Below, one piece after another: positions 1 to 64,000 of a stretch of DNA of 64,000 bases. Source of the DNA: Clostridiales bacterium. Lineage in GTDB: Bacteria; Bacillota; Clostridia; Saccharofermentanales; Saccharofermentanaceae. Location: positions 62,001-126,000 of the forward strand of contig JAFZKB010000029.1 of the NCBI GenBank assembly GCA_017551865.1, given 5' to 3'. The translations under genes and the position numbers were made by a program. The first letter of the stretch is position 1. Every line of letters begins with the position of its first letter. Under the pieces are notes generated by a model. The model did not search any database. It was not told the DNA's origin and was given only the letters and a program-made list of their open reading frames with translations.

Positions 1-1223
1 CGATCGATCGAGTATGCCCGATCTTTCATTCCGGCCCAGGCTGCTGCATGCAGACGACGGCATCCGATGCAGGCCAGTCCGGTCATAAGTCTTCGTGCTT
101 TGTCAGCGCCGTTTCCATCCCTTCCAGCAATATGCTTGAAAAAGAGGTCGTTTTCGGCGGAACGAATAAGCTTCGTACGACCATCCAGGGAGCCGTCGAT
201 ATCATCGATGCCGATGCATATTTCGTACTGACCGGCTGCACCGCCGGCATCATCGGAGACGATATCGCCAGCGTGACCAATGAATTCTTTGAAAAAGGAA
301 TTCCGGTCTATCCGATCGAGACGCCCGGCTTTACCGGCGACAGCAATCTCGGATATGAAACGGTATGGAATACCTTCCTGGATAAGGTGATCGAGAAGGA
401 TGTCCCGAAGGATGATAAACTCGTCAATATCTTCGGCATCATCCCGTATCACGATCCGTTCTGGAGCGGAACGCTCGAAGAGATCGACCGTATCCTTTCC
501 CGGCTGGGTCTTAAGGTCAACACCTTTTTCACCAAGGGACAGGGGATCGAGACGATCAGAAAATCTTCCGGCGCCGCACTGAACATCATCGTGAATCCGT
601 GGCTTTTTAAGGGCCCGGCTGCTAAATATGAAAGCAAATTCGGTGTACCGAGTCTTCGTATTCCGGGGCTTTTCGTTGGGGCTACGGATACGACGAAGTT
701 CGTCCGCAAGGTAGCCGAAGCGCTTCACCTCGATAAGGATCTGGTGGAAAAAGTTATCGCAGATGAAGAAAAATATGTATATAGCTACCTGGGACAGGCC
801 ATCGGTGTCCTGAGCTGGAAGCGTTTCGCAGTAGTTGCGGATGCGAATAATGCGGTAGGATTCACGAGGTATCTTGCCAATGACTATAGTTTTACTCCAG
901 TGCTGGTCATCATTTCCGAACCGATCTTCCGTCCGGAAGATAAGGAAACGATCATCAAAGAGATCGAAGATCTCGAGTATGCAAGACCGCCGAAGGTGCT
1001 TTTCCTGTCGGATCAGTATGAGATCAATCAGGCGATCCGGGAGGAGGAAGAGGAGATCACGCTTCTTGTGGGAAGCAGCAATGACAGGGAGGTCGCGCTG
1101 GAAAAGGATATCCAGTTCATCCTCGGAGCTTTCCCGATGAGCGAGAGATTGATCTTCAATCGTACTTATGCCGGTTATCGTGGCAGTCTGACATTTACGG
1201 AAGACATCTACGACAACAACTGA
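1..1223 (+). CDS. Nitrogenase component-1-like oxidoreductase, 3' part
   Basis: The reading frame is open from base 3, so this is the C-terminal part of a gene cut by the window edge; the ATG at 48 is internal. The first residues read CPIFHSGPGCC, matching the conserved cysteine loop of nitrogenase component 1 proteins (NifD/NifK/NifE/NifN and relatives), and TGCTAGIIGDDI matches their second conserved cysteine region. IETPGF followed by a glycine-rich stretch is also typical. The family forms metallocluster-binding subunits of multi-electron reductases. The partner subunit and the NifH-like ATPase, if present, lie upstream and cannot be seen. It is probably one of the nitrogenase-like groups rather than true nitrogenase; the substrate cannot be told. 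Confidence 0.8.
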   Translation, partial: IDRVCPIFHSGPGCCMQTTASDAGQSGHKSSCFVSAVSIPSSNMLEKEVVFGGTNKLRTTIQGAVDIIDADAYFVLTGCTAGIIGDDIASVTNEFFEKGIPVYPIETPGFTGDSNLGYETVWNTFLDKVIEKDVPKDDKLVNIFGIIPYHDPFWSGTLEEIDRILSRLGLKVNTFFTKGQGIETIRKSSGAALNIIVNPWLFKGPAAKYESKFGVPSLRIPGLFVGATDTTKFVRKVAEALHLDKDLVEKVIADEEKYVYSYLGQAIGVLSWKRFAVVADANNAVGFTRYLANDYSFTPVLVIISEPIFRPEDKETIIKEIEDLEYARPPKVLFLSDQYEINQAIREEEEEITLLVGSSNDREVALEKDIQFILGAFPMSERLIFNRTYAGYRGSLTFTEDIYDNN

Positions 1224-1257
1224 CGGAACGATCCATCCGTCAAATAATCTCACTTAG

Positions 1258-1283
1258 AAGAGACTGCGATCCTGCAGTCTCTT
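1258..1283 (+). terminator. Stem-loop after the nitrogenase-like gene
   Basis: A perfect 10-bp stem (AAGAGACTGC / GCAGTCTCTT) closes a 6-base loop 35 bp after the stop codon. It is followed by only a weak T-rich stretch, so it may be an inefficient terminator or an mRNA 3'-end hairpin. Confidence 0.55.
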
Positions 1284-1314
1284 CATTTATCTGGAAACGG
1301 GGAAGCATTTCAAA

Positions 1315-1746
1315 ATGAATACGACGGAATTTGAGATCATCGATTCGTGTGACGGAATCGATTTTGATGAGGTAAGTGCGCTTCTGAAATACTATGGTTT
1401 GAGCGATCTTGACGGAGATATCCAAAGGCAGGTGTTTCAGAACAGCTATGTTACTGTTTTCGTGAAGGATAATGGCCGCCTGATCGGCGTCGGCCGTGCG
1501 ATCTCAGACGGCATCTGCCAGGGAGCCATATATAACATCGCCGTCCGGGATGAGTATCGCGGCCGGGGGATCGGGAAATTGATCGTGGATGAGATCCTCT
1601 CCCGGCTGAAAGGATGCAATGTCGTGCTTTATACACATCCGAAGCATCTCGGGTTATACGAGCACTGGGGTTTCCGGAAGATGAGGACATCCTACGCGAA
1701 GTTCCCGCGCGAGGAGTACTTCGAGAAGGAAGGCTTTTTTGAATAA
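1315..1746 (+). CDS. GNAT family N-acetyltransferase
   Basis: A 143-residue protein with the single-domain GNAT layout. The acetyl-CoA pyrophosphate-binding loop RGRGIGKL lies near residue 81, preceded by the beta-4 strand IYNIAVRDEY. The C-terminal LYEHWGFRKM is the usual GNAT end motif. It should transfer an acetyl group from acetyl-CoA to an amine in the cytoplasm; the substrate cannot be inferred. The start is supported by GGGGAAG upstream. It stands alone between the hairpin at 1258 and the next promoter region. Confidence 0.85.
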   Translation: MNTTEFEIIDSCDGIDFDEVSALLKYYGLSDLDGDIQRQVFQNSYVTVFVKDNGRLIGVGRAISDGICQGAIYNIAVRDEYRGRGIGKLIVDEILSRLKGCNVVLYTHPKHLGLYEHWGFRKMRTSYAKFPREEYFEKEGFFE

Positions 1747-1779
1747 CGGAGAATGTGGTTTTTAAGCGTTATCTGACTT

Positions 1780-1793
1780 CGGGTTATAACCCG
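1780..1793. promoter_or_regulatory. 14-bp perfect palindrome, possible operator
   Basis: CGGGTTATAACCCG is a perfect palindrome about 100 bp upstream of the LanC-like gene, in the 145-bp gap after the acetyltransferase. It could be an operator for the LanC-like/SGNH pair. No regulator in the window is obviously linked to it. Confidence 0.35.
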
Positions 1794-1891
1794 TAATAGT
1801 ATTTTCCGATTATACAATCAGCACGTGTGGTGATAAGATTCTCTTATGATAAAAACCTACTAAGTTGATAGGCGAAAAGTGAGATGAGAAT

Positions 1892-2497
1892 ATGAGACGT
1901 GTAAATTGGATCAAAAGATTTGAGCCGCTGGATGAAAACAAACTTCTGGAAGCTGTTTTCCAGACGGAAAAGTGGGTGGACCAGAACAGTCATACGGATC
2001 TTTATTATTTCGGCGTATGCCAGGGTCCGGTCGGAACCTCAAGGCTTTTCTTCAAGCTTTATGAGCTTACCCATGAGGAAAAGTACAGAGAATTTATTGA
2101 ACAACTGACTCGGGGACTTCTTTCCACGGGTGCTCCGGCCAAGCACTCGGAGGGGTACTGGCGTACGAACTGCTACTGCTGCGGTGCACCGGGCATACTG
2201 GAACACTTTATCAATATGCATAAGTTCACGGGCAAAAAAGAGTATCTGTATGCCGCCTATGAGGCTGCAGAGATCATTATCGGAGAATCTACATATACGG
2301 ATCCTCTCAGAAAGTGGTACACCGCCTGGAACCGGCATGAACCGGAAAAATCAGAGGCATACGCGGGCCTTTATCACGGAAGCCTCGGATGCGCATCGTC
2401 GCTTTTGTTCCTGAGCCAGTATATCGCGGGGAAAGACTACATCACCCCCTATCTGGAAGACCCGTATAAGACACTTTTTATCAGCAAGGAAGAATGA
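1892..2497 (+). CDS. Short LanC-like (alpha/alpha-barrel) protein
   Basis: This 201-residue protein resembles the C-terminal half of lanthionine synthetase C-like proteins. CYCCGAPG (residues 94-101) fits the LanC zinc-ligand motif C-x-G-x-P-G. GLYHGSLG (159-166) corresponds to the second motif CHGxxG, but the zinc-ligand cysteine is a tyrosine while the histidine (162) is kept. GVCQGPVG near residue 41 looks like another barrel repeat. The usual family length is about 400 residues, so this is roughly half. No in-frame N-terminal half lies upstream, so it is a stand-alone short form or a remnant. It is followed after 1 bp by an SGNH hydrolase and is surely co-transcribed. No lanthipeptide dehydratase or precursor is nearby, so a role in lanthipeptide maturation is not supported. 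Confidence 0.6.
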   Translation: MRRVNWIKRFEPLDENKLLEAVFQTEKWVDQNSHTDLYYFGVCQGPVGTSRLFFKLYELTHEEKYREFIEQLTRGLLSTGAPAKHSEGYWRTNCYCCGAPGILEHFINMHKFTGKKEYLYAAYEAAEIIIGESTYTDPLRKWYTAWNRHEPEKSEAYAGLYHGSLGCASSLLFLSQYIAGKDYITPYLEDPYKTLFISKEE

Positions 2498-2498
2498 G

Positions 2499-3131
2499 AT
2501 GAAACAGGTACTCTTTTATGGAGATTCAAATACATGGGGATTGATCCCGGGGACGCATCCGTATCAGCGCTATCCCCGCGGTATCCGCTGGACATCGATC
2601 GTTCAGAAGAGAGCTTCCGGAAAGCTCAATGTCATTGAGGAAGGTTTATGCGGAAGAACAACGGTGTTTGAGGATGAGCTTCGGCCGGGCAGGTCCGGTA
2701 TCGATGCGCTTCCTTTGATCCTGGAAAAGCACCGTCCGCTGGACTATGCGGTCCTCATGCTCGGTACGAATGACTGTAAGACCATGTATCACGCCACTCC
2801 GGAGATCATCGGTTCCGGAGTTCGGCGCTGCCTGCAAAAGCTCATGGAGGAGATCCCGAAGGAGAGGATCCTCCTGATCTCGCCGATCCTTTTCGGGAAG
2901 AATGTCTTCCTTCCGGAAAAAGACCCGGAGTTCGGGCAAGAGTCTGTGACCATAAGCTACGGACTTAAAAGCGTATATGAGAAGATCGCCGGATCTTTTG
3001 GATGCGAATTTCTGGCCGGATCGGACATCGTCCTTCCGTCCGAGATCGACGATGAGCACCTGGACGAAGAAGGTCACCGGATCTTCGCTGAGGTGGTGCT
3101 TCAAAAACTTTCGGCAATGCAGGTCCTGTAA
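2499..3131 (+). CDS. SGNH/GDSL-family hydrolase (esterase-like)
   Basis: A 210-residue protein with all SGNH blocks: GDSN at residues 8-11 (nucleophile serine), the block II glycine, GTND (block III), and DDEHLDEEGH near the C terminus carrying the catalytic Asp and His. There is no signal peptide, so it acts in the cytoplasm. Members of this family include arylesterases and carbohydrate or acyl esterases; the exact substrate is unknown. It starts 1 bp after the LanC-like gene, which suggests a two-step pathway or a shared substrate. Confidence 0.85.
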   Translation: MKQVLFYGDSNTWGLIPGTHPYQRYPRGIRWTSIVQKRASGKLNVIEEGLCGRTTVFEDELRPGRSGIDALPLILEKHRPLDYAVLMLGTNDCKTMYHATPEIIGSGVRRCLQKLMEEIPKERILLISPILFGKNVFLPEKDPEFGQESVTISYGLKSVYEKIAGSFGCEFLAGSDIVLPSEIDDEHLDEEGHRIFAEVVLQKLSAMQVL

Positions 3132-3303
3132 TTTCGAGTTTTTTCGGAGAGGAAAGTCCTGAAATTTACGTGTTAAAGATATTCGACAGAAGAATTGGGT
3201 CCCGGCCGGCAGTTCCTCCGTGGCGGGATCTTCCTGTTCGTGGTATTATGTTGCTGGGAGAAAGGGAGGATTTGATTCTCCGAACAAAGAAAAGGAAGGT
3301 CTC

Positions 3304-3981
3304 ATGAATAAGATCCGACTGCAGTTCGCTGTTGTTTCCTATTTTTTCTATTTCTTTTTGCGCTTCGGCTGGGCACTGCTTATCGGAGGCCTGCTTTGCA
3401 TTTTCGCATCAGACAACCGGCTCCTTCTGGCGACCGGTATGGGCCTGGTGCTCTTTGATTTCATCGCCTCATTTATCGAATCGGTAAGGGTCTTCCTCAA
3501 GATGGGTCAGAAGAACCACCCGAGCATGTACGGCTTTGACATGGACGAAGAGATCGAGAAGAACAACGAGGAGCTTTTCGAGATCCCGGAGGCGCTTTCG
3601 GGAAAGATCTGCATTCAGAAACTGAAGGAGCAGCTCTCGGACGAAAGCACCGTCGAGGAATGCGTTCGGGCGTTCGAGAAGATCTGTGAAGATCCAATCG
3701 ATGACGACATGCTCCTTTTCGAGTGCGGGATCTATCCCTGGGAGGGCGATTACTTTTCCTTTTCCCTGACACGTCAGTATCCGGACGGAGCGGATGAGTT
3801 TTTCCAGGTCAAGATGGAACTGATCTTCTCTGCGGACAAAGAGAATAAAAAGCTTTTCGAGTCGGCCTGGGACAGCCGCATCAAGGGCGATTTCTTCGAC
3901 TATGTGAGAAACTCGAAATCCTATCGTTATGCCCAGGAGAACAAGTCTTTAAAGCTTCGAATCTACATGGAACAGACCTGA
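3304..3981 (+). CDS. Two-TM membrane protein of unknown function
   Basis: The start at 3304 is chosen because AAAGGAAGG precedes it; an upstream in-frame start at 3220 would add 28 residues without hydrophobic or conserved character. The 225-residue protein begins with two hydrophobic segments (roughly residues 8-35 and 38-60), followed by a soluble acidic domain of about 160 residues with many Glu, Asp and Phe. No motif was recognised. It may be a membrane-anchored cytoplasmic domain protein. No operon partner is evident. Confidence 0.65.
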   Translation: MNKIRLQFAVVSYFFYFFLRFGWALLIGGLLCIFASDNRLLLATGMGLVLFDFIASFIESVRVFLKMGQKNHPSMYGFDMDEEIEKNNEELFEIPEALSGKICIQKLKEQLSDESTVEECVRAFEKICEDPIDDDMLLFECGIYPWEGDYFSFSLTRQYPDGADEFFQVKMELIFSADKENKKLFESAWDSRIKGDFFDYVRNSKSYRYAQENKSLKLRIYMEQT

Positions 3982-4161
3982 TCGGTAAGGCCGGGCCCGT
4001 ATCTGCATGAAAAGGCCGTCCGGCCGCGCCCGGGGAACGGATCTTTTCGAGAAAGAAAAATTTTCGCCAAAAACTGCAACAGAATCACTTCCTGCCTCGT
4101 TTTATATGTAGAAGACATAGGGGGAGACTATGCCTGTTTTCAGAAAACGGAGAACGAGGAT

Positions 4162-5403
4162 ATGAAAAAGGAAGTAATAAGTATAGTCATGGCAGGCATT
4201 CTTGCCGTCGGAGCATGCGGCTGCAAAAAAAGCGAAGGGAAGGACCGCGCGGGGAGCGGGAAGCTTCCTTCGTCCGAAAGCCAGGAGATGGAAGAGACAA
4301 GTGGGGATAAAGGAAATGAGGGAGTTCCGGTAGATCTTCCTTCCGGGGACGAGGAGACAGATGATGCGACTGCTCCGGGCAAAGAGAAAACGGATGCGAC
4401 TTCCGATACGACGGCTCCGGCTTCGGATATAACTGACCCGACTTCGGATAAGACGGACCCGACATCCGATCCGGCCGCGGGAGAAAAGGCGGAGCTTCCG
4501 GCGGACCGTCTGATATTTACCTACGAACAAAGTAACCACGCGTGGGGATCTCAGCAGGTGACATACCTGTTCTTCGGGGATGGCCGGATCTATCTATGCT
4601 CCAATGATGCATTTGCATACGCTTTCGGCGGCCCGATCACGACCATGAGCGATGAGCTTCAAGCTAAGATCGACCTGCTTTTGAGGCTCGAGCCGGCAGC
4701 TACCGTCGATCCGAAAGCGGTCTACGATCTATATTATTTCGCGGATCAGGTCGATCCGAATGCAAATGTGGAAAAAGAACACGTCATGTATGACTACGGC
4801 CAGAAAACGCTTTATTACTGGGCGGAAGACGGATCGAAAGTCATCTGCAAATCGGAGGGAGATAATAACTATATCATCGACGATCCGAATATCTCGCAGG
4901 TCGAGACCCTCTGGACGACAGTTCTGATGAAGATGAAGGCGGGCACGGACTACCAGAAAATGTCTGTATACGGATCTTCCGATCTTCCGATGACGACCAT
5001 CCAGTGCGGCTATTTCGAGCTTCCGGAAGGCAGCAGCGGCAATTACATCTTTAAGAACTATGACGATCTTAAGACTTTTGCGGAAAAGAACGGCATAAGG
5101 CTTACGGGAATGGATCTTTTCGAGAAGGAAGAGAATCGGGAAAAACCGCTGTTTGTACAGTTTGACCTGTTCAATACCCTGGGCCACGAAAGATCCTACG
5201 ATGCGGCCGTGATCAAAGACGGCACCTTCTACTTCCTTCCTTCGGAAAACTGCAAGGACCCGAGCGTGGGAGATGCGGTCGGACAGGCGCTCGACGGATT
5301 CATGACGGTCTGCGCTTTCGGAGACCAGAACAATCTTTCGAAGAATCAGTATAAGACCCTGGGCGGGGAGCTCTGGGAGGTCTATGATTCCGCGGGAGCA
5401 TAA
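4162..5403 (+). CDS. Secreted lipoprotein with Ser/Thr/Asp linker
   Basis: A 413-residue protein with a lipoprotein signal peptide: MKKE, a hydrophobic core, then a lipobox ending in Cys near residue 19 or 21 (VGACGC). Residues about 25-110 form a low-complexity acidic linker with degenerate TSDxTDP repeats. The C-terminal ~300 residues form a folded domain without a recognised family. It should be anchored on the outer face of the membrane. The start has GAGGA upstream. It is probably monocistronic, because the next gene has its own promoter. Confidence 0.75.
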   Translation: MKKEVISIVMAGILAVGACGCKKSEGKDRAGSGKLPSSESQEMEETSGDKGNEGVPVDLPSGDEETDDATAPGKEKTDATSDTTAPASDITDPTSDKTDPTSDPAAGEKAELPADRLIFTYEQSNHAWGSQQVTYLFFGDGRIYLCSNDAFAYAFGGPITTMSDELQAKIDLLLRLEPAATVDPKAVYDLYYFADQVDPNANVEKEHVMYDYGQKTLYYWAEDGSKVICKSEGDNNYIIDDPNISQVETLWTTVLMKMKAGTDYQKMSVYGSSDLPMTTIQCGYFELPEGSSGNYIFKNYDDLKTFAEKNGIRLTGMDLFEKEENREKPLFVQFDLFNTLGHERSYDAAVIKDGTFYFLPSENCKDPSVGDAVGQALDGFMTVCAFGDQNNLSKNQYKTLGGELWEVYDSAGA

Positions 5404-5440
5404 TGGATAAAAATCGATAAGGAAAAATGTCCGCTGTGCA

Positions 5441-5469
5441 TTGACAGATCTTAAGTAGATTACTATAAT
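5441..5469 (+). promoter_or_regulatory. Consensus SigA promoter of carAB
   Basis: TTGACA (5441-5446), a 17-bp spacer and TATAAT (5464-5469) match the vegetative consensus perfectly. Transcription would begin near 5476, giving a leader of about 115 nt ahead of carA. Confidence 0.85.
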
Positions 5470-5477
5470 TCCTGCTA

Positions 5478-5543
5478 ATGAAAAACATACAGGGATTACA
5501 ACGGTTATCGAATATAAGGACAAAGGCGTTCGCATGTGCTTGA
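5478..5543 (+). CDS. Possible 21-residue leader peptide of carAB
   Basis: An ATG at or beside the predicted transcription start opens a 21-codon frame (MKNIQGLQRL, then SNIRTKAFACA) whose TGA lies in the loop of the terminator hairpin. There is no Shine-Dalgarno because the ORF would be essentially leaderless. A ribosome reaching the stop would cover the 5' arm of the hairpin, which is the geometry of translation-coupled attenuation. The peptide itself is unremarkable and the frame could be chance. Confidence 0.35.
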   Translation: MKNIQGLQRLSNIRTKAFACA

Positions 5544-5573
5544 TATAGAGCACGTAGGGGACGTCTTTTTTTT
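5524..5573 (+). terminator. Leader terminator / attenuator before carA
   Basis: AGGCGTTC (5524-5531) pairs with GGACGTCT (5559-5566), with an inner stem ATGTGCT / AGCACGT (5534-5540 / 5549-5555), followed by eight T residues. The hairpin lies between the consensus promoter and the carA ribosome binding site, so readthrough must be regulated for carAB to be expressed. I did not recognise a PyrR-binding loop, so the signal that controls it is open. Confidence 0.75.
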
Positions 5574-5593
5574 GTAAGAAAGCGGAGGGCATT

Positions 5594-6712
5594 ATGAGAA
5601 AGAAAGACCGGAAGATCGTTCTTGAGGACGGGAGCTTTTACGAAGGCTACGGATTTGGGTCGAACACCGAGAGAGTCTGCGAGATCGTATTCAACACTTC
5701 GATGGTAGGCTATCAGGAGATCCTTTCAGACCCATCCTACACAGACCAGATGGTGGTCATGACTTATCCGCTGATCGGTAACTACGGCATCACGGACGAT
5801 GACTTCGAGACCAAAAACCCGAGCATCGGCGGTCTGATCGTCGGCGACTATAACGATATGCCGAGTAACTTCCGGTACACCAAGACGCTTTCCGAGGAGA
5901 TGGAGGAGAACAACATCCCCGGCATCTACGGCGTCGATACCCGCCAGATTACAAGAAGCATCAGAGATTTAGGTTCCCGAAGAGTGATCATGACCTCGAT
6001 CGATACACCGACTGAAGTGGCCCTTGCCAAGATCACGGTAACTCCGGTGCCGCACGACCAGGTCTCCCGTGTCTCCTGTAAGAAGCGCTGGTATTCAAGA
6101 ACCCCGAACCCGCGCTATAACGTTGTCGCGATCGACTGCGGCATCAAGCTCAACATTATAAGAAAGCTCAATTCCTATGGCTGCAACGTAACCGTCGTGC
6201 CTTATGATACGACTCCGGAGGAGATCGAATTCATGAAGCCGGACGGCATTTTCTTAAGTAACGGCCCGGGAGACCCGGAGGATGTGACGCCTGTTATCAA
6301 CACGGTGAAGGCCCTTGCCAGCAAGTTCCCGATCTTCGGTATCTGCCTCGGGCACCAGATGATCTCGCTGGCCTACGGCGCAAAGACCTATAAGCTTAAG
6401 TTCGGTCACCGTGGCGGTAACCACCCGGTCAAGAACTTAGAGACAGGAAAGATCGAGATCACTTCCCAGAACCACAGTTACGCGGTGGATCTCGACAGCC
6501 TGAAGAATACGAAGCTTACAGCAACGCACATCAATCTTCTCGACAACACCGCAGAGGGTGTCGAGTGCAAAGAAGATATGGTCTTCTCCGTGCAGTATCA
6601 CCCGGAGAGTGCACCGGGTCCGCAGGACAGCACCTATCTTTTCGAGAAGTTTGTCTCGATCATGAAGGATTACTGTGAGAAGAAAGAGAGCGAGGTGAAC
6701 GTCCATGCCTAA
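5594..6712 (+). CDS. carA: Carbamoyl-phosphate synthase small subunit (glutaminase)
   Basis: At 372 residues this has the normal CarA length. The N-terminal CarA domain is followed by a class I glutamine amidotransferase domain with the nucleophile Cys251 in GICLGHQ and the catalytic His/Glu in [10 protein letters not shown]. It hydrolyses glutamine and channels ammonia to CarB for carbamoyl phosphate, the precursor of pyrimidines and arginine. The GGAGGG ribosome binding site lies directly after the leader terminator. It overlaps carB by 8 bp, so translation is coupled. Confidence 0.97.
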
Positions 6713-9700
6713 GAGAACCGACATTCATAAAGTACTCGTGATCGGCTCCGGTCCGATCGTTATCGGTCAGGCGGCAGAGTTCGACTATGCCGGCACCCAG
6801 GCCTGCCTGGCGCTGAAAGAAGAAGGATATGAAGTTATCCTCGCTAATAGTAACCCGGCGACCATCATGACAGATACTTCCATTGCGGATAAAGTTTACA
6901 TGGAGCCGCTGACACTGCAGTTCCTGGCACGTATCTGCCGTCTCGAGCGTCCGGACGCCATCGTTCCGGGTATCGGCGGCCAGACGGGCTTGAACCTTGC
7001 GATGCAGCTGGCCAAGAAGGGCGTACTCGAAGAGTGTGAAATCGAACTTCTCGGAACCGATGCCAAGAGTATCGAATGCGCCGAGGACAGAGAGCTCTTT
7101 AAGGAACTCTGCGAGAAGATCGGCGAGCCGGTCGTTCCTTCCCAGATCACCTACAGCATCGAAGAAGCTCTGGAAGCTGCTGAAAACATCGGTTATCCGG
7201 TCATTCTCCGTCCGGCATTTACGCTCGGCGGTACGGGCGGCGGCTTTGCCAACGATCCGGAAGAACTCCGCACCATGATGAAGAACGCCCTTGCGCTTTC
7301 TCCGGTACATCAGGTACTTGTAGAGAAGAGTATCAAGGGCTATAAGGAGATCGAATACGAAGTCATCCGTGATGCCAACGATACGGCCATCACGGTATGT
7401 AATATGGAAAACCTCGATCCGGTCGGTATCCACACCGGTGACTCCATTGTAGTTGCGCCTTCCCAGACACTAACAAATAAGGAGTATCACATGCTCCGTG
7501 ACAGTGCCTTAAAGATCATCCGCGCACTCGATGTAAAGGGCGGATGTAACTGCCAGTTCGCACTGGATCCGCATTCCTTCAAGTACTACGTTATCGAGGT
7601 CAACCCGCGTGTTTCGAGATCTTCCGCTCTGGCATCTAAGGCCAGCGGTTATCCGATTGCAAGAGTTTCCGCGAAGATCGCCGTCGGCATGAACCTCGAC
7701 GAGATCCAGTTGGCCAATACCCCGGCGTGCTTTGAACCGGCCCTCGACTATGTCGTTACGAAGATGCCGAGATTCCCGTTCGATAAGTTCCCGGCCGCGA
7801 TGAATAAGCTTTCCACGCAGATGAAGGCAACGGGTGAGGTCATGAGTGTCGGCCGTACCTTCGAAGAGAGCCTTCTTAAGGCGATCCGTTCTCTCGAGGA
7901 CAGCAAGAACCACATCCACATGCCGAAGTTCGACTCCGAGCATATGAGTGTCGATGATCTTCTCGACTACATCAAGGAAGGTACCGACGACCGTATCTAC
8001 GCGATCTCGCAGCTGATGTGGCTCGGCGTCGACCACTCCCGTATCTGTAACATCACCGGCATCGACATGTTCTTCCTCGACAAGATCAAGAAGATCGTTG
8101 ATTTCGAGCGTGAGATGGAAGCCAATGTCGGATCTCTTCCACACCTCATCGAAGCCAAGCGAATGGGCTTCTCTGATTCTTATGTCGCCGAGCTCTGGAA
8201 GATAACAGAAGACGAAGTATACAAGATGCGTAAAGAGAACAAGATCGCTCCGATCTATAAAATGATCGATACCTGCGCATCCGAGTTCGAAAGCTATGTT
8301 CCGTATTTCTACTCGACCTACGCTACAGAGAACGAGTCGATCGTCTCTGACAGAAAGAAAGTCATCGTACTCGGTTCCGGTCCGATCCGTATCGGCCAGG
8401 GCGTTGAGTTCGACTATTCAACAGTACATGCGATCCGCACGATCCGTGAGATGGGCTACGAGGCCATCGTTATCAACAATAACCCGGAGACGGTATCCAC
8501 TGACTATACCACGGCGGATAAGCTGTACTTCGAGCCTTTGACGACAGAAGATGTCATGAACATCATCGACCTAGAAAACCCGATGGGCGTTATCGTTACC
8601 CTCGGTGGACAGACGGCCGTCAACCTTGCGGATTCGCTGACCAAGCGTGGTGTTAAGATCATCGGCACCGATTCCGAAGCAATCGAAAAGGCCGAGGACA
8701 GAGATGCTTTTGACGCGGTCATCAAATCCCTTGAGATCCCGAACCCGAAGGGTGAAGCTGTTACCGATATTCCGACCGGCATTAAAGTCGCCGAGAAGAT
8801 CGGCTATCCGGTACTCGTCCGTCCTTCCTTCGTACTGGGCGGCCGTGCCATGGAGATCGTTGCAAACGAGACCATGCTCGTGAAGTACTTAAAGAACGCC
8901 GTTGAAGTCGACGAAGATAAGCCGGTACTGATCGATAAGTACTTAGTCGGTAAAGAAGTCGAGGTCGATGCGATCTGCGACGGCAAAGAAGTCTTTATCC
9001 CGGGAATCATGGAACTTGTAGAGCGTACAGGTGTTCACAGCGGTGACAGCACCAGCGTATATCCGCCGTTCTCCATTTCCGATAAGGTCAAGGAGACCAT
9101 CTGCGATTACACCACACGTCTGGGCCTCGGCATCGGCATCGTGGGTCTTTTCAATATCCAGTTCATCGTCGATAAGGACGACAGCGTCTATGTTATCGAG
9201 GTCAACCCGCGTGCTTCGAGATCCGTTCCGTTCCTTTCCAAGTCCACAGACCAGAATCTCGTTACGATCGCGACCCGCGTTATGCTCGGACAGTCCCTGA
9301 AAGAGCAGGGCATCACCCGCCTGACTCCGCCGGAAACGACCGACCGCTGGTATGTTAAGGCACCGGCCTTCAGTTTCCAAAAACTCGACGGCATGGATGC
9401 GTATCTGTCGCCTGAGATGAAGTCCACCGGTGAGGCCATCGGCTACGACAAGAGCCTGAACCGTGCTTTCTTTAAGGCGCTGCAGGCATCCGGCATTAAG
9501 ATGAAGGACTATGGTACCGTTATCGTTACCCTGGCAGATGAAGATAAGGAAGAGGCACTGCCGCTGATCAAGCGTTTCTACGAACTCGGCTTCAATATCG
9601 AGGCCACGATCGGTACCGCCAACTTCCTTAAAAACCACGGCATCAGGACACGTGTCCGCGGCAAGCTCAGTGAAGGCAGCACCGAGATCCTCGATTCCAT

Positions 9701-9893
9701 CCGTGCCGGTTATGTCAGCTACATCATCAACACCCGTGCGATCCTCTCGGGTGTCCATTACGAGGACGGTGTGGCGATCCGCCGTTGCGCGATCCAGAAC
9801 GGTGTCACGATCTTCACATCTCTGGATACCGTTAAGATTCTGCTGGATGTTCTTGAGGAGACGATCCCGGGCATCTCGACGATCAACGCGTAA
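6705..9893 (+). CDS. carB: Carbamoyl-phosphate synthase large subunit
   Basis: The 1062-residue length is typical. Two homologous ATP-grasp halves are visible: the first begins with [17 protein letters not shown] and the second, near residue 555, with [16 protein letters not shown]. Each is followed by the carboxyphosphate or carbamate phosphorylation core with EVNPR motifs. The C-terminal ~140 residues form the MGS-like allosteric domain. It makes carbamoyl phosphate from bicarbonate, ammonia supplied by CarA and two ATP. A strong terminator follows, so the unit is carAB only; no other pyr or arg gene is adjacent. Confidence 0.97.
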
Positions 9894-9912
9894 TTTACTT
9901 TGTAGACCGATC

Positions 9913-9974
9913 CGGTTCCTGCTGCGGGTCTCGGGGCTGTGCCCTTGGGATCTTTAGCGGGAGCCGTTTTTTTT
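9913..9974 (+). terminator. Terminator of carAB
   Basis: An 11-bp outer stem (CGGTTCCTGCT / AGCGGGAGCCG, with wobbles) encloses a second hairpin (TCTCGGGG paired with the CCC-TTGGGA side) and is followed by eight T residues. It should stop rightward transcription before the palindrome array. Confidence 0.85.
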
Positions 9975-10025
9975 GATTCGGATCTGGTCTATTGTTTCCC
10001 TGTATCTGTTCGCTTTGGTGTGAAT

Positions 10026-10386
10026 CATGGGTAACTGGCTTTACCTTGTTTTCCCATGCCTTTCTTCTGCTTGCGTAGAAAGGAAATCAAGGGGAAGTAC
10101 GATTCATAAGACTTCCCATGCCATTTTCAGACCTGATGAAGATGCAGAAATCATGGGGGAATTGTGTTTCGTGAGATTCCCATGCCCCAAAAGGGGAAAA
10201 ACTTCATGGGGATTTCAATAATTTATAAATCCCCATGCCTGAGTGGTCATGGGGAATGACTAATATTTCAAAGCCCCATGCTTTTTGTCTCAAAAACAGG
10301 CATGGGAAATCGCGCTTTTTCCCAATACCCATGCTTCGTGTCTCAAAACCAGTCATGGGATTCTGCTGATATTGAAATTCCCCATT
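10026..10386. repeat. Array of seven phased 33-bp palindromes
   Basis: Seven units each begin with CATGGG and end with CCCATG, exactly 33 bp long: 10026-10058, 10088-10120, 10152-10184, 10205-10237, 10248-10280, 10301-10333 and 10354-10386. Twelve of fourteen half-sites are exact; unit 2 starts CAAGGG and unit 7 ends CCCATT. The 21-bp interiors differ in sequence, though several extend the inverted repeat (unit 4 has an 11-bp perfect arm). The spacers are 29, 31, 20, 10, 20 and 20 bp, close to whole helical turns; the last two share TGTCTCAAAA. This looks like a cooperative DNA-binding site array. It fills most of a 687-bp gap without genes. Confidence 0.85.
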
Positions 10387-10423
10387 AACCTAAAACCAAG
10401 ACGAGATAAATGGCCCTGCTTCA

Positions 10424-10474
10424 AGAAAAAAGATTACCGCCCGGGATGCGGAATATCGCGCCCCGGGCGGTAAT
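10424..10474 (-). terminator. Terminator of the 10581-12308 lipoprotein gene
   Basis: A perfect 13-bp stem (ATTACCGCCCGGG at 10433-10445 with CCCGGGCGGTAAT at 10462-10474) is followed on the minus strand by a T run (complement of the A run at 10425-10431). It lies about 110 bp past the lipoprotein stop codon and just before the palindrome array. Confidence 0.85.
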
Positions 10475-10580
10475 TGGATTTTCATTAAAGCGATAGCGGC
10501 CGAATCTGTCATCTCGGAATCCAGCCTGTCGGATCCGTCACTCCGGATCCTCGCGGCCATCAGCTACTAGCTATTTGATC
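10475..10580. other. 3' untranslated stretch of the lipoprotein gene
   Basis: This stretch between the lipoprotein stop codon and its terminator contains a small hairpin (GGATCCG / CGGATCC near 10530-10550) and two GCGGCC copies. I see no gene in it. Confidence 0.4.
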
Positions 10581-12308
10581 TTATCCGGCGTAGAAGATGC
10601 CCTGGAAGAGATCATTCTGCTCAATGCCGTTATACTTGAGACTCCAGTCGGCTTCGCCCGAAGCCGGATCAACTGTGAGCTGGAAGTAGAAGTTCTTGGA
10701 TGCATCAGCATCAAGGTACTCGCAGAGAAGTGTTCTGCTCTCAAGATCGATGCCGCGAACGACGAATACAGCGTTTGCAGGAAGAGTAGCCTTACCGTCC
10801 GGTGCACCCTTGCTGTTGAACTTGTCTACAGAAAGCTCCTGCTTCGTAGCGGCGATCGTGTATCTGCCGCCCAGATTCTGTGTCTTCTGCGGGAATCCGT
10901 TATTGCCCTTGACGGAAACATATTCGATTACATAACCGGTGCCCATGATGTCGGTGGAAGAAACGATCGTAAAGTTTTCCGGATCGAAGAAGAAGCCGTC
11001 GATATGAATGCTCGGCAGGCTATTATTGAAGTAATTCTGGAACTTAAAGGAAGAACCGTCAAATTTGAAAACGGCAACAGTTGGAAATGCGTCTTCCGAG
11101 TACATATCGGCATAAGCATAGAAACCGTCGTCAGTCTTCAGCAGATAGATCTTATCCAGCATCAGACCGGAGATCTCGAGCCCATCTTCCGGAATGCTCT
11201 CGACCTTGTCATTAAAAGCGATACCAAAGTTGATAAGGCAGCCGTATTCATCTGTTTCGGAAGTGGCGATGATCTTATCCATCTTGCCGTCACCGTCGAC
11301 ATCCCAGATGATGTGATCATATACATCAGACTGGAGAGCATAGGTTTCCGGAGTAGTTCCGAAAAGGCTCATGTCGATGTAATCACCGGCATAGCAGGCC
11401 GGGATCTTGAACATATTAAATTCATAATCATCTGTATAGATAATGAAGAGACCGTCATAGGTGATAAGGAAGGGAACTTCAGCGTTCGGATCACTGATCT
11501 TACCTGCCAGATACTCCACTTCCTGCATTAAGTGCGGGTTCTCCTGCATAGACTTTGCACCATCGAGGTATTCAGCGAAGAAATTGGCAAATCCGGGTCT
11601 GTCGGAAACGATGTCGTTCAGGTTGTATTCCATCGAGTCGCCGGAACGGTAGTTCCATACTTTATAAGTAGTTTTATCGGAACTGGATGCGAGATCATAA
11701 GTGTTCTGATATGTTATGAAGGAGAATACATCGCTGTCAGAACGGACGACATATGTATGGCTCGTTGCAGCGAACGAACCGGTTGCGGAGCCGTCAACAT
11801 AGCTCGGGAGCTTCTGATCGTAGAGATCATCGTAATTGGTGTTCAAAGCCGGGTAGATGCCGTCGAGGGAATTCCAAAGCTGAGAGTAGTTGTCCTCGTC
11901 CTTGATCGTAAGAACATCCACGTCCTTGGTTACCGAATAGATCTTGTTGTCCTCGGTGGAGGCAACAAAGCCGTAAGCGCGGTATTCTTTCGTCATGATG
12001 TAATCCAGTTTCTTCAGATCCGAGCGGATGGCGAAATCCGGAGAGATGGTATAGTCAGAAAGGCCGGAGGAACCGGACTTGGAAGGCTTTGTGGATTCTT
12101 CTGTTTCAGAAGAGGTAGGTTCTTCAGTTTCTTCTGTCTCAGTTTCTGTTTCTTCTGTATCTGATTCCGGCGGAAGAGTCTCTTCGGTTTCGGTTTCAGA
12201 TGTTTTCTTGGTTTTTGTCTTTTTGGTTGTTTCTTCACTCTTCTTCGAGCATCCCGCAAGGGAGATGACCATAGTAAGCGTGAGAAGGATTGATACTAAT
12301 CGTTTCAT
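10581..12308 (-). CDS. Secreted lipoprotein with Thr/Glu-rich linker
   Basis: A 575-residue protein with a lipoprotein signal (MKRLVSILLT, lipobox SLAGC with Cys at residue 20). Residues about 21-85 form a Thr/Glu/Lys linker that probably spans the cell wall. The rest is a large extracellular region with one Asp-rich calcium-loop-like segment, DVDGDGKMDK, as seen in EF-hand-like or FG-GAP-like repeats. No enzyme motif was recognised. A good ribosome binding site (AAGGAGGAAGT) precedes the ATG. It is monocistronic, with its own terminator at 10424. Confidence 0.8.
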   Translation of the reverse strand: MKRLVSILLTLTMVISLAGCSKKSEETTKKTKTKKTSETETEETLPPESDTEETETETEETEEPTSSETEESTKPSKSGSSGLSDYTISPDFAIRSDLKKLDYIMTKEYRAYGFVASTEDNKIYSVTKDVDVLTIKDEDNYSQLWNSLDGIYPALNTNYDDLYDQKLPSYVDGSATGSFAATSHTYVVRSDSDVFSFITYQNTYDLASSSDKTTYKVWNYRSGDSMEYNLNDIVSDRPGFANFFAEYLDGAKSMQENPHLMQEVEYLAGKISDPNAEVPFLITYDGLFIIYTDDYEFNMFKIPACYAGDYIDMSLFGTTPETYALQSDVYDHIIWDVDGDGKMDKIIATSETDEYGCLINFGIAFNDKVESIPEDGLEISGLMLDKIYLLKTDDGFYAYADMYSEDAFPTVAVFKFDGSSFKFQNYFNNSLPSIHIDGFFFDPENFTIVSSTDIMGTGYVIEYVSVKGNNGFPQKTQNLGGRYTIAATKQELSVDKFNSKGAPDGKATLPANAVFVVRGIDLESRTLLCEYLDADASKNFYFQLTVDPASGEADWSLKYNGIEQNDLFQGIFYAG

Positions 12309-12380
12309 ACTACTTCCTCCTTAAAATTTCTTTTATTATATTCCAACAGGGTTTGGTTGTCGAATGAGCGCAATAGACAA

Positions 12381-12418
12381 AAAAGACCGGATATATGTCC
12401 GGTCTTCTTGTTTTTTAC
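12381..12418 (-). terminator. Bidirectional terminator between lipoprotein and spoVG
   Basis: The stem AAGACCGGA / TCCGGTCTT (12383-12406) with a 6-base loop has an A run on its left, giving T residues on the minus strand, and a T-rich tail on its right. On the minus strand it ends spoVG transcription. Confidence 0.85.
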
Positions 12419-12478
12419 GATTATTCTTCTCGAAAAGATCCGTTCTTTTCTCCGGATTTTCTTTCCCTTCTCGGAGGC

Positions 12479-12781
12479 TCAGACCTCGGAAAGCGGTGCG
12501 ATATCTGCTACCTGCTGGGAGAGTTGCTCGATTGCTTCCTTGTACTTGGCCAGGACCTGCGCCGAGATCTGGTCACGGAATGCCGAGTTGATCGGATGAA
12601 CGATATCCTTGTATTCGCCTTCCGGAGTGCGGCGGGACGGCATCGCGATGAAAAGACCGTGATTGCCTTCGATGACCTTGACATCATGCACGACGAACTG
12701 CTGATCGAACGTAATAGAAACGATTGCCTTCATCTTGCTTTCCAAAGATAATTTGCGAATAACGATGTCTGAGATCTCCAT
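12479..12781 (-). CDS. spoVG: Septation protein / regulator SpoVG
   Basis: The product matches SpoVG along its length: [11 protein letters not shown] start, [20 protein letters not shown] core and the HPIN motif. I place the start at 12781, where GGAGG lies 7 bases upstream; the ORF extends 7 codons further without a ribosome binding site. SpoVG is a small nucleic-acid-binding protein that affects cell division, virulence or sporulation programmes in Firmicutes. It is transcribed divergently from murC. Confidence 0.93.
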
Positions 12782-12981
12782 AAATGCCTCCATGTATGCC
12801 ACTTAATATCTTCTACCCAATGTGCCCACTAGAATGTAGCATATCATATTTTTTATGGATAATCATCATATTCTTCTGGAAAAAGGGTATAATAATAGGG
12901 CAAATGCAGGTCATTTGACACGGGGTAATCTTTTTTATTTTAGATTTTCCCGAAATATCATCATAGTTGGAGCGAAATAGT

Positions 12982-14427
12982 ATGACTACGGGAATGAAAG
13001 ACTTGCCTTCCGGTAAGCGCGTTTTTTTTGTGGGGATCGGTGGCATCAGCATGAGCGGTCTGGCAAGGATCGCATGTAACTACGGCTTGATCGTCGGCGG
13101 ATCGGATATGCATCCGTCCGAGCGCACAAAGGAACTGGAAGGTATTGGCGTGAAGGTCTATGACCATCACAGCGAAGAGAATATAAAGGAGTTTGCTCCG
13201 GATATCGTCGTGCACACGGCGGCGATCCTGCCCGGAAATCCGGAACTGGAGTATTCGAGGAAGATCGGCCTTACGGTCATGGAAAGATCCGTGTTCCTGG
13301 GCCTGATCACGAGAAACTTTGCCAACGTTATCAATATCTCGGGAACCCACGGCAAGACCACGACGACATCGATGGTCTCCCTGATCCTTTTGAAGAGCGG
13401 AGCGAACCCGACCGTGCATCTGGGCGCAGAACTCGATGCTTTCGGCGGTTCCGTATATCTCGGATCGAAGGACCAGCTCCTCGTTTCCGAAGCTTGTGAG
13501 TACCATAGATCTTTCCTGGAATTCTATTCCACGATCGCGGCGATCACGAATATCGACTACGACCACGTTGACTGCTACAGTTCGATCGACGAGGTCATCG
13601 ATGTGTTTGCACAGTTTACCGAGAAGCTCTCTCCGGAAGGCACGCTCGTCATACCGGCCGGGGATAAGAACGTGCAGGAGTGCGTTAAGCGCATTCCTTC
13701 CGTACGTGCGAAGATCGGCCTTGAAGAGCCTCGGATCCTGACGACCGGTCTTTCCGGTGAAGGTGTGGATTTCTTCGGAAGAGAACCGGATTTCTGCGCT
13801 GCAAATATCGTATATACCGATGGAAAAGCCGGCTTCGACGTGCTCTTTAAGGGCCGTCCGTACACACATATCCAGCTGGCGATCCCGGGCACGCATAATG
13901 TCTATAACGCCCTGACGGCGATCGCATGTGCTTCGCTGGCCGGCGGCAATCAGGAAGCGGCACAGAAGGCGCTTTCCGAATTCACCGGCGCCGAAGGACG
14001 TTTCACCATCAAGGGTACCTATAAGGGCGCGATGGTCGTGACTGACTACGCCCACCATCCGAGTGCTGCAAGAGCGACTCTCGATGCGGCCTCCCATGTG
14101 CCGCACAATAAGACCTGGGTCGTTTTCCAGCCGCTTACCTACAGCCGTACGAAAGTCCTTTTCGAGGACTATGTCACTTCGCTGCTTCCGTGCGAAGACG
14201 TCTTCTTCGATGAGATCTTCTCCGACAGAGAAGTCAATTCCGGCGATATCTCCTCGAAAGACATCGCGGACGAGATCAACAGAAGAGGCGGCCACGCCAT
14301 CTTCTTCAACTCGAAGGACGAGATCATCGATAAACTTTCTGAAGTCGTCGGAAAAGACGACATGATCCTGATCTTAGGTCCGGAAGACATCCGTTCTCTC
14401 GGTGACCGCCTCGTCGCTCTGGAGTGA
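12982..14427 (+). CDS. murC: UDP-N-acetylmuramate--L-alanine ligase
   Basis: Mur ligase with the N-terminal Rossmann motif GIGGISMSGLA, the ATP-binding loop GTHGKTTTT near residue 121 and the central NIDYDHVD region, 481 residues as expected. It adds L-alanine to UDP-MurNAc in cytoplasmic peptidoglycan synthesis. The start is set at 12982 because GGAG (12968-12971) serves as its Shine-Dalgarno; the alternative TTG at 12967 would place that site inside the gene. A TTGACA hexamer at 12915 may belong to its promoter. The next gene begins 3 bp after its stop. Confidence 0.95.
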   Translation: MTTGMKDLPSGKRVFFVGIGGISMSGLARIACNYGLIVGGSDMHPSERTKELEGIGVKVYDHHSEENIKEFAPDIVVHTAAILPGNPELEYSRKIGLTVMERSVFLGLITRNFANVINISGTHGKTTTTSMVSLILLKSGANPTVHLGAELDAFGGSVYLGSKDQLLVSEACEYHRSFLEFYSTIAAITNIDYDHVDCYSSIDEVIDVFAQFTEKLSPEGTLVIPAGDKNVQECVKRIPSVRAKIGLEEPRILTTGLSGEGVDFFGREPDFCAANIVYTDGKAGFDVLFKGRPYTHIQLAIPGTHNVYNALTAIACASLAGGNQEAAQKALSEFTGAEGRFTIKGTYKGAMVVTDYAHHPSAARATLDAASHVPHNKTWVVFQPLTYSRTKVLFEDYVTSLLPCEDVFFDEIFSDREVNSGDISSKDIADEINRRGGHAIFFNSKDEIIDKLSEVVGKDDMILILGPEDIRSLGDRLVALE

Positions 14428-14430
14428 TCC

Positions 14431-15912
14431 ATGGATAAGAAAAAGAAGCTTCGTATCGTCTGCGTCTGCCTTCTTGCCGCGCTTTTGATCTTCATGTCCC
14501 TGGACATTCTTCTGCCGCGCCGAAACGACGGCTCGACGGGACATGCCGCGATCATGTTCGTGCATGAGGGAAGGCTCTTCCCGCAGATGGACTACCAGCA
14601 GTTTTTCTCCGATCTCGACATCACCTCGTACTATGTGATCGAGGATTCCGTTTCCCGCGAAAAGATGAAGGAGAAGGTCGAAAAGATCTCGAAAAAGAAC
14701 CGTTCCGTGCTCCTTCTCTGTGAAGGGGACTATGCACTTTCCGGCCTTTCTGTTGCGGCGGAAAACTCTTCTGTTTCCGACCTGATACTTATCGCGCCGA
14801 AACTGGATGATTCCGCTGAACTCGGGGAATTCGGTGCAGGCGCACCTTCCTGCCGCGTGGCGATCTTCTCGACGTCCTCGAAGACATCGGACAATCTCTA
14901 TGAGCGGCTGTCAGGTGAGGATACCCGCTTTACGAGAGGCGCGAAGGCGGATTCCGGCGCGCCGGAACTCTATCTTTCCGCGGATGCTTCTCGATACTAT
15001 GCGAAAAAAGGATCCTGGAAGGATGACCAGATCGCTTCGGCCTCGGTACTAAACAGCCCGGTCATGCAGACGTATCTGGCCAACTATATTAAGAACTACA
15101 CGCTCGGAGAAAAGGGCGGTTCGCGTGCTCCTCTCCACACTTGGATCGTGAAATCTGTCTGCACGATCCTCCTGATCGCGACGTTCTTCCTTTACGCCTC
15201 CACACTTCCTATGGGGAAAAAAGTCGTCCCGGCGGGCGAGTTTAAAGAGAAGAAGGGAAGATCTATTGCCGATAAGTATCGGAGCCGCTATAACCATCTC
15301 ATCGCACTGCAGATCTTCCTGGGACTTCTTTTCGTGGTCCCATCCGGGATCTTCGTTATCCGGAAGAGCGATTCTTTCCGGATCGTCCTTCTCGTATGGA
15401 TCTGTATGTCTGTTCTGACTTCCGCCTTTTTCATGCTTCCGTTTATTCGGAAGATCAAAGGGAGAAAGGTCAGATCGAGCCGGAGGATGTGGCTCCTTCA
15501 CACTGGATTTACGGCGCTTCTGATCGCTGACATCTTTATGCTGACGCTTCTTTGGAAGGGCGCGGGTTTCTTAAAGCCGGACATTCTTTTAGCCGTGGCG
15601 CTTCTTCTTTCCGTAATGCTCGGAGTGGCCATGACGATGCTGCAGCTGACGGATGCTTTTTTCGGAAATCTGACCGAGGAACCGCATTTGATCCTCGATT
15701 CTGTAAAATTTTCCGCGATACGTTTCGTTCCGATGGTGATAGTTTTCGTTTTCTCGATTATAATGAGAAGAGAACTATGTGCGGTGCAGGTCCTTATACT
15801 GATCGCTTCTTTGGCGGGTGCCTCGTTTATCCGGAGGATGATCCGCCGCGGCGCATTCGGAGAGACTCTCTCAGTGGTCCTGTTTTCCTGCCTCTACTGG
15901 ATGCTGTTTTGA
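14431..15912 (+). CDS. Multi-TM protein with extracytoplasmic hydrolase-like domain
   Basis: Starts 3 bp after murC, so it is translationally coupled. The 493-residue protein has an N-terminal TM helix (residues about 8-28), a ~200-residue extracytoplasmic domain, and a C-terminal part with about seven TM helices from residue 235 on. The middle of the outside domain (VLLLCEGDYALSGLSVAAEN, then LILIAPKL) resembles the nucleophile-elbow region of alpha/beta hydrolases, but the GxSxG serine is absent, so it would be inactive as such. A link to cell-wall metabolism is suggested only by murC. No named family was recognised. Confidence 0.7.
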   Translation: MDKKKKLRIVCVCLLAALLIFMSLDILLPRRNDGSTGHAAIMFVHEGRLFPQMDYQQFFSDLDITSYYVIEDSVSREKMKEKVEKISKKNRSVLLLCEGDYALSGLSVAAENSSVSDLILIAPKLDDSAELGEFGAGAPSCRVAIFSTSSKTSDNLYERLSGEDTRFTRGAKADSGAPELYLSADASRYYAKKGSWKDDQIASASVLNSPVMQTYLANYIKNYTLGEKGGSRAPLHTWIVKSVCTILLIATFFLYASTLPMGKKVVPAGEFKEKKGRSIADKYRSRYNHLIALQIFLGLLFVVPSGIFVIRKSDSFRIVLLVWICMSVLTSAFFMLPFIRKIKGRKVRSSRRMWLLHTGFTALLIADIFMLTLLWKGAGFLKPDILLAVALLLSVMLGVAMTMLQLTDAFFGNLTEEPHLILDSVKFSAIRFVPMVIVFVFSIIMRRELCAVQVLILIASLAGASFIRRMIRRGAFGETLSVVLFSCLYWMLF

Positions 15913-15936
15913 TATGACTTAAGGAGGAGAAGGCTT

Positions 15937-16944
15937 ATGTCATCAACGATCAAAGATGTAGCAAAAATGGCGGGGGTATCGATATCGACAGTTTCGAAGT
16001 TTATCAACGGCGGCAATGTCCTTGAGGAGAACCGCCAGCAGATCGAAAATGCGATCTCTACCTTAAACTATCAGGTCAATACCGTGGCTCGCGGCATGAA
16101 GACCAGGAAGACCATGTCGGTCGGTGTCCTGATCCCGAGCCTTGCGGACTACTACGGCGTTTCCATTCTCTCCTATATCGACCAGGAGCTTTATGCTTCC
16201 GGCTACAGCACCATCATCTGCGACTACTCCCAGACGGATCCGCTCGGAGCGTCCGACAAGATCAACTTTCTGATCAATAAGCAGATCGACGGCATCATCA
16301 TGCAGCCCATGAACGTCCGCCAGGAAGATATCGACCGCGCGGCCAAGGCCGACGTGCCGATCGTCTTTGTGGACATGGAGTATCCGACGGTCTCCTGCGA
16401 TTCCGTCACCATCGACAATGTGGACATCGCGTACCGCATCACCAAACACCTGATCGAGAACGGTCATACCCGTATCGGCTTCATCGGCGGTGCTACGGGC
16501 TTTAACACGACGGACGACCGCGTCCTCGGATATAAGAAGGCTCACGAAGAAGCGAAGATACCGGTCGATAAGGACCTTCTGTATCTCGAGAACGTTTCCG
16601 AAGAGAGCGGCTATATGGGCATGCTCAAATTCATGCAGAAAAAGGACCGTCCGACGGCCGTCTTTGCCAGCGGTAACGACCTGACCTGCGGTGCGGTGAT
16701 GTATCTGAACGAGAAGAACCTGAAGGTCCCGGATGACATCTCTTTCGTCGGCTTTGAGAACCAGACGATCGCGCATGTATATAACCCGACGCTCACGATC
16801 GGCATCCAGCCGATCCGCAAGATCGGACAGACCGCTGTACGGATGCTCCTCGAGCGCATGAAGGAAGAGTACACGGGCGAGCCGAGAAACGTACGCCTGA
16901 AGGCCGTCATCGATTTCGGCGCTTCAGTGAAGAAGTTGAAATAA
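15937..16944 (+). CDS. LacI-family transcriptional regulator
   Basis: A 335-residue protein with the LacI helix-turn-helix at the N terminus (IKDVAKMAGVSISTVSKFIN), the hinge helix and a periplasmic-binding-protein-like effector domain (VGVLIPSLADYYG, IVFVDMEYPTVS, IGFIGG). It should be a sugar-responsive DNA-binding repressor or catabolite-type regulator. The strong site AAGGAGGAGAA precedes the ATG. No sugar-uptake or catabolic genes are adjacent, so its targets lie elsewhere. Confidence 0.93.
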   Translation: MSSTIKDVAKMAGVSISTVSKFINGGNVLEENRQQIENAISTLNYQVNTVARGMKTRKTMSVGVLIPSLADYYGVSILSYIDQELYASGYSTIICDYSQTDPLGASDKINFLINKQIDGIIMQPMNVRQEDIDRAAKADVPIVFVDMEYPTVSCDSVTIDNVDIAYRITKHLIENGHTRIGFIGGATGFNTTDDRVLGYKKAHEEAKIPVDKDLLYLENVSEESGYMGMLKFMQKKDRPTAVFASGNDLTCGAVMYLNEKNLKVPDDISFVGFENQTIAHVYNPTLTIGIQPIRKIGQTAVRMLLERMKEEYTGEPRNVRLKAVIDFGASVKKLK

Positions 16945-16989
16945 GCGCCGCGCCGCCAAAATATACACTACTATATATAATATTAATGC

Positions 16990-17018
16990 TTGACGTACCC
17001 CCAAACGCATGGTATTCT
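16990..17018 (+). promoter_or_regulatory. Promoter of rplU-prp-rpmA
   Basis: TTGACG (16990-16995), 17-bp spacer and TATTCT (17013-17018). Transcription would start near 17025. Confidence 0.7.
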
Positions 17019-17024
17019 ATTGCG

Positions 17025-17142
17025 GTGACCGCATGTGCCGGGCTTCTAAATCTGTGCCGTTTTTCGGATCTTTTGAAACGGGAAAGGCTACAGTGCCTAG
17101 GATGAGACAGCGAGACTGGATGAACAGGAGGGAAACGTTTTT
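17025..17142 (+). promoter_or_regulatory. 5' leader of rplU, possible L21 leader
   Basis: A structured leader of about 118 nt, including CGGTGACCG, precedes the rplU ribosome binding site (ACAGGAGGGAAACG). Firmicutes often carry an autoregulatory L21 leader RNA here. I could not verify the consensus by eye, so this rests mainly on position. Confidence 0.45.
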
Positions 17143-17451
17143 ATGCAGTATGCAGTTATTCTGACAGGCGGCAAGCAGTACAAGGTTGCCGAGGGCGACG
17201 AGATCTTCGTAGAGAAGCTCGCTGGCGAAGCTGGTGAGAAGATCACATTTGATCAGGTCATCGCTGTTGCTGACGATAACGGTATCAAGGCCGGAGCTGA
17301 TGTTAAGGCATCCGTTGAGGGCGAGATCGTTAAGCAGGGCAAGAACAAGAAGATCGTCGTATTCAAGATGAAGGCTAAGAAGGGCTATAGAAGAACAAAT
17401 GGCCACAGACAGCCGTATACACGCGTCCGCATCACCGGCATCAATGCCTGA
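17143..17451 (+). CDS. rplU: 50S ribosomal protein L21
   Basis: The 102-residue product begins MQYAVILTGGKQYKV and ends with the GYRRTNGHRQPYTRV signature of bacterial L21. It binds 23S rRNA in the large subunit. It is the first gene of the conserved rplU-prp-rpmA operon. Confidence 0.97.
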   Translation: MQYAVILTGGKQYKVAEGDEIFVEKLAGEAGEKITFDQVIAVADDNGIKAGADVKASVEGEIVKQGKNKKIVVFKMKAKKGYRRTNGHRQPYTRVRITGINA

Positions 17452-17484
17452 TATCGGATAAACTTAGAAGGTTGTACCTGTATC

Positions 17485-17841
17485 ATGATACGAATCGTCA
17501 TATGGAAAAGTCCGGAAGGTGACATCCTCGGGTTTTCAACGGAAGGCCACGCAGGATATGAGGAAGAAGGAAAAGATATTATCTGTGCTTCGATCTCGAC
17601 ACTGTTCACCACAGCAGTAAATGCCCTGGAAGAGCAGCTTTCCTGGAAAGATTTCTATATGGTCACAGGAAACGAAAAGAATTTCTGTGAGGTATGGACA
17701 CCGGAAGGTATCACGGAAAAAGAGCGGGAGACCGCGAATGTGATCCTTAAGACCATCGTGCGGGGGCTCCTCGACGTGGAAGAGAGTGTCAGAGAGAATT
17801 ACGGTAAGGATTACTTACAGGTGACAACAAAGAGAAAATGA
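17485..17841 (+). CDS. prp: Ribosomal-processing cysteine protease Prp
   Basis: A 118-residue Prp with the catalytic pair visible: His22 in EGHAGY and Cys34 in DIICASIS. Prp removes the N-terminal extension of L27 in Firmicutes; the matching substrate is encoded next door. It sits 33 bp after rplU and just before rpmA, the standard arrangement. Confidence 0.95.
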
Positions 17842-17860
17842 GAAAATGGAGGGCTTGACC

Positions 17861-18142
17861 ATGTTAAAGATGAATTTGCAACTCTTCGCTCATAAAAAGG
17901 GTATGGGTTCGACCAAAAACGGTCGTGACTCTGAATCTAAGCGTCTCGGTGCTAAGAAGGGTGACGGACAGCTGGTAGTTGCCGGTAACATCCTCGTAAG
18001 ACAGCGCGGCACGAAGATCCACCCGGGTACAAACGTTGGCATCGGTTCCGACGATACACTTTATGCTCGTATCGACGGCCATGTTAAGTATGAGCGTATG
18101 GGCAAGGACAAGAAGAAGGTCAGCGTATATCCGGCAGAGTAA
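17861..18142 (+). CDS. rpmA: 50S ribosomal protein L27 with Prp-cleaved extension
   Basis: A bacterial L27 whose N terminus, [14 protein letters not shown], carries the Firmicutes extension cleaved by Prp before the HKKG end reaches the peptidyl-transferase centre. The start is placed at 17861 after GGAGGG; an in-frame ATG at 17846 overlaps that site and is rejected. Last gene of the operon, followed by a strong terminator. Confidence 0.97.
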
Positions 18143-18194
18143 TCTCTACCAGATATTTCGGGGACATTCCCTTGTGATTGGATAAGAATTGATC

Positions 18195-18234
18195 AAAGGT
18201 CTGACCTGAGAAATGTCCGGTCAGACCTTTTTTT
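18195..18234 (+). terminator. Terminator of rplU-prp-rpmA
   Basis: A perfect 12-bp stem (AAAGGTCTGACC at 18195-18206 with GGTCAGACCTTT at 18219-18230) with a 12-base loop and a run of T residues. Confidence 0.93.
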
Positions 18235-18237
18235 CCC

Positions 18238-18330
18238 GCTCTTCGGGCGCGAAAAGAGCCGCCGCGCGCGGCGGCATACCAATCGCCCTGTGCGGAGAAA
18301 TATTAAACCCGCGCCAGTCCCCTTGGCGCG
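18238..18330 (+). promoter_or_regulatory. Three GC-rich hairpins upstream of obg
   Basis: Three inverted repeats follow each other: GCTCTT / AAGAGC (18238-18259), an 18-bp perfect palindrome of GCC/GCG repeats (18258-18275) and CGCGCCA / TGGCGCG (18310-18330), the last ending 12 bases before the obg ribosome binding site. They may form a structured mRNA leader or a DNA operator. None has a T run, so they are not simple terminators. Confidence 0.5.
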
Positions 18331-18334
18331 ATAA

Positions 18335-19624
<1,290 letters not shown>

Positions 19625-19694
19625 TCTTTCTTCCGTGTTATAATACTTCTTGAGGGTAACTGATAGAGGATGATTGTACACGGGGGGAGAGATC

Positions 19695-21485
19695 ATGCTT
19701 TTCTATTATGAGTTCCTTTTGGGACTGTCGATCTGTTTTACATTGATCTATGCATATATCTGGCACAAGAGGTTCGATGTGAATATCACATTGATCTTCC
19801 TTCTTGTACCATTAAGCAATCTGGCCAATGTGGCCGTGGCCAGATCCGAGAACATCAATGAAGCGATCCTCGGAACGAAGATCACCTATATCACGGGGTG
19901 TTTTACGATCCTCTTTATCATGTTCACGATCCTCGAACTGTGCCACTTTACGATCCCCAAAGCCCTTCAGGGAACACTCGTTGCCGTTTCGATGCTCCTT
20001 TACCTTCCTGTACTTACGATCGGAGATTCGGATATCTTCTATAAGAGTGTGGATTACACGACAAAAAACGGCGTATCCATGCTGACCGGAAAGGAATACG
20101 GTGTCTTCCATACGATCCTTTATGTCTGGATCTTCATATGCTTTACCGTATGTATCATCTCCCTGATCTACAGCCATATAAGAAGAAACGACGTTTCTCA
20201 TAAGATCATCTATCTTCTTATGGTGCCCGTCATCGTGGCGATGGTCTCTTTCTTCGGCGGACGAATGATCACCAAGGAGATCGAACTGATCCCTGCCGCA
20301 TATGTGTTTGCCCAGATCTTTTACCTGCTGATCGCCTATAAACTTGAACTTTACGATATCAATGACTCGGGCCTCGAATCACTTGTCCAGAAGGGCGATA
20401 CGGGCTTTATCTCGATCGACTACCGCCTGCGTTATCTCGGCTCGAACGAAACGGCGAAGGAATGGCTGCCGTTCCTTAAAGACCTGCATGTCGATTCCTT
20501 TATCAACAAGGATCCGAAACATAGAGAGACGATCCTTTCGTGGATCCAGCAGTTCAACGAAGGCAAGATTGACAAGGACAACCAGATTCACTATCGGAGT
20601 GCAGACGGGGAGAAGGTCTTCCTCGTCGATGTCAACCATCTCTACGACGCACAGCGCCGGCAGGGGTATCAGATCTTCATCACAGATGACACGGCAGACA
20701 TCAAGTACATCGAGTTCCAGGAAAAGTTTACGACTGTTCTTCGCTACGAAGTTGACCAGAAGACCGAGCGGATCCGCCAGATGAACGACCACCTGCTTTT
20801 CAGCATGGCGACCATGGTTGAAAGCAGAGACCCGTTCACGGGTGGTCACATCCGCCGTACGAGCGAAGGCGTCCGCATGATCATCGAACAGATGGAGAAA
20901 GATAATGTCTTAAATCTTTCGAAGAAGTTCGGCGGATATGTCATCAAGGCGGCCCCGATGCACGATATCGGAAAGATCGCAGTTCCGGATGCGGTGCTTC
21001 TTAAGCCGGGACGATATGAACCCGAAGAGTATGAGATCATGAAGTCGCACTCCGCGGAAGGCGCGCGCGTCGTCGAAGAGATCTTAAAGGATACGGATGA
21101 CGAAGACTTCAAGCGTATCGCTGCCAACGTCGCCCATTACCATCACGAAAGATGGGACGGAAACGGCTATCCGGAAAAACTTTCCGGCCACGACATCCCG
21201 CTCGAGGCCAGGATCATGGCGATCGCCGATGTCTATGACGCACTCGTAAGTAAACGTGTCTATAAGGCGAAGATGCCTTTTGAGAAAGCCGATTCGATCA
21301 TCATGGAAGGTATGGGCACGCAGTTCGACCCATCACTAGAGAAGTACTACGTGGCGGCCCGCCCGCAGTTTGAGGCATATTATGAGAGCCAGCTCAACGA
21401 AGACGCGACGCAGCATGGCGAGCATCCGGAGGTCGAAGGCGAGAAAAAAGATGAGGAGAACAAGCCTGCTGAAGAAGAGAAGTAA
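19695..21485 (+). CDS. Membrane HD-GYP phosphodiesterase with PAS-like domain
   Basis: Start at 19695 after GGGGGGAGAG; the upstream TTG at 19674 is less likely. The N-terminal ~215 residues hold about seven TM helices of the sensor type found on histidine kinases and HD-GYP proteins. A PAS-like segment (about 225-330) and a short coiled coil follow, then a complete HD-GYP domain: HDIGK, HHERWDGNGYP and the downstream RIMAIADVYDAL. It should hydrolyse cyclic di-GMP (or a related cyclic dinucleotide) in response to a membrane or extracellular cue. The C-terminal ~35 residues are an acidic Glu/Lys tail. Confidence 0.9.
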   Translation: MLFYYEFLLGLSICFTLIYAYIWHKRFDVNITLIFLLVPLSNLANVAVARSENINEAILGTKITYITGCFTILFIMFTILELCHFTIPKALQGTLVAVSMLLYLPVLTIGDSDIFYKSVDYTTKNGVSMLTGKEYGVFHTILYVWIFICFTVCIISLIYSHIRRNDVSHKIIYLLMVPVIVAMVSFFGGRMITKEIELIPAAYVFAQIFYLLIAYKLELYDINDSGLESLVQKGDTGFISIDYRLRYLGSNETAKEWLPFLKDLHVDSFINKDPKHRETILSWIQQFNEGKIDKDNQIHYRSADGEKVFLVDVNHLYDAQRRQGYQIFITDDTADIKYIEFQEKFTTVLRYEVDQKTERIRQMNDHLLFSMATMVESRDPFTGGHIRRTSEGVRMIIEQMEKDNVLNLSKKFGGYVIKAAPMHDIGKIAVPDAVLLKPGRYEPEEYEIMKSHSAEGARVVEEILKDTDDEDFKRIAANVAHYHHERWDGNGYPEKLSGHDIPLEARIMAIADVYDALVSKRVYKAKMPFEKADSIIMEGMGTQFDPSLEKYYVAARPQFEAYYESQLNEDATQHGEHPEVEGEKKDEENKPAEEEK

Positions 21486-21613
21486 GATCAGGTCGAACGG
21501 ATCTTTTCACAAAGTAAAGCAATCCTTCTTATTTTGTTAACAAATGTGCCATAGTCCATACACTTTTCTTCTTTAGAATAAAGCCATAGAAAGAAACAAA
21601 GGAGGACAGACCG

Positions 21614-21700
21614 ATGCAGGATGAACATACAACTCAGGCAATTGGTTTTGGCGAATCCTCCAGTTGCTTGAGTGAAGAATCAGAAAGAGTTTCTCTTTAA
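21614..21700 (+). CDS. Possible 28-residue small protein
   Basis: AAAGGAGG lies 8 bases before an ATG opening a 28-codon frame (MQDEHTTQAIGFGE, then SSSCLSEESERVSL). The peptide is polar and acidic with one Cys, without a signal sequence or TM helix. A strong terminator follows at 21744, giving the layout of a short monocistronic transcript. No family was recognised. The ribosome binding site is as good as any in the window, but the evidence is only the site, the frame and the terminator. Confidence 0.45.
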   Translation: MQDEHTTQAIGFGESSSCLSEESERVSL

Positions 21701-21743
21701 GTTTTATGAGTTTGTAAAGCGTCTGAAAATGACGAAAGAATAT

Positions 21744-21777
21744 ACCCTGAAGCGAAAAACTTCAGGGTTTTCTTTTT
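21744..21777 (+). terminator. Terminator after the 28-aa ORF
   Basis: The stem ACCCTGAAG / CTTCAGGGT (21744-21752 with 21760-21768), 7-base loop, then TTTCTTTTT. The only upstream candidate genes are the 28-aa ORF and the HD-GYP gene. Confidence 0.9.
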
Positions 21778-21809
21778 GCGAAAACAAAAAAGCAAAACAG
21801 CAAATCAAA

Positions 21810-21838
21810 TTGACACCTGTCCTGAATACCCATATACT
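21810..21838 (+). promoter_or_regulatory. Promoter of the first LRR-FN3 gene
   Basis: TTGACA (21810-21815), 17-bp spacer, TATACT (21833-21838). The sequence from AAATTGACA to CCATATACTC closely matches the promoter of the second LRR-FN3 gene at 24043, so the two genes were duplicated with their promoters. About 115 nt of leader follow, without a recognised structure. Confidence 0.8.
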
Positions 21839-21960
21839 CAAAATTGGAATTGGTAAAGGATCTGTTTGGTTGGGGGACTTTCAGAAAACTAACCGCTTCT
21901 GAATCATAAAGAACAGATGGGCCTATGTGGGGATGAGAAGGATTTCAGAGGTGATTATTC

Positions 21961-23997
21961 ATGAGAAAAACAATATCTGCGGTTATACTGACCGCAGCCG
22001 TAGCCGTGTCCGCTGTGGCACTTGCAAAACTTCCGGCACTTCGTGCAGACGAATCTAAAGTATACGTTGAGAACTCCTATGCCGTGCCATCGGGAGATGT
22101 AGCGATCAATTCTACAAACTTCCCGGATGCAAATTTCAGAACTTATGTATCTCAGTTCGATAAAGACAACAGCGGCGGATTGAGTACAAGTGAGATCAGT
22201 GCAGTGACCGCGATCGACTGCAGTTCCAATTCTATATCTGATTTGACAGGAATCTCCTATTTTACCGCGCTGAAGACCCTGAACTGTAAAGACAACCAGA
22301 TATCCAAATTAAATCTGCGTTCGAATACCGCACTTCAAACTGTATCCTGCAGCAATAACAGACTGACATCACTAAATGTGAATGGCCTTACCAGGCTCGG
22401 AATATTGGAGTGCAGAAACAACCAGCTTTCCTCCATCGATGTAGAAAGGAATACGGCGCTTTACAATTTTGACTGCACTTCCAATAAACTAACCTCGCTC
22501 AATGTGAAAAAGAATACGGAACTCAAATATCTGTATTGCAGCTTCAACGAAATAACGGAACTGGATGTAAGCAAAAATCCAAGCCTGAGATACCTGTATT
22601 GCTACAAAACGGGAATCAGCCAACTGGATGTAGAGAACTGCCAGTACTTGCACAACATTATAAGGAATATACCATTTAGTGTCCGAAACTCCTACAAATT
22701 CGTTAAAGGAACACTGAATGATCTGCCTATCGAACTTTACGTAAATCCGGATTGTAATGTATATCCGGTAGCGATCAACGAGACAAACTTCCCGGATAAC
22801 AATTACAGAATTTTAGTTACACAATTTGATATAAGTGGCAATGATTCAGAATTAAGCCTGCTTGAGATCCAGGCTGTAAAAGAAATGCATTGCTGGGGAG
22901 AGATATATAGTCTTCAGGGTATCGAGTATTTCACGTCACTTACTAATCTGCATTGTTACAAATGCAAACTTACGGCTCTTGATGTAAGCAAGAATACTGT
23001 TCTAGAGTTTATTGATTGTAGCGACAACCAACTTACAACCCTTGATTTAAGCAAGAATACGAAACTCGAAATATTGTCGTGCTACGACAATCAACTAACA
23101 TCCCTTGATGTAAGCAAGAATACTGCTCTAAGGGAGTTATACTGTTACAACAATCAACTAACAACTCTTGATGTAAGCGAAACCACAGAACTTGAGTGGT
23201 TGAATTGTGGTTGTAATGAACTGACATATTTGGACTTAAGTAAGAATACGGAACTTCAGAGGTTACGATGTGAAGACAATCAACTGACATCTCTGGATAT
23301 TCATCTTTGCCCAAAGCTTGAGTCATTAGTGAAGGCGAGTGAAAGGCGAGAATTCGAAGATCATTCTTATTTTTCCTCTTCTACTGCCCTTTTGTATTTT
23401 GACAAAAATGTCACCCTCATCACCTCAGACGGAGCTTTGGTGGGTACCATAATCAAGCTGAAAGCCGTGTCTGCCGGAAGGAACAAGGTCAAACTTACCT
23501 GGGATCCGATAAGTGAAGCAGATGGATATCTTGTTTATGGACAAAAGAACGGAAAATATGCTTATGTCGGCATGACCACACAGGGTACGACATTTACAGA
23601 TACCAAGGCACTGGATAATGACTGGAATTATTACTGGGTCTTTGCCTATGCCAAAGACAGCCATGCCAAAATGATCCCCGGCGGCTGCCTGAAGTATGTG
23701 TATGCCAAGGGCGTCTGTCTTGCGGTAACGAACCTGAAAGCGTCTTCCGGAACCGGATATGTGAAGCTTTCGTGGACAGCCTCTGCCGGAGCGGACGGTT
23801 ATCTCGTCTATGGTATCCGTCCGGGTGGAGCATCTTATGGCTATATCGGCATGACGACCCAGGGCACGACTTTTACTGATACAAAAGCATCGAAAGCGGA
23901 CTACACGTTCTACTGGGTGTTCCCGTATCACAAGGATGCAAGCGGGAACATGATCGTCGGCGGAACTGCTAAGTACACTTACGGAAAAGCAAGGTAG
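21961..23997 (+). CDS. Secreted LRR protein with two FN3-like modules
   Basis: A 678-residue protein with a signal peptide (MRKTISAVILTAAVAVSAVA). An EF-hand-like loop, DKDNSGGLS, lies near residue 70. Two blocks of ~21-residue leucine-rich repeats of the bacterial cysteine type (pattern LxCxxNxLTxLDVSKNT) run over residues about 80-230 and 295-450, each preceded by an INxTNFPD segment. The C terminus has two fibronectin-III-like modules (LTWDPISEADGYLVY and LSWTASAGADGYLVY). No sortase motif or TM anchor is visible, so it is released or held non-covalently. It is likely an adhesion or polymer-binding surface protein. Confidence 0.88.
   Translation: MRKTISAVILTAAVAVSAVALAKLPALRADESKVYVENSYAVPSGDVAINSTNFPDANFRTYVSQFDKDNSGGLSTSEISAVTAIDCSSNSISDLTGISYFTALKTLNCKDNQISKLNLRSNTALQTVSCSNNRLTSLNVNGLTRLGILECRNNQLSSIDVERNTALYNFDCTSNKLTSLNVKKNTELKYLYCSFNEITELDVSKNPSLRYLYCYKTGISQLDVENCQYLHNIIRNIPFSVRNSYKFVKGTLNDLPIELYVNPDCNVYPVAINETNFPDNNYRILVTQFDISGNDSELSLLEIQAVKEMHCWGEIYSLQGIEYFTSLTNLHCYKCKLTALDVSKNTVLEFIDCSDNQLTTLDLSKNTKLEILSCYDNQLTSLDVSKNTALRELYCYNNQLTTLDVSETTELEWLNCGCNELTYLDLSKNTELQRLRCEDNQLTSLDIHLCPKLESLVKASERREFEDHSYFSSSTALLYFDKNVTLITSDGALVGTIIKLKAVSAGRNKVKLTWDPISEADGYLVYGQKNGKYAYVGMTTQGTTFTDTKALDNDWNYYWVFAYAKDSHAKMIPGGCLKYVYAKGVCLAVTNLKASSGTGYVKLSWTASAGADGYLVYGIRPGGASYGYIGMTTQGTTFTDTKASKADYTFYWVFPYHKDASGNMIVGGTAKYTYGKAR
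22975..23310 (+). repeat. 63-bp coding repeats of the LRR block
   Basis: Five consecutive 63-bp units encode 21-residue LRRs; the core CTTGATGTAAGCAAGAATAC recurs at 63-bp intervals (about 22979, 23042, 23105, 23168, 23231) with few changes. The low divergence points to recent expansion. Confidence 0.75.
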
Positions 23998-24042
23998 AAG
24001 AGATCTTATTTGTGCTGCCAATAAACTGAGCTGCGAATGAAA

Positions 24043-24071
24043 TTGACATGCGCCTGAAACGTCCATATACT
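24043..24071 (+). promoter_or_regulatory. Promoter of the second LRR-FN3 gene
   Basis: TTGACA (24043-24048), 17-bp spacer, TATACT (24066-24071); nearly the same sequence and spacing as the promoter at 21810. Confidence 0.8.
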
Positions 24072-24106
24072 CGTATTGGGGATAGATGGAATGGAAGAGG
24101 TACGTT

Positions 24107-25552
24107 ATGAAAAAGAAAGCATTATCGGCTATAGTTTTTGCTACTTTGATTGTTATTTCCGAAGTTGCGTTTACAGGATTTTCGATCTTTCGTGAAGAGG
24201 TGGCCGAGACCATCACACTTCAGAAATGTGCGGTGCCTGCTGGAGAAGTTGCGCTCAACGAAACAAACTTTCCGGATGCGAATTTCTTAAGCTTTGTATC
24301 GAAGTACGATAAAGACAAAAGCGGCGGGTTAAGTGCAAGTGAGATCAAATCTGTGACTGAGATCGGCTGTAGCGACATGAACATATCTGATCTCAAAGGC
24401 ATCGAATATTTCACATCTCTTAGATGGTTAGATTGCACTTTCAACCAGCTCACTTCGCTTGATGTGCGTAGTAACACGCAGCTTATCACTTTGTATTGTG
24501 CATTTAACCAGCTGACTTTACTTGATGTAAGTAAGAATCTCTCTCTTAAGTCTTTGAACTGCGATTGGAACGCATTATCTTCGCTTGATGTGAGCAGAAA
24601 CCTCTCTCTTGAAGGGTTGACGTGCAGTTTCAACGATCTGACTACACTTAATGTAAGCAAAAATACAGAACTTGAGTGGTTGAATTGTGGTTGTAATGAA
24701 CTCACAAATTTGGACTTAAGTAAGAACTCGGAACTTGACGGTCTGTCTTGCTACCGGAATCAATTGACTTCGCTGGATGTGACAAGAAACAAAAAACTTA
24801 CTTACCTTGCTTGTGAAGGAAATCAGATAAAGAAACTCGATATCCATCTTTGCCCGAAGCTTCTTGAACTAATCACTAAGGAAACAAGGAAGGAAGAAAA
24901 GACGGATTTCTTTGATTCCTACTATTACGGATCTTCCCAAGATGATGATTATTTCGGGTACGATAAAAGTGTTACTCTTATCACAAAAGGTCCTTCTGTA
25001 GGAAAAGTGACCGGCCTCAAAGCTGTTTCTGCCGGAAGGAATAAAGTGAAACTGACCTGGAATGCCGTCGATGGTGCAGTAGGGTATCTTGTTTATGCCC
25101 AGAAGGATAAGAAGTACGGGTATGTCGGCATGACTACTCAGGGCACGACTTTTACGGATACGAAAGCTCTGGATACAGACTATAACTACTATTGGGTATT
25201 TGCTTATGTAAAAGATATCGATGGCAGCATGGTGGCCGGCGGTTGTGAGAAGTATGTGTATGCCAAGGGCGTCTGCCTGGCGGTAACGAACCTGAAAGCG
25301 TCTTCCGGAACCGGCTATGTGAAGCTTTCGTGGACAGCCTCCGCCGGAGCGGACGGATACCTTATCTATGGCATCCGTCCGGGAGCGGCATATGGCTATA
25401 TCGGCATGACGACCCAGGGCACGACTTTTACTGATACAAAAGCATCGAAAGCGGACTACACATTCTACTGGGTGTTCCCGTATCACAAGGATGCAAGCGG
25501 GAACATGATCGTCGGCGGAACTGCCAAGTATACTTACGGAAAAGCAAGGTAG
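24107..25552 (+). CDS. Secreted LRR protein with two FN3-like modules (paralogue)
   Basis: Start at 24107 after GGAAGAGG; the ATG at 24086 is 7 codons upstream without a site. It has a signal peptide (MKKKALSAIVFATLIVISEV), the EF-hand-like DKDKSGGLS, one LRR block (about residues 90-260) and the two FN3-like modules of its neighbour. It is 481 residues because it lacks the second LRR block. The last ~300 bp are nearly identical to the 3' end of the gene at 21961, including silent sites, as is a stretch of about 40 bp in the LRR block (near 24665 and 23187), so the pair is recent or undergoing gene conversion. Confidence 0.88.
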   Translation: MKKKALSAIVFATLIVISEVAFTGFSIFREEVAETITLQKCAVPAGEVALNETNFPDANFLSFVSKYDKDKSGGLSASEIKSVTEIGCSDMNISDLKGIEYFTSLRWLDCTFNQLTSLDVRSNTQLITLYCAFNQLTLLDVSKNLSLKSLNCDWNALSSLDVSRNLSLEGLTCSFNDLTTLNVSKNTELEWLNCGCNELTNLDLSKNSELDGLSCYRNQLTSLDVTRNKKLTYLACEGNQIKKLDIHLCPKLLELITKETRKEEKTDFFDSYYYGSSQDDDYFGYDKSVTLITKGPSVGKVTGLKAVSAGRNKVKLTWNAVDGAVGYLVYAQKDKKYGYVGMTTQGTTFTDTKALDTDYNYYWVFAYVKDIDGSMVAGGCEKYVYAKGVCLAVTNLKASSGTGYVKLSWTASAGADGYLIYGIRPGAAYGYIGMTTQGTTFTDTKASKADYTFYWVFPYHKDASGNMIVGGTAKYTYGKAR

Positions 25553-25562
25553 CTTATCGCAA

Positions 25563-27932
25563 TTACTCTTCCTTCAGAATACGTACCGGCTCGAGTTTGC
25601 TGATGGACCGTGAGTTCAGATAGCTGGTTACAAGTGCGCAGACCAGGATGATCAGGAACGTCAGGAGAAACCAGATCGGGCTTGTCGTAAAGTTGTTCTG
25701 CTTGATGCCGAAGGCGCTCAGTCCTATGAGCATGAAATCATTTGACATCAAGATTTGAATGAGGAACCCGAAGAGAACCCCGATGACGATGATCGGAATA
25801 TTGGTGAGCATGACCCGTCTGATCAGTTCTCCGGAGGTGTAGCCGAGGGCTTTGCTCACACCGATCTCGGTCCTTTCGCGGATGATCTGTGATCTCGTAA
25901 GGAGGATCTCGGTCAGGATCACGACGAAACATGTCATGAAGACGAAGAGCACACAGATGGCGACCATCGCGGAGGTCAGGGAATCGATCGTGGCACCGAT
26001 GAGGTTCTGGACCAGGATAACGCCGTGGGTCGGATATTTATCTGCCCAATCTTTCGCGAAGGCCTTTGCCTCGGAGGAATCTTTGAGATAGACGACTACA
26101 CTGCCATACTTGTAGTCCGGCTTGATTCGTTTGATGCCTTCTTCGGACATGAGGGCCTTTTTTCCCATGTTGTTGATCTTCTGGTCGATGCCGGATATGG
26201 TGTAGGCGACGGAGTCTTCTCCGTTGCTGCTTTTAATGTTGATGACATCTCCGACTTTGGCATCGAGTTTCTCAGCTTCGATATAGGTAATGACAACTTC
26301 GTTACCGTTTTCCGGAAGGTGTCCTTCCAGAAGATATTCATACTGCAGAAGGGAAAGATCGTTATATGTGTCTATTCCAAGGGTGGTCGTCTTGTCACGG
26401 CAGGTCACTTCGATACTGGCCAAACTGGTCGATGTCATAATGTGTTCGACTCTCGGATCGGATTCGAGCACAGAAAGGATCTGCTGATCTCCGCCGGTTC
26501 CGATCTGTACATCGCCTGTTTCAAATCCGACAAGTTTCAGCATGGCGGTTCTGTCCAGTGCGAAATTCTGAAGGAGAGAAAAGCCGGTCACCGTGGAGAA
26601 GGTGAGAAGGGCGACGATGAGTGCGATAAAGATACTCTTCTTCGGACGTCCGAGGATACTCTTTCCCGACAGTGCCAGGTCCGTCGGCAGTTTTGTCTTA
26701 TCAAAAGAGAAATGATTCTTCTTGAAATTGTGATTGCTGATTCCAGAACGGAGTGAATCCAAAACGGTGAGCTTCTTGTAACTTCTGGTGGCAAGAAGAG
26801 TTCCGAGGAAAACCATGAGCGGGATACCGATCAAAGTGGAAATAAGAGCGGGGATACAGATCCCGGAAAAACCGGTAAGACCCATGAGAGATCCCTGAAG
26901 TGTGCTGAGCGGCGGGCTGATCAATATACCGATGATCACGGCAGCGACCGTAGCCACGACGCAGATCAGCATCTCCTCGATCACGCAGGAACGGCGGAGT
27001 TCTTTGGCGGTATAGCCGTTGGCCTGTAAAATACCGATGTTCTGAATGTTCATCTCGATGAAGTTTTTGATCGAGAAGTGCATGATGATGAGTGCCAGAC
27101 CAACCAGCATGATCGTAAAGAGCAAGATAATGGAGGAAGCGGTAGCCGTTACAGCAAAACTGCCGTACTCCATGATGTCTCTGGTTACTGTGGTCGGGGC
27201 ATGCCCCGGGAAGGCATTCTGGACGGACTTGTCGTATTGATCCAGATCGACTCCTTCTTCGACATTGCAGTATACGAAGGATCCTGTGTATTCAGGTTCC
27301 AGAGTGGTAGACAGTGTCGAGAAAACATTCGGGCTTATCAGGCAGTAGTACCCGGAAATATTCATGGTCGTGGCGAAATAGATGTGCTCCACATAGCCCT
27401 TGACCGTAAAGGTAAAAGTCATCCCGTTGGCACGGAGCGTCAGGGGATCCCCGACTTTGATCGTGGGAGAAAGGTGATAAGGGATCACGATCTCATTGTC
27501 CTGAAGATTTTGGAATTCTTCGGGATAGGAATTGAGATATGTCCGTACGGAGCTGTCCTGAAGGAAGAACTGATACGAGGCCGCATCTTCCGCAGATTTA
27601 TTGCCGTAGTAGTAATCGGCTGACCACTGTACGATCGGTACGGATTCGCAAAGCGCTGTACCGGGAAGCGAAGCGATCGTATCTTTGAAGAATTCCGAGC
27701 TGCTCTTACCGGAAGAGGATCCGGCTTCCAGAAGGTTAGACGGCTCAAAGGCCGTAAGATCGGAAAAATGGTATTTGCTGTCGCATTCCTTGATGGTGTT
27801 ATCGGAGGAAAGCATCAGGGAAAGACAGGAAAAGAGCAGACAGGCGGCAAGGAAGATCAGGATAAAGAGGATCGCGACCTCGCCTTTATGTTTTTTGAGA
27901 TTGTTTTTTGCAATAAAGAATAAAGAATACAT
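25563..27932 (-). CDS. ABC transporter permease with two FtsX domains
   Basis: A 789-residue FtsX/MacB-type permease with duplicated layout: TM helix (about residues 18-40), an extracytoplasmic domain (to ~250), three TM helices, then a fourth near 430 opening a second extracytoplasmic domain (~455-645) and three final TM helices. It begins 3 bp after its ATPase gene. Such exporters move or sense antimicrobial peptides, bacteriocins or lipoproteins rather than taking up nutrients. It is encoded divergently from a two-component system that probably regulates it. The gene is convergent with the LRR gene at 24107, only 10 bp apart and with no terminator seen. Confidence 0.9.
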   Translation of the reverse strand: MYSLFFIAKNNLKKHKGEVAILFILIFLAACLLFSCLSLMLSSDNTIKECDSKYHFSDLTAFEPSNLLEAGSSSGKSSSEFFKDTIASLPGTALCESVPIVQWSADYYYGNKSAEDAASYQFFLQDSSVRTYLNSYPEEFQNLQDNEIVIPYHLSPTIKVGDPLTLRANGMTFTFTVKGYVEHIYFATTMNISGYYCLISPNVFSTLSTTLEPEYTGSFVYCNVEEGVDLDQYDKSVQNAFPGHAPTTVTRDIMEYGSFAVTATASSIILLFTIMLVGLALIIMHFSIKNFIEMNIQNIGILQANGYTAKELRRSCVIEEMLICVVATVAAVIIGILISPPLSTLQGSLMGLTGFSGICIPALISTLIGIPLMVFLGTLLATRSYKKLTVLDSLRSGISNHNFKKNHFSFDKTKLPTDLALSGKSILGRPKKSIFIALIVALLTFSTVTGFSLLQNFALDRTAMLKLVGFETGDVQIGTGGDQQILSVLESDPRVEHIMTSTSLASIEVTCRDKTTTLGIDTYNDLSLLQYEYLLEGHLPENGNEVVITYIEAEKLDAKVGDVINIKSSNGEDSVAYTISGIDQKINNMGKKALMSEEGIKRIKPDYKYGSVVVYLKDSSEAKAFAKDWADKYPTHGVILVQNLIGATIDSLTSAMVAICVLFVFMTCFVVILTEILLTRSQIIRERTEIGVSKALGYTSGELIRRVMLTNIPIIVIGVLFGFLIQILMSNDFMLIGLSAFGIKQNNFTTSPIWFLLTFLIILVCALVTSYLNSRSISKLEPVRILKEE

Positions 27933-27935
27933 ATC

Positions 27936-28757
27936 TTACCACCCCATATTCGAGAGAAATGTGCGGATCTTCTGGTGACGGTCTTTATCCGGACCGGAGT
28001 ATGGGTCAAGCTCGATCTCGTCGCAGATCACGCCGTCACGAAGATACAGGATACGGTTGCCGCGCTCAGCGGCGGCCAGGGCATGGGTGACCATAACGAT
28101 GCTCTGTCCGCGTCCGTTCATCTCGGAGAGGACATCGAGGATCGCATTGGTATTTTGGGAGTTCAGGGCACCCGTCGGTTCATCGGCGAAGAGGATCTCC
28201 GGATCGTTGATGACGGAGCGGATGAGTGCGACACGCTGCTGCTCACCGCCGCTCAACTGACTGGGGAACTTTCTGAAGGTGTTTTCATCAAGCCCGACAG
28301 AAGAAAGAAGCTTTTTAGATTTTTCCGCCAAGGCTTTTCGGTCCTTATGCTTAAGAAAACCACTGACCATAACGTTGTCCAGAACGCTCATCGTATCGTT
28401 TAAGTAGTTCTGCTGGAACACAAATCCGCAGTGCTTCCTGCGGAAAAGAGCCAGCTGGTCGTTGCTATATCCGGTGATATCTTCCGTGCCATAGCGCACA
28501 CTTCCGAGACTCGGACGGTCCATACCGGAAAGAGCATAGAGAAGTGTGGATTTGCCGGCGCCGGAGTCACCCATGATGACGGTGAAATCTCCTTTGCGGA
28601 TCTGAAGGTTCAGATTTTTCAGAACATGCTGCTGGATGCTCTCATTGGAAAAAGTCTTACAGAGATCTTTGGCTTCCAGAAGGATCTCTTTGGTGTTTAA
28701 GATCTGAACATCTTCTTTCTGAAGATCAGTTTCTTTTTTTTCTTTCATAGTCTGCAT
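27936..28757 (-). CDS. ABC transporter ATP-binding protein
   Basis: A 273-residue ATPase of the MacB/LolD-like family: Walker A GDSGAGKST (residues 63-71), Q-loop VFQQNYL, signature LSGGEQQR and Walker B ILFADEPTGAL. The ribosome binding site AAAAGGAG supports the ATG at 28757. It energises the FtsX-type permease encoded next. An N-terminal Lys/Glu-rich extension of ~20 residues precedes the ATPase fold. Confidence 0.94.
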   Translation of the reverse strand: MQTMKEKKETDLQKEDVQILNTKEILLEAKDLCKTFSNESIQQHVLKNLNLQIRKGDFTVIMGDSGAGKSTLLYALSGMDRPSLGSVRYGTEDITGYSNDQLALFRRKHCGFVFQQNYLNDTMSVLDNVMVSGFLKHKDRKALAEKSKKLLSSVGLDENTFRKFPSQLSGGEQQRVALIRSVINDPEILFADEPTGALNSQNTNAILDVLSEMNGRGQSIVMVTHALAAAERGNRILYLRDGVICDEIELDPYSGPDKDRHQKIRTFLSNMGW

Positions 28758-29011
28758 TATTTGAATCTCCTTTTGCTTTATTCTCTTTTGGTACCGTAGT
28801 GATGGTTTTGCGCGTCCGCTTTCCCCTCACTTTTGGGATCTAACGATTTTAGTGTACGATTCTTCTTTCCGGAATGCTTTACATAAACCTTATGAGATCC
28901 TTAACTGTTTCTTACATGGCTTTCTTAAATGAGGATCTCCTTTTCTTCGGGAAGCAGAGATCCAATCTGTGCTATACTGATGCTAGTTCATCTTAAAAAG
29001 GAGCGGCGCCT

Positions 29012-29710
29012 GTGCATTACAATTGTCTGATCATCGACGATGAGATCGATCTTTCCAAGATGACGAAGGAGTATTTCGAGATGTTCGATGTCTCCTGCGC
29101 CTGTGTGGATTCTGCGGAGAAGTGCCTGGATTTTCTTAAAGAAAACACGGCTGATGTTTTCCTTCTGGATATCAATCTCGGAAACGAAAGCGGGTTTTCC
29201 CTCTGTAAGACTTTAAGAAACACTTACGATACGCCGATCCTCTTTATCTCTGCCCGCCAGAGCGATGACGATGTTCTGGTTGCCCTGAATATCGGCGGCG
29301 ATGACTATATTAAAAAGCCCTACACCTTAAGTGTGCTTCTTGCCAAGGTGAAGGTGCATCTAAAACGCCTTGAGGCACTGAAGAACCGTCCTTCGGAAAA
29401 ACCTGCGGAAGAGAAAGGCCTGGACGGGTTTTCACTTGACGAAGCCACCATGAGCTGTATCCTCGACGGCAAGAGCATCCCGCTGAAAGCGAAGGAATTT
29501 GCACTTCTGTCGTGCCTTTATACCCATAAGAATACGATCGTGACCAAAGAACAGCTCTTTTTAGAGGTGTGGGGAGATTCTTTCTATAGTGACGGAACTC
29601 TCAATGTACATATCCGCAGGCTTCGTGAGAAGCTCGAGGAAGATCCCAATTCGCCACGATGGATCAGGACCATCTGGGGCACAGGGTATATGCTGGAGAT
29701 CCCTTCATGA
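29012..29710 (+). CDS. OmpR-family response regulator
   Basis: A 232-residue regulator with an N-terminal receiver domain (acidic pair DDE at 9-11, phospho-acceptor Asp53 in FLLDINLG, Lys in YIKKPY) and a C-terminal winged-helix DNA-binding domain (VHIRRLREKLEEDP, TIWGTGYML). It uses a GTG start after AAAAGGAGCGG. Its last 4 bases overlap the kinase gene. Being divergent from the ABC exporter, it most likely controls the exporter genes from the shared 254-bp gap. Confidence 0.94.
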   Translation: MHYNCLIIDDEIDLSKMTKEYFEMFDVSCACVDSAEKCLDFLKENTADVFLLDINLGNESGFSLCKTLRNTYDTPILFISARQSDDDVLVALNIGGDDYIKKPYTLSVLLAKVKVHLKRLEALKNRPSEKPAEEKGLDGFSLDEATMSCILDGKSIPLKAKEFALLSCLYTHKNTIVTKEQLFLEVWGDSFYSDGTLNVHIRRLREKLEEDPNSPRWIRTIWGTGYMLEIPS

Positions 29711-30975
29711 AGATACGCTACCTTGCCATCGTCTATACGCTTCTTCTGCTTCTCAGCGGACTTTTCCTGTGGAACCGCATCGGAAAAGAGAACGGTTTTT
29801 CCATCGATATGCTGGAATTAAATACGAAAGCCGGAAAAATATCGGAGGAGATTCTTGCTCTCGATATGACGGCGGAGGAATCTTTTCAATCCGAGGTCGG
29901 AAAAATCGAAGAAGAATATGACTGCCGGATCACGTTTCTTTCGGATAAGAATTATGAATCGGTCAATAGCCGTTGGATCAGAGATGGCATGTCGGTATTC
30001 GATGTCCGGGAAAACGGTGTGATCGTCGGGAAGATCGCTTTTGACACGAGGCCTCCGGAAACGAAAAACTTAGCGCAGAAACAGAAAACACAGCTTCTTT
30101 ATTCTTTGGGAGCGGCCTATCTGGCGGGCATGCTTCTGATTCTAGTGATCTGGTACTTTTATATCCGCCCTTTCAGGCAGCTTTCTTCATTTGCTTCTTC
30201 GGTAAGTAAAGGCAATCTGGATCTGCCCCTTCAGATGACCCGCCATAATTATTTCGGTGCGTTTACCGAATCCTTTGACCGTATGAGAGAAGAACTGAAG
30301 AAAGCCTCTGACCGTGAAAATGCGGCCAACCGCAGCAAGAAGGAACTTGTCGCGGAGCTGTCGCATGACATTAAGACTCCGGTGGCAACCATCAAGGCGA
30401 CCTGCGAGGTCATGGAAGTGAAGTATAAAGATCCGGATATGCTGGAAAAGGTCGATGTGATCAAGTCGAAGGCCTCCTCTGTCGAACAGCTGGTGGATAA
30501 TCTTTTCAAGGCGACCTTAGAAGAAATGGAAGAACTGAAGGTGGAGCAAAGAGAAGAGAGCTCCCTCATCATTTCCGACATGCTCAACGATCTGCGCTTC
30601 TATGGAGAGGTCAAGGTCCGGGGAGATATCCCGCAGTGCCTGATCATCGCGGATAAGCTCCGCCTCAGTCAGGTCATCGACAACATCGCCGGAAACTCCT
30701 TTAAGTATGCAAAAACTCCGCTCGAAGTCGAGTTTTCCTCGGATGAAAAGACCGTGCATGTTCTGTTTTCCGACAGGGGGCCGGGCGTTCCGGAGGAAGA
30801 GATCCCTCTTCTGACCTCGAAGTTTTACCGGGGATCTGGTGTTGCCGGCAAAGACGGCTCCGGTCTCGGACTTTATCTTGCAGCTGTCTTTATGGAGCGT
30901 ATGGGCGGAGGACTTGAGGTACGTAACCGCGATGGCGGCGGATTTACTGTCGAGATCGTGCTGAAGAAAGTGTAA
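29707..30975 (+). CDS. Sensor histidine kinase
   Basis: The start at 29707 overlaps the regulator stop (ATGA); the longer frame from 29659 lies inside the regulator gene. The 422-residue kinase has a TM helix at the N terminus, an extracytoplasmic sensor of ~110 residues, a second TM helix (about 135-157), a HAMP-like linker, a HisKA domain with His220 in ELSHDIKTP, and a HATPase domain (N box NSFKYAK, G1 SDRGPGVPEEEIP, G2 GSGLGLYL). It phosphorylates the adjacent regulator on sensing an outside signal, plausibly the exporter substrate. Confidence 0.93.
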   Translation: MKIRYLAIVYTLLLLLSGLFLWNRIGKENGFSIDMLELNTKAGKISEEILALDMTAEESFQSEVGKIEEEYDCRITFLSDKNYESVNSRWIRDGMSVFDVRENGVIVGKIAFDTRPPETKNLAQKQKTQLLYSLGAAYLAGMLLILVIWYFYIRPFRQLSSFASSVSKGNLDLPLQMTRHNYFGAFTESFDRMREELKKASDRENAANRSKKELVAELSHDIKTPVATIKATCEVMEVKYKDPDMLEKVDVIKSKASSVEQLVDNLFKATLEEMEELKVEQREESSLIISDMLNDLRFYGEVKVRGDIPQCLIIADKLRLSQVIDNIAGNSFKYAKTPLEVEFSSDEKTVHVLFSDRGPGVPEEEIPLLTSKFYRGSGVAGKDGSGLGLYLAAVFMERMGGGLEVRNRDGGGFTVEIVLKKV

Positions 30976-31042
30976 TACCCAAACGCGCGAGATTCATCAT
31001 GCAGCTCGTGTATAATATAATCAGGTTTGAACTGAGAAAACT

Positions 31043-31082
31043 AAAGCACAGGAGCGCCGCAGAAACGGCACAGGTGCTTTTT
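31043..31082 (+). terminator. Hairpin before the zinc-ribbon gene
   Basis: The stem AAAGCAC / GTGCTTT (31043-31049 with 31074-31080) encloses GCCG / CGGC and is followed by two more T residues. It may end the two-component operon. A TATAATATAAT stretch at 31011 lies before it, so it could instead attenuate the next gene. Confidence 0.5.
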
Positions 31083-31104
31083 GCGAGGAAGTGAGGTGAC
31101 AGCT

Positions 31105-31416
31105 ATGATCATTCATTGCGAGTATTGTGGAACAGAGTATAACTCCTTAAAGGGCGCATGCCCGCACTGTGGCGGTTCGCCGGCAGGAAACAAGGAGATT
31201 GAAGATAAGAAGGCACTCGATGCGCAGATCGCGGAAGATGAGCGCAAGGCAAGTGGCGAGCTTTTAAAGCGCCAGGTCGAAGAATTCGACCGCGAGCATC
31301 CGGAGAGGACCCGCACGAATCCGAAGAAGGAAGCAATCATCAAACTGGTCGCGCTTTGCATCGTGATCGGCCTTGTCGTGGTCGGAATCGCCATTGGAGC
31401 CTCTTTGGCGAAATAA
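31105..31416 (+). CDS. Zinc-ribbon membrane protein
   Basis: Start at 31105 (AGGTG upstream) rather than the TTG at 31081. The 103-residue protein has an N-terminal zinc ribbon (CEYCG ... CPHCGG, residues 5-24), a charged coiled-coil-like segment and a C-terminal TM helix (about 77-100). The ribbon faces the cytoplasm if the tail inserts as usual. Function unknown. Confidence 0.7.
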   Translation: MIIHCEYCGTEYNSLKGACPHCGGSPAGNKEIEDKKALDAQIAEDERKASGELLKRQVEEFDREHPERTRTNPKKEAIIKLVALCIVIGLVVVGIAIGASLAK

Positions 31417-31444
31417 GAAGACATGTTTTGAAAGAGAGAAAATA

Positions 31445-32059
31445 ATGGGTATTGAAGATTTCTTAAGTTCGGGCAATCCGAGACTTGACCAGCAACTGAA
31501 GTTTACCGCGGAAATCGATAAGATGACTGAGATCTATAGAAGAACGATGCTGATCTCGGGAGTCCGTCACGAAAACGATGCGGAGCACTCCTGGCATATC
31601 GCCGTTATGGCGTTGCTTTTTAAGGAGTACTGCGTTGAAGAGCCGAACGTCGAGCGCGCCATCAAGATGCTCGTCGTCCATGACCTGATCGAGATCTATG
31701 CGGGCGATACATTCGCCTACGATGTGGAAGGGAATGCGAGCAAGGCCGAGCGCGAAGAAGCGGCCGCGGATAAGCTTTATTCCCAGCTCCCGCCGGAGCA
31801 GGGAGCCGAGCTTCGCGCCCTCTGGGAAGAATTCGATGCGATGGAGACGACAGATGCAAAATACGCCGCCTGCCTTGACCGGACCCAGCCGCTCCTTCAC
31901 AACACCCTGACTGAGGGTCACACCTGGCGCGATGGCGGTGCGGTCAGGCCCCAGGTCGAGGAACGCGCGCAAATCGTCAAGGAATTCATGCCGGAGGTCT
32001 ATGCCTGGATCGTCAAAAACCTCGACAGAGGTGTGGAAAAGGGCTGGCTGAAAGAATAA
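31445..32059 (+). CDS. HD-domain phosphohydrolase (YfbR/HDDC2-like)
   Basis: Start at 31445 (GAAAGAGAG upstream), which gives the normal family N terminus MGIEDFL; the longer frame from 31373 overlaps the previous gene. The 204-residue protein has metal-binding residues in RHENDAEHSWH and VVHDLIEIYAGDT, the HD pattern of 5'-nucleotidase-like YfbR/HDDC2 proteins. It probably dephosphorylates deoxynucleoside monophosphates in the cytoplasm; the substrate is an inference from the family. Confidence 0.85.
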   Translation: MGIEDFLSSGNPRLDQQLKFTAEIDKMTEIYRRTMLISGVRHENDAEHSWHIAVMALLFKEYCVEEPNVERAIKMLVVHDLIEIYAGDTFAYDVEGNASKAEREEAAADKLYSQLPPEQGAELRALWEEFDAMETTDAKYAACLDRTQPLLHNTLTEGHTWRDGGAVRPQVEERAQIVKEFMPEVYAWIVKNLDRGVEKGWLKE

Positions 32060-32243
32060 AAGTCTTGCCGTAAGTAAGAGAAGGTTGTACAATGTCCTCG
32101 GGTGTGCATATCATGCCTCGTGGGGATGGAAATTTAGATAGTATAGTTCTTTTCTTTTTGCAAAAGCCCTCCAATTTGCGAAAAGTAATCAGTTGCATGT
32201 TCGGAAGTGTGACTTTACTTTACGTAAAATTGGAGGATTATTT

Positions 32244-33698
32244 GTGCTCAAAAGCAAGTACAGCCGGATCATCTCGATCATTATCACGCTGACTTTATCG
32301 GCGGGTATCGCTCTTTCCTTTACTCCTTTGGAGAAGGATACTGTGCGCGCGATCGCCGAGACTCCGGGCATTGTACTGGGGACCCGGGCGCTTTCCGAGA
32401 ATATGAATACTTCGGAGGCGGCGACTGTATTTCTTGGCACACATGATTCCGAAAAACTTTCCTGGCGAGTAATCGGCTATAACGGCGAAGGCGTCGCCGC
32501 TTCTTCAAACGAAGGGTGCGTCACTCTTTTGGCGAGCCACGAAATCGGCGAAATCGGCGTATATAACAGAAACGACGAGGACGGAAATGCCTATGCGGGG
32601 TCGGTCCTTCAGAGTACGGTCAACGGCATCTACGAAGATGATCTTAAGGACCTCGATATTCAGGGGACAGGTCTGATCTGCGGAAGGACTCTTTATTCAG
32701 GTGAATATTCGGAAGAACTTCCTTATACTGACGGTGTTGCCGGAAGAAAGGTCGAGAATGCGAAGTTGTGGCCTCTTTCTGCCAATGAAGCTTATGAGGT
32801 CTGTGACGGCATCCGCGCCATCAATCACTGGTACTGGCTAAGGTCCCCGGGGCCTCTCGACACGAGAGTCTATAACGTGAATAACACAGGCGTTGTGGAT
32901 GATGAGAGTTTCCCGCGAGTGACGACCGAGGACTATGTCCGTCCGGCCTTTAATCTCAACATGTCCTCTGTCCTTCTGACGACCCCTCTTTCCGGTGGAA
33001 AAGAATCGAACGCCGTAGGTGCCTACTCGCTTGTTTCGGTAAAACCGGTCCAGAATCCCGGGAACGAATGGAAATTGACGATCAGAGATAAAGACAGATC
33101 TGATTTCACGGCTTCGATGATCGGAGATCGGACCCTCATCCCCGGTAATTTTGTAGATATCTCGTTTACCGGTGGAAAAGAGGCGGAGAACGAATATGTC
33201 TCGGCGATCCTTTCCGACATTTCCGGCAATATCCTTTACTACGGACGGCTGGCAAAAGGGCAGGAGAGCGGCATCGTGCAGTTGCGTATCCCGTACGAGA
33301 TGGAGGACGGCGAGTATGTTCTCATGATCTATTCCGAGCAATGCAATGCATCGGATACTCCGGACCTTGCCTCTTCTTTTTCCGCATTTACAATCACGAT
33401 CGCAAGACCTGCACACGAGCTTTCCGATGTCCGGAATCTGAAGGCGAGTAGTGCCGGTAAAAACAAGGTCCGTCTTACCTGGGATGCTGTCGAGGGTGCG
33501 GACGGTTACCTCGTATATGCTCAGAAGAGCGGCCAGTGCAACTATCTTGGCATGACCAGAAAAGGAACTTCCTATCTGGACGAAAAGGCGCTGGATACGG
33601 AGTTTAACTACTATTTCGTATTCCCGTTCGTGGAAGATGAATATGGAGTTATGACCACCGGCGGATATGAGAACTATGCCTATGCCAAAGGTGTCTGA
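32244..33698 (+). CDS. Secreted DUF6273 protein with one FN3-like module
   Basis: Start is a GTG at 32244 with TGGAGGAT 8 bases upstream; the ATG at 32193 would put a charged segment before the signal peptide. After a signal peptide (YSRIISIIITLTLSAGIAL) comes a DUF6273-type C-type-lectin-like domain (WRVIGYNGEG, KLWPLSANEAYEV, YWLRSPG, YVRPAFNLN), an Ig-like middle region, and one FN3-like module (LTWDAVEGADGYLVYAQK) matching the first module of the LRR proteins. It ends at AYAKGV, where its relatives continue with a second module. Likely a surface binding protein. Confidence 0.82.
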   Translation: MLKSKYSRIISIIITLTLSAGIALSFTPLEKDTVRAIAETPGIVLGTRALSENMNTSEAATVFLGTHDSEKLSWRVIGYNGEGVAASSNEGCVTLLASHEIGEIGVYNRNDEDGNAYAGSVLQSTVNGIYEDDLKDLDIQGTGLICGRTLYSGEYSEELPYTDGVAGRKVENAKLWPLSANEAYEVCDGIRAINHWYWLRSPGPLDTRVYNVNNTGVVDDESFPRVTTEDYVRPAFNLNMSSVLLTTPLSGGKESNAVGAYSLVSVKPVQNPGNEWKLTIRDKDRSDFTASMIGDRTLIPGNFVDISFTGGKEAENEYVSAILSDISGNILYYGRLAKGQESGIVQLRIPYEMEDGEYVLMIYSEQCNASDTPDLASSFSAFTITIARPAHELSDVRNLKASSAGKNKVRLTWDAVEGADGYLVYAQKSGQCNYLGMTRKGTSYLDEKALDTEFNYYFVFPFVEDEYGVMTTGGYENYAYAKGV

Positions 33699-33870
33699 TT
33701 TTTAGGATCGCGAAGTGAGGGACATCAATAATCCTTTACAAATATATTTCCCTGTGCGAAAATACAGGCAGGTTCTGGTTGGGAAATGACATGTATTAAC
33801 GCAGCGCGCTCGCTTCCGAACGTGTTGCTTTTTTATATCAGCAAGGGATTGTGAAACAGGAGGTATTTTA

Positions 33871-35829
33871 ATGAAACACGTAATGAAAAAGGCAACGGCA
33901 CTGATCTTAAGTGCCATGATGACAGCAGGTATCTTTGTGACAGCGATCCCGAAGAAAGAAGCTACCGTGAATGCAGCTAGTGGAAACAAGACCGTGGCAT
34001 TCGGCGAGAACATGAAGACGATCCTGAAAACAAATGCCAACACAGGAGATTCAGCGCGTGTGTATTATGGCTTTCTTGATTCTCCCGTAAATCCGTTAGA
34101 CTGGAATGTTGTTGGATTTGATGATACCGGCGTCGGCCGTGGATCGAATAAGGGGTGCGCGACTCTTTTCAGCAGACATTGTCTGGGACAGAGCAAGTAT
34201 GCGAATTTTATCTCTGGTACATATAATTATGCTTATGTGAATTCGATCCTGAAAACTTATGTAGATGCTTTGGTGGACAACGGCACAATGTACTCTGAAA
34301 GAGAAGCGATTTCAGAAAGAGCAGGCATCGGCAAATATTGGCCTCTGAATGTGTATGAAGCGTCCTTGCTGGACTTTTCATTAAGACGAATCAATTACGG
34401 AAATGGTGTTACGATGCCGCTTTCCTGGGGACTGCGTGAGCAGAATTCCGGTACGCAGTCCACGTACATCATGCTCGATGACGCAATCGCTCAAATTGAT
34501 GTTGAAGTTTCGATGTTTGTTCGTCCGGCTTTCAATCTGGATCTGTCTAAAGTAGCCTTTATTTCTGCTGCGGAAGGTGGAAAACCAGACAAAGATATCG
34601 GATTGGGTAACATGGTTAACATTGACAACTATTCCGGAAATGAATGGAAGTTGACCGTGATAAATAGACCCACGAATAGTTTTACTGCTAAGCTGGAGAA
34701 CACGGGAACGATCTTCGCCGGAGATGCCGTGAACATCAGCTATGCGAATGCGTTTACCGGATCGAACGATTTTGTTTCTGTGATCATTGCTGACAAAAAT
34801 GGAAATGCTCTGAAATATGGCTATATTGCACATTCTAGTAACAGCGGACTTGCTTCTTTGACGATCCCGAAAGATCTTCCGACTGGAGAGTATACTTTCA
34901 AAGTCTTCACGGAAAACAGGCAGCCGGATAAGAGAACGGATACGTGTTCGAATGTGGTTGATCTTAAGGTTACGGTCCTTCCGCAAAATGCGGATGTCAA
35001 GATCGATCTTTCCTCAGGTTCAGCAAGTCCTGATAACCTTTACATTGTGGCTCTGGGTACGCTTTGGACTGAGAATCTGATTTCCGGCACTTTCGATGAT
35101 GAGAAGATTTATTACGATCTTGATAAAGATGGTCACGTCGATATCGTTTACCATTACTATGGTACCATGTCGCTTAAGAAATCTGCAGAATCTAGTGTCA
35201 CAGGCAAGATCACTTTCTCCGGCTCTTCGTTGGCGGGAACGGGGTATGGATCTATTACCATTATTCTTCCGGTCAATAAGCCGGGCACGGTCAAGGGACT
35301 CAAAGCCGCATCTGCAGGAAAGAACAAGGTGGAGCTTACCTGGAATCCGGTAGATGGCGTGGAAGGTTATCTCATCTATGCCCAGAAGAACAATCAGTAC
35401 GGCTATGTAGGCATGACGAAAAATACGAAATTCACCGATACCAAAGCCCTGGATACTGACTACAACTATTACTGGGTATTCGGTTACACAAGAGATACAC
35501 AGAAGAATATGGTGCCCGGAGGCTGTGAGAAGTATGTCTATGCCAAGGGTGTATGTCTGGCTGTGACCGGGCTTAAGGCCTCCTCAGTTACGGGTGGCGT
35601 GAAGCTCTCCTGGAATGCATCTTCCGGCGCGGAAGGGTATCTCATCTACGGTATCCATCCGGGCGGATCCTACGAATACATCGGCATGACAACATCGGGT
35701 ACGACCTATACGGATAAGAATGCCAGCAAGACTGACTGGAACTACTACTGGGTATATCCGTACCACAAAAACGGCAGCACGATGGTTGTCGGCGGAACGC
35801 CGAAGTACGTCTACGGCAGGGCAAAGTAA
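33871..35829 (+). CDS. Secreted DUF6273 protein with two FN3-like modules
   Basis: A 652-residue protein after AGGAGG. Signal peptide (MKHVMKKATALILSAMMTAG), DUF6273-type domain (WNVVGFDDTG, YWPLNVYEASLLD, FVRPAFNLDLS), an Ig-like region, an extra segment with the calcium-loop-like DLDKDGHVD, and two FN3-like modules like those of the LRR proteins (LTWNPVDGVEGYLIYAQK and LSWNASSGAEGYLIYG). Compared with the gene at 32244 it has the full two-module tail. A terminator follows. The shared tail suggests a common surface-attachment or display role. Confidence 0.85.
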   Translation: MKHVMKKATALILSAMMTAGIFVTAIPKKEATVNAASGNKTVAFGENMKTILKTNANTGDSARVYYGFLDSPVNPLDWNVVGFDDTGVGRGSNKGCATLFSRHCLGQSKYANFISGTYNYAYVNSILKTYVDALVDNGTMYSEREAISERAGIGKYWPLNVYEASLLDFSLRRINYGNGVTMPLSWGLREQNSGTQSTYIMLDDAIAQIDVEVSMFVRPAFNLDLSKVAFISAAEGGKPDKDIGLGNMVNIDNYSGNEWKLTVINRPTNSFTAKLENTGTIFAGDAVNISYANAFTGSNDFVSVIIADKNGNALKYGYIAHSSNSGLASLTIPKDLPTGEYTFKVFTENRQPDKRTDTCSNVVDLKVTVLPQNADVKIDLSSGSASPDNLYIVALGTLWTENLISGTFDDEKIYYDLDKDGHVDIVYHYYGTMSLKKSAESSVTGKITFSGSSLAGTGYGSITIILPVNKPGTVKGLKAASAGKNKVELTWNPVDGVEGYLIYAQKNNQYGYVGMTKNTKFTDTKALDTDYNYYWVFGYTRDTQKNMVPGGCEKYVYAKGVCLAVTGLKASSVTGGVKLSWNASSGAEGYLIYGIHPGGSYEYIGMTTSGTTYTDKNASKTDWNYYWVYPYHKNGSTMVVGGTPKYVYGRAK

Positions 35830-35857
35830 GCCTGACCGGTTTTGCAAAGAAGAAAGG

Positions 35858-35892
35858 GAGATGCCCTGCTTTACCGCGGGGCATCTCTTTTT
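35858..35892 (+). terminator. Terminator after the second DUF6273 gene
   Basis: The stem GAGATGCCC / GGGCATCTC (35858-35866 with 35879-35887) with a 12-base loop and a TTTTT tail. Confidence 0.92.
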
Positions 35893-35976
35893 GCTTTGAA
35901 GAAGTGATGCACAAGTGGCATTCGTAACAACTTGAGCGTATAATAGACCGTACCACGTTTTTGAAGGAGCGAGTTC

Positions 35977-36528
35977 ATGGCCAATACAGATCTGCCAAAT
36001 GCGAAGATCATTATCCTTTACATCCTGTCGAAGGTCAGCAGTATCCCGTCATCGAAGCTGATGGACTGCGCGGTCGAATCGCTCTACATGGACTATTTCC
36101 TGTTTTCCCAGGCGAAAAAAGAACTTCTCGATCAGCACCTGATGACCGAGGGTGAGAGAAAAGGCGAGATGCGCAAAGATGCTTCGGGAAAGACGGTCCT
36201 TTCCTGCGATATCACGCCGGAGGGCTCGGAGATCCTGAATCGTCTTCTGCCGTCGGTTCCGGCCGGGATCCGTGCGTACTTAAGTTCCGCATCGAAGTCC
36301 TGGCGTCACGATGCAAAAGAATCCCAGAGCGTGTATGCCGAGTATTCTCCGAACGATGAGGGGACCTGGGAGGTCGATCTGCGCCTTATTGAAAACGGAG
36401 CGACGACATTTTCCCTGAACTGGAACGCCCCTTCGGAAGAGGCGGCGGAAAGGACCTGCAGAAGGTGGAAGGAAGCGACAGCAAAAACGTATGTGGAGAT
36501 CATCCGGCTCCTTTCCGAAAACCGCTGA
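35977..36528 (+). CDS. DUF4364 family protein
   Basis: A 183-residue cytoplasmic protein matching the Clostridia DUF4364 family: N-terminal winged-helix-like segment (IIILYILSKVSSIPSSKLM), ITPEG near the middle and a C-terminal alpha/beta part (TWEVDLRLIENGATTFSLNWN). It is probably a small DNA-binding regulator. GAAGGAGCGAG precedes the ATG. It is alone between a terminator and the pgi promoter region. Confidence 0.8.
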   Translation: MANTDLPNAKIIILYILSKVSSIPSSKLMDCAVESLYMDYFLFSQAKKELLDQHLMTEGERKGEMRKDASGKTVLSCDITPEGSEILNRLLPSVPAGIRAYLSSASKSWRHDAKESQSVYAEYSPNDEGTWEVDLRLIENGATTFSLNWNAPSEEAAERTCRRWKEATAKTYVEIIRLLSENR

Positions 36529-36746
36529 AAAGGACCGGAACTTTTCGAAAAATGAGAAATCACTTAACCGATTTCGACTCCCAATTTTTCTTGACAAATT
36601 ATAAAAACTCGCTGTTTGCACGAAATTCTTAATGAATTCTTACGGTTTTTCAGCGCTTTGCGCCGTGCGCTCTTTTGTTTTCATGGTATACTGAAAACGG
36701 TGTGAGGACACCGAAACTTTCAAAAATGAGAATGAGGAGAATTTTT

Positions 36747-38093
36747 ATGATCAGTCTTGATACATCCAACATTATGCCTTTTATTTCTGAAGGCGAAATG
36801 GAAAAGATGCTGCCCCAGGTCGAAGTGGCACACAACATGCTTCACAAGAAGACCGGCCCCGGCAGTGATTTCCTTGGCTGGGTAGAGCTTCCCAGTAAGT
36901 ATGACAAAAACGAGTTTATCCGTATCCGCAAGGCAGCGACGAAGATCAGAAAGGATTCCGATGTTCTCTTAGTCATCGGTATCGGTGGTTCCTATCTGGG
37001 CGCTCGTGCTGCGATCGAGCTTCTTTCCCATTCTTTTGCAAATGTAGCGCAGAAAAAAGTCAGAAAAGCTCCGATGGTTCTTTTCTGCGGTAATTCCATC
37101 AGCGCGACATACCTTGCTGACCTGATGGATCTTCTCGAAGGAAAGAGAGTTTCCGTAAACATCATCTCCAAGTCCGGTACGACAACTGAGCCGGCGATCG
37201 CTTTCCGTATCATCCGTGCTTACATGGAAGAAAAGTACGGTAAGGAAGAGGCTCGTCAGAGAATCTATGCGACGACTGATAAGGCAAAGGGAGCCCTGAA
37301 GGGTCTTGCTACCAAGGAAGGTTACGAGACATTCGTAGTACCGGATGACGTCGGAGGACGTTTCTCCGTTCTGACAGCTGTAGGTCTTCTGCCGATCGCG
37401 GTGGCAGGTATCGACATCCGTCAGCTCATGACAGGTGCGAGAGATGCTTCCCGTGACTTTAAGAAGGTAGATATGGAGAACGACTGCTACAAGTACGCAA
37501 TCGCCAGAAACTGCCTGCTGCGCCGTGGTTACACCACAGAAGTCATGGTCAACTACGAGCCTTCTTTCCACTTCATGACTGAATGGTGGAAGCAGCTCTA
37601 TGGTGAGTCCGAAGGTAAAGACGGCAGAGGTATCTTCCCGGCCGGTGTCGATAACACGACAGACCTTCACTCCATGGGCCAGTACATCCAGGACGGTAAG
37701 AGAATGCTCTTTGAGACCGTTGTTGTCATCGATAAGGCACGCCGTTCCTTCAAGATCCCGAACGATCCGGAAAACCTCGACGGCCTCAACTTCCTTTCTG
37801 GTATGGACATGAACGAAGTGAACCTCAAGGCGATGCAGGGTACCGTTCTTGCGCACGTTGACGGTAAGGTCCCGAACCTCATCATCCACGTTCCGGAATT
37901 GAACGAATACTGGCTCGGCCAGCTCATCTACTTCTTCGAGAAGGCCTGTGGTATCTCCGGTTACCTCAATTCCGTAAATCCGTTCAACCAGCCGGGTGTA
38001 GAAGCTTATAAGAAGAACATGTTTGCTCTTCTCGGTAAGCCGGGCTATGAGGCAGAGAAGAAGGCTCTCGAGAAGCGCCTGAAGAATAAGTAA
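36747..38093 (+). CDS. pgi: Glucose-6-phosphate isomerase
   Basis: Start at 36747 (GAGGAGA upstream); the longer frame from 36675 runs through the promoter gap. The 448-residue product has the short bacterial GPI form with [15 protein letters not shown] (sugar-phosphate binding), [18 protein letters not shown] and the second GPI signature near [13 protein letters not shown]. It interconverts glucose 6-phosphate and fructose 6-phosphate in glycolysis. The 218 bp before it contain a TTGACA near 36592 without a matching -10. Confidence 0.96.
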
Positions 38094-38117
38094 TTTACGC
38101 TTATCACAGAATTGCAG

Positions 38118-38152
38118 AAAAGGGTGTCTTCCATGAGGCACCCTTTTCTTTT
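38118..38152 (+). terminator. Terminator of pgi
   Basis: The stem AAAAGGGTG / CACCCTTTT (38118-38126 with 38139-38147) with a 12-base loop and a CTTTT tail. Confidence 0.9.
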
Positions 38153-38241
38153 CCTGTGGACATATGCCGCAAACGATTAGGACAATGCCTGCGTTTTGCT
38201 GTAAAATATAGAGCAGAAATCGAAGGAGAACAGATCCGTAC

Positions 38242-40275
38242 ATGAAGAATTATCCCGTGCCGCTTAGTAAATCCGACCTGATGTCGGTCGAAAGTCCCGC
38301 CAGATATGTCGGCGGGGAGTTTAATGCTGTCATCAAGGAAGACATGATGGAGCAGCTGGAGAAGACGGGCCGCACGGACTATGTGCGATTCGCATTCTGC
38401 TTCCCGGATATCTACGAGATCGGCATGAGCAACCTTGCTCTTCAGATCCTCTATCACGTGTTAAACGAGAGTGATTTCGTTGCATGTGAACGCGCCTTTT
38501 CGCCGTGGTTCGATATGGATAAGATCCTAAGGGAGAAGGATATTCCGCTATATTCTCAGGAGACGAAGACGCCGCTTTGCGATTTTGATATCCTCGGTTT
38601 CACGCTCGGCTACGAGATGTGCTACACCAATGTGCTACAGATGTTAGATCTCGGGCGGATCCCTCTTCTGACCAAAGACAGAGGCGAGGACGATCCGGTC
38701 ATCTGCTGCGGCGGTCCGTGCGCGTATAACGTCGAGCCGATGGCGGACTTTTTCGATATCGCCATGATGGGCGAGGGCGAGGAGATGATCCTCGAGCTTT
38801 GCGAAAAGATCCGAGAATATAAACTTTCGAAAAACACCGATCATCCGATGACACGCGCTGAGCTTCTCCGGAACTGTGATGCGATCGAAGGCATCTATGT
38901 CCCGTCGCTCTATGAAGTGTCCTATTCGAAAAGTTCCTGTCCCGGGCAGGGCTCCGAAGACGGAGACATCCCTGCGGGCGCTCACGTCAAGCCGATTTTC
39001 GACGACGTGAAAAAGACGATCAAAAAGCGCATCATCAAGGACCTGGATACCTGCACATACCCGACCTCGCCGGTCGTATCGAATATGCGTGTCGTCCACG
39101 ACCGCTCCTATCTCGAAGTCTTCCGCGGCTGTATCCGCGGCTGCCGCTTCTGCCAGGCAGGATTCATCTACCGTCCGGTAAGAGAGAAGTCGGTAGAAGT
39201 CCTCTGTGAGCAGGGCAGGCTCCTTGAGAAGAACACGGGCTACGATGAGATGGGACTTCTTTCACTGGCCACGTCCGACTATACGAAATTCCCGGAACTT
39301 GCCGAGAATCTTCTTTCGACATTCGAAGGGCATCACACGAGCCTTTCACTTCCGTCTCTTCGTCTCGATTCTTTTTCTCTCGATCTTATGGAAAAGGTCC
39401 AGAGCACGAGAAAGTCGGGCCTTACGTTCGCGCCGGAGGCGGGTACGCAGCGTCTTCGCGATGTCATCAACAAAAACATTAAAGAAGAGGATATCTTCTC
39501 GGCGCTCCGATTGGCCTTCATGGGCGGCTGGAGCACGGTAAAACTGTACTTTATGCTCGGTCTTCCGACCGAGACAGACGAGGATGTCCTCGGGATCGCA
39601 GATCTTGCTTCGCGTATCGAAAAGCTCTATTACGATATCGGAAGAGAGACGGGCCAGAAGATGCGAAGACTCGAGATCACGGTCAGTACGTCGCTTTTCA
39701 TTCCGAAGCCGTTTACGCCTTTTCAGTGGGAACCGCAGAACAGTAAAGAGGAACTCATGCGAAAGCAAAGGCTTCTCAAAGACCATATCCGCAGCAGGAA
39801 CATCCGCTATGCATGGCATGATTTTGATTCTTCCGTATGGGAGGTCGTGCTCGCGCGTGGCGACAGACGTCTGGCGCCGGTCCTCCTCGAGGGTTATAAG
39901 GCGGGGCATTTCTTCGATGCCTGGGACGATCATTTCCGCTTCGGTGAGTGGGTCGAGATATTAGAAAAGCACGGCATGAAGATCGAAGATTTTTCCAGAG
40001 AATATTCCGAGGAGGAGATCCTTGCCTGGGACCACGTGAGTGTGGGTGTCAGCAAGAAGTTCCTGCTTTCGGAAAGACATAAGGCGCACGAGGAGACGAC
40101 CACACCATCCTGCCGCGAGCACTGCTCCGGCTGCGGAGCCGCAACCTGGGGCGTCGGCGAATGCTTCGCGAAAAGGACCGCGCCTGCGGGATCCGCCGGC
40201 ACGGCCCCGGCAGAAGACGCGCCCGCCGAAAATGCAGGCGAAGACGCTTCTTCGGTGGAAGGAGGTGACGCCTGA
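38242..40275 (+). CDS. B12-binding-domain radical SAM protein (TIGR03960)
   Basis: A 677-residue protein of the TIGR03960 type. The N terminus resembles the B12-binding fold (DYVRFAFCFPDIYEIGMSNLAL ... begins before residue 60). The radical SAM cluster motif CIRGCRFC is at residues 297-304. A C-terminal cysteine cluster (HCSGCG ... GVGEC) near 630 could hold another metal site. The last ~35 residues are an Ala/Pro/Glu-rich tail. The reaction is unknown; family members pair with a DUF2344 protein, as here. It overlaps that gene by 1 base. In many Firmicutes the pair lies next to rplU-prp-rpmA; here it is 20 kb away. Confidence 0.88.
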   Translation: MKNYPVPLSKSDLMSVESPARYVGGEFNAVIKEDMMEQLEKTGRTDYVRFAFCFPDIYEIGMSNLALQILYHVLNESDFVACERAFSPWFDMDKILREKDIPLYSQETKTPLCDFDILGFTLGYEMCYTNVLQMLDLGRIPLLTKDRGEDDPVICCGGPCAYNVEPMADFFDIAMMGEGEEMILELCEKIREYKLSKNTDHPMTRAELLRNCDAIEGIYVPSLYEVSYSKSSCPGQGSEDGDIPAGAHVKPIFDDVKKTIKKRIIKDLDTCTYPTSPVVSNMRVVHDRSYLEVFRGCIRGCRFCQAGFIYRPVREKSVEVLCEQGRLLEKNTGYDEMGLLSLATSDYTKFPELAENLLSTFEGHHTSLSLPSLRLDSFSLDLMEKVQSTRKSGLTFAPEAGTQRLRDVINKNIKEEDIFSALRLAFMGGWSTVKLYFMLGLPTETDEDVLGIADLASRIEKLYYDIGRETGQKMRRLEITVSTSLFIPKPFTPFQWEPQNSKEELMRKQRLLKDHIRSRNIRYAWHDFDSSVWEVVLARGDRRLAPVLLEGYKAGHFFDAWDDHFRFGEWVEILEKHGMKIEDFSREYSEEEILAWDHVSVGVSKKFLLSERHKAHEETTTPSCREHCSGCGAATWGVGECFAKRTAPAGSAGTAPAEDAPAENAGEDASSVEGGDA

Positions 40276-41009
40276 TGCTGCAAAGTGAACGCGAAAAGAT
40301 GATGACCATGCAGCCGCACCAGACGGCCTATGTCCAGCGGGCCAGCTTCGTGCGGGAAGGCGCAACGACTTTCCTTGGGCATCTCGACCTCATGACCTGC
40401 TTTGAAAGAGCCGCCAGAAGGGCAGAGCTCCCGATCCTTTATTCTCAGGGCTATAACCCCCGTCCCATGATGGTCTTCGCGCTTCCTTTAGGTGTCGGCA
40501 TTGAGACGAGGTGTGACTATCTCGACGTATCTCTGAACCGCCCCTACGATGCGGATCTTTTCGTAAAGGAACTGAATGATTATCTTCCTGACGGGCTTCG
40601 GATCTTAAAGTCGAAGGCGATCCCGGAACCGAAGGACAGCATCATGTCGATCGTAACGACGGCCTTTTACCGCTTCGAGGTCAAAGGGATCCGCGAAGCG
40701 ATGAAAAAAGCGATGGGTGAGGAGACACTGATCGTGACGAAGATCGCCAAGGGAAAAGAGAAGCAGACGGATATCCGTCCGCTTCTGATCTCGCTTTCGC
40801 AGGCCAGCGACGGGGATCCAGACAGCGTGGAATTCTATGCGTTTGCCGGCTCCGAAAAAAACGTCAGACCGGATCTGATCTTAGGAAGCTTAAGTAGATA
40901 CTGCGGCATGGATCCGGAAAAAGCGGAGAACGCAAGAGTTATCCGTCTCGGTCTTTTCTCCGGGGAATATCCGCGCATCGTTCCCATCTCGGACGTGGAG
41001 GTGCGGTAA
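40275..41009 (+). CDS. DUF2344 radical-SAM-associated protein (TIGR03936)
   Basis: A 244-residue protein with the DUF2344 core: FVREGATTFLGHLDLM near the N terminus, RAELPILYSQGYNPRP and the FALPLGVGIET segment. It is the usual partner of the radical SAM protein just upstream and may present a substrate to it. The start codon overlaps the upstream stop (TGATG) and has GGAGGTGA, so the two proteins are made together. Molecular role unknown. Confidence 0.88.
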   Translation: MLQSEREKMMTMQPHQTAYVQRASFVREGATTFLGHLDLMTCFERAARRAELPILYSQGYNPRPMMVFALPLGVGIETRCDYLDVSLNRPYDADLFVKELNDYLPDGLRILKSKAIPEPKDSIMSIVTTAFYRFEVKGIREAMKKAMGEETLIVTKIAKGKEKQTDIRPLLISLSQASDGDPDSVEFYAFAGSEKNVRPDLILGSLSRYCGMDPEKAENARVIRLGLFSGEYPRIVPISDVEVR

Positions 41010-41021
41010 ATCACGCCTACA

Positions 41022-41050
41022 TTGTTTTTTAGCGCGGTTTCGTGTATGAT
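41022..41050 (+). promoter_or_regulatory. Promoter of the MarR-acpP-kinase unit
   Basis: TTGTTT (41022-41027), 17-bp spacer, TATGAT (41045-41050). It overlaps the first possible start codon (GTG at 41042), which supports the later start of the MarR gene. Confidence 0.65.
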
Positions 41051-41080
41051 TTTCTTATGTGTGAAAGAGGGGATAATAAG

Positions 41081-41578
41081 ATGGATGCGGTAGAGAAAGA
41101 TTTCGCGGAAAGCCTGCTTCATATATTCGACAACGTTCTGCTTACAGAGGAAATGGCTCTTTCGAAAGGCTATTTTTCCGATCTTTCCATCGCGGAACTG
41201 CATACCCTCAATGCCATAGGTCCTTATGAGGCCAGAACGATGACCGAGACGGCGAATATCCTCGGCATTACGATCGGCACACTGACGGTCGCGGTCGACC
41301 GCCTCGTGAAGAAAAAATATGTCGAGCGCCAGAGAGATACGAAGGACAGACGTATCGTCCGCATCTCCCTGACCCGCCAGGGAAAACTCGCGTACCGCAT
41401 GCATTCCAAGTTCCACAGAGTCCTCGTCAAGCGTATCATGGACCCGCTCTCGGAAGAAGAGAGGAAGATCCTTACAAGAACGATCACGGAGATCGATTCT
41501 TTTGTCGAGGAACAGTATAAGAAGTACAGCAGCGGAGAACAGTATAAGAAGATCGTCCGTGACGATACGGAGGTATGA
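41081..41578 (+). CDS. MarR-family regulator, possibly FabT-like
   Basis: Start at 41081 with AGAGGGGAT upstream. The 165-residue protein has the MarR winged helix (LSIAELHTLNAIG, LGITIGTLTVAVDRLVKKKYVER) and the wing RDTKDRRIVRISLT. It is 1 bp upstream of an acyl carrier protein gene and in a lipid-gene block, which resembles the FabT regulators of fatty acid synthesis; that link is by context only. It probably represses its own operon. Confidence 0.88.
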   Translation: MDAVEKDFAESLLHIFDNVLLTEEMALSKGYFSDLSIAELHTLNAIGPYEARTMTETANILGITIGTLTVAVDRLVKKKYVERQRDTKDRRIVRISLTRQGKLAYRMHSKFHRVLVKRIMDPLSEEERKILTRTITEIDSFVEEQYKKYSSGEQYKKIVRDDTEV

Positions 41579-41579
41579 T

Positions 41580-41885
41580 ATGGATAACTCGAAGAAAAAG
41601 ACGGTAGAGCCTTCGGAAGAGGGCGGAAAGCCAGCAGCAGGCTTCGACAGAAAAGAGATCTTCGATGTCTTAAGCTCTATGCTTTCGGAACTTCTGGATA
41701 TGAAGAAAGAGTCCTTTTCGGAAGATACCATGATCTTCGAAGAATTGCCTCTGGATTCGCTTCAGCTCTATGAACTGGTCGTGGATCTCGAAGAGAAGTT
41801 CTCTATCCGGATCCCCGATGAAGCCATCGAGAAGATCCAGTCCGTCGGCGATGTGGTGGACATGATCGCCAATGCGGAAAAATAA
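41580..41885 (+). CDS. acpP: Acyl carrier protein with N-terminal extension
   Basis: A 101-residue protein whose C-terminal ~77 residues form an ACP: Ser60 in LPLDSLQLYELV is the phosphopantetheine site, followed by DLEEKFSIRIPDEAIEKI. The first ~24 residues are a charged, flexible extension not found in standard ACP. The start overlaps the MarR end (ATGATATG) with GGAGG upstream. It carries acyl chains, probably for the phospholipid genes nearby. No fatty acid synthase gene is adjacent, so it may be a specialised rather than the main ACP. Confidence 0.88.
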   Translation: MDNSKKKTVEPSEEGGKPAAGFDRKEIFDVLSSMLSELLDMKKESFSEDTMIFEELPLDSLQLYELVVDLEEKFSIRIPDEAIEKIQSVGDVVDMIANAEK

Positions 41886-41910
41886 GAAAACGACATAGCG
41901 GAGACGAACT

Positions 41911-42885
41911 TTGCAGTACATTTTCATCGTGAATTCGAATATCCATAAGAGACGGAAGAAGGCCCTCGAAAAGGCTGTAAATGGTCTTCCGCGGGATCTG
42001 CGCTATAAGTCGAATGTCGTCTATACCGAGCATGCCGGGCATGCGGAAGAACTGGCGGTCACCTATTCCGAGAAGTATGGTTCAGAGTGCATCATCTTCG
42101 CCTGCGGTGGAGATGGTACGGTCCACGAAGTGGCCAATGCACTGGCTTTCAGAAATTCCCCGATGGGGGTGATCCCGCTCGGGACCGGAAACGATTTTGC
42201 CCGGACGATCCTTCCGAAGGAGCTCTATAAGGATCCGCTTCAGATCTTAAGACGGCTCGAAAACCCGATGATCCAGCCGATCGATCTTCTGCGTATCGAC
42301 AGTTACGATTACCTCGGAAACCATCTTCCTTCCTGGAGCCGCTACAGCCTCAACATCGCTTCGATGGGCCTCGATACGCTCGTGCAGGCGAAGGCGAAGA
42401 GCATCGTGGCGAAGCATCCGAAGAGCCTTTTCTTCCGAAACAACGCCTATACTTTTGCGGCGATCTCCTGCCTTATGAACGGCTGGCGGTATGCCATGGA
42501 TTATTCGATCGAGCTCGAAACCGGTGAGATGATCGAAAAGAAAAATGTGTCCTATACGCTGGTTTCGATCTGTAACGGCAGATACTACGGCGGCGGTTTC
42601 TGTCCTGCTCCGGATGCCGAGATCAACGACGGAGTGTTAAATGTCTGCATCGTCGATCACATGTCGCGCGCGAAGGCCTTTTCGAGGCTGATGAAATATA
42701 AAAAAGGCAAGCACATCGGACAGCCGGGCTTTACCTTTTATCGTTCTACAAGTGGTATCTTCAATTCTCTGAACAGCAATATGCAGATGCAGGGAAACTA
42801 TGACGGCGAGGATTTCTTCGGACATAAAGTGAGATTCGAAGTCATCCCGCAGGCCATTCAGATGGCATTCTTTAGAGAAGATTAA
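41911..42885 (+). CDS. Diacylglycerol-kinase-family lipid kinase
   Basis: A 324-residue DagK/YegS-type kinase with the nucleotide loop CGGDGTVHEV, then PLGTGNDFAR, and the C-terminal NDGVLNVCIVDHMSRAK region. It phosphorylates diacylglycerol or a similar lipid at the inner membrane face. It starts with TTG after GCGGAGACG, 25 bp past the ACP gene, so it is in the same operon. Its last 14 bases overlap the end of the convergent plsC gene. Confidence 0.92.
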   Translation: MQYIFIVNSNIHKRRKKALEKAVNGLPRDLRYKSNVVYTEHAGHAEELAVTYSEKYGSECIIFACGGDGTVHEVANALAFRNSPMGVIPLGTGNDFARTILPKELYKDPLQILRRLENPMIQPIDLLRIDSYDYLGNHLPSWSRYSLNIASMGLDTLVQAKAKSIVAKHPKSLFFRNNAYTFAAISCLMNGWRYAMDYSIELETGEMIEKKNVSYTLVSICNGRYYGGGFCPAPDAEINDGVLNVCIVDHMSRAKAFSRLMKYKKGKHIGQPGFTFYRSTSGIFNSLNSNMQMQGNYDGEDFFGHKVRFEVIPQAIQMAFFRED

Positions 42886-43597
42886 CGTCCTTTGCTTCCA
42901 TCTCTTTCATCCAGGCATAGACGGCGTCGGTCATCTTATGCGCGTCGCGGTCGTAATCCTGTGGCATAAGCGGTTTCCCGAAATGGATCGTTATCCTCTT
43001 TTTTCTGTGGTTTTTCTTATCCCAGGTCTGCGGTCTCTTCATGTGACGGGACCAGGCCTGATAGCCGCCCTCAATATAGACGGGGAGAAGAGGGGAATTG
43101 GATTTCACGGAGATATATGCGGCACCGTCCTTAAACTCGGCGATGCGGCCGTCGGAGGTTCTGGTGCCTTCCGGATGAACAAGGATGATGTTTCCTTTCT
43201 CGACTTCCTTCTTCGCCTTGATGAGGCCTCTTACAGGATTGCCGAAACGGTCGACGGCGATACCTCTCCCGACGTGCATCATGACACGTCCGAGGCGGCC
43301 GTAGTTGGTCTCGAGATCGGAAGCGGCGAGGGCGCAGAAATACTTTCTGTGCTTTCTCGGGAGCTCACTCATGATCCACATGCCGTCGGCATAGGTCTGA
43401 TGGTTAGAGCAGATGACGTAAGGATTTGTCTCCGGGATGTTCTCCTTGCCGGCGCCGCGGAGCTTGACGAGGATACGGGTAATGGCCATCGACACGTGGT
43501 ACCAGAAAAAGCCGGTGAACCCGCGCGGTGTCGGATATTTATTATTCAGATCTTCTGTGGAATGCGAAGCTGAAGCTGTGTTTTCTTTCTCAGACAT
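42872..43597 (-). CDS. plsC: 1-acyl-sn-glycerol-3-phosphate acyltransferase
   Basis: A 241-residue PlsC-type acyltransferase with the HX4D motif NHQTYADG (His66, Asp71) and PEGTRTSDG. It acylates lysophosphatidate to phosphatidate at the membrane. GGAGAA precedes the ATG and a good promoter lies just upstream. The N-terminal ~25 residues are polar. Its 3' end overlaps the lipid kinase gene tail to tail. Confidence 0.92.
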   Translation of the reverse strand: MSEKENTASASHSTEDLNNKYPTPRGFTGFFWYHVSMAITRILVKLRGAGKENIPETNPYVICSNHQTYADGMWIMSELPRKHRKYFCALAASDLETNYGRLGRVMMHVGRGIAVDRFGNPVRGLIKAKKEVEKGNIILVHPEGTRTSDGRIAEFKDGAAYISVKSNSPLLPVYIEGGYQAWSRHMKRPQTWDKKNHRKKRITIHFGKPLMPQDYDRDAHKMTDAVYAWMKEMEAKDVNLL

Positions 43598-43633
43598 GAC
43601 CTATTCTCCTCATACCATTCTCTTCTCTACGAT

Positions 43634-43662
43634 ATGCTAGACCACATCAGGTAGAATGTCAA
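43634..43662 (-). promoter_or_regulatory. Promoter of plsC
   Basis: On the minus strand, TTGACA (complement of 43657-43662), 17-bp spacer, TAGCAT (complement of 43634-43639). Transcription would start near 43627, about 30 bases before the plsC start codon. Confidence 0.75.
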
Positions 43663-43859
43663 TTGATTTTCTACTATATTTTATAGATGAAGAAAGTCCT
43701 TTTTAGGGCGAAATGACAGGGGTTTTAATGAATTATTTTGATTTTCAAATAATTTTCCGAAAAGATAGACGATTTGAACAGAAAGTGGTATCATCTTTAA
43801 ATGCGTACAGTTGCGGTCGTCCGACCCTGTACGAACTTTTTCGCCGCTACGGAGGACTT

Positions 43860-45701
43860 ATGTCGAGCATAGTCGGAAAACCATTACATGAAGGCATTCG
43901 TTACGATACGATGCGTGACCTGATCCTGGGGTCCAAGGAGAAATTTGAGACCAGGGATGCTTTCATTTTCAGAAGAAAACCGAACGAGGCGGAGATCCAC
44001 AAGACCTACTTTGATTTCGCTTCGGATATTGAATATCTGGTCGAAGCCATCGATCTGAATGGCTTTGCCGGCAAGCATTTAGGTGTTGTCGGCGAGAACT
44101 CCTATGAGTGGATGGTCTCTTATTCCTCTATCCTTTCGAGCGGATCCGTCGGACTTCCTCTCGACCGTCTCCTGCCGGAGCACGAGCTGGTCAGTCTTCT
44201 GATCCGTGGCAAGGTGGATGTTCTTTTCTATCACCAGAAACATCACGAGATGATCATGAGTATCGCGAAGAATGCGGAAGAGACAGGCGTAAAGGTTTCA
44301 AAATACGTCTGCATGTGCACCGAGTACATCGCACCGAATCTCCCCTGGCCGGAAGACGATGAACGTTTCGTCGATATCAAGACCTGGCTTGCCGAAGGAA
44401 AAGAAGCGGTCGAGGGCGGCAAGAGCCTGATGCGTACGGCCGAGATCGATCCCGAGCAGACCCGGATCATCCTCTTTACGTCGGGTACGACGGCGATGAG
44501 TAAAGGCGTTATGCTCTCCCATAAGAACATCATGACCAATGTGTATGCGATCAGTACGATCCTGACACTTCGTCCGGGAGAGAGAGTCTTCTCGATCCTG
44601 CCACTGCACCACACCTTCGAGAATACCTGTGAATACTTCATGCTCTCGAGAGGCTGCTGCATCTGCTTCTCGGACGGCCTTCGATATATCGTGAAGAACC
44701 TGAATGAATGGCATGTCGAGGCATGTATCTCTGTGCCGCTTCTTTTCGAGAATATCCACGGAAAAATCAAGGACGGTATCAAGGAGTCAGGAAAGGAATC
44801 TCTGATCTCCGTGATGATCCCGGTCAGCAATTTCCTGAGAAAGTTTAAGATCGATCTTCGGAGAGTTTTCTTCAGCTCGATCATCAAAAAGCTCGGCGGA
44901 CATCTGCGCCTGATCGTTATCGGCGGCGCCGGCATCAGCAGAAACTATATTGAAGATTTCAATAACTGGGGATTTGAATTCCTCATGGGCTACGGTCTTA
45001 CGGAGACGTCTCCGGTAATCGCCGTAACAACGACGAAATACAATGTCTACGGCAGTGTCGGAAGACCGCTTACCGGCATTGAAGTGAAGATCGATACAGA
45101 CAGTCCGAAAATTGGGACAGTTGGTGAGATATTATCTAAGAGTGACTGTGTCATGCAGGGTTATTACGAGAATCCGGAAGCTACGGCAGAAGTGCTCGAA
45201 GAAGATGGATGGTTCCACACGGGCGATATGGGCTACCTCGATAAGAAGGGATGTCTGCATATCACCGGACGTGTGAAGTCGATGATCGTGCTTACCAACG
45301 GCAAGAAGGCTTTCCCGGAGGAGATGGAGTCCCTCGTGAACAACATCCCGGGTGTTAAGGAAGCCTTTGTCTGGGGCTGTAAGGACGATAAGGACGCAGT
45401 GGATATCTGCGCCAAGCTTCTCATCGACCGTAAGGTCATCGGTGAGAACCTTCCGATCCCGGATACCACCGCAGGAGATAACGCGGTGCGGGAATACTTG
45501 AGTGCGAAGATGAAGGAAGTCAACCGTCAGATGCCTTCGTATAAGGCGATCCACTATTTCGTCTTCTCGGAGACTGAGATGGTGAAGACGACGACTCTTA
45601 AGGTAAAACGTCCGGCAGAGCAGCAGGCGATCGAAGGCAAGCTTGCTGATGCCAATACGACGATGAAAGCAGCGAACGGACAGAATCTGGATACCCTCTA
45701 A
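43860..45701 (+). CDS. AMP-forming long-chain acyl-CoA (or acyl-ACP) ligase
   Basis: Start placed at 43860 because GGAGG lies 4 bases upstream and the family fold begins shortly after (MRDLILGSKEKF); frames opening at 43713 or 43728 would add about 45-50 unrelated residues. The 613-residue adenylate-forming enzyme has the P-loop LFTSGTTAMSKGVMLSH, the A5 region GYGLTETSPV and the A7-A8 hinge WFHTGDMGYLDKKG. It activates fatty acids with ATP. Next to an ACP and PlsC, it could charge ACP instead of CoA. It is followed after 20 bp by addB. Confidence 0.9.
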   Translation: MSSIVGKPLHEGIRYDTMRDLILGSKEKFETRDAFIFRRKPNEAEIHKTYFDFASDIEYLVEAIDLNGFAGKHLGVVGENSYEWMVSYSSILSSGSVGLPLDRLLPEHELVSLLIRGKVDVLFYHQKHHEMIMSIAKNAEETGVKVSKYVCMCTEYIAPNLPWPEDDERFVDIKTWLAEGKEAVEGGKSLMRTAEIDPEQTRIILFTSGTTAMSKGVMLSHKNIMTNVYAISTILTLRPGERVFSILPLHHTFENTCEYFMLSRGCCICFSDGLRYIVKNLNEWHVEACISVPLLFENIHGKIKDGIKESGKESLISVMIPVSNFLRKFKIDLRRVFFSSIIKKLGGHLRLIVIGGAGISRNYIEDFNNWGFEFLMGYGLTETSPVIAVTTTKYNVYGSVGRPLTGIEVKIDTDSPKIGTVGEILSKSDCVMQGYYENPEATAEVLEEDGWFHTGDMGYLDKKGCLHITGRVKSMIVLTNGKKAFPEEMESLVNNIPGVKEAFVWGCKDDKDAVDICAKLLIDRKVIGENLPIPDTTAGDNAVREYLSAKMKEVNRQMPSYKAIHYFVFSETEMVKTTTLKVKRPAEQQAIEGKLADANTTMKAANGQNLDTL

Positions 45702-45721
45702 TACATAAGGAGGTCGATACC

Positions 45722-48700
45722 ATGGCGTTTCATTTGCTTTACGGCGAGCATCCTATCTCGCTTCTGGATACCTGTCTTTCACGGATCTGTGAAGAGGCCG
45801 TGAGATGGCCGACGCGCCGCGGGTATATTATCGTCCCGGAGAAAATGAAAGCGGAAGTGGAACGCCGCTATATCGAGATCCTTCAGGAGAAGAAGGGCGG
45901 CAAAGGCGCATCGTCCGCGTTCATGATGATCGACGTCGTCAGTTTCTCCCGTTTTGCCTACCGTGTGTTAAGTGAAGTCGGCGGCATGGGCGGCAAGTCT
46001 TTAAGCCCGGCAGCCCGTTCGATCCTGATCCACAGAATTCTTTCCGAATATAAAGATGAACTGGAAGTCCTCGGCAATTTTGCTGACCGTGTAGGTTTTG
46101 TCGCACAGCTCGATGAAGTCCTCGGAGACTTTTACCGTTACGGCATCACAGGGGAGATGCTCGAGGAACTCGATCTTTCCGGCGAGAGTCCCCTTACGGC
46201 AAGTAAGATCCATGATTTCGGAAAACTCATTCATAAGCTCGATGAGCTTAGAGAGCAGATGGGATATGCCCCCGAGCGCGATTCCATGAAAAGGTTAGAC
46301 GAGGTCTTACAGCTCTTTATGGAGGAGGATCCGAAGACAAAGGAGTGGCCGCTGTCGCGCCTTTCTTTCCTAAGGGATGCTTCCTGCTGGATCTTAGGCT
46401 TCGGCGAGACCCGAAACTTCACTCCTGAAGAGTTTAACATTGTTACAAAGCTTGCATCTGTCGCCTCGAAGGTCACTATGACCTGTGTGGGAAGTTCGGT
46501 CACGAAAGAAGAGATGGGCGAGGATATCTGCCATTTCGGAGAGAAGACGATCCGGGATATTCTTAAGGTCCTGCCCTTGGATTCGTCCGAAAAAGTTGGC
46601 CCGGTAAAGGGGAGAAATGCTGCGCTCTGGACGCTTTCTGCCGACTATGCGAGCCGTTCCTGCAAAGTCTGGGAGGACCTCGATGTTCCCTGTGAGATCA
46701 AGGTATTCCGTCAGATCTCGGATGAACTGGAATATGTGGCGGCGCGCATCAAGGAGGCCGTGCAGTTCCAGGGCCTTCGCTACCGGGACATCACGGTCGT
46801 CATGTGCGATATGGAGCAGTATAGTACGAACCTGCACGCAGCTTTTTCCCGATATGGTCTCGATGTATTCGTGGATTCAAAGCAGCCGCTTATGGGCACG
46901 ATTTGGACGCGTTATCTGACGTCGATCCTCGACATAGCGCTTTACCGCTGGGACATCCCTTCCGTGATCTCTTATCTCAAGTCCGGTTTCGTGACGGTCG
47001 AGACCGACCTGATCCTCAAGTTTGAAAACTTCTGTCTGGCACATGGCATCAAGGGGAAAAAGAAGATGCTGTCGTGTGATAAGTTCGTCTCTACGATCTC
47101 CGAGAAGAATGTCGTAAAAGAGGTACTGCCGGTCCTTTCCAAGCTTTCCGAAGAGCTTTCGGCCTTGGAGAAGGCAAAGACCTGTAAGGAACGTGCCGCA
47201 GCGCTTCACGATATGGTCTTCGGGCAGAAGGAGACTGTCGAATACTTTATCGATGAGTGGCAGAAGGCCGGGAACCAGCAGGCGGCTCTTGCCCTTGCGC
47301 TTTCCTATAACTACGCGGACGAAGCCCTCCTTGCCATGACGCAGGAACTCGGAGATTTTCCGATCTCGCTTGGCAACTTCAAGGAGGCGCTCCTTTCGGC
47401 ACTGGAGAGCAAGACCTTAAACGCCATTCCTTCCTATGTCGATCAGGTGACCATTACGACACCGTCCAATGCTTACCGCCGTCCCTGCCGGATGATGTTT
47501 ATCGTCGGTGCATCGAGAAAGAACTTCCCGTACACCTCTCCTTCCGAAGGATATCTCCGGAACAGAGAGAGAACGCTTCTTTCCGAGAAGCTCTCGATGG
47601 AATTTCCGAACCATGCGAAGGACCAGGCGTATGCGGATTTCTTTACCGCCTATGCGCTCCTTGACGCGCCCTCCGAGCGATTGATCTTCACGATCCAGAA
47701 TTCCGTGGAACCGTCGTCCGTGATACTGTTTCTTCGCGATACCTATCCCAGGATCGGCAGCGAAGTCCTTCACCACCTGTCTCTTTCCGATCCGCGTGTA
47801 CTGATCCGTTCGAAGATGGAAGACTACCTGCGTGAAGTCGTCTCCGGAAGACTTAAGGTCTCCGATAAAGAATATGAGGAGGCCGTGCAGATCTGGAAGA
47901 CCTATTTCGACGCATCTGATCTTTCCAGAGAGAATAAGGCGAAAACAGAGCTTACGATCGGGAAAGACCAGATGGACAGAAGATACGGCGATAAGCTCCT
48001 GATGAGCGTGTCCTCGGTCGAGAGCTATGTGTACTGCCCGTACCACTACTTCTGTGAGAAGGTCCTTCACATAAAGGAAAGAGAGATCCAGCAGGTCCAG
48101 GCCACCGAGATGGGTTCTCTGGCCCATACTGTAATGGAGAGGGCGCTGACGGAGTTCCGGGATGCGTATAAGAAAGCAGAGACAGAAGAGCAGAAAGCGA
48201 TGGTCCTTCTGTCTTTCCGAAACAAAGATAAATACGAATGGAGCCGGGATCTCCTTCTGGCCGCGCAGGAAGAGGAACACTATGCGTACTGCGATGATCC
48301 GGCACTGAAAATGTCGGCGGATACGAAACTTCTTTCGGGCACATCTGAGACGCTGGCCATGATCTTTTCGAAAATGGATCCGGAAAAGAATATGCCGACC
48401 GTTTTCGAGTGGCATTTCGGCGGGGATTCGATCCCCGGATATGACATGCCTCTTAAAGATGGGCGGGTCGTGACTTTTAACGGGACGATCGACCGTGTCG
48501 ATGTAAACGAAAAGGAGAAGAAGTTCAATATCCTCGACTATAAGACCGGCAACAAATCGATCGATTATGATGCGCTTTATGCGGGCTCAAGCGTGCAGCT
48601 GCCGTCGTATATGCATGTTTATGATTCTCAGCATCCGGAGGTCGAACCGGACGGGGTCTCGTATATCCATGTGGCGAGTCTGAAGAAGAGAAGCAAGGGC

Positions 48701-49075
48701 CTGGCCGAGTCTCTGGATGAGGAGACGCTCCGAAATGCCCATGACGATGCGGTCAAGGAGACCTTCGGACCGGGCGGTTATGAGATCCGTAAGGAGACAG
48801 AAGATATGCGAAGGATGGGCGAGTTTGCGATCTCCCGCATCCGGGATAACTGCGAAAGACTCTATGGCGGACACTTCGATGCGCGCCCCGGAAAGATTAA
48901 GAAAGATCCGCTCAAGAAATGTGTAGACTGTGAATTCAGTCCGATCTGCAGCGGTGATATGAAATCGCCGGATTATAACTATCTGCCGACGATCCCTACT
49001 GTTCTAAATGACGAGGGAAAAGCCATGAAGAAAGAAGATGCTTTCTTCGAGACATTACGAAAGAAGGAGGAGTGA
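45722..49075 (+). CDS. addB: ATP-dependent helicase/nuclease AddB, Walker A missing
   Basis: The 1117 residues match AddB in length and layout: an N-terminal inactive-helicase part and a C-terminal RecB-type nuclease with NILDYKTGNKS and the iron-sulfur cysteines (CPYHYFCEKV and CVDCEFSPIC). AddAB processes double-strand breaks for recombination. The N-terminal GRxGSGKT loop usual in AddB is replaced by GEHPISLLD, so this subunit should not bind ATP there. AAGGAGG precedes the ATG. Its stop lies 2 bp before the addA ATG. Confidence 0.93.
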   Translation: MAFHLLYGEHPISLLDTCLSRICEEAVRWPTRRGYIIVPEKMKAEVERRYIEILQEKKGGKGASSAFMMIDVVSFSRFAYRVLSEVGGMGGKSLSPAARSILIHRILSEYKDELEVLGNFADRVGFVAQLDEVLGDFYRYGITGEMLEELDLSGESPLTASKIHDFGKLIHKLDELREQMGYAPERDSMKRLDEVLQLFMEEDPKTKEWPLSRLSFLRDASCWILGFGETRNFTPEEFNIVTKLASVASKVTMTCVGSSVTKEEMGEDICHFGEKTIRDILKVLPLDSSEKVGPVKGRNAALWTLSADYASRSCKVWEDLDVPCEIKVFRQISDELEYVAARIKEAVQFQGLRYRDITVVMCDMEQYSTNLHAAFSRYGLDVFVDSKQPLMGTIWTRYLTSILDIALYRWDIPSVISYLKSGFVTVETDLILKFENFCLAHGIKGKKKMLSCDKFVSTISEKNVVKEVLPVLSKLSEELSALEKAKTCKERAAALHDMVFGQKETVEYFIDEWQKAGNQQAALALALSYNYADEALLAMTQELGDFPISLGNFKEALLSALESKTLNAIPSYVDQVTITTPSNAYRRPCRMMFIVGASRKNFPYTSPSEGYLRNRERTLLSEKLSMEFPNHAKDQAYADFFTAYALLDAPSERLIFTIQNSVEPSSVILFLRDTYPRIGSEVLHHLSLSDPRVLIRSKMEDYLREVVSGRLKVSDKEYEEAVQIWKTYFDASDLSRENKAKTELTIGKDQMDRRYGDKLLMSVSSVESYVYCPYHYFCEKVLHIKEREIQQVQATEMGSLAHTVMERALTEFRDAYKKAETEEQKAMVLLSFRNKDKYEWSRDLLLAAQEEEHYAYCDDPALKMSADTKLLSGTSETLAMIFSKMDPEKNMPTVFEWHFGGDSIPGYDMPLKDGRVVTFNGTIDRVDVNEKEKKFNILDYKTGNKSIDYDALYAGSSVQLPSYMHVYDSQHPEVEPDGVSYIHVASLKKRSKGLAESLDEETLRNAHDDAVKETFGPGGYEIRKETEDMRRMGEFAISRIRDNCERLYGGHFDARPGKIKKDPLKKCVDCEFSPICSGDMKSPDYNYLPTIPTVLNDEGKAMKKEDAFFETLRKKEE

Positions 49076-49077
49076 TC

Positions 49078-52000
49078 ATGGATCTTAGTCCGGAACAAAG
49101 AAGAATCGTTGATGCACCCTCCGGGAATATTCTGGTCAGTGCGGCCGCCGGCTCGGGCAAGACAACAGTCATGACGGAGAGGATCGTTAAGAGGATCCTC
49201 GATCGGGAGCTCTCTGTCGAGCATGTTCTCGTCATGACATTTACGAATGCTGCTGCGGCCAATATGAGTGCCAAGCTCGACAAGCGTCTCCGCGAGAAGC
49301 TTTCGGAGACCAAAGATAAAGAAACGCGAAAATACTTAAGTGAGCAGATCGCGGCGCTGCCGTCTGCCTATATCTCGACGATCGACTCTTTCTGCAGCCG
49401 CGTGATCAGTAATTTTTCCGCGCAGGGCAAAGATGAAGACGGCGAGCTCCTGATCGAGCCGAAAAGCATGATCCTCGATGAAGTCCATGCCAATAAACTT
49501 CTGATGGAGTCTTTTGATGAAGTCTTCTCGGAAGCTTACGGCTATGCCCGGAAGATGGAAGTGGAGCCGGAACTGAAAAGTCAGGAGATGCCGCACCTCG
49601 ATAAGAAAAATGTGGTCGGCGTTCTTAACGACTCCGAAGTAACGGGGCAGGAGTGGAAGAACTCTTTCCTTTCCATGGTATCCTCCTTCGGTTCCGGACG
49701 GGATGACACAGATCTGAAGACGGATATGGCAGAGAAACTGAGCTTTCTTCGAAGTCTTCCGGAGTATGAGTCCTGGGTGAAAGACGCGCTTTGGAATAAA
49801 AGGAGAGAGAGCAGGTCTTTTATCAATTCTCATCTGTTCCGGGATATCCGAAGAACCACGAATTTGGCGATCCGCCGAAGACTCGGAGATGTCTCCTATC
49901 TTCGAAAACTCATCTCGGACGTGCCTTTTGTAAAGAACGCAAAGACCAATACCGAAAGACAGAATCAGTTCCTTGAGTGGTGTATTTTTCTGGAAGAAAA
50001 TTCTACGCGCATCCTGAACGATGAGAGTATGACCTGGAATGAGATCTGTGCGTTAAAGGATAAAGTGCCGGACGAAAAACTGCCATCGTACAGCGTTCGT
50101 TCTGATGATCCGGAACTGCTGGAATTTGACAGTTTGGCGCATTCCATCTATGAACTTGCCTATATCCTTACGGGGATCAAGAAGACGAAGACATTTGCCG
50201 ATTCCATGAAAGACGAGATCCGCTATTTCTTCGGAAAGACCGAAGAGGAGATCACAGAAGAACTTCAGTCGATGTACCCGCTCTATGAGCGCTATTTTGA
50301 GATGGTCCTTTCTGCTGACAGGCTGTATCAGCAGAAAAAACGGCTCGAGCACGGTATGGATTTCCCGGATCAGGAGCAGGTGGCTTTAAAGCTTCTTTCC
50401 CATCCGGAGGTGGCGGAGTATTACAGAGATCTTTTTGATGAGATCTATATCGATGAATATCAGGATAACAGTGGTGTCCAGGATGCGATCGTGCAGAGTT
50501 TTTCGAAGGAGAATGTATTCTTCGTCGGTGACGTAAAGCAGAGCATCTACCGTTTCCGTCACGCCAAGCCGAAGATGTTCCTCGACAGATATGATGATTA
50601 CGAAGCTGAACAGGAAGGAACGCTCTTTACGCTGAATGCGAATTACCGAAGTGTGCCGGGGATCCTTCGTACAGTGAATACGATCTTCGAAAGCATTATG
50701 AGTCTGGAGTATGGTGATATCGAATATGACGATTCCCACGCTTTGCATCCGGGTCGCGCGGAAGAGTCCTATGAGACCTCTTCCGGGGCCGATGTCACTT
50801 TGATCCTGGCGGAGGACGATAAAGGAAGTTCCGATGACGATTTTGGCCTTGATTCCGACACCGAGCAGATCCTTGATATGAAGGAAGCTGAGAAGGTGGA
50901 AAAGGAGACCCTGATCGTCGCTAAGAAGATCTCAGAGCTTAAAAAACTCAGCGGTTTTTCCTACGACCAGTGCGTGATCCTGACCACATCCAACCGCGGG
51001 GCGATGGCAGCGGCGGATATCCTTATGAAGTGTGGGATCCCGGCGCAGGGACCAAGCCTCGGGAACATCCTTACCCAGCCGGATCTTCGTGTGATGATCG
51101 ATCTGGCCAGACTTACAGAAAACATATATCAGGACATTCCGCTAGCCGGCGTGATGAAGTCGAAGATCCGCCAGGCGAACTTTACCGACCGGGATCTTCT
51201 GGAGATCTATCTTTTCTTTCCCAAAGAACATGACCTTCCCTTCTGTGAGAAGGTCATCCGGTTCGCAAAGGAAGATACCACGGAACTGGGAAAAAAGGTG
51301 TCGGATTTCCTTTCGTTTATCAACGATCTTAGGACACTTGCGATGCAGATGACGGTCACGAAGTGGCTCGAACATGTCTATGCCGTGACGGGATATCCGT
51401 CTTATATACAATCGCTGGAAGACGGCGATGCTCGCTACTATGCCCTGATGGTATTCGTCGGGTGGGCGACTCGTTTTGATATGGGCCGAAAGTCCGGACT
51501 TTCCGCTTTCGTCAGCTATATTGATGAACTCGATCAGGGGAAGGATAAGAGTACAGAGATCGACCTTTCCGAACCTCTCGAAAATGTCGTCCGCTGTATG
51601 ACGATCCATAAGAGCAAGGGCCTTGAGTTCCCGTATGTTTTCCTTTGCGGAATCCAGTCTGTCCAAAAGTCGAGGGATACGAACCTGATTCTAAGTGAAG
51701 ACGGAGATATCGCAGGAAGAAGATATCTGAAGGAGGTTGGCGCGATTTATGAACCGCACGATTTCTATCTCCAGTCTCTTTCTGAGCAACGGGCTTCAGA
51801 TGCGGAGAAGATCCGTCTTCTCTATGTGGCCCTGACCCGTGCCGAGAAAAAAGTATTCGTGATCTCTCTTGTGAAGAGAAAAGCCGATGGGCTGATCACG
51901 TCCTGTGAGCCCGTGATTACGGCCGCAGAAGATGATATGGATAAGTTCGCCCCGGAACTGATGTGTAAACTTAAGAGCCATCTGAATAAGTGCATGGCAG

Positions 52001-52992
52001 GACTTGTCCGTATCCCGGGCTATCCGCTCCGCCGCGCAGTCTCAGGTCCTGAACCGGTATACTGTGGAGATCTGGATTTCTGTCATGATGAAAAAGATCC
52101 GTCAGGCGGCGATCTGGCTCTGATCTCGGATGCCATCGGTGTACTTGGAGACTACAGAGTACCGCCTTTGCGCCCAATCGCCGAGGAGTATGACGCGGCC
52201 AGGAACAGACAGGTCAACGTGGAGTTTACCGACGAAGAGAAGAAGCGCCTGGAGCTTCTGAATATAGATGTCCATGACTGGGCAGTCCTGGAACTTGTAC
52301 CTTCGAAGACGACGGTCAGTGAGATGAAGCGCCTTCTTTCCGAAGAGCCGCAGGATGAGATGGATGAACAGATGGATCTTCGTGCTGTGAACATGCTCGT
52401 CCGGGAATCCGACCAGAAGTGGAAAGACGCCGGATATACGGCTTCCCAGCTGGGTACGCTCCTACACAGTGCATGGCAGTATATCGACTTTACCGGCCTT
52501 CTCAAAAAAGACGCCTCACCGGACTGGAATGCGGTCCTTTCCGGTCTTTGCGATTACGGCATGATCGAAAAGGATCAGATCGGGATCTTAATGCCTTTTG
52601 CGAAGAATATGCAGATGTTCCTTCAAAGTGAGCTCTGCCGCAGGATGACGGATTCCGAGAAGCGTCCGGAGAGCGGACCTTACCGTGAGATCCCGTTTGC
52701 TCTTGCCTGGCCGAACGAAAAAGAAGAGTTCTCGCTGGTACAGGGTATGATCGACTGCTGGTTTTTAGATTCTGACGGACAGGCGGTGCTGATCGACTAT
52801 AAGTCTGACCGCATTAACGGCACAGTGGAAGAAAAAAAGGCGGAGATTAAGAAGCGTTATCAGGTTCAGCTCGACATGTATGCGCAGGCCATTACGGCGG
52901 CCACGGGGAAAACGGTGAAAGAGAAGATCATCTGGCTGATCAGGGACGGTCTTGCTTTTGATCTTTGCTCTTCTGATTCCGAAGTTCTTTGA
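49078..52992 (+). CDS. addA: ATP-dependent helicase/nuclease AddA
   Basis: The 1304 residues form a UvrD-type superfamily 1 helicase: Q motif LSPEQRRIVDAP, Walker A SAAAGSGKTT, motif Ia TFTNAAAANM, motif II YIDEYQDNSG, TIHKSKGLEFP (motif V region), and a C-terminal nuclease with VLIDYKSDR. It is the motor and one nuclease of AddAB. The ATG at 49078 with AAGGAGGAG is preferred over the GTG at 49072. Its last 53 bp overlap the end of the convergent tadA gene. Confidence 0.96.
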   Translation: MDLSPEQRRIVDAPSGNILVSAAAGSGKTTVMTERIVKRILDRELSVEHVLVMTFTNAAAANMSAKLDKRLREKLSETKDKETRKYLSEQIAALPSAYISTIDSFCSRVISNFSAQGKDEDGELLIEPKSMILDEVHANKLLMESFDEVFSEAYGYARKMEVEPELKSQEMPHLDKKNVVGVLNDSEVTGQEWKNSFLSMVSSFGSGRDDTDLKTDMAEKLSFLRSLPEYESWVKDALWNKRRESRSFINSHLFRDIRRTTNLAIRRRLGDVSYLRKLISDVPFVKNAKTNTERQNQFLEWCIFLEENSTRILNDESMTWNEICALKDKVPDEKLPSYSVRSDDPELLEFDSLAHSIYELAYILTGIKKTKTFADSMKDEIRYFFGKTEEEITEELQSMYPLYERYFEMVLSADRLYQQKKRLEHGMDFPDQEQVALKLLSHPEVAEYYRDLFDEIYIDEYQDNSGVQDAIVQSFSKENVFFVGDVKQSIYRFRHAKPKMFLDRYDDYEAEQEGTLFTLNANYRSVPGILRTVNTIFESIMSLEYGDIEYDDSHALHPGRAEESYETSSGADVTLILAEDDKGSSDDDFGLDSDTEQILDMKEAEKVEKETLIVAKKISELKKLSGFSYDQCVILTTSNRGAMAAADILMKCGIPAQGPSLGNILTQPDLRVMIDLARLTENIYQDIPLAGVMKSKIRQANFTDRDLLEIYLFFPKEHDLPFCEKVIRFAKEDTTELGKKVSDFLSFINDLRTLAMQMTVTKWLEHVYAVTGYPSYIQSLEDGDARYYALMVFVGWATRFDMGRKSGLSAFVSYIDELDQGKDKSTEIDLSEPLENVVRCMTIHKSKGLEFPYVFLCGIQSVQKSRDTNLILSEDGDIAGRRYLKEVGAIYEPHDFYLQSLSEQRASDAEKIRLLYVALTRAEKKVFVISLVKRKADGLITSCEPVITAAEDDMDKFAPELMCKLKSHLNKCMAGLVRIPGYPLRRAVSGPEPVYCGDLDFCHDEKDPSGGDLALISDAIGVLGDYRVPPLRPIAEEYDAARNRQVNVEFTDEEKKRLELLNIDVHDWAVLELVPSKTTVSEMKRLLSEEPQDEMDEQMDLRAVNMLVRESDQKWKDAGYTASQLGTLLHSAWQYIDFTGLLKKDASPDWNAVLSGLCDYGMIEKDQIGILMPFAKNMQMFLQSELCRRMTDSEKRPESGPYREIPFALAWPNEKEEFSLVQGMIDCWFLDSDGQAVLIDYKSDRINGTVEEKKAEIKKRYQVQLDMYAQAITAATGKTVKEKIIWLIRDGLAFDLCSSDSEVL

Positions 52993-53467
52993 AAAAGTCC
53001 TTGAGAAGCTGACTGCACGGCTCTTTTAGGATCCCGCCGGTATATTCCACATGGTGGTTATGCGGCAGGTCGAAGAGGTGATTGGTAGAACATACTGCGC
53101 CGCCCTTGGGGTCAAAGGCGCCAAAATACACGTGACGGATATGCGACTGGATGATCGCCCCGGAGCACATATAGCAGGGCTCTAAGGTGACGTAGAGGTC
53201 GCAGTCGAATATATGCCAGGCGGAGAGCTTCCTACAGGCTTTGGAGATACAGATCATCTCGGCGTGAAGGGTCGCGTCTTGTCTGGTCTGGCGGAGATTA
53301 TGCGCCCTTGCGATGATCCGGCCGTCTTTTACTATGACGCAGCCGATCGGGGATTCGCCGAGATCGTATGCTTTCTTCGCTTCTTTGAGCGCAGCGAGCA
53401 TAAATTTCTCGTGTACCGGAAGGTCATTTTCGGGCTTTTTGGCGGTCAAGGGCTTTCTCCTTCTCAT
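52940..53467 (-). CDS. tadA: tRNA-specific adenosine deaminase TadA
   Basis: A 175-residue deaminase with zinc and catalytic residues His68 and Glu70 in HAE and Cys98/Cys101 in EPCYMC. It converts adenosine 34 to inosine in tRNA-Arg(ACG), an essential step. The N-terminal ~18 residues precede the usual family start, so a later start is possible; a CTTCCG / CGGAAG hairpin lies just upstream of the ATG. The C-terminal ~20 residues are encoded within the overlap with addA. Confidence 0.93.
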   Translation of the reverse strand: MRRRKPLTAKKPENDLPVHEKFMLAALKEAKKAYDLGESPIGCVIVKDGRIIARAHNLRQTRQDATLHAEMICISKACRKLSAWHIFDCDLYVTLEPCYMCSGAIIQSHIRHVYFGAFDPKGGAVCSTNHLFDLPHNHHVEYTGGILKEPCSQLLKDFFKELRNQKSKDQKQDRP

Positions 53468-53611
53468 TCTTCCGAAGAAAAACGGAAGAAGATGTGATAT
53501 AATTGTGCACTATTTTGTTTGCACTTCCATCATAATGCGTATATAATGTACTTTGCCTATATGTGGGATTATACCCTTTTACAGGTGAACATGCAAAGGA
53601 AAAAGGAATAA

Positions 53612-54394
53612 ATGGCTACTGAACAAGGTATTTGTAAGAATTGCGGTTCCCTTATCATGGTGAACAGCTCTGATGAATTGTGCGAATGTGTTTTTTGCGA
53701 CTGCGTATTCCCAAGTGCGGAAGCAATCGAAATATTTAATCACCCGGATGGTGTAGAGTTCCCGAACCTTCCTCAGCCGAAGCGCGAGGGGAATACTGTA
53801 CGCCATGTCGTAACTCCGGTCTTCGACGATGTTGTGGAAAAGGCCGTGAAGGTCGATAAGGCCCAGAACAAGGAGACGAAGAAGGTTGAAAAGCTCTTCG
53901 AGATCTCTCCGGATGACATCAAGACACCGAAGAAGGTCAAGACGATCGTGTACATCTGCACTGCCGTCAGTATCCTTCTCGTGCTCGGTATCTCGATCCC
54001 GCTCAATGTGATCCGCAACCAGCACAGAAACCACATTGAAGATAACCTGCCCGCCTGTGTTGAGGCTGCAGGGCTTACCGTAAATATGACCGTGGAAGAT
54101 GGTTCCTCCACCGGTTTTAAAGTATATGGCCAGGGGAACAACAAGGTTGAACTGGTCTCTTCGAAGGACGTGGAAAAAGAGCAGGTCCTGAAAGCATTTG
54201 AATCTTACTGTGCCGTACGCGGCGAAGAATATGGATATGAGGCGGATGAAGGTTCGCGCTACTACAAGAATGTAGTTCTTACCGTTTATGCTCCGAATGG
54301 AAAATTTACGATCGAGGGTAAGAAGGACGGCGCCGGCATTGACCAGGTGGAGTTCGAAGTCCCTGAAGCAGAAGAGTCGGAAAGCGAAGAGTAA
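53612..54394 (+). CDS. Zinc-ribbon single-TM protein upstream of rpoD
   Basis: A 260-residue protein with an N-terminal zinc ribbon (CKNCG ... CVFCDC, residues 8-31), a charged linker, a TM helix (about 112-132), and an outside domain of about 110 residues ending in an acidic tail. It would sense or bind on the outside while the ribbon stays in the cytoplasm. AAAGGAAAAAGG precedes the ATG. In most Firmicutes the gene before rpoD is dnaG; here it is this uncharacterised protein, 82 bp upstream. Confidence 0.75.
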   Translation: MATEQGICKNCGSLIMVNSSDELCECVFCDCVFPSAEAIEIFNHPDGVEFPNLPQPKREGNTVRHVVTPVFDDVVEKAVKVDKAQNKETKKVEKLFEISPDDIKTPKKVKTIVYICTAVSILLVLGISIPLNVIRNQHRNHIEDNLPACVEAAGLTVNMTVEDGSSTGFKVYGQGNNKVELVSSKDVEKEQVLKAFESYCAVRGEEYGYEADEGSRYYKNVVLTVYAPNGKFTIEGKKDGAGIDQVEFEVPEAEESESEE

Positions 54395-54476
54395 GAGTAC
54401 TTTATTGGGCAGCGAGGACAGTTCGTTCGGCAAACATCCGAATGACATGTATTATGCAGGGAGGAAAGCATAACGA

Positions 54477-55544
54477 ATGGCAAATGATTTTTCAACGATT
54501 CTGCAGAAACTGGAAAACCTGGCAAATGCCAGCAACAACAGCATTTCATCACTTGATGTGATGAACATTATTGAAGAACAAGACGGCGATCCGGATATGG
54601 TCGATAAGCTCTTTGATGAGCTGGAAGCCAAGGGGATCGCGATCGTTGCGGAGACCAGCGTAGAAGATGACGCGATCCGCGACCTGAATCTGGATGCAAG
54701 TGTTACCGATGGTGCAGGCATGGATGATCCGGTCCGCATGTACTTAAAGGAGATCGGTAAGGTTCCGCTTCTTACAGCGGAGCAGGAGCAGGAACTCGCC
54801 CAGCGTATGCTCGAGGGCGACGAAGACGCCAAGGCACAGCTGATCGAAGCCAACCTCCGACTCGTCGTTTCCATCGCGAAGCGTTACCTCGGACGCGGAA
54901 TGCAGTTCCTCGATCTGATCCAGGAAGGTAACCTCGGTCTTATCAAGGCCGTTGACAAGTTCGACCACTCCAAGGGATTTAAGTTTAGTACATACGCCAC
55001 ATGGTGGATCCGTCAGGCCATTACCCGTGCAATCGCCGATCAGGCCAGAACGATCCGTATCCCGGTACATATGGTCGAGACCATCAACCGTCTCGTACGT
55101 GAACAGCGTGCTCTCATTCAGGAACTCGGCCGTGAGCCTACCGTAGAAGAGATCGCTGAGCGCATGAGCCTTTCGGTAGAGAAGGTCCGTGAGATCCAGA
55201 AGATCTCCCAGGAGCCGGTTTCTCTGGAAAAGCCGATCGGTGAAGAAGAAGACAGCCACCTGGGTGACTTTATTCCGGATGACGACGCGATGTCCCCGGC
55301 AGACCAGGTCGCCTATACACTTTTGAAAGAACAGCTCCTTGACGCCATGAAGGGTCTTACTGCAAGAGAGGAGAAAGTCCTCCGTCTGCGCTTCGGCCTT
55401 GATGACGGACGTCAGCGCACACTCGAGGAAGTCGGTAAAGAGTTCAACGTTACCCGTGAGCGTATCCGTCAGATCGAAGCCAAAGCACTTCGTAAGCTTC
55501 GTCATCCCAGCCGCAGCAAGAAGCTCAAGGACTATATCGATTAA
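54477..55544 (+). CDS. rpoD: RNA polymerase primary sigma factor RpoD (SigA)
   Basis: A 355-residue group 1 sigma factor: region 1.2 ([17 protein letters not shown]), region 2 ([30 protein letters not shown]), region 3 ([13 protein letters not shown]) and region 4 ([20 protein letters not shown]). It directs transcription from the -35/-10 promoters seen in this window. AGGGAGGAAAG precedes the ATG. RnfC starts 27 bp later, so the Rnf-like genes may be read through from rpoD. Confidence 0.97.
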
Positions 55545-55571
55545 TATGCTTCTTGTGCGAAAGGTGGGCAC

Positions 55572-56912
55572 ATGAAGAAACTGACTTTCAAAACAGGTTT
55601 CATGCCAAATGACGGGCTGGACTTTGTGCATCAACGCAAGTTTATGCGCGAAGCCCTGCTCGAAGTGTGTTCCCCCCGAGAAGTTACGATTCCGATGAAA
55701 CAGCACAGGGGCACGCCCTGCGAACCGGTAGTCTCCGTCGGCGACGAAGTCGCGATGGGAGATCTGATCGGCGCGCTAAGAGATATGAACGGTGTGCCGG
55801 TGCATGCCAGTATCTCGGGAACTGTCACGAAGATCGACAGCATCCGTCTCCCGAACAAAGTCAGCTGCAAAGCTGTAACGATCAAGAACGACCTTCGCCG
55901 ACGTGTATCTTCCAAGATCACACCGCGCAAGGATTATTCGTCGCTGCCGCTTTCCGAACTGAAGAAGCTTTTATGGGCTTCCGGTATCTGCGGCATGGGC
56001 GGCGAGGGGATCCCGACATATACCAAATGCCTTCGTGCCGAGAAACTCGGTGTCGATACGCTTTTAGTCAACTGCACGCAAAGTGAGCCCTTCCTTTCCT
56101 GCGACCTTCACCATATCCGTGTCAATCCCGGCAAAGTCCTTCAGGGTGCTATGGCATTAAGCGGCATCTGTCGTGTCAAACGCGTCATTTTCTGTATCGA
56201 GGACACCTGGACCGATGAGATCGAGGCGTTAAAGCAGGCGATCGAGAATGCCAGGAGCCGCTACATGGACCGCCATATCGAGGTCAAGCTTTTTAAATCA
56301 CGTTTCCCGCAGGGCTGTCAGCAGCTTCTGATCAAGGCCCTCTACGGTGTCGAGCTTCCTTTGGGAAAAGATCCGGAAGAGGAAGTGTCGGCGGTTGTTT
56401 TCAACTGTTCGACCTGTTTTGCCTTTTCCGAGATGATCGAAAAGAACCAGCCCCTGACATCCCGTATTGTCACGATCTCAGGAGATACCATCACGGGCCA
56501 TAACGTCGTTGTCCCGATCGGCACCAGTGTAGAGGAGATCCTGGAGAGAGTTCCGGGTGCCCATACCGCCCAGCGTATCGCCTGGGGCGGCGCCATGACA
56601 GGAGTCGCGATCTCGCGGCTTGATGTACCGATCATTAAGACGACGACGGCGATTACGATCATCCGGAAATTCGAGCCTCCGCGCACCAACTGCATCCATT
56701 GCGGCGAGTGTGTCGGTGCCTGCCCGGTAGGTCTTTCCCCGTATCTTCTGAACCGTCTGATCGAACTCGGGCAGACCGAGTCGCTGAAAGCAGAATCCGT
56801 AGAACAGTGTATCGCCTGCGGCGCCTGTTCCTACGTCTGCCCGGCGGGAATCGAGCTTTCCACCAATATCGCCAAGGCGGCATACCGGACAAGGAGGAGT
56901 CAACTGTCATGA
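55572..56912 (+). CDS. rnfC: RnfC-like electron transport subunit
   Basis: The 446 residues follow RnfC: N-terminal barrel-sandwich (MKQHRGTPCEPVVSVGDEV), the central flavin/NADH-binding fold, SLBB-like part and two [4Fe-4S] motifs, Cys374/377/380/384 and Cys413/416/419/423. The nucleotide-site motif GxGGAGFPT reads GMGGEGIPT, and the AECEP segment reads TQSEP, so the flavin/NADH site has changed. In Rnf, RnfC passes electrons between NADH and the membrane complex. Its stop overlaps the rnfD start (ATGA). Confidence 0.85.
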   Translation: MKKLTFKTGFMPNDGLDFVHQRKFMREALLEVCSPREVTIPMKQHRGTPCEPVVSVGDEVAMGDLIGALRDMNGVPVHASISGTVTKIDSIRLPNKVSCKAVTIKNDLRRRVSSKITPRKDYSSLPLSELKKLLWASGICGMGGEGIPTYTKCLRAEKLGVDTLLVNCTQSEPFLSCDLHHIRVNPGKVLQGAMALSGICRVKRVIFCIEDTWTDEIEALKQAIENARSRYMDRHIEVKLFKSRFPQGCQQLLIKALYGVELPLGKDPEEEVSAVVFNCSTCFAFSEMIEKNQPLTSRIVTISGDTITGHNVVVPIGTSVEEILERVPGAHTAQRIAWGGAMTGVAISRLDVPIIKTTTAITIIRKFEPPRTNCIHCGECVGACPVGLSPYLLNRLIELGQTESLKAESVEQCIACGACSYVCPAGIELSTNIAKAAYRTRRSQLS

Positions 56913-57874
56913 AGAGAAAACAGCTCGCTCCCCATATCCATGCGGATAAACCGGCAGCCGAGAGGTACTTCTACGTACTTCTGGCGCTTCTCCCGGCATG
57001 GCTCGGTGCAGTCTTCTACTACGGGATCCGTGTCGTGCTCTTATCTGCCGTTTCGATGACGTGCTTTTTCCTTAGCGACTATTTCTGCTCGCGGGCCATG
57101 TACCCGGAAATGCCTTTCCATGTCGATTACAGTTCGCTCGTTTCCGGACTTCTTCTGGCGCTTATGGTGCCGTCTTCTTCTTCCTGCTGGGCAGTCCTTC
57201 TCGCCGCGCTTTTCGGGTCTCTTTTAGTTAAGCAGGCTTTTGGCGGTGCAGGAACGAATATCTTTAATCCGGCACTTGCCTCGAGAGCTTTCCTCGAATT
57301 TGCCTTCCCCGCCCAGATGGTGGCAAAAGAAATGCCGTTTAAGGGACTATGGAATCTTTCGACACTTCTTACCGGCACTCCGTCCGCTTCCTCGGTCGGC
57401 GCCGATACTACACTTCGATGGTCTTATACCCTTTCGGGAAGACTGGTCGGTATGTGCGGCGTGACATCCATCGTGCTGATCCTTTTAGGACTTCTCGTTC
57501 TTGCCGAAAGAAAACTGTTCCGCTTCGAAGCGCCGCTCGGGTATTTCCTGGCGCTCCTTTTCGGATACGTTCCTTTCTACTGGGAATATATGCGTTTCGA
57601 CTATTTCTTCTACTGGCTTGCTGTCGGCGGACTTCTTCTGATCGGCATCTTTGCTTTAAACGACTGCACAACGACCCCGATGGATCCGCGCGGCAGATTC
57701 CTGTTCGGCATTATTACCGGACTTCTGACACTGGTCCTTTACCGCTTCGGTAACAGTACCTATGCGATGGTATTTCCGGTGCTCATGATGAACATGACTA
57801 CCCCGATCTTTGACCGGTATTTACGCCCACGCGCATTTTCGAAAGGAAGCTGGTTTCGGGAGGTGGAGAAATGA
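56909..57874 (+). CDS. rnfD: RnfD-like membrane subunit without flavinylation motif
   Basis: Start at 56909 after AAGGAGGAG; the longer frame lies inside rnfC. The 321-residue, ~9-TM protein keeps RnfD hallmarks: APHIHADKPAA, FGGAGTNIFNPALASR and the terminal GRFLFGIITG ... PIFDRYLRPR. The usual S-G-A-T motif, where FMN is attached to Thr, is not found; the region reads LLTGTPSASSVGADTT. The GEtS stretch reads GVTS. So the fold is kept while the cofactor site appears lost or changed. It overlaps rnfG by 4 bases. Confidence 0.82.
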   Translation: MKRKQLAPHIHADKPAAERYFYVLLALLPAWLGAVFYYGIRVVLLSAVSMTCFFLSDYFCSRAMYPEMPFHVDYSSLVSGLLLALMVPSSSSCWAVLLAALFGSLLVKQAFGGAGTNIFNPALASRAFLEFAFPAQMVAKEMPFKGLWNLSTLLTGTPSASSVGADTTLRWSYTLSGRLVGMCGVTSIVLILLGLLVLAERKLFRFEAPLGYFLALLFGYVPFYWEYMRFDYFFYWLAVGGLLLIGIFALNDCTTTPMDPRGRFLFGIITGLLTLVLYRFGNSTYAMVFPVLMMNMTTPIFDRYLRPRAFSKGSWFREVEK

Positions 57875-59088
57875 CCCGTTCGTTTTTTAAAGGTCTGACC
57901 CTCCGCGCGAGCGTCTGCGTGATATTGAGCCTCGGCTTTCTGATCTCGTGTCTTTTCTATACGAGAAGAGCGAATTATTCGAGGGAGCAGAAGGAGTATC
58001 AGGAGATCTACGGATCGTTGCTTCTGGCGTCCGAATACCGTCCGCTGACGACGGATGTCCTGAAAAACCACGAAGATGTAAAAGCTGTCTTCTCCGCCTA
58101 CGATGAGACCGGCCGTCTGATCGGGTATATCGTCGATGTCGCGACACAGACAGCTGCGGGATATATCCATACACAGATGAGCATCAGTGAAAACGGTGAA
58201 AACCTCCTGAATATCCGTGTTGTGGAAACCGAGGAAGGTGGTCCTTCCTATACGGAAGAGGAGATGGAGCTTCTTCGTTCCCAGATCGAGGGCAAGCGTA
58301 TCCCAATCGCGATCGAGCAGGATCTGCCTTCGGATGTTCCGTATCAGGTCGATTATGACCCGCTTCTGGGCCTTCACGACGGAGTCTATTATGCCCAGGC
58401 GGAAAAAGCCGCGTCCGACGGATATCTCGACTACTGCGAGATCGAGGTCAGCGGCGGCAGGATCGTCCGTGTGACATGGGATGGGGTCAATGAACAGACG
58501 AAGAAGACCCGTTCCGAGGATTCGATCAGCGGGGAGTATAAGATCAGCGGCAATATCTGGGCTGAGCAGGCATACCGCCTCGGAAATCATCTGGTCCTTG
58601 TGCAGGATCCGGTGAAGCTCGCGATGAAATCCGATGGAAAAACGGAGATCATCGAGGGTGTAACGATCGATATCTCGACATTTGTACAGCTGGTCAACAA
58701 GTGTATCGCGAACTCCCGAGCCTCCATCACGAAGTCCATGTCTCTCAATGAGCAGAAATCTTCAGATGATCCGGGCGGGGAAGATACGAAAGAAACGGAG
58801 AATACACCGACGCCGATGCCTTCGGATTCGAATACGTCGGAGACGGAAACAGTCCCGGCCGAGACTACGCGCGCTCCTTCTGAGATCGGCGTTATCGGTG
58901 GTGAGGACGGTGTTGTATCCGGTGATTCCGGCAACATCCTTTCGGAGAGTGTGGATGGCATCCCGCTTAGCGAGATCCGTGCCTATATCGACGGGATCCC
59001 GGACGATCCGACTCGAAGCGCGGCGCTGCTTTCGACCGTCAATTCGGCATATAAGTTTATTCGAGAATATTTGAACTGGGTAGGATGA
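57871..59088 (+). CDS. rnfG: RnfG-like protein with altered FMN-binding region
   Basis: A 405-residue protein, about twice the usual RnfG length. An N-terminal TM helix (12-31) is followed by an RnfG-like segment (VKAVFSAYDETGRLIGYIV, then VETEEG where RnfG has HETPG). Residues about 165-290 look like the separate FMN-binding-type domain of clostridial secreted proteins (LHDGVYYAQAEKA, IVRVTWDGVNE, EGVTIDIS). A Thr/Ser/Glu linker follows, then a C-terminal helix (TRSAALLSTVNSAYKF) that resembles the one after the RnfG flavin site, but the S-G-A-T motif itself is absent. Being membrane-anchored and outside, it probably no longer carries covalent FMN. Confidence 0.75.
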   Translation: MTRSFFKGLTLRASVCVILSLGFLISCLFYTRRANYSREQKEYQEIYGSLLLASEYRPLTTDVLKNHEDVKAVFSAYDETGRLIGYIVDVATQTAAGYIHTQMSISENGENLLNIRVVETEEGGPSYTEEEMELLRSQIEGKRIPIAIEQDLPSDVPYQVDYDPLLGLHDGVYYAQAEKAASDGYLDYCEIEVSGGRIVRVTWDGVNEQTKKTRSEDSISGEYKISGNIWAEQAYRLGNHLVLVQDPVKLAMKSDGKTEIIEGVTIDISTFVQLVNKCIANSRASITKSMSLNEQKSSDDPGGEDTKETENTPTPMPSDSNTSETETVPAETTRAPSEIGVIGGEDGVVSGDSGNILSESVDGIPLSEIRAYIDGIPDDPTRSAALLSTVNSAYKFIREYLNWVG

Positions 59089-59089
59089 T

Positions 59090-60217
59090 ATGAAAGAAAG
59101 TAACAGTATCTCTTTAAAACAATACCGCATCCTGCTGTCGTTCTCGCTTCTTTTGATCTTTACAACGAGTACGGTGCCGGCATTTCTGATCGCCCTGGTC
59201 CAGACGATCCTGTTCTGCCTTCTTAACCTTCTTGTGTTTGAAAAGATCCGTAACAAGAGGATCTGCTGGGGCATTTTCCTTTCCATCTCAGTCCTTTTCG
59301 GGGAAGGATTCTTCTTCCTTTCGGAATACCTGCCGGAGTCCTTTTCGAGCAGCGTATTCTTCCTTCTTCCGGCATCGACCTTCCTGTTTTTAAGTGCACC
59401 GATGTTCCAGTACATCACAGACGAGAGAAAACTGACCTTCGGGGATATCGGAAAAGGACTTTTCTTCTTCGTGCCTGCGGGGCTGGTCATCTCATTGATC
59501 CGCGAAGCATTCGGAAATGCTTCCGTCTGCGGCACACACATAGAAGCGTTGAAAAAACTGAATCTTCGGTTCTTCGGACACACCGCCGGATCGGCGCTGA
59601 TGGTACTTTGTGTGCTGATCCTTCTCGTTATGTATAAAAACAGCGAGACAGAGAAGGACTGGGTCCTTGATACTTCCGAAAAAAAGAACCGGATCTATCA
59701 GCCGATCTCCGCATCCGGGGAAAAGAAATTCGTGACGCTCTGCCTCGGCATGCTGATTTACGATCTTCTTTTCGGCGGGATCGGAGTGGCGATCCTTCTG
59801 AATACACCGCAGTCGCTGCAGAAGCCGGCGCACATCGTTCTTCTCTCTTCGGTGACTTCGCTGATCCTTCTGACACTGATCGTCAAGTTCTTCCATCTTT
59901 CGGAAATAATGGATACGCATTTTTATATCCCGCTTCTTAGCGTGATTACCACGTCCATTCCCATGATCTTTTATACCCAGTATCTGAGCCTTCCGTCGAA
60001 GACAGATTCACCGGTCCGGATCATCTGGTGGATCGCCCTGATGGTGGGCGTATGGCTCTTCACCGCCGCTGTAGTCGCCTACGCAAGATCGATCAACGGA
60101 AGGCTTCTTTTCGGAAAGCAGCCGAAGTGCCTCGAGGGGATCCCCTTGATCGTTCTTCACGTACTTCTTGCGATGGTGGTATTTATGCCGTGGACGCAGG
60201 TCATGGCCAATCTTTGA
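59090..60217 (+). CDS. RnfE-RnfA-like fusion protein lacking iron-sulfur cysteines
   Basis: This 375-residue protein, 1 bp after rnfG, contains about twelve TM helices in two halves. The first (1-~185) reads like RnfE: GDIGKGLFFFVPAGLVISLIREAFG corresponds to the GLGMGLGF ... IREILG segment. The second (~200-375) ends like RnfA: KCLEGIPLIVLHVLLAMVVFMPW corresponds to PFRGTPIALITAGLMALAFMGF. (Long runs are given by position: first at residues about 118-142, second about 347-369.) In RnfA and RnfE two Cys each bind the membrane [2Fe-2S] cluster; the matching segments here (LLSFSLLLIFTTS, LPASTFLFLSAP, IGVAILLNT, IPLLSVITTSIPM) have none. The assignment is by pattern and gene order, so it is moderately sure. 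Confidence 0.65.
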   Translation: MKESNSISLKQYRILLSFSLLLIFTTSTVPAFLIALVQTILFCLLNLLVFEKIRNKRICWGIFLSISVLFGEGFFFLSEYLPESFSSSVFFLLPASTFLFLSAPMFQYITDERKLTFGDIGKGLFFFVPAGLVISLIREAFGNASVCGTHIEALKKLNLRFFGHTAGSALMVLCVLILLVMYKNSETEKDWVLDTSEKKNRIYQPISASGEKKFVTLCLGMLIYDLLFGGIGVAILLNTPQSLQKPAHIVLLSSVTSLILLTLIVKFFHLSEIMDTHFYIPLLSVITTSIPMIFYTQYLSLPSKTDSPVRIIWWIALMVGVWLFTAAVVAYARSINGRLLFGKQPKCLEGIPLIVLHVLLAMVVFMPWTQVMANL

Positions 60218-60239
60218 GGAGAAAAAAGGAGAGAAATAT

Positions 60240-61457
60240 ATGCATATCGTGATCACATGCCTTTTCGGTCTGGAACACTTCTGTGTGGAGGATCTTGAAA
60301 ATATCGGTTACTCGAAGGAGCAGATGAAGGTCACCGATGGACAGATCCTTCTTAAGACCACTCCGCAGAAGATGGCGGAAGATGCCGCCCGAGTCTGCCT
60401 GTGGTGCCGAAGAGGGGAACGTGTGCTCCTTTCGATCCATACCTTTCCCGCGCAGACATTCGAAGAATTCTTCGACGGTTTTTCCGGCATGCCTTGGGAT
60501 AACTTCATTCCGTCGGGATGGGCGTTCCATGTCAACGGATACTCCAGAGATTCGAAGCTTTTTGGTATCCCGGCCTGCCAGAGCCTGGCGAAAAAAGCCA
60601 TCGTCCGTTCGATCCTTTCCGCCCGCCACCTTTCGGAAGACAGCCGTCTTCCGGAGGATGAAAGAGCAGGTCTGATCAAGGTCGTGTTCGGAATTGTAAA
60701 GGATGAAGTCCGCGTCATGATCGACATTACAGGAGATGGTCTGCATAAGCGCGGCTACCGCCCGCTCATGCACGAGGCACCGATCAAGGAGACGCTCGCT
60801 TCGGGTATGGTCAGTGCGGCCAATTACCGTTTCTTCGGAGAAGAGGCACTCGTCGACCCGTTCTGCGGATCCGGCACCATCGTGATCGAGGCCGCCATGA
60901 TGGCCTTAAACATCGCGCCCGGACTGAACCGTGCTTTTTCAGGTGAAAAGATCCCGTATATCGGAAAGACCGCATATGATACCGCAAGAGAAGAAGCCAG
61001 AGATCTTCTTGATCTTTCGCCAATGGACGATATCTATTTTTACGGCTCGGATATCGACCCGAAAGCCGTAGAGACAGCGAAGAGAAATGCCCGTGCGGCA
61101 GGCGTTTACGACTTCACGAGATTTAAGGTCAGTGATTTTCGTGACCAGACTCCGGAAGCCCTTTCTTCCTGGACGCATATGAAACGCCAGCTGATCCTTT
61201 GTAATCCCCCGTACGGCGGACGTCTTCTGACCCCGGAAATGGCTAAAGAGATCTACTGCAGCATTGCTCACACCTATCTCGACCGGGCCGGATACTGCAG
61301 AAAGGGGATCCGGCTTTCGGTCATCACGCCGGACGATTCCTTCGAACGTCAGGTCATTCGAAAAGCAGATAAAAGAAGAAAGCTGTATAACGGTTCCATC
61401 CGATGCCAATTGACAAGTTATTTTAAACTTCCGCCAAAAGAAAATGAGAGACGATAG
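60240..61457 (+). CDS. THUMP-domain RNA methyltransferase (RlmL/YpsC-like)
   Basis: Start at 60240 after AAAGGAGAG; the longer frame lies inside the preceding gene. The 405-residue protein has an N-terminal THUMP-type RNA-binding part (to about 155) and a class I SAM methyltransferase domain with VDPFCGSGTIVIEAA and the N2-guanine-type catalytic motif LILCNPPYGGR. It probably methylates a guanine of 23S rRNA in the cytoplasm. It sits where rnfB might be expected and is followed by a terminator. Confidence 0.9.
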   Translation: MHIVITCLFGLEHFCVEDLENIGYSKEQMKVTDGQILLKTTPQKMAEDAARVCLWCRRGERVLLSIHTFPAQTFEEFFDGFSGMPWDNFIPSGWAFHVNGYSRDSKLFGIPACQSLAKKAIVRSILSARHLSEDSRLPEDERAGLIKVVFGIVKDEVRVMIDITGDGLHKRGYRPLMHEAPIKETLASGMVSAANYRFFGEEALVDPFCGSGTIVIEAAMMALNIAPGLNRAFSGEKIPYIGKTAYDTAREEARDLLDLSPMDDIYFYGSDIDPKAVETAKRNARAAGVYDFTRFKVSDFRDQTPEALSSWTHMKRQLILCNPPYGGRLLTPEMAKEIYCSIAHTYLDRAGYCRKGIRLSVITPDDSFERQVIRKADKRRKLYNGSIRCQLTSYFKLPPKENERR

Positions 61458-61499
61458 TCCACCGCTCAAGGACAGATAAATTGTCAAATCAGAAAAAAG

Positions 61500-61538
61500 A
61501 ATGTCGCGAAAGCCCTGAAATCGCGACATTTTTCTTTT
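61500..61538 (+). terminator. Terminator after the RNA methyltransferase gene
   Basis: A perfect 10-bp stem (AATGTCGCGA / TCGCGACATT, 61500-61509 with 61521-61530), 11-base loop and TTTCTTTT tail. Confidence 0.93.
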
Positions 61539-61640
61539 CGAAAAAACTTCGGCGTTTTTTCGAAAAACCCTTGACAAAAAATTCGCCACGCAATTTCAAG
61601 GGTTTGAGAGGGGTGTATTCCGCAAACGCTTGTCTTTGAG

Positions 61641-61728
61641 TTATCCACAGACTTTTCCACTTTTTCCACAGGTTTTTTCTTCCGAAGAATGGAAAAACTG
61701 TGGAAAACTTTTTGCTTTCTGTGGATGA
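61641..61728. promoter_or_regulatory. Symmetric cluster of five DnaA boxes
   Basis: The boxes are TTATCCACA (61641-61649, perfect consensus), TTTTCCACT (61653-61661) and TTTTCCACA (61662-61670) on the + strand, and TTTTCCACA (61699-61707) and TCATCCACA (61720-61728) on the - strand. The outer pair and the inner TTTTCCACA pair are both centred on 61684.5, around the near-palindrome TTCTTCCGAAGAA. It lies in the 409-bp gene-free gap between a terminator and proA. It may be a DnaA-binding regulatory or titration site; a replication origin is possible but not supported by gene orientation. Confidence 0.7.
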
Positions 61729-61815
61729 TCTTTTACCTTCAAATGCTTTCGTTTCCTTTCACATCCGAAAGTAAAAAAAGAGTGAAGATTCCCGTTCAAA
61801 AAAGAGGTTATCTGC

Positions 61816-61821
61816 TATAAT
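61816..61821 (+). promoter_or_regulatory. -10 element before proA
   Basis: TATAAT at 61816-61821, 45 bases before the proA start. TTCAAA at 61795 would be a poor -35 with a 15-bp spacer, so the promoter may need an activator such as DnaA bound upstream; that is an inference. Confidence 0.45.
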
Positions 61822-61866
61822 AGAGAGAAAAGATTTAATAGTGTATAAGGAGCTCTAAGAAACATC

Positions 61867-63147
61867 ATGACAGATTTCGAGACACGCGCAAAGGACGCGA
61901 AACAGGCCTCATTCAGTATGGCGGTCCTGCCCACGGAAGTGAAGGATAAGGCGCTCCTGGCCATTGCGGATGCACTTACTGCCAATAAAGAGGCGATCTT
62001 CTCCGCAAATGCGCAGGATATGGAAAACGCGAAGAACACGGATCTGCCGATGCCGCTTCAGAAGAGACTTCTTTTCGATGAACATAAACTCTCCGATGTC
62101 GTAGAGGGCCTGAAGAGTCTGACTAAGCTTTCCGATCCTGTGGGAAAAGAACTGTTAAAGACCGAGCTTGACGATGATCTCGTCCTGACCCGCGTCTCCT
62201 GTCCGATCGGTGTGCTCGGCATTATCTTCGAGTCCCGCCCGGATGCGCTCGTGCAGATCGCATCGCTTGCACTGAAGTCCGGTAACGCCTGCTGCCTGAA
62301 GGGCGGAAGTGAGGCATTAAACAGTAACCGCATCCTTTTCGAGGTGATCGAGAAGGCGTCTATTGAAGCGGGACTTCCGAAGGGCTGGATCGTTCTTATG
62401 GAAAGCAGAACAGATGTGGCGGAGATGCTTCTTCTCGATCAGTATATCGACCTGATTATCCCGAGAGGCTCTAATTCTTTCGTACAGTACATCATGCAGC
62501 ATTCGTCCATCCCGGTCATGGGACATGCGGACGGTGTGTGCCACTTATATATCCACGAGAAGGCCGACGAGGCCATGGCGCTTTCCATCGCTGTCGACAG
62601 CAAGACGCAGTATGTGGCGGTATGTAATGCCTGCGAGACGATCCTCGTAGATGAGTCCATCGCGAAGGATTTCCTGCCGAAGCTTGCAAAGGCACTTTCC
62701 GAGAAGAATGTCACGATCTACGGATGTGAGAAGACGAAGGCGATCCTGCCGGAGGTACAGGATGTCGAAGAATGGCATCACGAATATCTCGACTATAAGG
62801 TCTCCATTAAAGTCGTTTCGGGTCTGGATGAAGCTATCGACCACATCAACCGTTTCGGATCGGGCCACACAGAGTCCATCGTGACGACGGATCGTGCGGT
62901 CGCCGAAGAGTTCATGGATCGTGTCGCTTCCGGTAACGCATTCTGGAACTGCTCCACGAGATTCTCTGACGGTTTCCGCTACGGATTCGGTGCCGAGGTG
63001 GGCATCAGTACATCGAAGCTTCACGCCAGAGGTCCGGTCGGTCTGGACGGACTGGTGACATATAAGTACAAGGTCCGCGGAAACGGAAATCTCGTCGCGG
63101 ATTATGCAAGCGGCAACCGAAAATTTACACATAAGCATATTTTATGA
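61867..63147 (+). CDS. proA: Gamma-glutamyl phosphate reductase
   Basis: The 426-residue length is normal. The catalytic cysteine lies in VAVCNACETILVDE; the signature region GSGHTESIVTTD and the C-terminal GRPVGLDGL-type motif (GPVGLDGLVTYKY) are present. It reduces gamma-glutamyl phosphate to the semialdehyde in proline synthesis with NADPH. The kinase gene proB is not adjacent. AAGGAG lies 13 bases before the ATG. The rpiB gene follows after 16 bp. Confidence 0.96.
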   Translation: MTDFETRAKDAKQASFSMAVLPTEVKDKALLAIADALTANKEAIFSANAQDMENAKNTDLPMPLQKRLLFDEHKLSDVVEGLKSLTKLSDPVGKELLKTELDDDLVLTRVSCPIGVLGIIFESRPDALVQIASLALKSGNACCLKGGSEALNSNRILFEVIEKASIEAGLPKGWIVLMESRTDVAEMLLLDQYIDLIIPRGSNSFVQYIMQHSSIPVMGHADGVCHLYIHEKADEAMALSIAVDSKTQYVAVCNACETILVDESIAKDFLPKLAKALSEKNVTIYGCEKTKAILPEVQDVEEWHHEYLDYKVSIKVVSGLDEAIDHINRFGSGHTESIVTTDRAVAEEFMDRVASGNAFWNCSTRFSDGFRYGFGAEVGISTSKLHARGPVGLDGLVTYKYKVRGNGNLVADYASGNRKFTHKHIL

Positions 63148-63163
63148 AACGAGGGTTAAGAAG

Positions 63164-63616
63164 ATGGTAATTTCAATTGCATCAGATCACGCGGGATATC
63201 CGCTCCGCAAGATCGTTGTGGATCACCTTGCGAAGCAGGGCCACACGGTCATCGAGGGAGGCGCCACTGCGGCAGATGTTCCGTACAGTTACGTTCTGGC
63301 AGGACAGAAGGTATCTAAGGATGTTTTAGGAGGACAGGCAGAGCGCGGGATCGTGATCTGCGGAACCGGCATCGGCATTTCCATGGTAGCCAATAAATTC
63401 CCGGGCATCCGCTGTGCTCTCTGCACGAATGAATATATGGCGAGAATGGCCCGCCAGCATAACGACGCGAATGTGCTCTCCATGGGCGCAAGAGTGGTTG
63501 GAAGCTCTCTGGCACTGGGCATCGTCGATGCGTACATGACAGAACCGTTTGACGGCGGCCGTCACCAGACACGCGTCAACGACATGAAGGAACAAGAGAA
63601 AGAACTTTTCAAATAA
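63164..63616 (+). CDS. rpiB: Ribose-5-phosphate isomerase B family protein
   Basis: Start at 63164 after GAGGG; the longer frame overlaps proA. The 150-residue RpiB/LacAB protein shows SDHAGYPLR at the N terminus and the catalytic Cys66 in IVICGTGIGISM, with the NVLSMGARVVG helix region. It interconverts ribose 5-phosphate and ribulose 5-phosphate. It precedes upp, a common pairing in Firmicutes that links the ribose 5-phosphate/PRPP supply with pyrimidine salvage. Confidence 0.93.
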   Translation: MVISIASDHAGYPLRKIVVDHLAKQGHTVIEGGATAADVPYSYVLAGQKVSKDVLGGQAERGIVICGTGIGISMVANKFPGIRCALCTNEYMARMARQHNDANVLSMGARVVGSSLALGIVDAYMTEPFDGGRHQTRVNDMKEQEKELFK

Positions 63617-63637
63617 TATATTTTGGGAGGAACAATT

Positions 63638-64000
63638 ATGGCACAGTTTTTCTTATTTGATCATCCGCTGATCCAGCACAAGATCTCCATTCTCCGCGAC
63701 AAGGACACTTCCACAAAAGAGTTCCGTGAACTGGTCAATGAGATCTCCATGCTTATGGCGTATGAAGTTACTCGCGACTTCCCGCTGACAGAAAAGGAAA
63801 TCGAGACTCCGGTCGCAAAGACCACGGCAAAAGTACTTGCCGGTAAGAAAGTCGCACTCGTTCCGATCCTTCGTGCTGGTCTTGGCATGGTCGACGGTAT
63901 GCTTTCGATCATTCCGAATGCGAAGGTCGGTCACATCGGTCTTTACAGAGATCCGAACACATTAAAGCCTGTAGAATATTACTGCAAGCTTCCGGAGGAT
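63638..64000 (+). CDS. upp: Uracil phosphoribosyltransferase, 5' part
   Basis: The ATG at 63638 has GGGAGG 8 bases upstream. The first 121 codons ([19 protein letters not shown] onward) match Upp: [28 protein letters not shown] and HIGLYRDP. The window ends before the PRPP-binding motif. It converts uracil and PRPP to UMP in pyrimidine salvage. It is 21 bp after rpiB, so the two are co-transcribed. Confidence 0.95.

Follow-up and report, generated by a model that had tools for sequence, protein, structure and literature searches.

What are the seven 33-bp palindromes that stand in a row in the gap behind carB, within a 64,000-nucleotide stretch of Clostridiales DNA (the window), and what could read them? 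A first-pass annotation of the window described them as helically phased CATGGG-N21-CCCATG units in a transcription-free gap and proposed that they bind a protein cooperatively, as an operator, a partition or chromosome-organising site, or a decoy.

Anatomy and surroundings of the array

All seven units are present where they had been described (Table 1), with 12 of 14 half-sites exact and a single mismatch in each of two units. The spacers measure 29, 31, 20, 10, 20 and 20 bp and the start-to-start steps 62, 64, 53, 43, 53 and 53 bp, as annotated, and neighbouring half-sites alternate in orientation at distances of about 1.5, 2.5 or 3.5 helical turns. The palindromes are far above chance: in 3000 dinucleotide-preserving shuffles of the 431-bp region, units with at most one mismatch averaged 0.005 and never exceeded 1, whereas the real sequence has 7.

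Hairpins flank the array on both sides, in agreement with the annotation: the GC-rich hairpin with T8 behind carB ends near 9968, and the one at 10433-10474 has arms 89% complementary, flanked by an A-run and a T-run. The description as a transcription-free gap holds for the window array and fails as a general rule, since across the genus arrays occur between convergent and codirectional genes and, in a few cases, between divergent ones. Most surveyed arrays adjoin at least one gene 3' end, several of them directly past a terminator, and no shared DNA-binding neighbour recurs among the genes that flank arrays. Several congeners (L069, L070, L074-L076, L078) share a terminator-like hairpin behind carB, whose inner sequence is similar from one to the next (CGTCGCTGGTCCTCG...CTGCGGAATCGCTCC). 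Elsewhere in the window, at 21961-25552, two adjacent secreted-type proteins with leucine-rich-like repeats of about 21 residues and near-identical C-terminal regions are a recent tandem gene duplication.

Table 1. Positions of the array, its neighbours and related loci (window coordinates unless a locus is named)
Feature	Position	Strand	Remarks
carB, left neighbour	6705..9893	+	CPSase_L_D2, CPSase_L_D3, MGS
Hairpin and T8 behind carB	9913..9974	+	probable terminator, consensus match only
Palindrome unit 1	10026..10058	none	CATGGG-N21-CCCATG, exact
Palindrome unit 2	10088..10120	none	one mismatch (CAAGGG)
Palindrome unit 3	10152..10184	none	exact
Palindrome unit 4	10205..10237		exact; last one left of centre; 11-bp perfect arms
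Central spacer CCTGAGTGGT	10238..10247		10 bp; only short spacer; polarity flip = dyad centre
Palindrome unit 5	10248..10280	none	exact
Palindrome unit 6	10301..10333	none	exact
Palindrome unit 7	10354..10386	none	one mismatch (CCCATT at 10381)
GC-rich hairpin, + strand A-run	10424..10474	-	probable terminator of minus-strand gene
Lipoprotein-like gene SKK, right neighbour	10581..12308	-	matches no Pfam family
Class-2 loci (TGCCGTA-N23-TACGGCA)	L021 16126-16420; L243-L249; L268 1748-2043		
Insertion-sequence sites	L017 8984-9111; L040, L118, L253, L256, L259-L262		G021 contig ends
CATGGG/CCCATG tandem arrays elsewhere	L030 1-336; L035 4284-5173; L036 2587-2937; L048 1107-1510; L044 83-430		

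The array family in the genome and its sister species

A genome-wide search for CATGGG-N21-CCCATG places the window array among many. The exact unit occurs 48 times in the window's genome (G000; 2.73 Mb, 35 contigs), and a reversed control pattern gave 0 exact copies. Arrays of this type are found on contigs C9, C10, C12, C22, C24 (two), C28 (the window), C29, C30, C31, C32 and C35. G000 also contains a second class, TGCCGTA-N23-TACGGCA, with 67 exact units; the congener G021, whose coordinates and sequences match the MAG Clostridia bacterium Tb.RUG.474, has 41 exact units of this class. Seven of the eight class-2 loci inspected, and the class-2 array of L021, have six units at steps of 51-52, the pattern being exactly 52, 51, 52, 51, 52 in five arrays; an additional orthologous class-2 array was found in the comparison of G000 with G021. 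Counted as lower bounds that include partly degraded arrays, the genome holds at least 12 CATGGG arrays and at least 22 arrays of both classes together.

Among the 59 genomes searched, the exact CATGGG unit is present only in G000 and G021, where the arrays occupy the same gaps. Viral contigs gave only scattered single matches and no comparable arrays, phage records gave no match to the array, and a literature search of partial coverage gave no matching description of phased or tandem palindrome arrays; as far as could be found, an array family whose half-sites change between species is previously unreported. Tandem arrays with CATGGG/CCCATG arms also occur in Oceanobacillus (52 bp), Lachnospiraceae cow7.4 (53 bp) and an uncultured MAG (52 bp), and may be either related or convergent to the window family. 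Exact-pattern matches in Micromonospora, Sarcina and RUG12259 belong to other structures and were set aside.

Helical phasing and dyad symmetry

The whole-turn spacing proposed for the window is confirmed, and it is stronger genome-wide, where the steps fall into discrete classes 10-11 bp apart: the 64 steps of 11 CATGGG arrays in G000 measure 43 (11), 52-54 (47) or 62-65 bp (6), with none between. Exactly one 43-bp step, with its 10-bp spacer, is present in each of these 11 arrays (11 of 12 overall); the twelfth, in L021, has a 127-bp step (12 turns) and no short step. Spacers left of the short one tend to xC...TT and those on its right to AA...GG (23/3 against 2/16; Fisher p 3e-7). The single 10-bp spacer and this flip of polarity together make each such array one large dyad.

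The same periodicity is found with 14 further half-site sets, whose steps are about 52-54, 61-63 or 73-74 bp and which include species and motifs from a search that fixed no period. Over the 15 sets the step values concentrate at multiples of the 10.5-bp helical turn (resultant 0.89; 0 of 20,000 uniform draws), as measured against a simple null and with step values that are not all independent.

Half-site turnover across the genus

Between G000 and G021 the half-sites are under selective constraint. They diverge by 2.3%, against 14.4% for interiors and 14.9% for spacers (p < 1e-27), with 6.8% for flanks, in a comparison where 3 of the 14 array pairs are non-orthologous and where taking as half-sites whatever lay close to the consensus in one genome or the other somewhat favours a low value for them. 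One of the length changes between the two species, at 52 bp, is roughly the size of a full unit.

In other species the places and the geometry recur with different half-sites. The gap behind carB, which the annotation had singled out for comparison, holds an array of period 61 in G022. The ftsH gap has a CATGGG array in the window's genome, GATAAGATC half-sites at step 53 in G012, TATGTCT at step 52 in G015, GGTCCTA changing to GAGTCCTA at about 53 in G010, TTACGGGTGAA at 63 in G003 and GTCAGA at 62 in G013. Before gltB the half-sites are CATGGG in the window's genome, GATAAG in G003 (step 53, about 12 units) and CAGATA in G013 (step 53). G019 has CAYGAG-N21-CTCRTG arrays, and in G012 55 units of ATAAGATC-N22-GATCTTAT form eight arrays whose steps are always 53. 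A further G012 class, with GTTCTA arms and period 62, lies at L142 10191-10377.

Four arrays (steps 52, 63 and 63/74/73) were found in a 387-kb sample of G003 and one (step 74) in a 332-kb sample from two species of another genus, and codon-block shuffles gave none. Units of CGACGGACCAAA...TTTGGTCCGTCG at 74-bp steps, seven turns, stand at L224 14121-14375 in a species from another genus of the family. The presence of arrays at orthologous gaps is patchy within the genus. Geometry and often chromosomal places are thus kept between species while recognition sequences differ, as if protein and sites had changed together.

Inversion and insertion sequences

Gene order around the arrays differs between the two sister species. 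The window's genome has carB -> array <- SKK and ftsH -> array -> CRS (a lipoprotein gene). G021 has carB -> array -> CRS, and its SKK orthologue faces ftsH across an array (SKK -> array <- ftsH), as it also does in G012. The window array's left half scores highest with the G021 carB array (249 against 156) and its right half with the G021 SKK array (213 against 132). The swapped orders and the half-matches amount to a chromosomal inversion whose two breakpoints, in comparison with G021, both lie within arrays (window 9893-10581 against L042 and L117), and the window array is itself a recombination junction.

At eight G021 contig ends, arrays contain an insertion sequence with the ends GGTCAAGTCCATATTTGTGTGTAAATTC and AGTTATGTCCGTATAATGGTGTAAATTC, which we take to be IS256-like. 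Three pairs of these sites show 8-bp duplications (AGTTGAAG, AATAGCCA and TTCATACG), and the arrays look like insertion hotspots. As sites of inversion and of recurrent insertion, arrays shape genome structure in these rumen-associated Clostridia.

Alternative explanations

The strongest competitor of a protein-binding platform is a purely selfish repeat: cassettes of phased palindromes, similar to REPIN or BIME, would be mobilised by a putative enzyme that reads the half-sites, and the phasing would serve a synaptic complex. Such an origin is possible, but we consider it rather unlikely as the whole explanation. It agrees with several half-site classes per genome, with species-specific classes, with intergenic landing sites behind terminators and with whole-array paralogy. 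The identity of class-2 interiors reaches 0.92 between units of the same index and is about 0.51 between different indices, so the related class-2 arrays derive from a single six-unit array by copying. Whole-array copying means that the arrays once spread like repeats, which keeps a host function at the level of a proposal. The annotation had counted random spacing together with a dispersed mobile repeat as evidence against its reading; the motif is dispersed and whole arrays are duplicated, but the spacing is not random and the sister species carry their arrays at the same places.

This last point weighs against a purely selfish repeat, because orthologous arrays keep their half-sites while interiors drift, whereas dead copies should decay evenly. 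Some arrays of the two species are broken by contig ends, and one is down to two units in G000 (L250 against L251). The arrays compared hold the same positions in both, and this applies also to one selected as a candidate recent insertion, which an empty-site test found present and orthologous in the two species. Neither the target-site duplications and empty sites of a transposon or insertion sequence nor consistent ends beyond the array were found. Also against it, the Y1 transposase of the RAYT family (PF01797) is absent from G021 (98% complete, with the same arrays) and from G012 (28 exact units); G000 has one copy.

A local operator or regulator site of carAB or adjacent genes is improbable because the same array type stands beside unrelated genes, also behind convergent ones. 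Some arrays do lie close upstream of genes, as in L014, where the distance is about 45 bp from both divergent starts; against this, no promoter-like site was found in 9850-10620, and the inversion changed the neighbours while the arrays stayed.

There is only a very slight chance that the array is a structured non-coding RNA or an RNA-processing element of tandem hairpins. The folding energy of the window array (z -3.85) fits such an RNA, as does the concerted change of arms in a G012 sub-array, in L138, where five ATAAGTTC/GAACTTAT-type units are followed by seven GATC-type units and arms change together from GATC to GTTC/GAAC (z 3.6), and, judged by eye, in a G010 array; a change in protein specificity also explains the G012 case. 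Interiors, in contrast, show no covariation or anti-covary: complementarity of mirror pairs falls below that of shuffled partners (pooled z -2.8 for CATGGG and -3.0 for G012; -0.7 for class 2). This speaks against hairpins in RNA, or cruciforms, being the structure under selection, and it is the main ground on which the hairpin reading was rejected. Moreover, the minimum-energy fold joins arms of different units and does not form the seven units, Rfam covariance models gave no match to the window array up to E = 1, whole-turn spacing is not needed by an RNA, and probable terminators stand on both sides.

Neutral minisatellites, in which palindromes and period would be by-products of slippage, are hardly credible: some arrays are near-identical tandem repeats (0.94 autocorrelation in G003 behind ftsH), but in most the half-sites and phase persist despite divergence of interiors and spacers, steps change by whole turns, each array has one centre with a polarity flip, and the half-site and interior divergence between G000 and G021 disfavours slippage.

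A proposed binding platform

A cooperative DNA-binding platform best accounts for the combination of dyad symmetry, interiors that do not covary, and selection that keeps half-sites and phase at fixed chromosomal positions. On balance, we incline to the view that the array is a DNA-level multi-site platform for a putative dimeric DNA-binding protein, most likely with an architectural role. One dimer would occupy each 33-bp palindrome, whose inverted half-sites are separated by 27 bp (some 2.5 turns of the helix), and units placed every 4, 5 or 6 whole turns would let bound dimers face the same way and touch. The 10-bp centre would be the symmetry point of the array, from which assembly could proceed outward in both directions. 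About 22 or more such platforms, of two half-site classes, would stand at fixed places around the chromosome, maintained by selection on half-sites and phase, where they may form filaments, loops or bridges in intergenic DNA. Between species the specificity of the protein would change and the sites would change along. Against this view stand the patchy presence of arrays at orthologous gaps and the occurrence of two half-site classes in a single genome, which would call for either two proteins or a single one of relaxed specificity. The cooperative binding proposed by the annotation survives in this form: a putative DNA-binding protein and whole-turn phasing fit all the evidence and a chromosome-organising type of site is one candidate, while its operator option is unlikely.

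A broader and more doubtful proposal is a system of chromosome architecture, or of insulators, whose geometry is fixed (dimer sites every 5-7 turns, six-unit symmetric platforms, conserved intergenic places) and whose sequence code is rewritten genome-wide between congeners as a rapidly changing binding protein coevolves with all its sites. If a single protein family reads the arrays, the genus would provide matched variants of protein and site, a natural series in which to follow the genome-wide coevolution of DNA specificity.

Comparison with known systems

REP and BIME elements form a short hairpin, mostly with a loop of 2-5 nt, and carry GTAG or CGTC at its foot (PMC3733652). The arrays resemble REP, BIME and REPIN elements (PMC3733652, PMC3116915) in being short intergenic palindromes that are clustered, that occur in several species-specific classes per genome and that keep their positions in close relatives. 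They differ in an interior of about 21-23 nt, in whole-turn steps and in six-unit cassettes. Like REP and BIME, they are palindromic, extragenic and clustered repeats, but the interior of the window units is 21 bp and the consensus of the unit flanks contains neither GTAG nor CGTC. Mobilisation by RAYT and membership in REP are excluded by the transposase missing from two array-bearing species, the loop length and the tags. Nor is the window array a CRISPR array, because only the 6-bp arms are conserved, interior and spacer both vary, and the spacers are 10-31 bp long.

Neisserial intergenic mosaic elements contain dRS3, a 20-bp palindrome with an 8-bp interior, and are likewise intergenic arrays of palindromes separated by other sequence; we know of no description of helical phasing or half-site turnover for dRS3. 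The BirA operator bioO, and others similar to it, has two inverted half-sites about 25 bp apart that are bound by one dimer, which is a precedent for the geometry of an array unit. BioO, however, is a single operator at one promoter, whereas the arrays are repeated around the genome. The matS, parS and Noc sites are dispersed palindromes bound by dimers, but they are short, occur mostly singly and keep their sequence from one related species to another, whereas here the sites form arrays and their sequence turns over within the genus. Structural and regulatory sites are normally known by a conserved sequence; here the architecture appears to be conserved while the recognised sequence turns over across the arrays of a genome, so that annotation based on sequence misses them.
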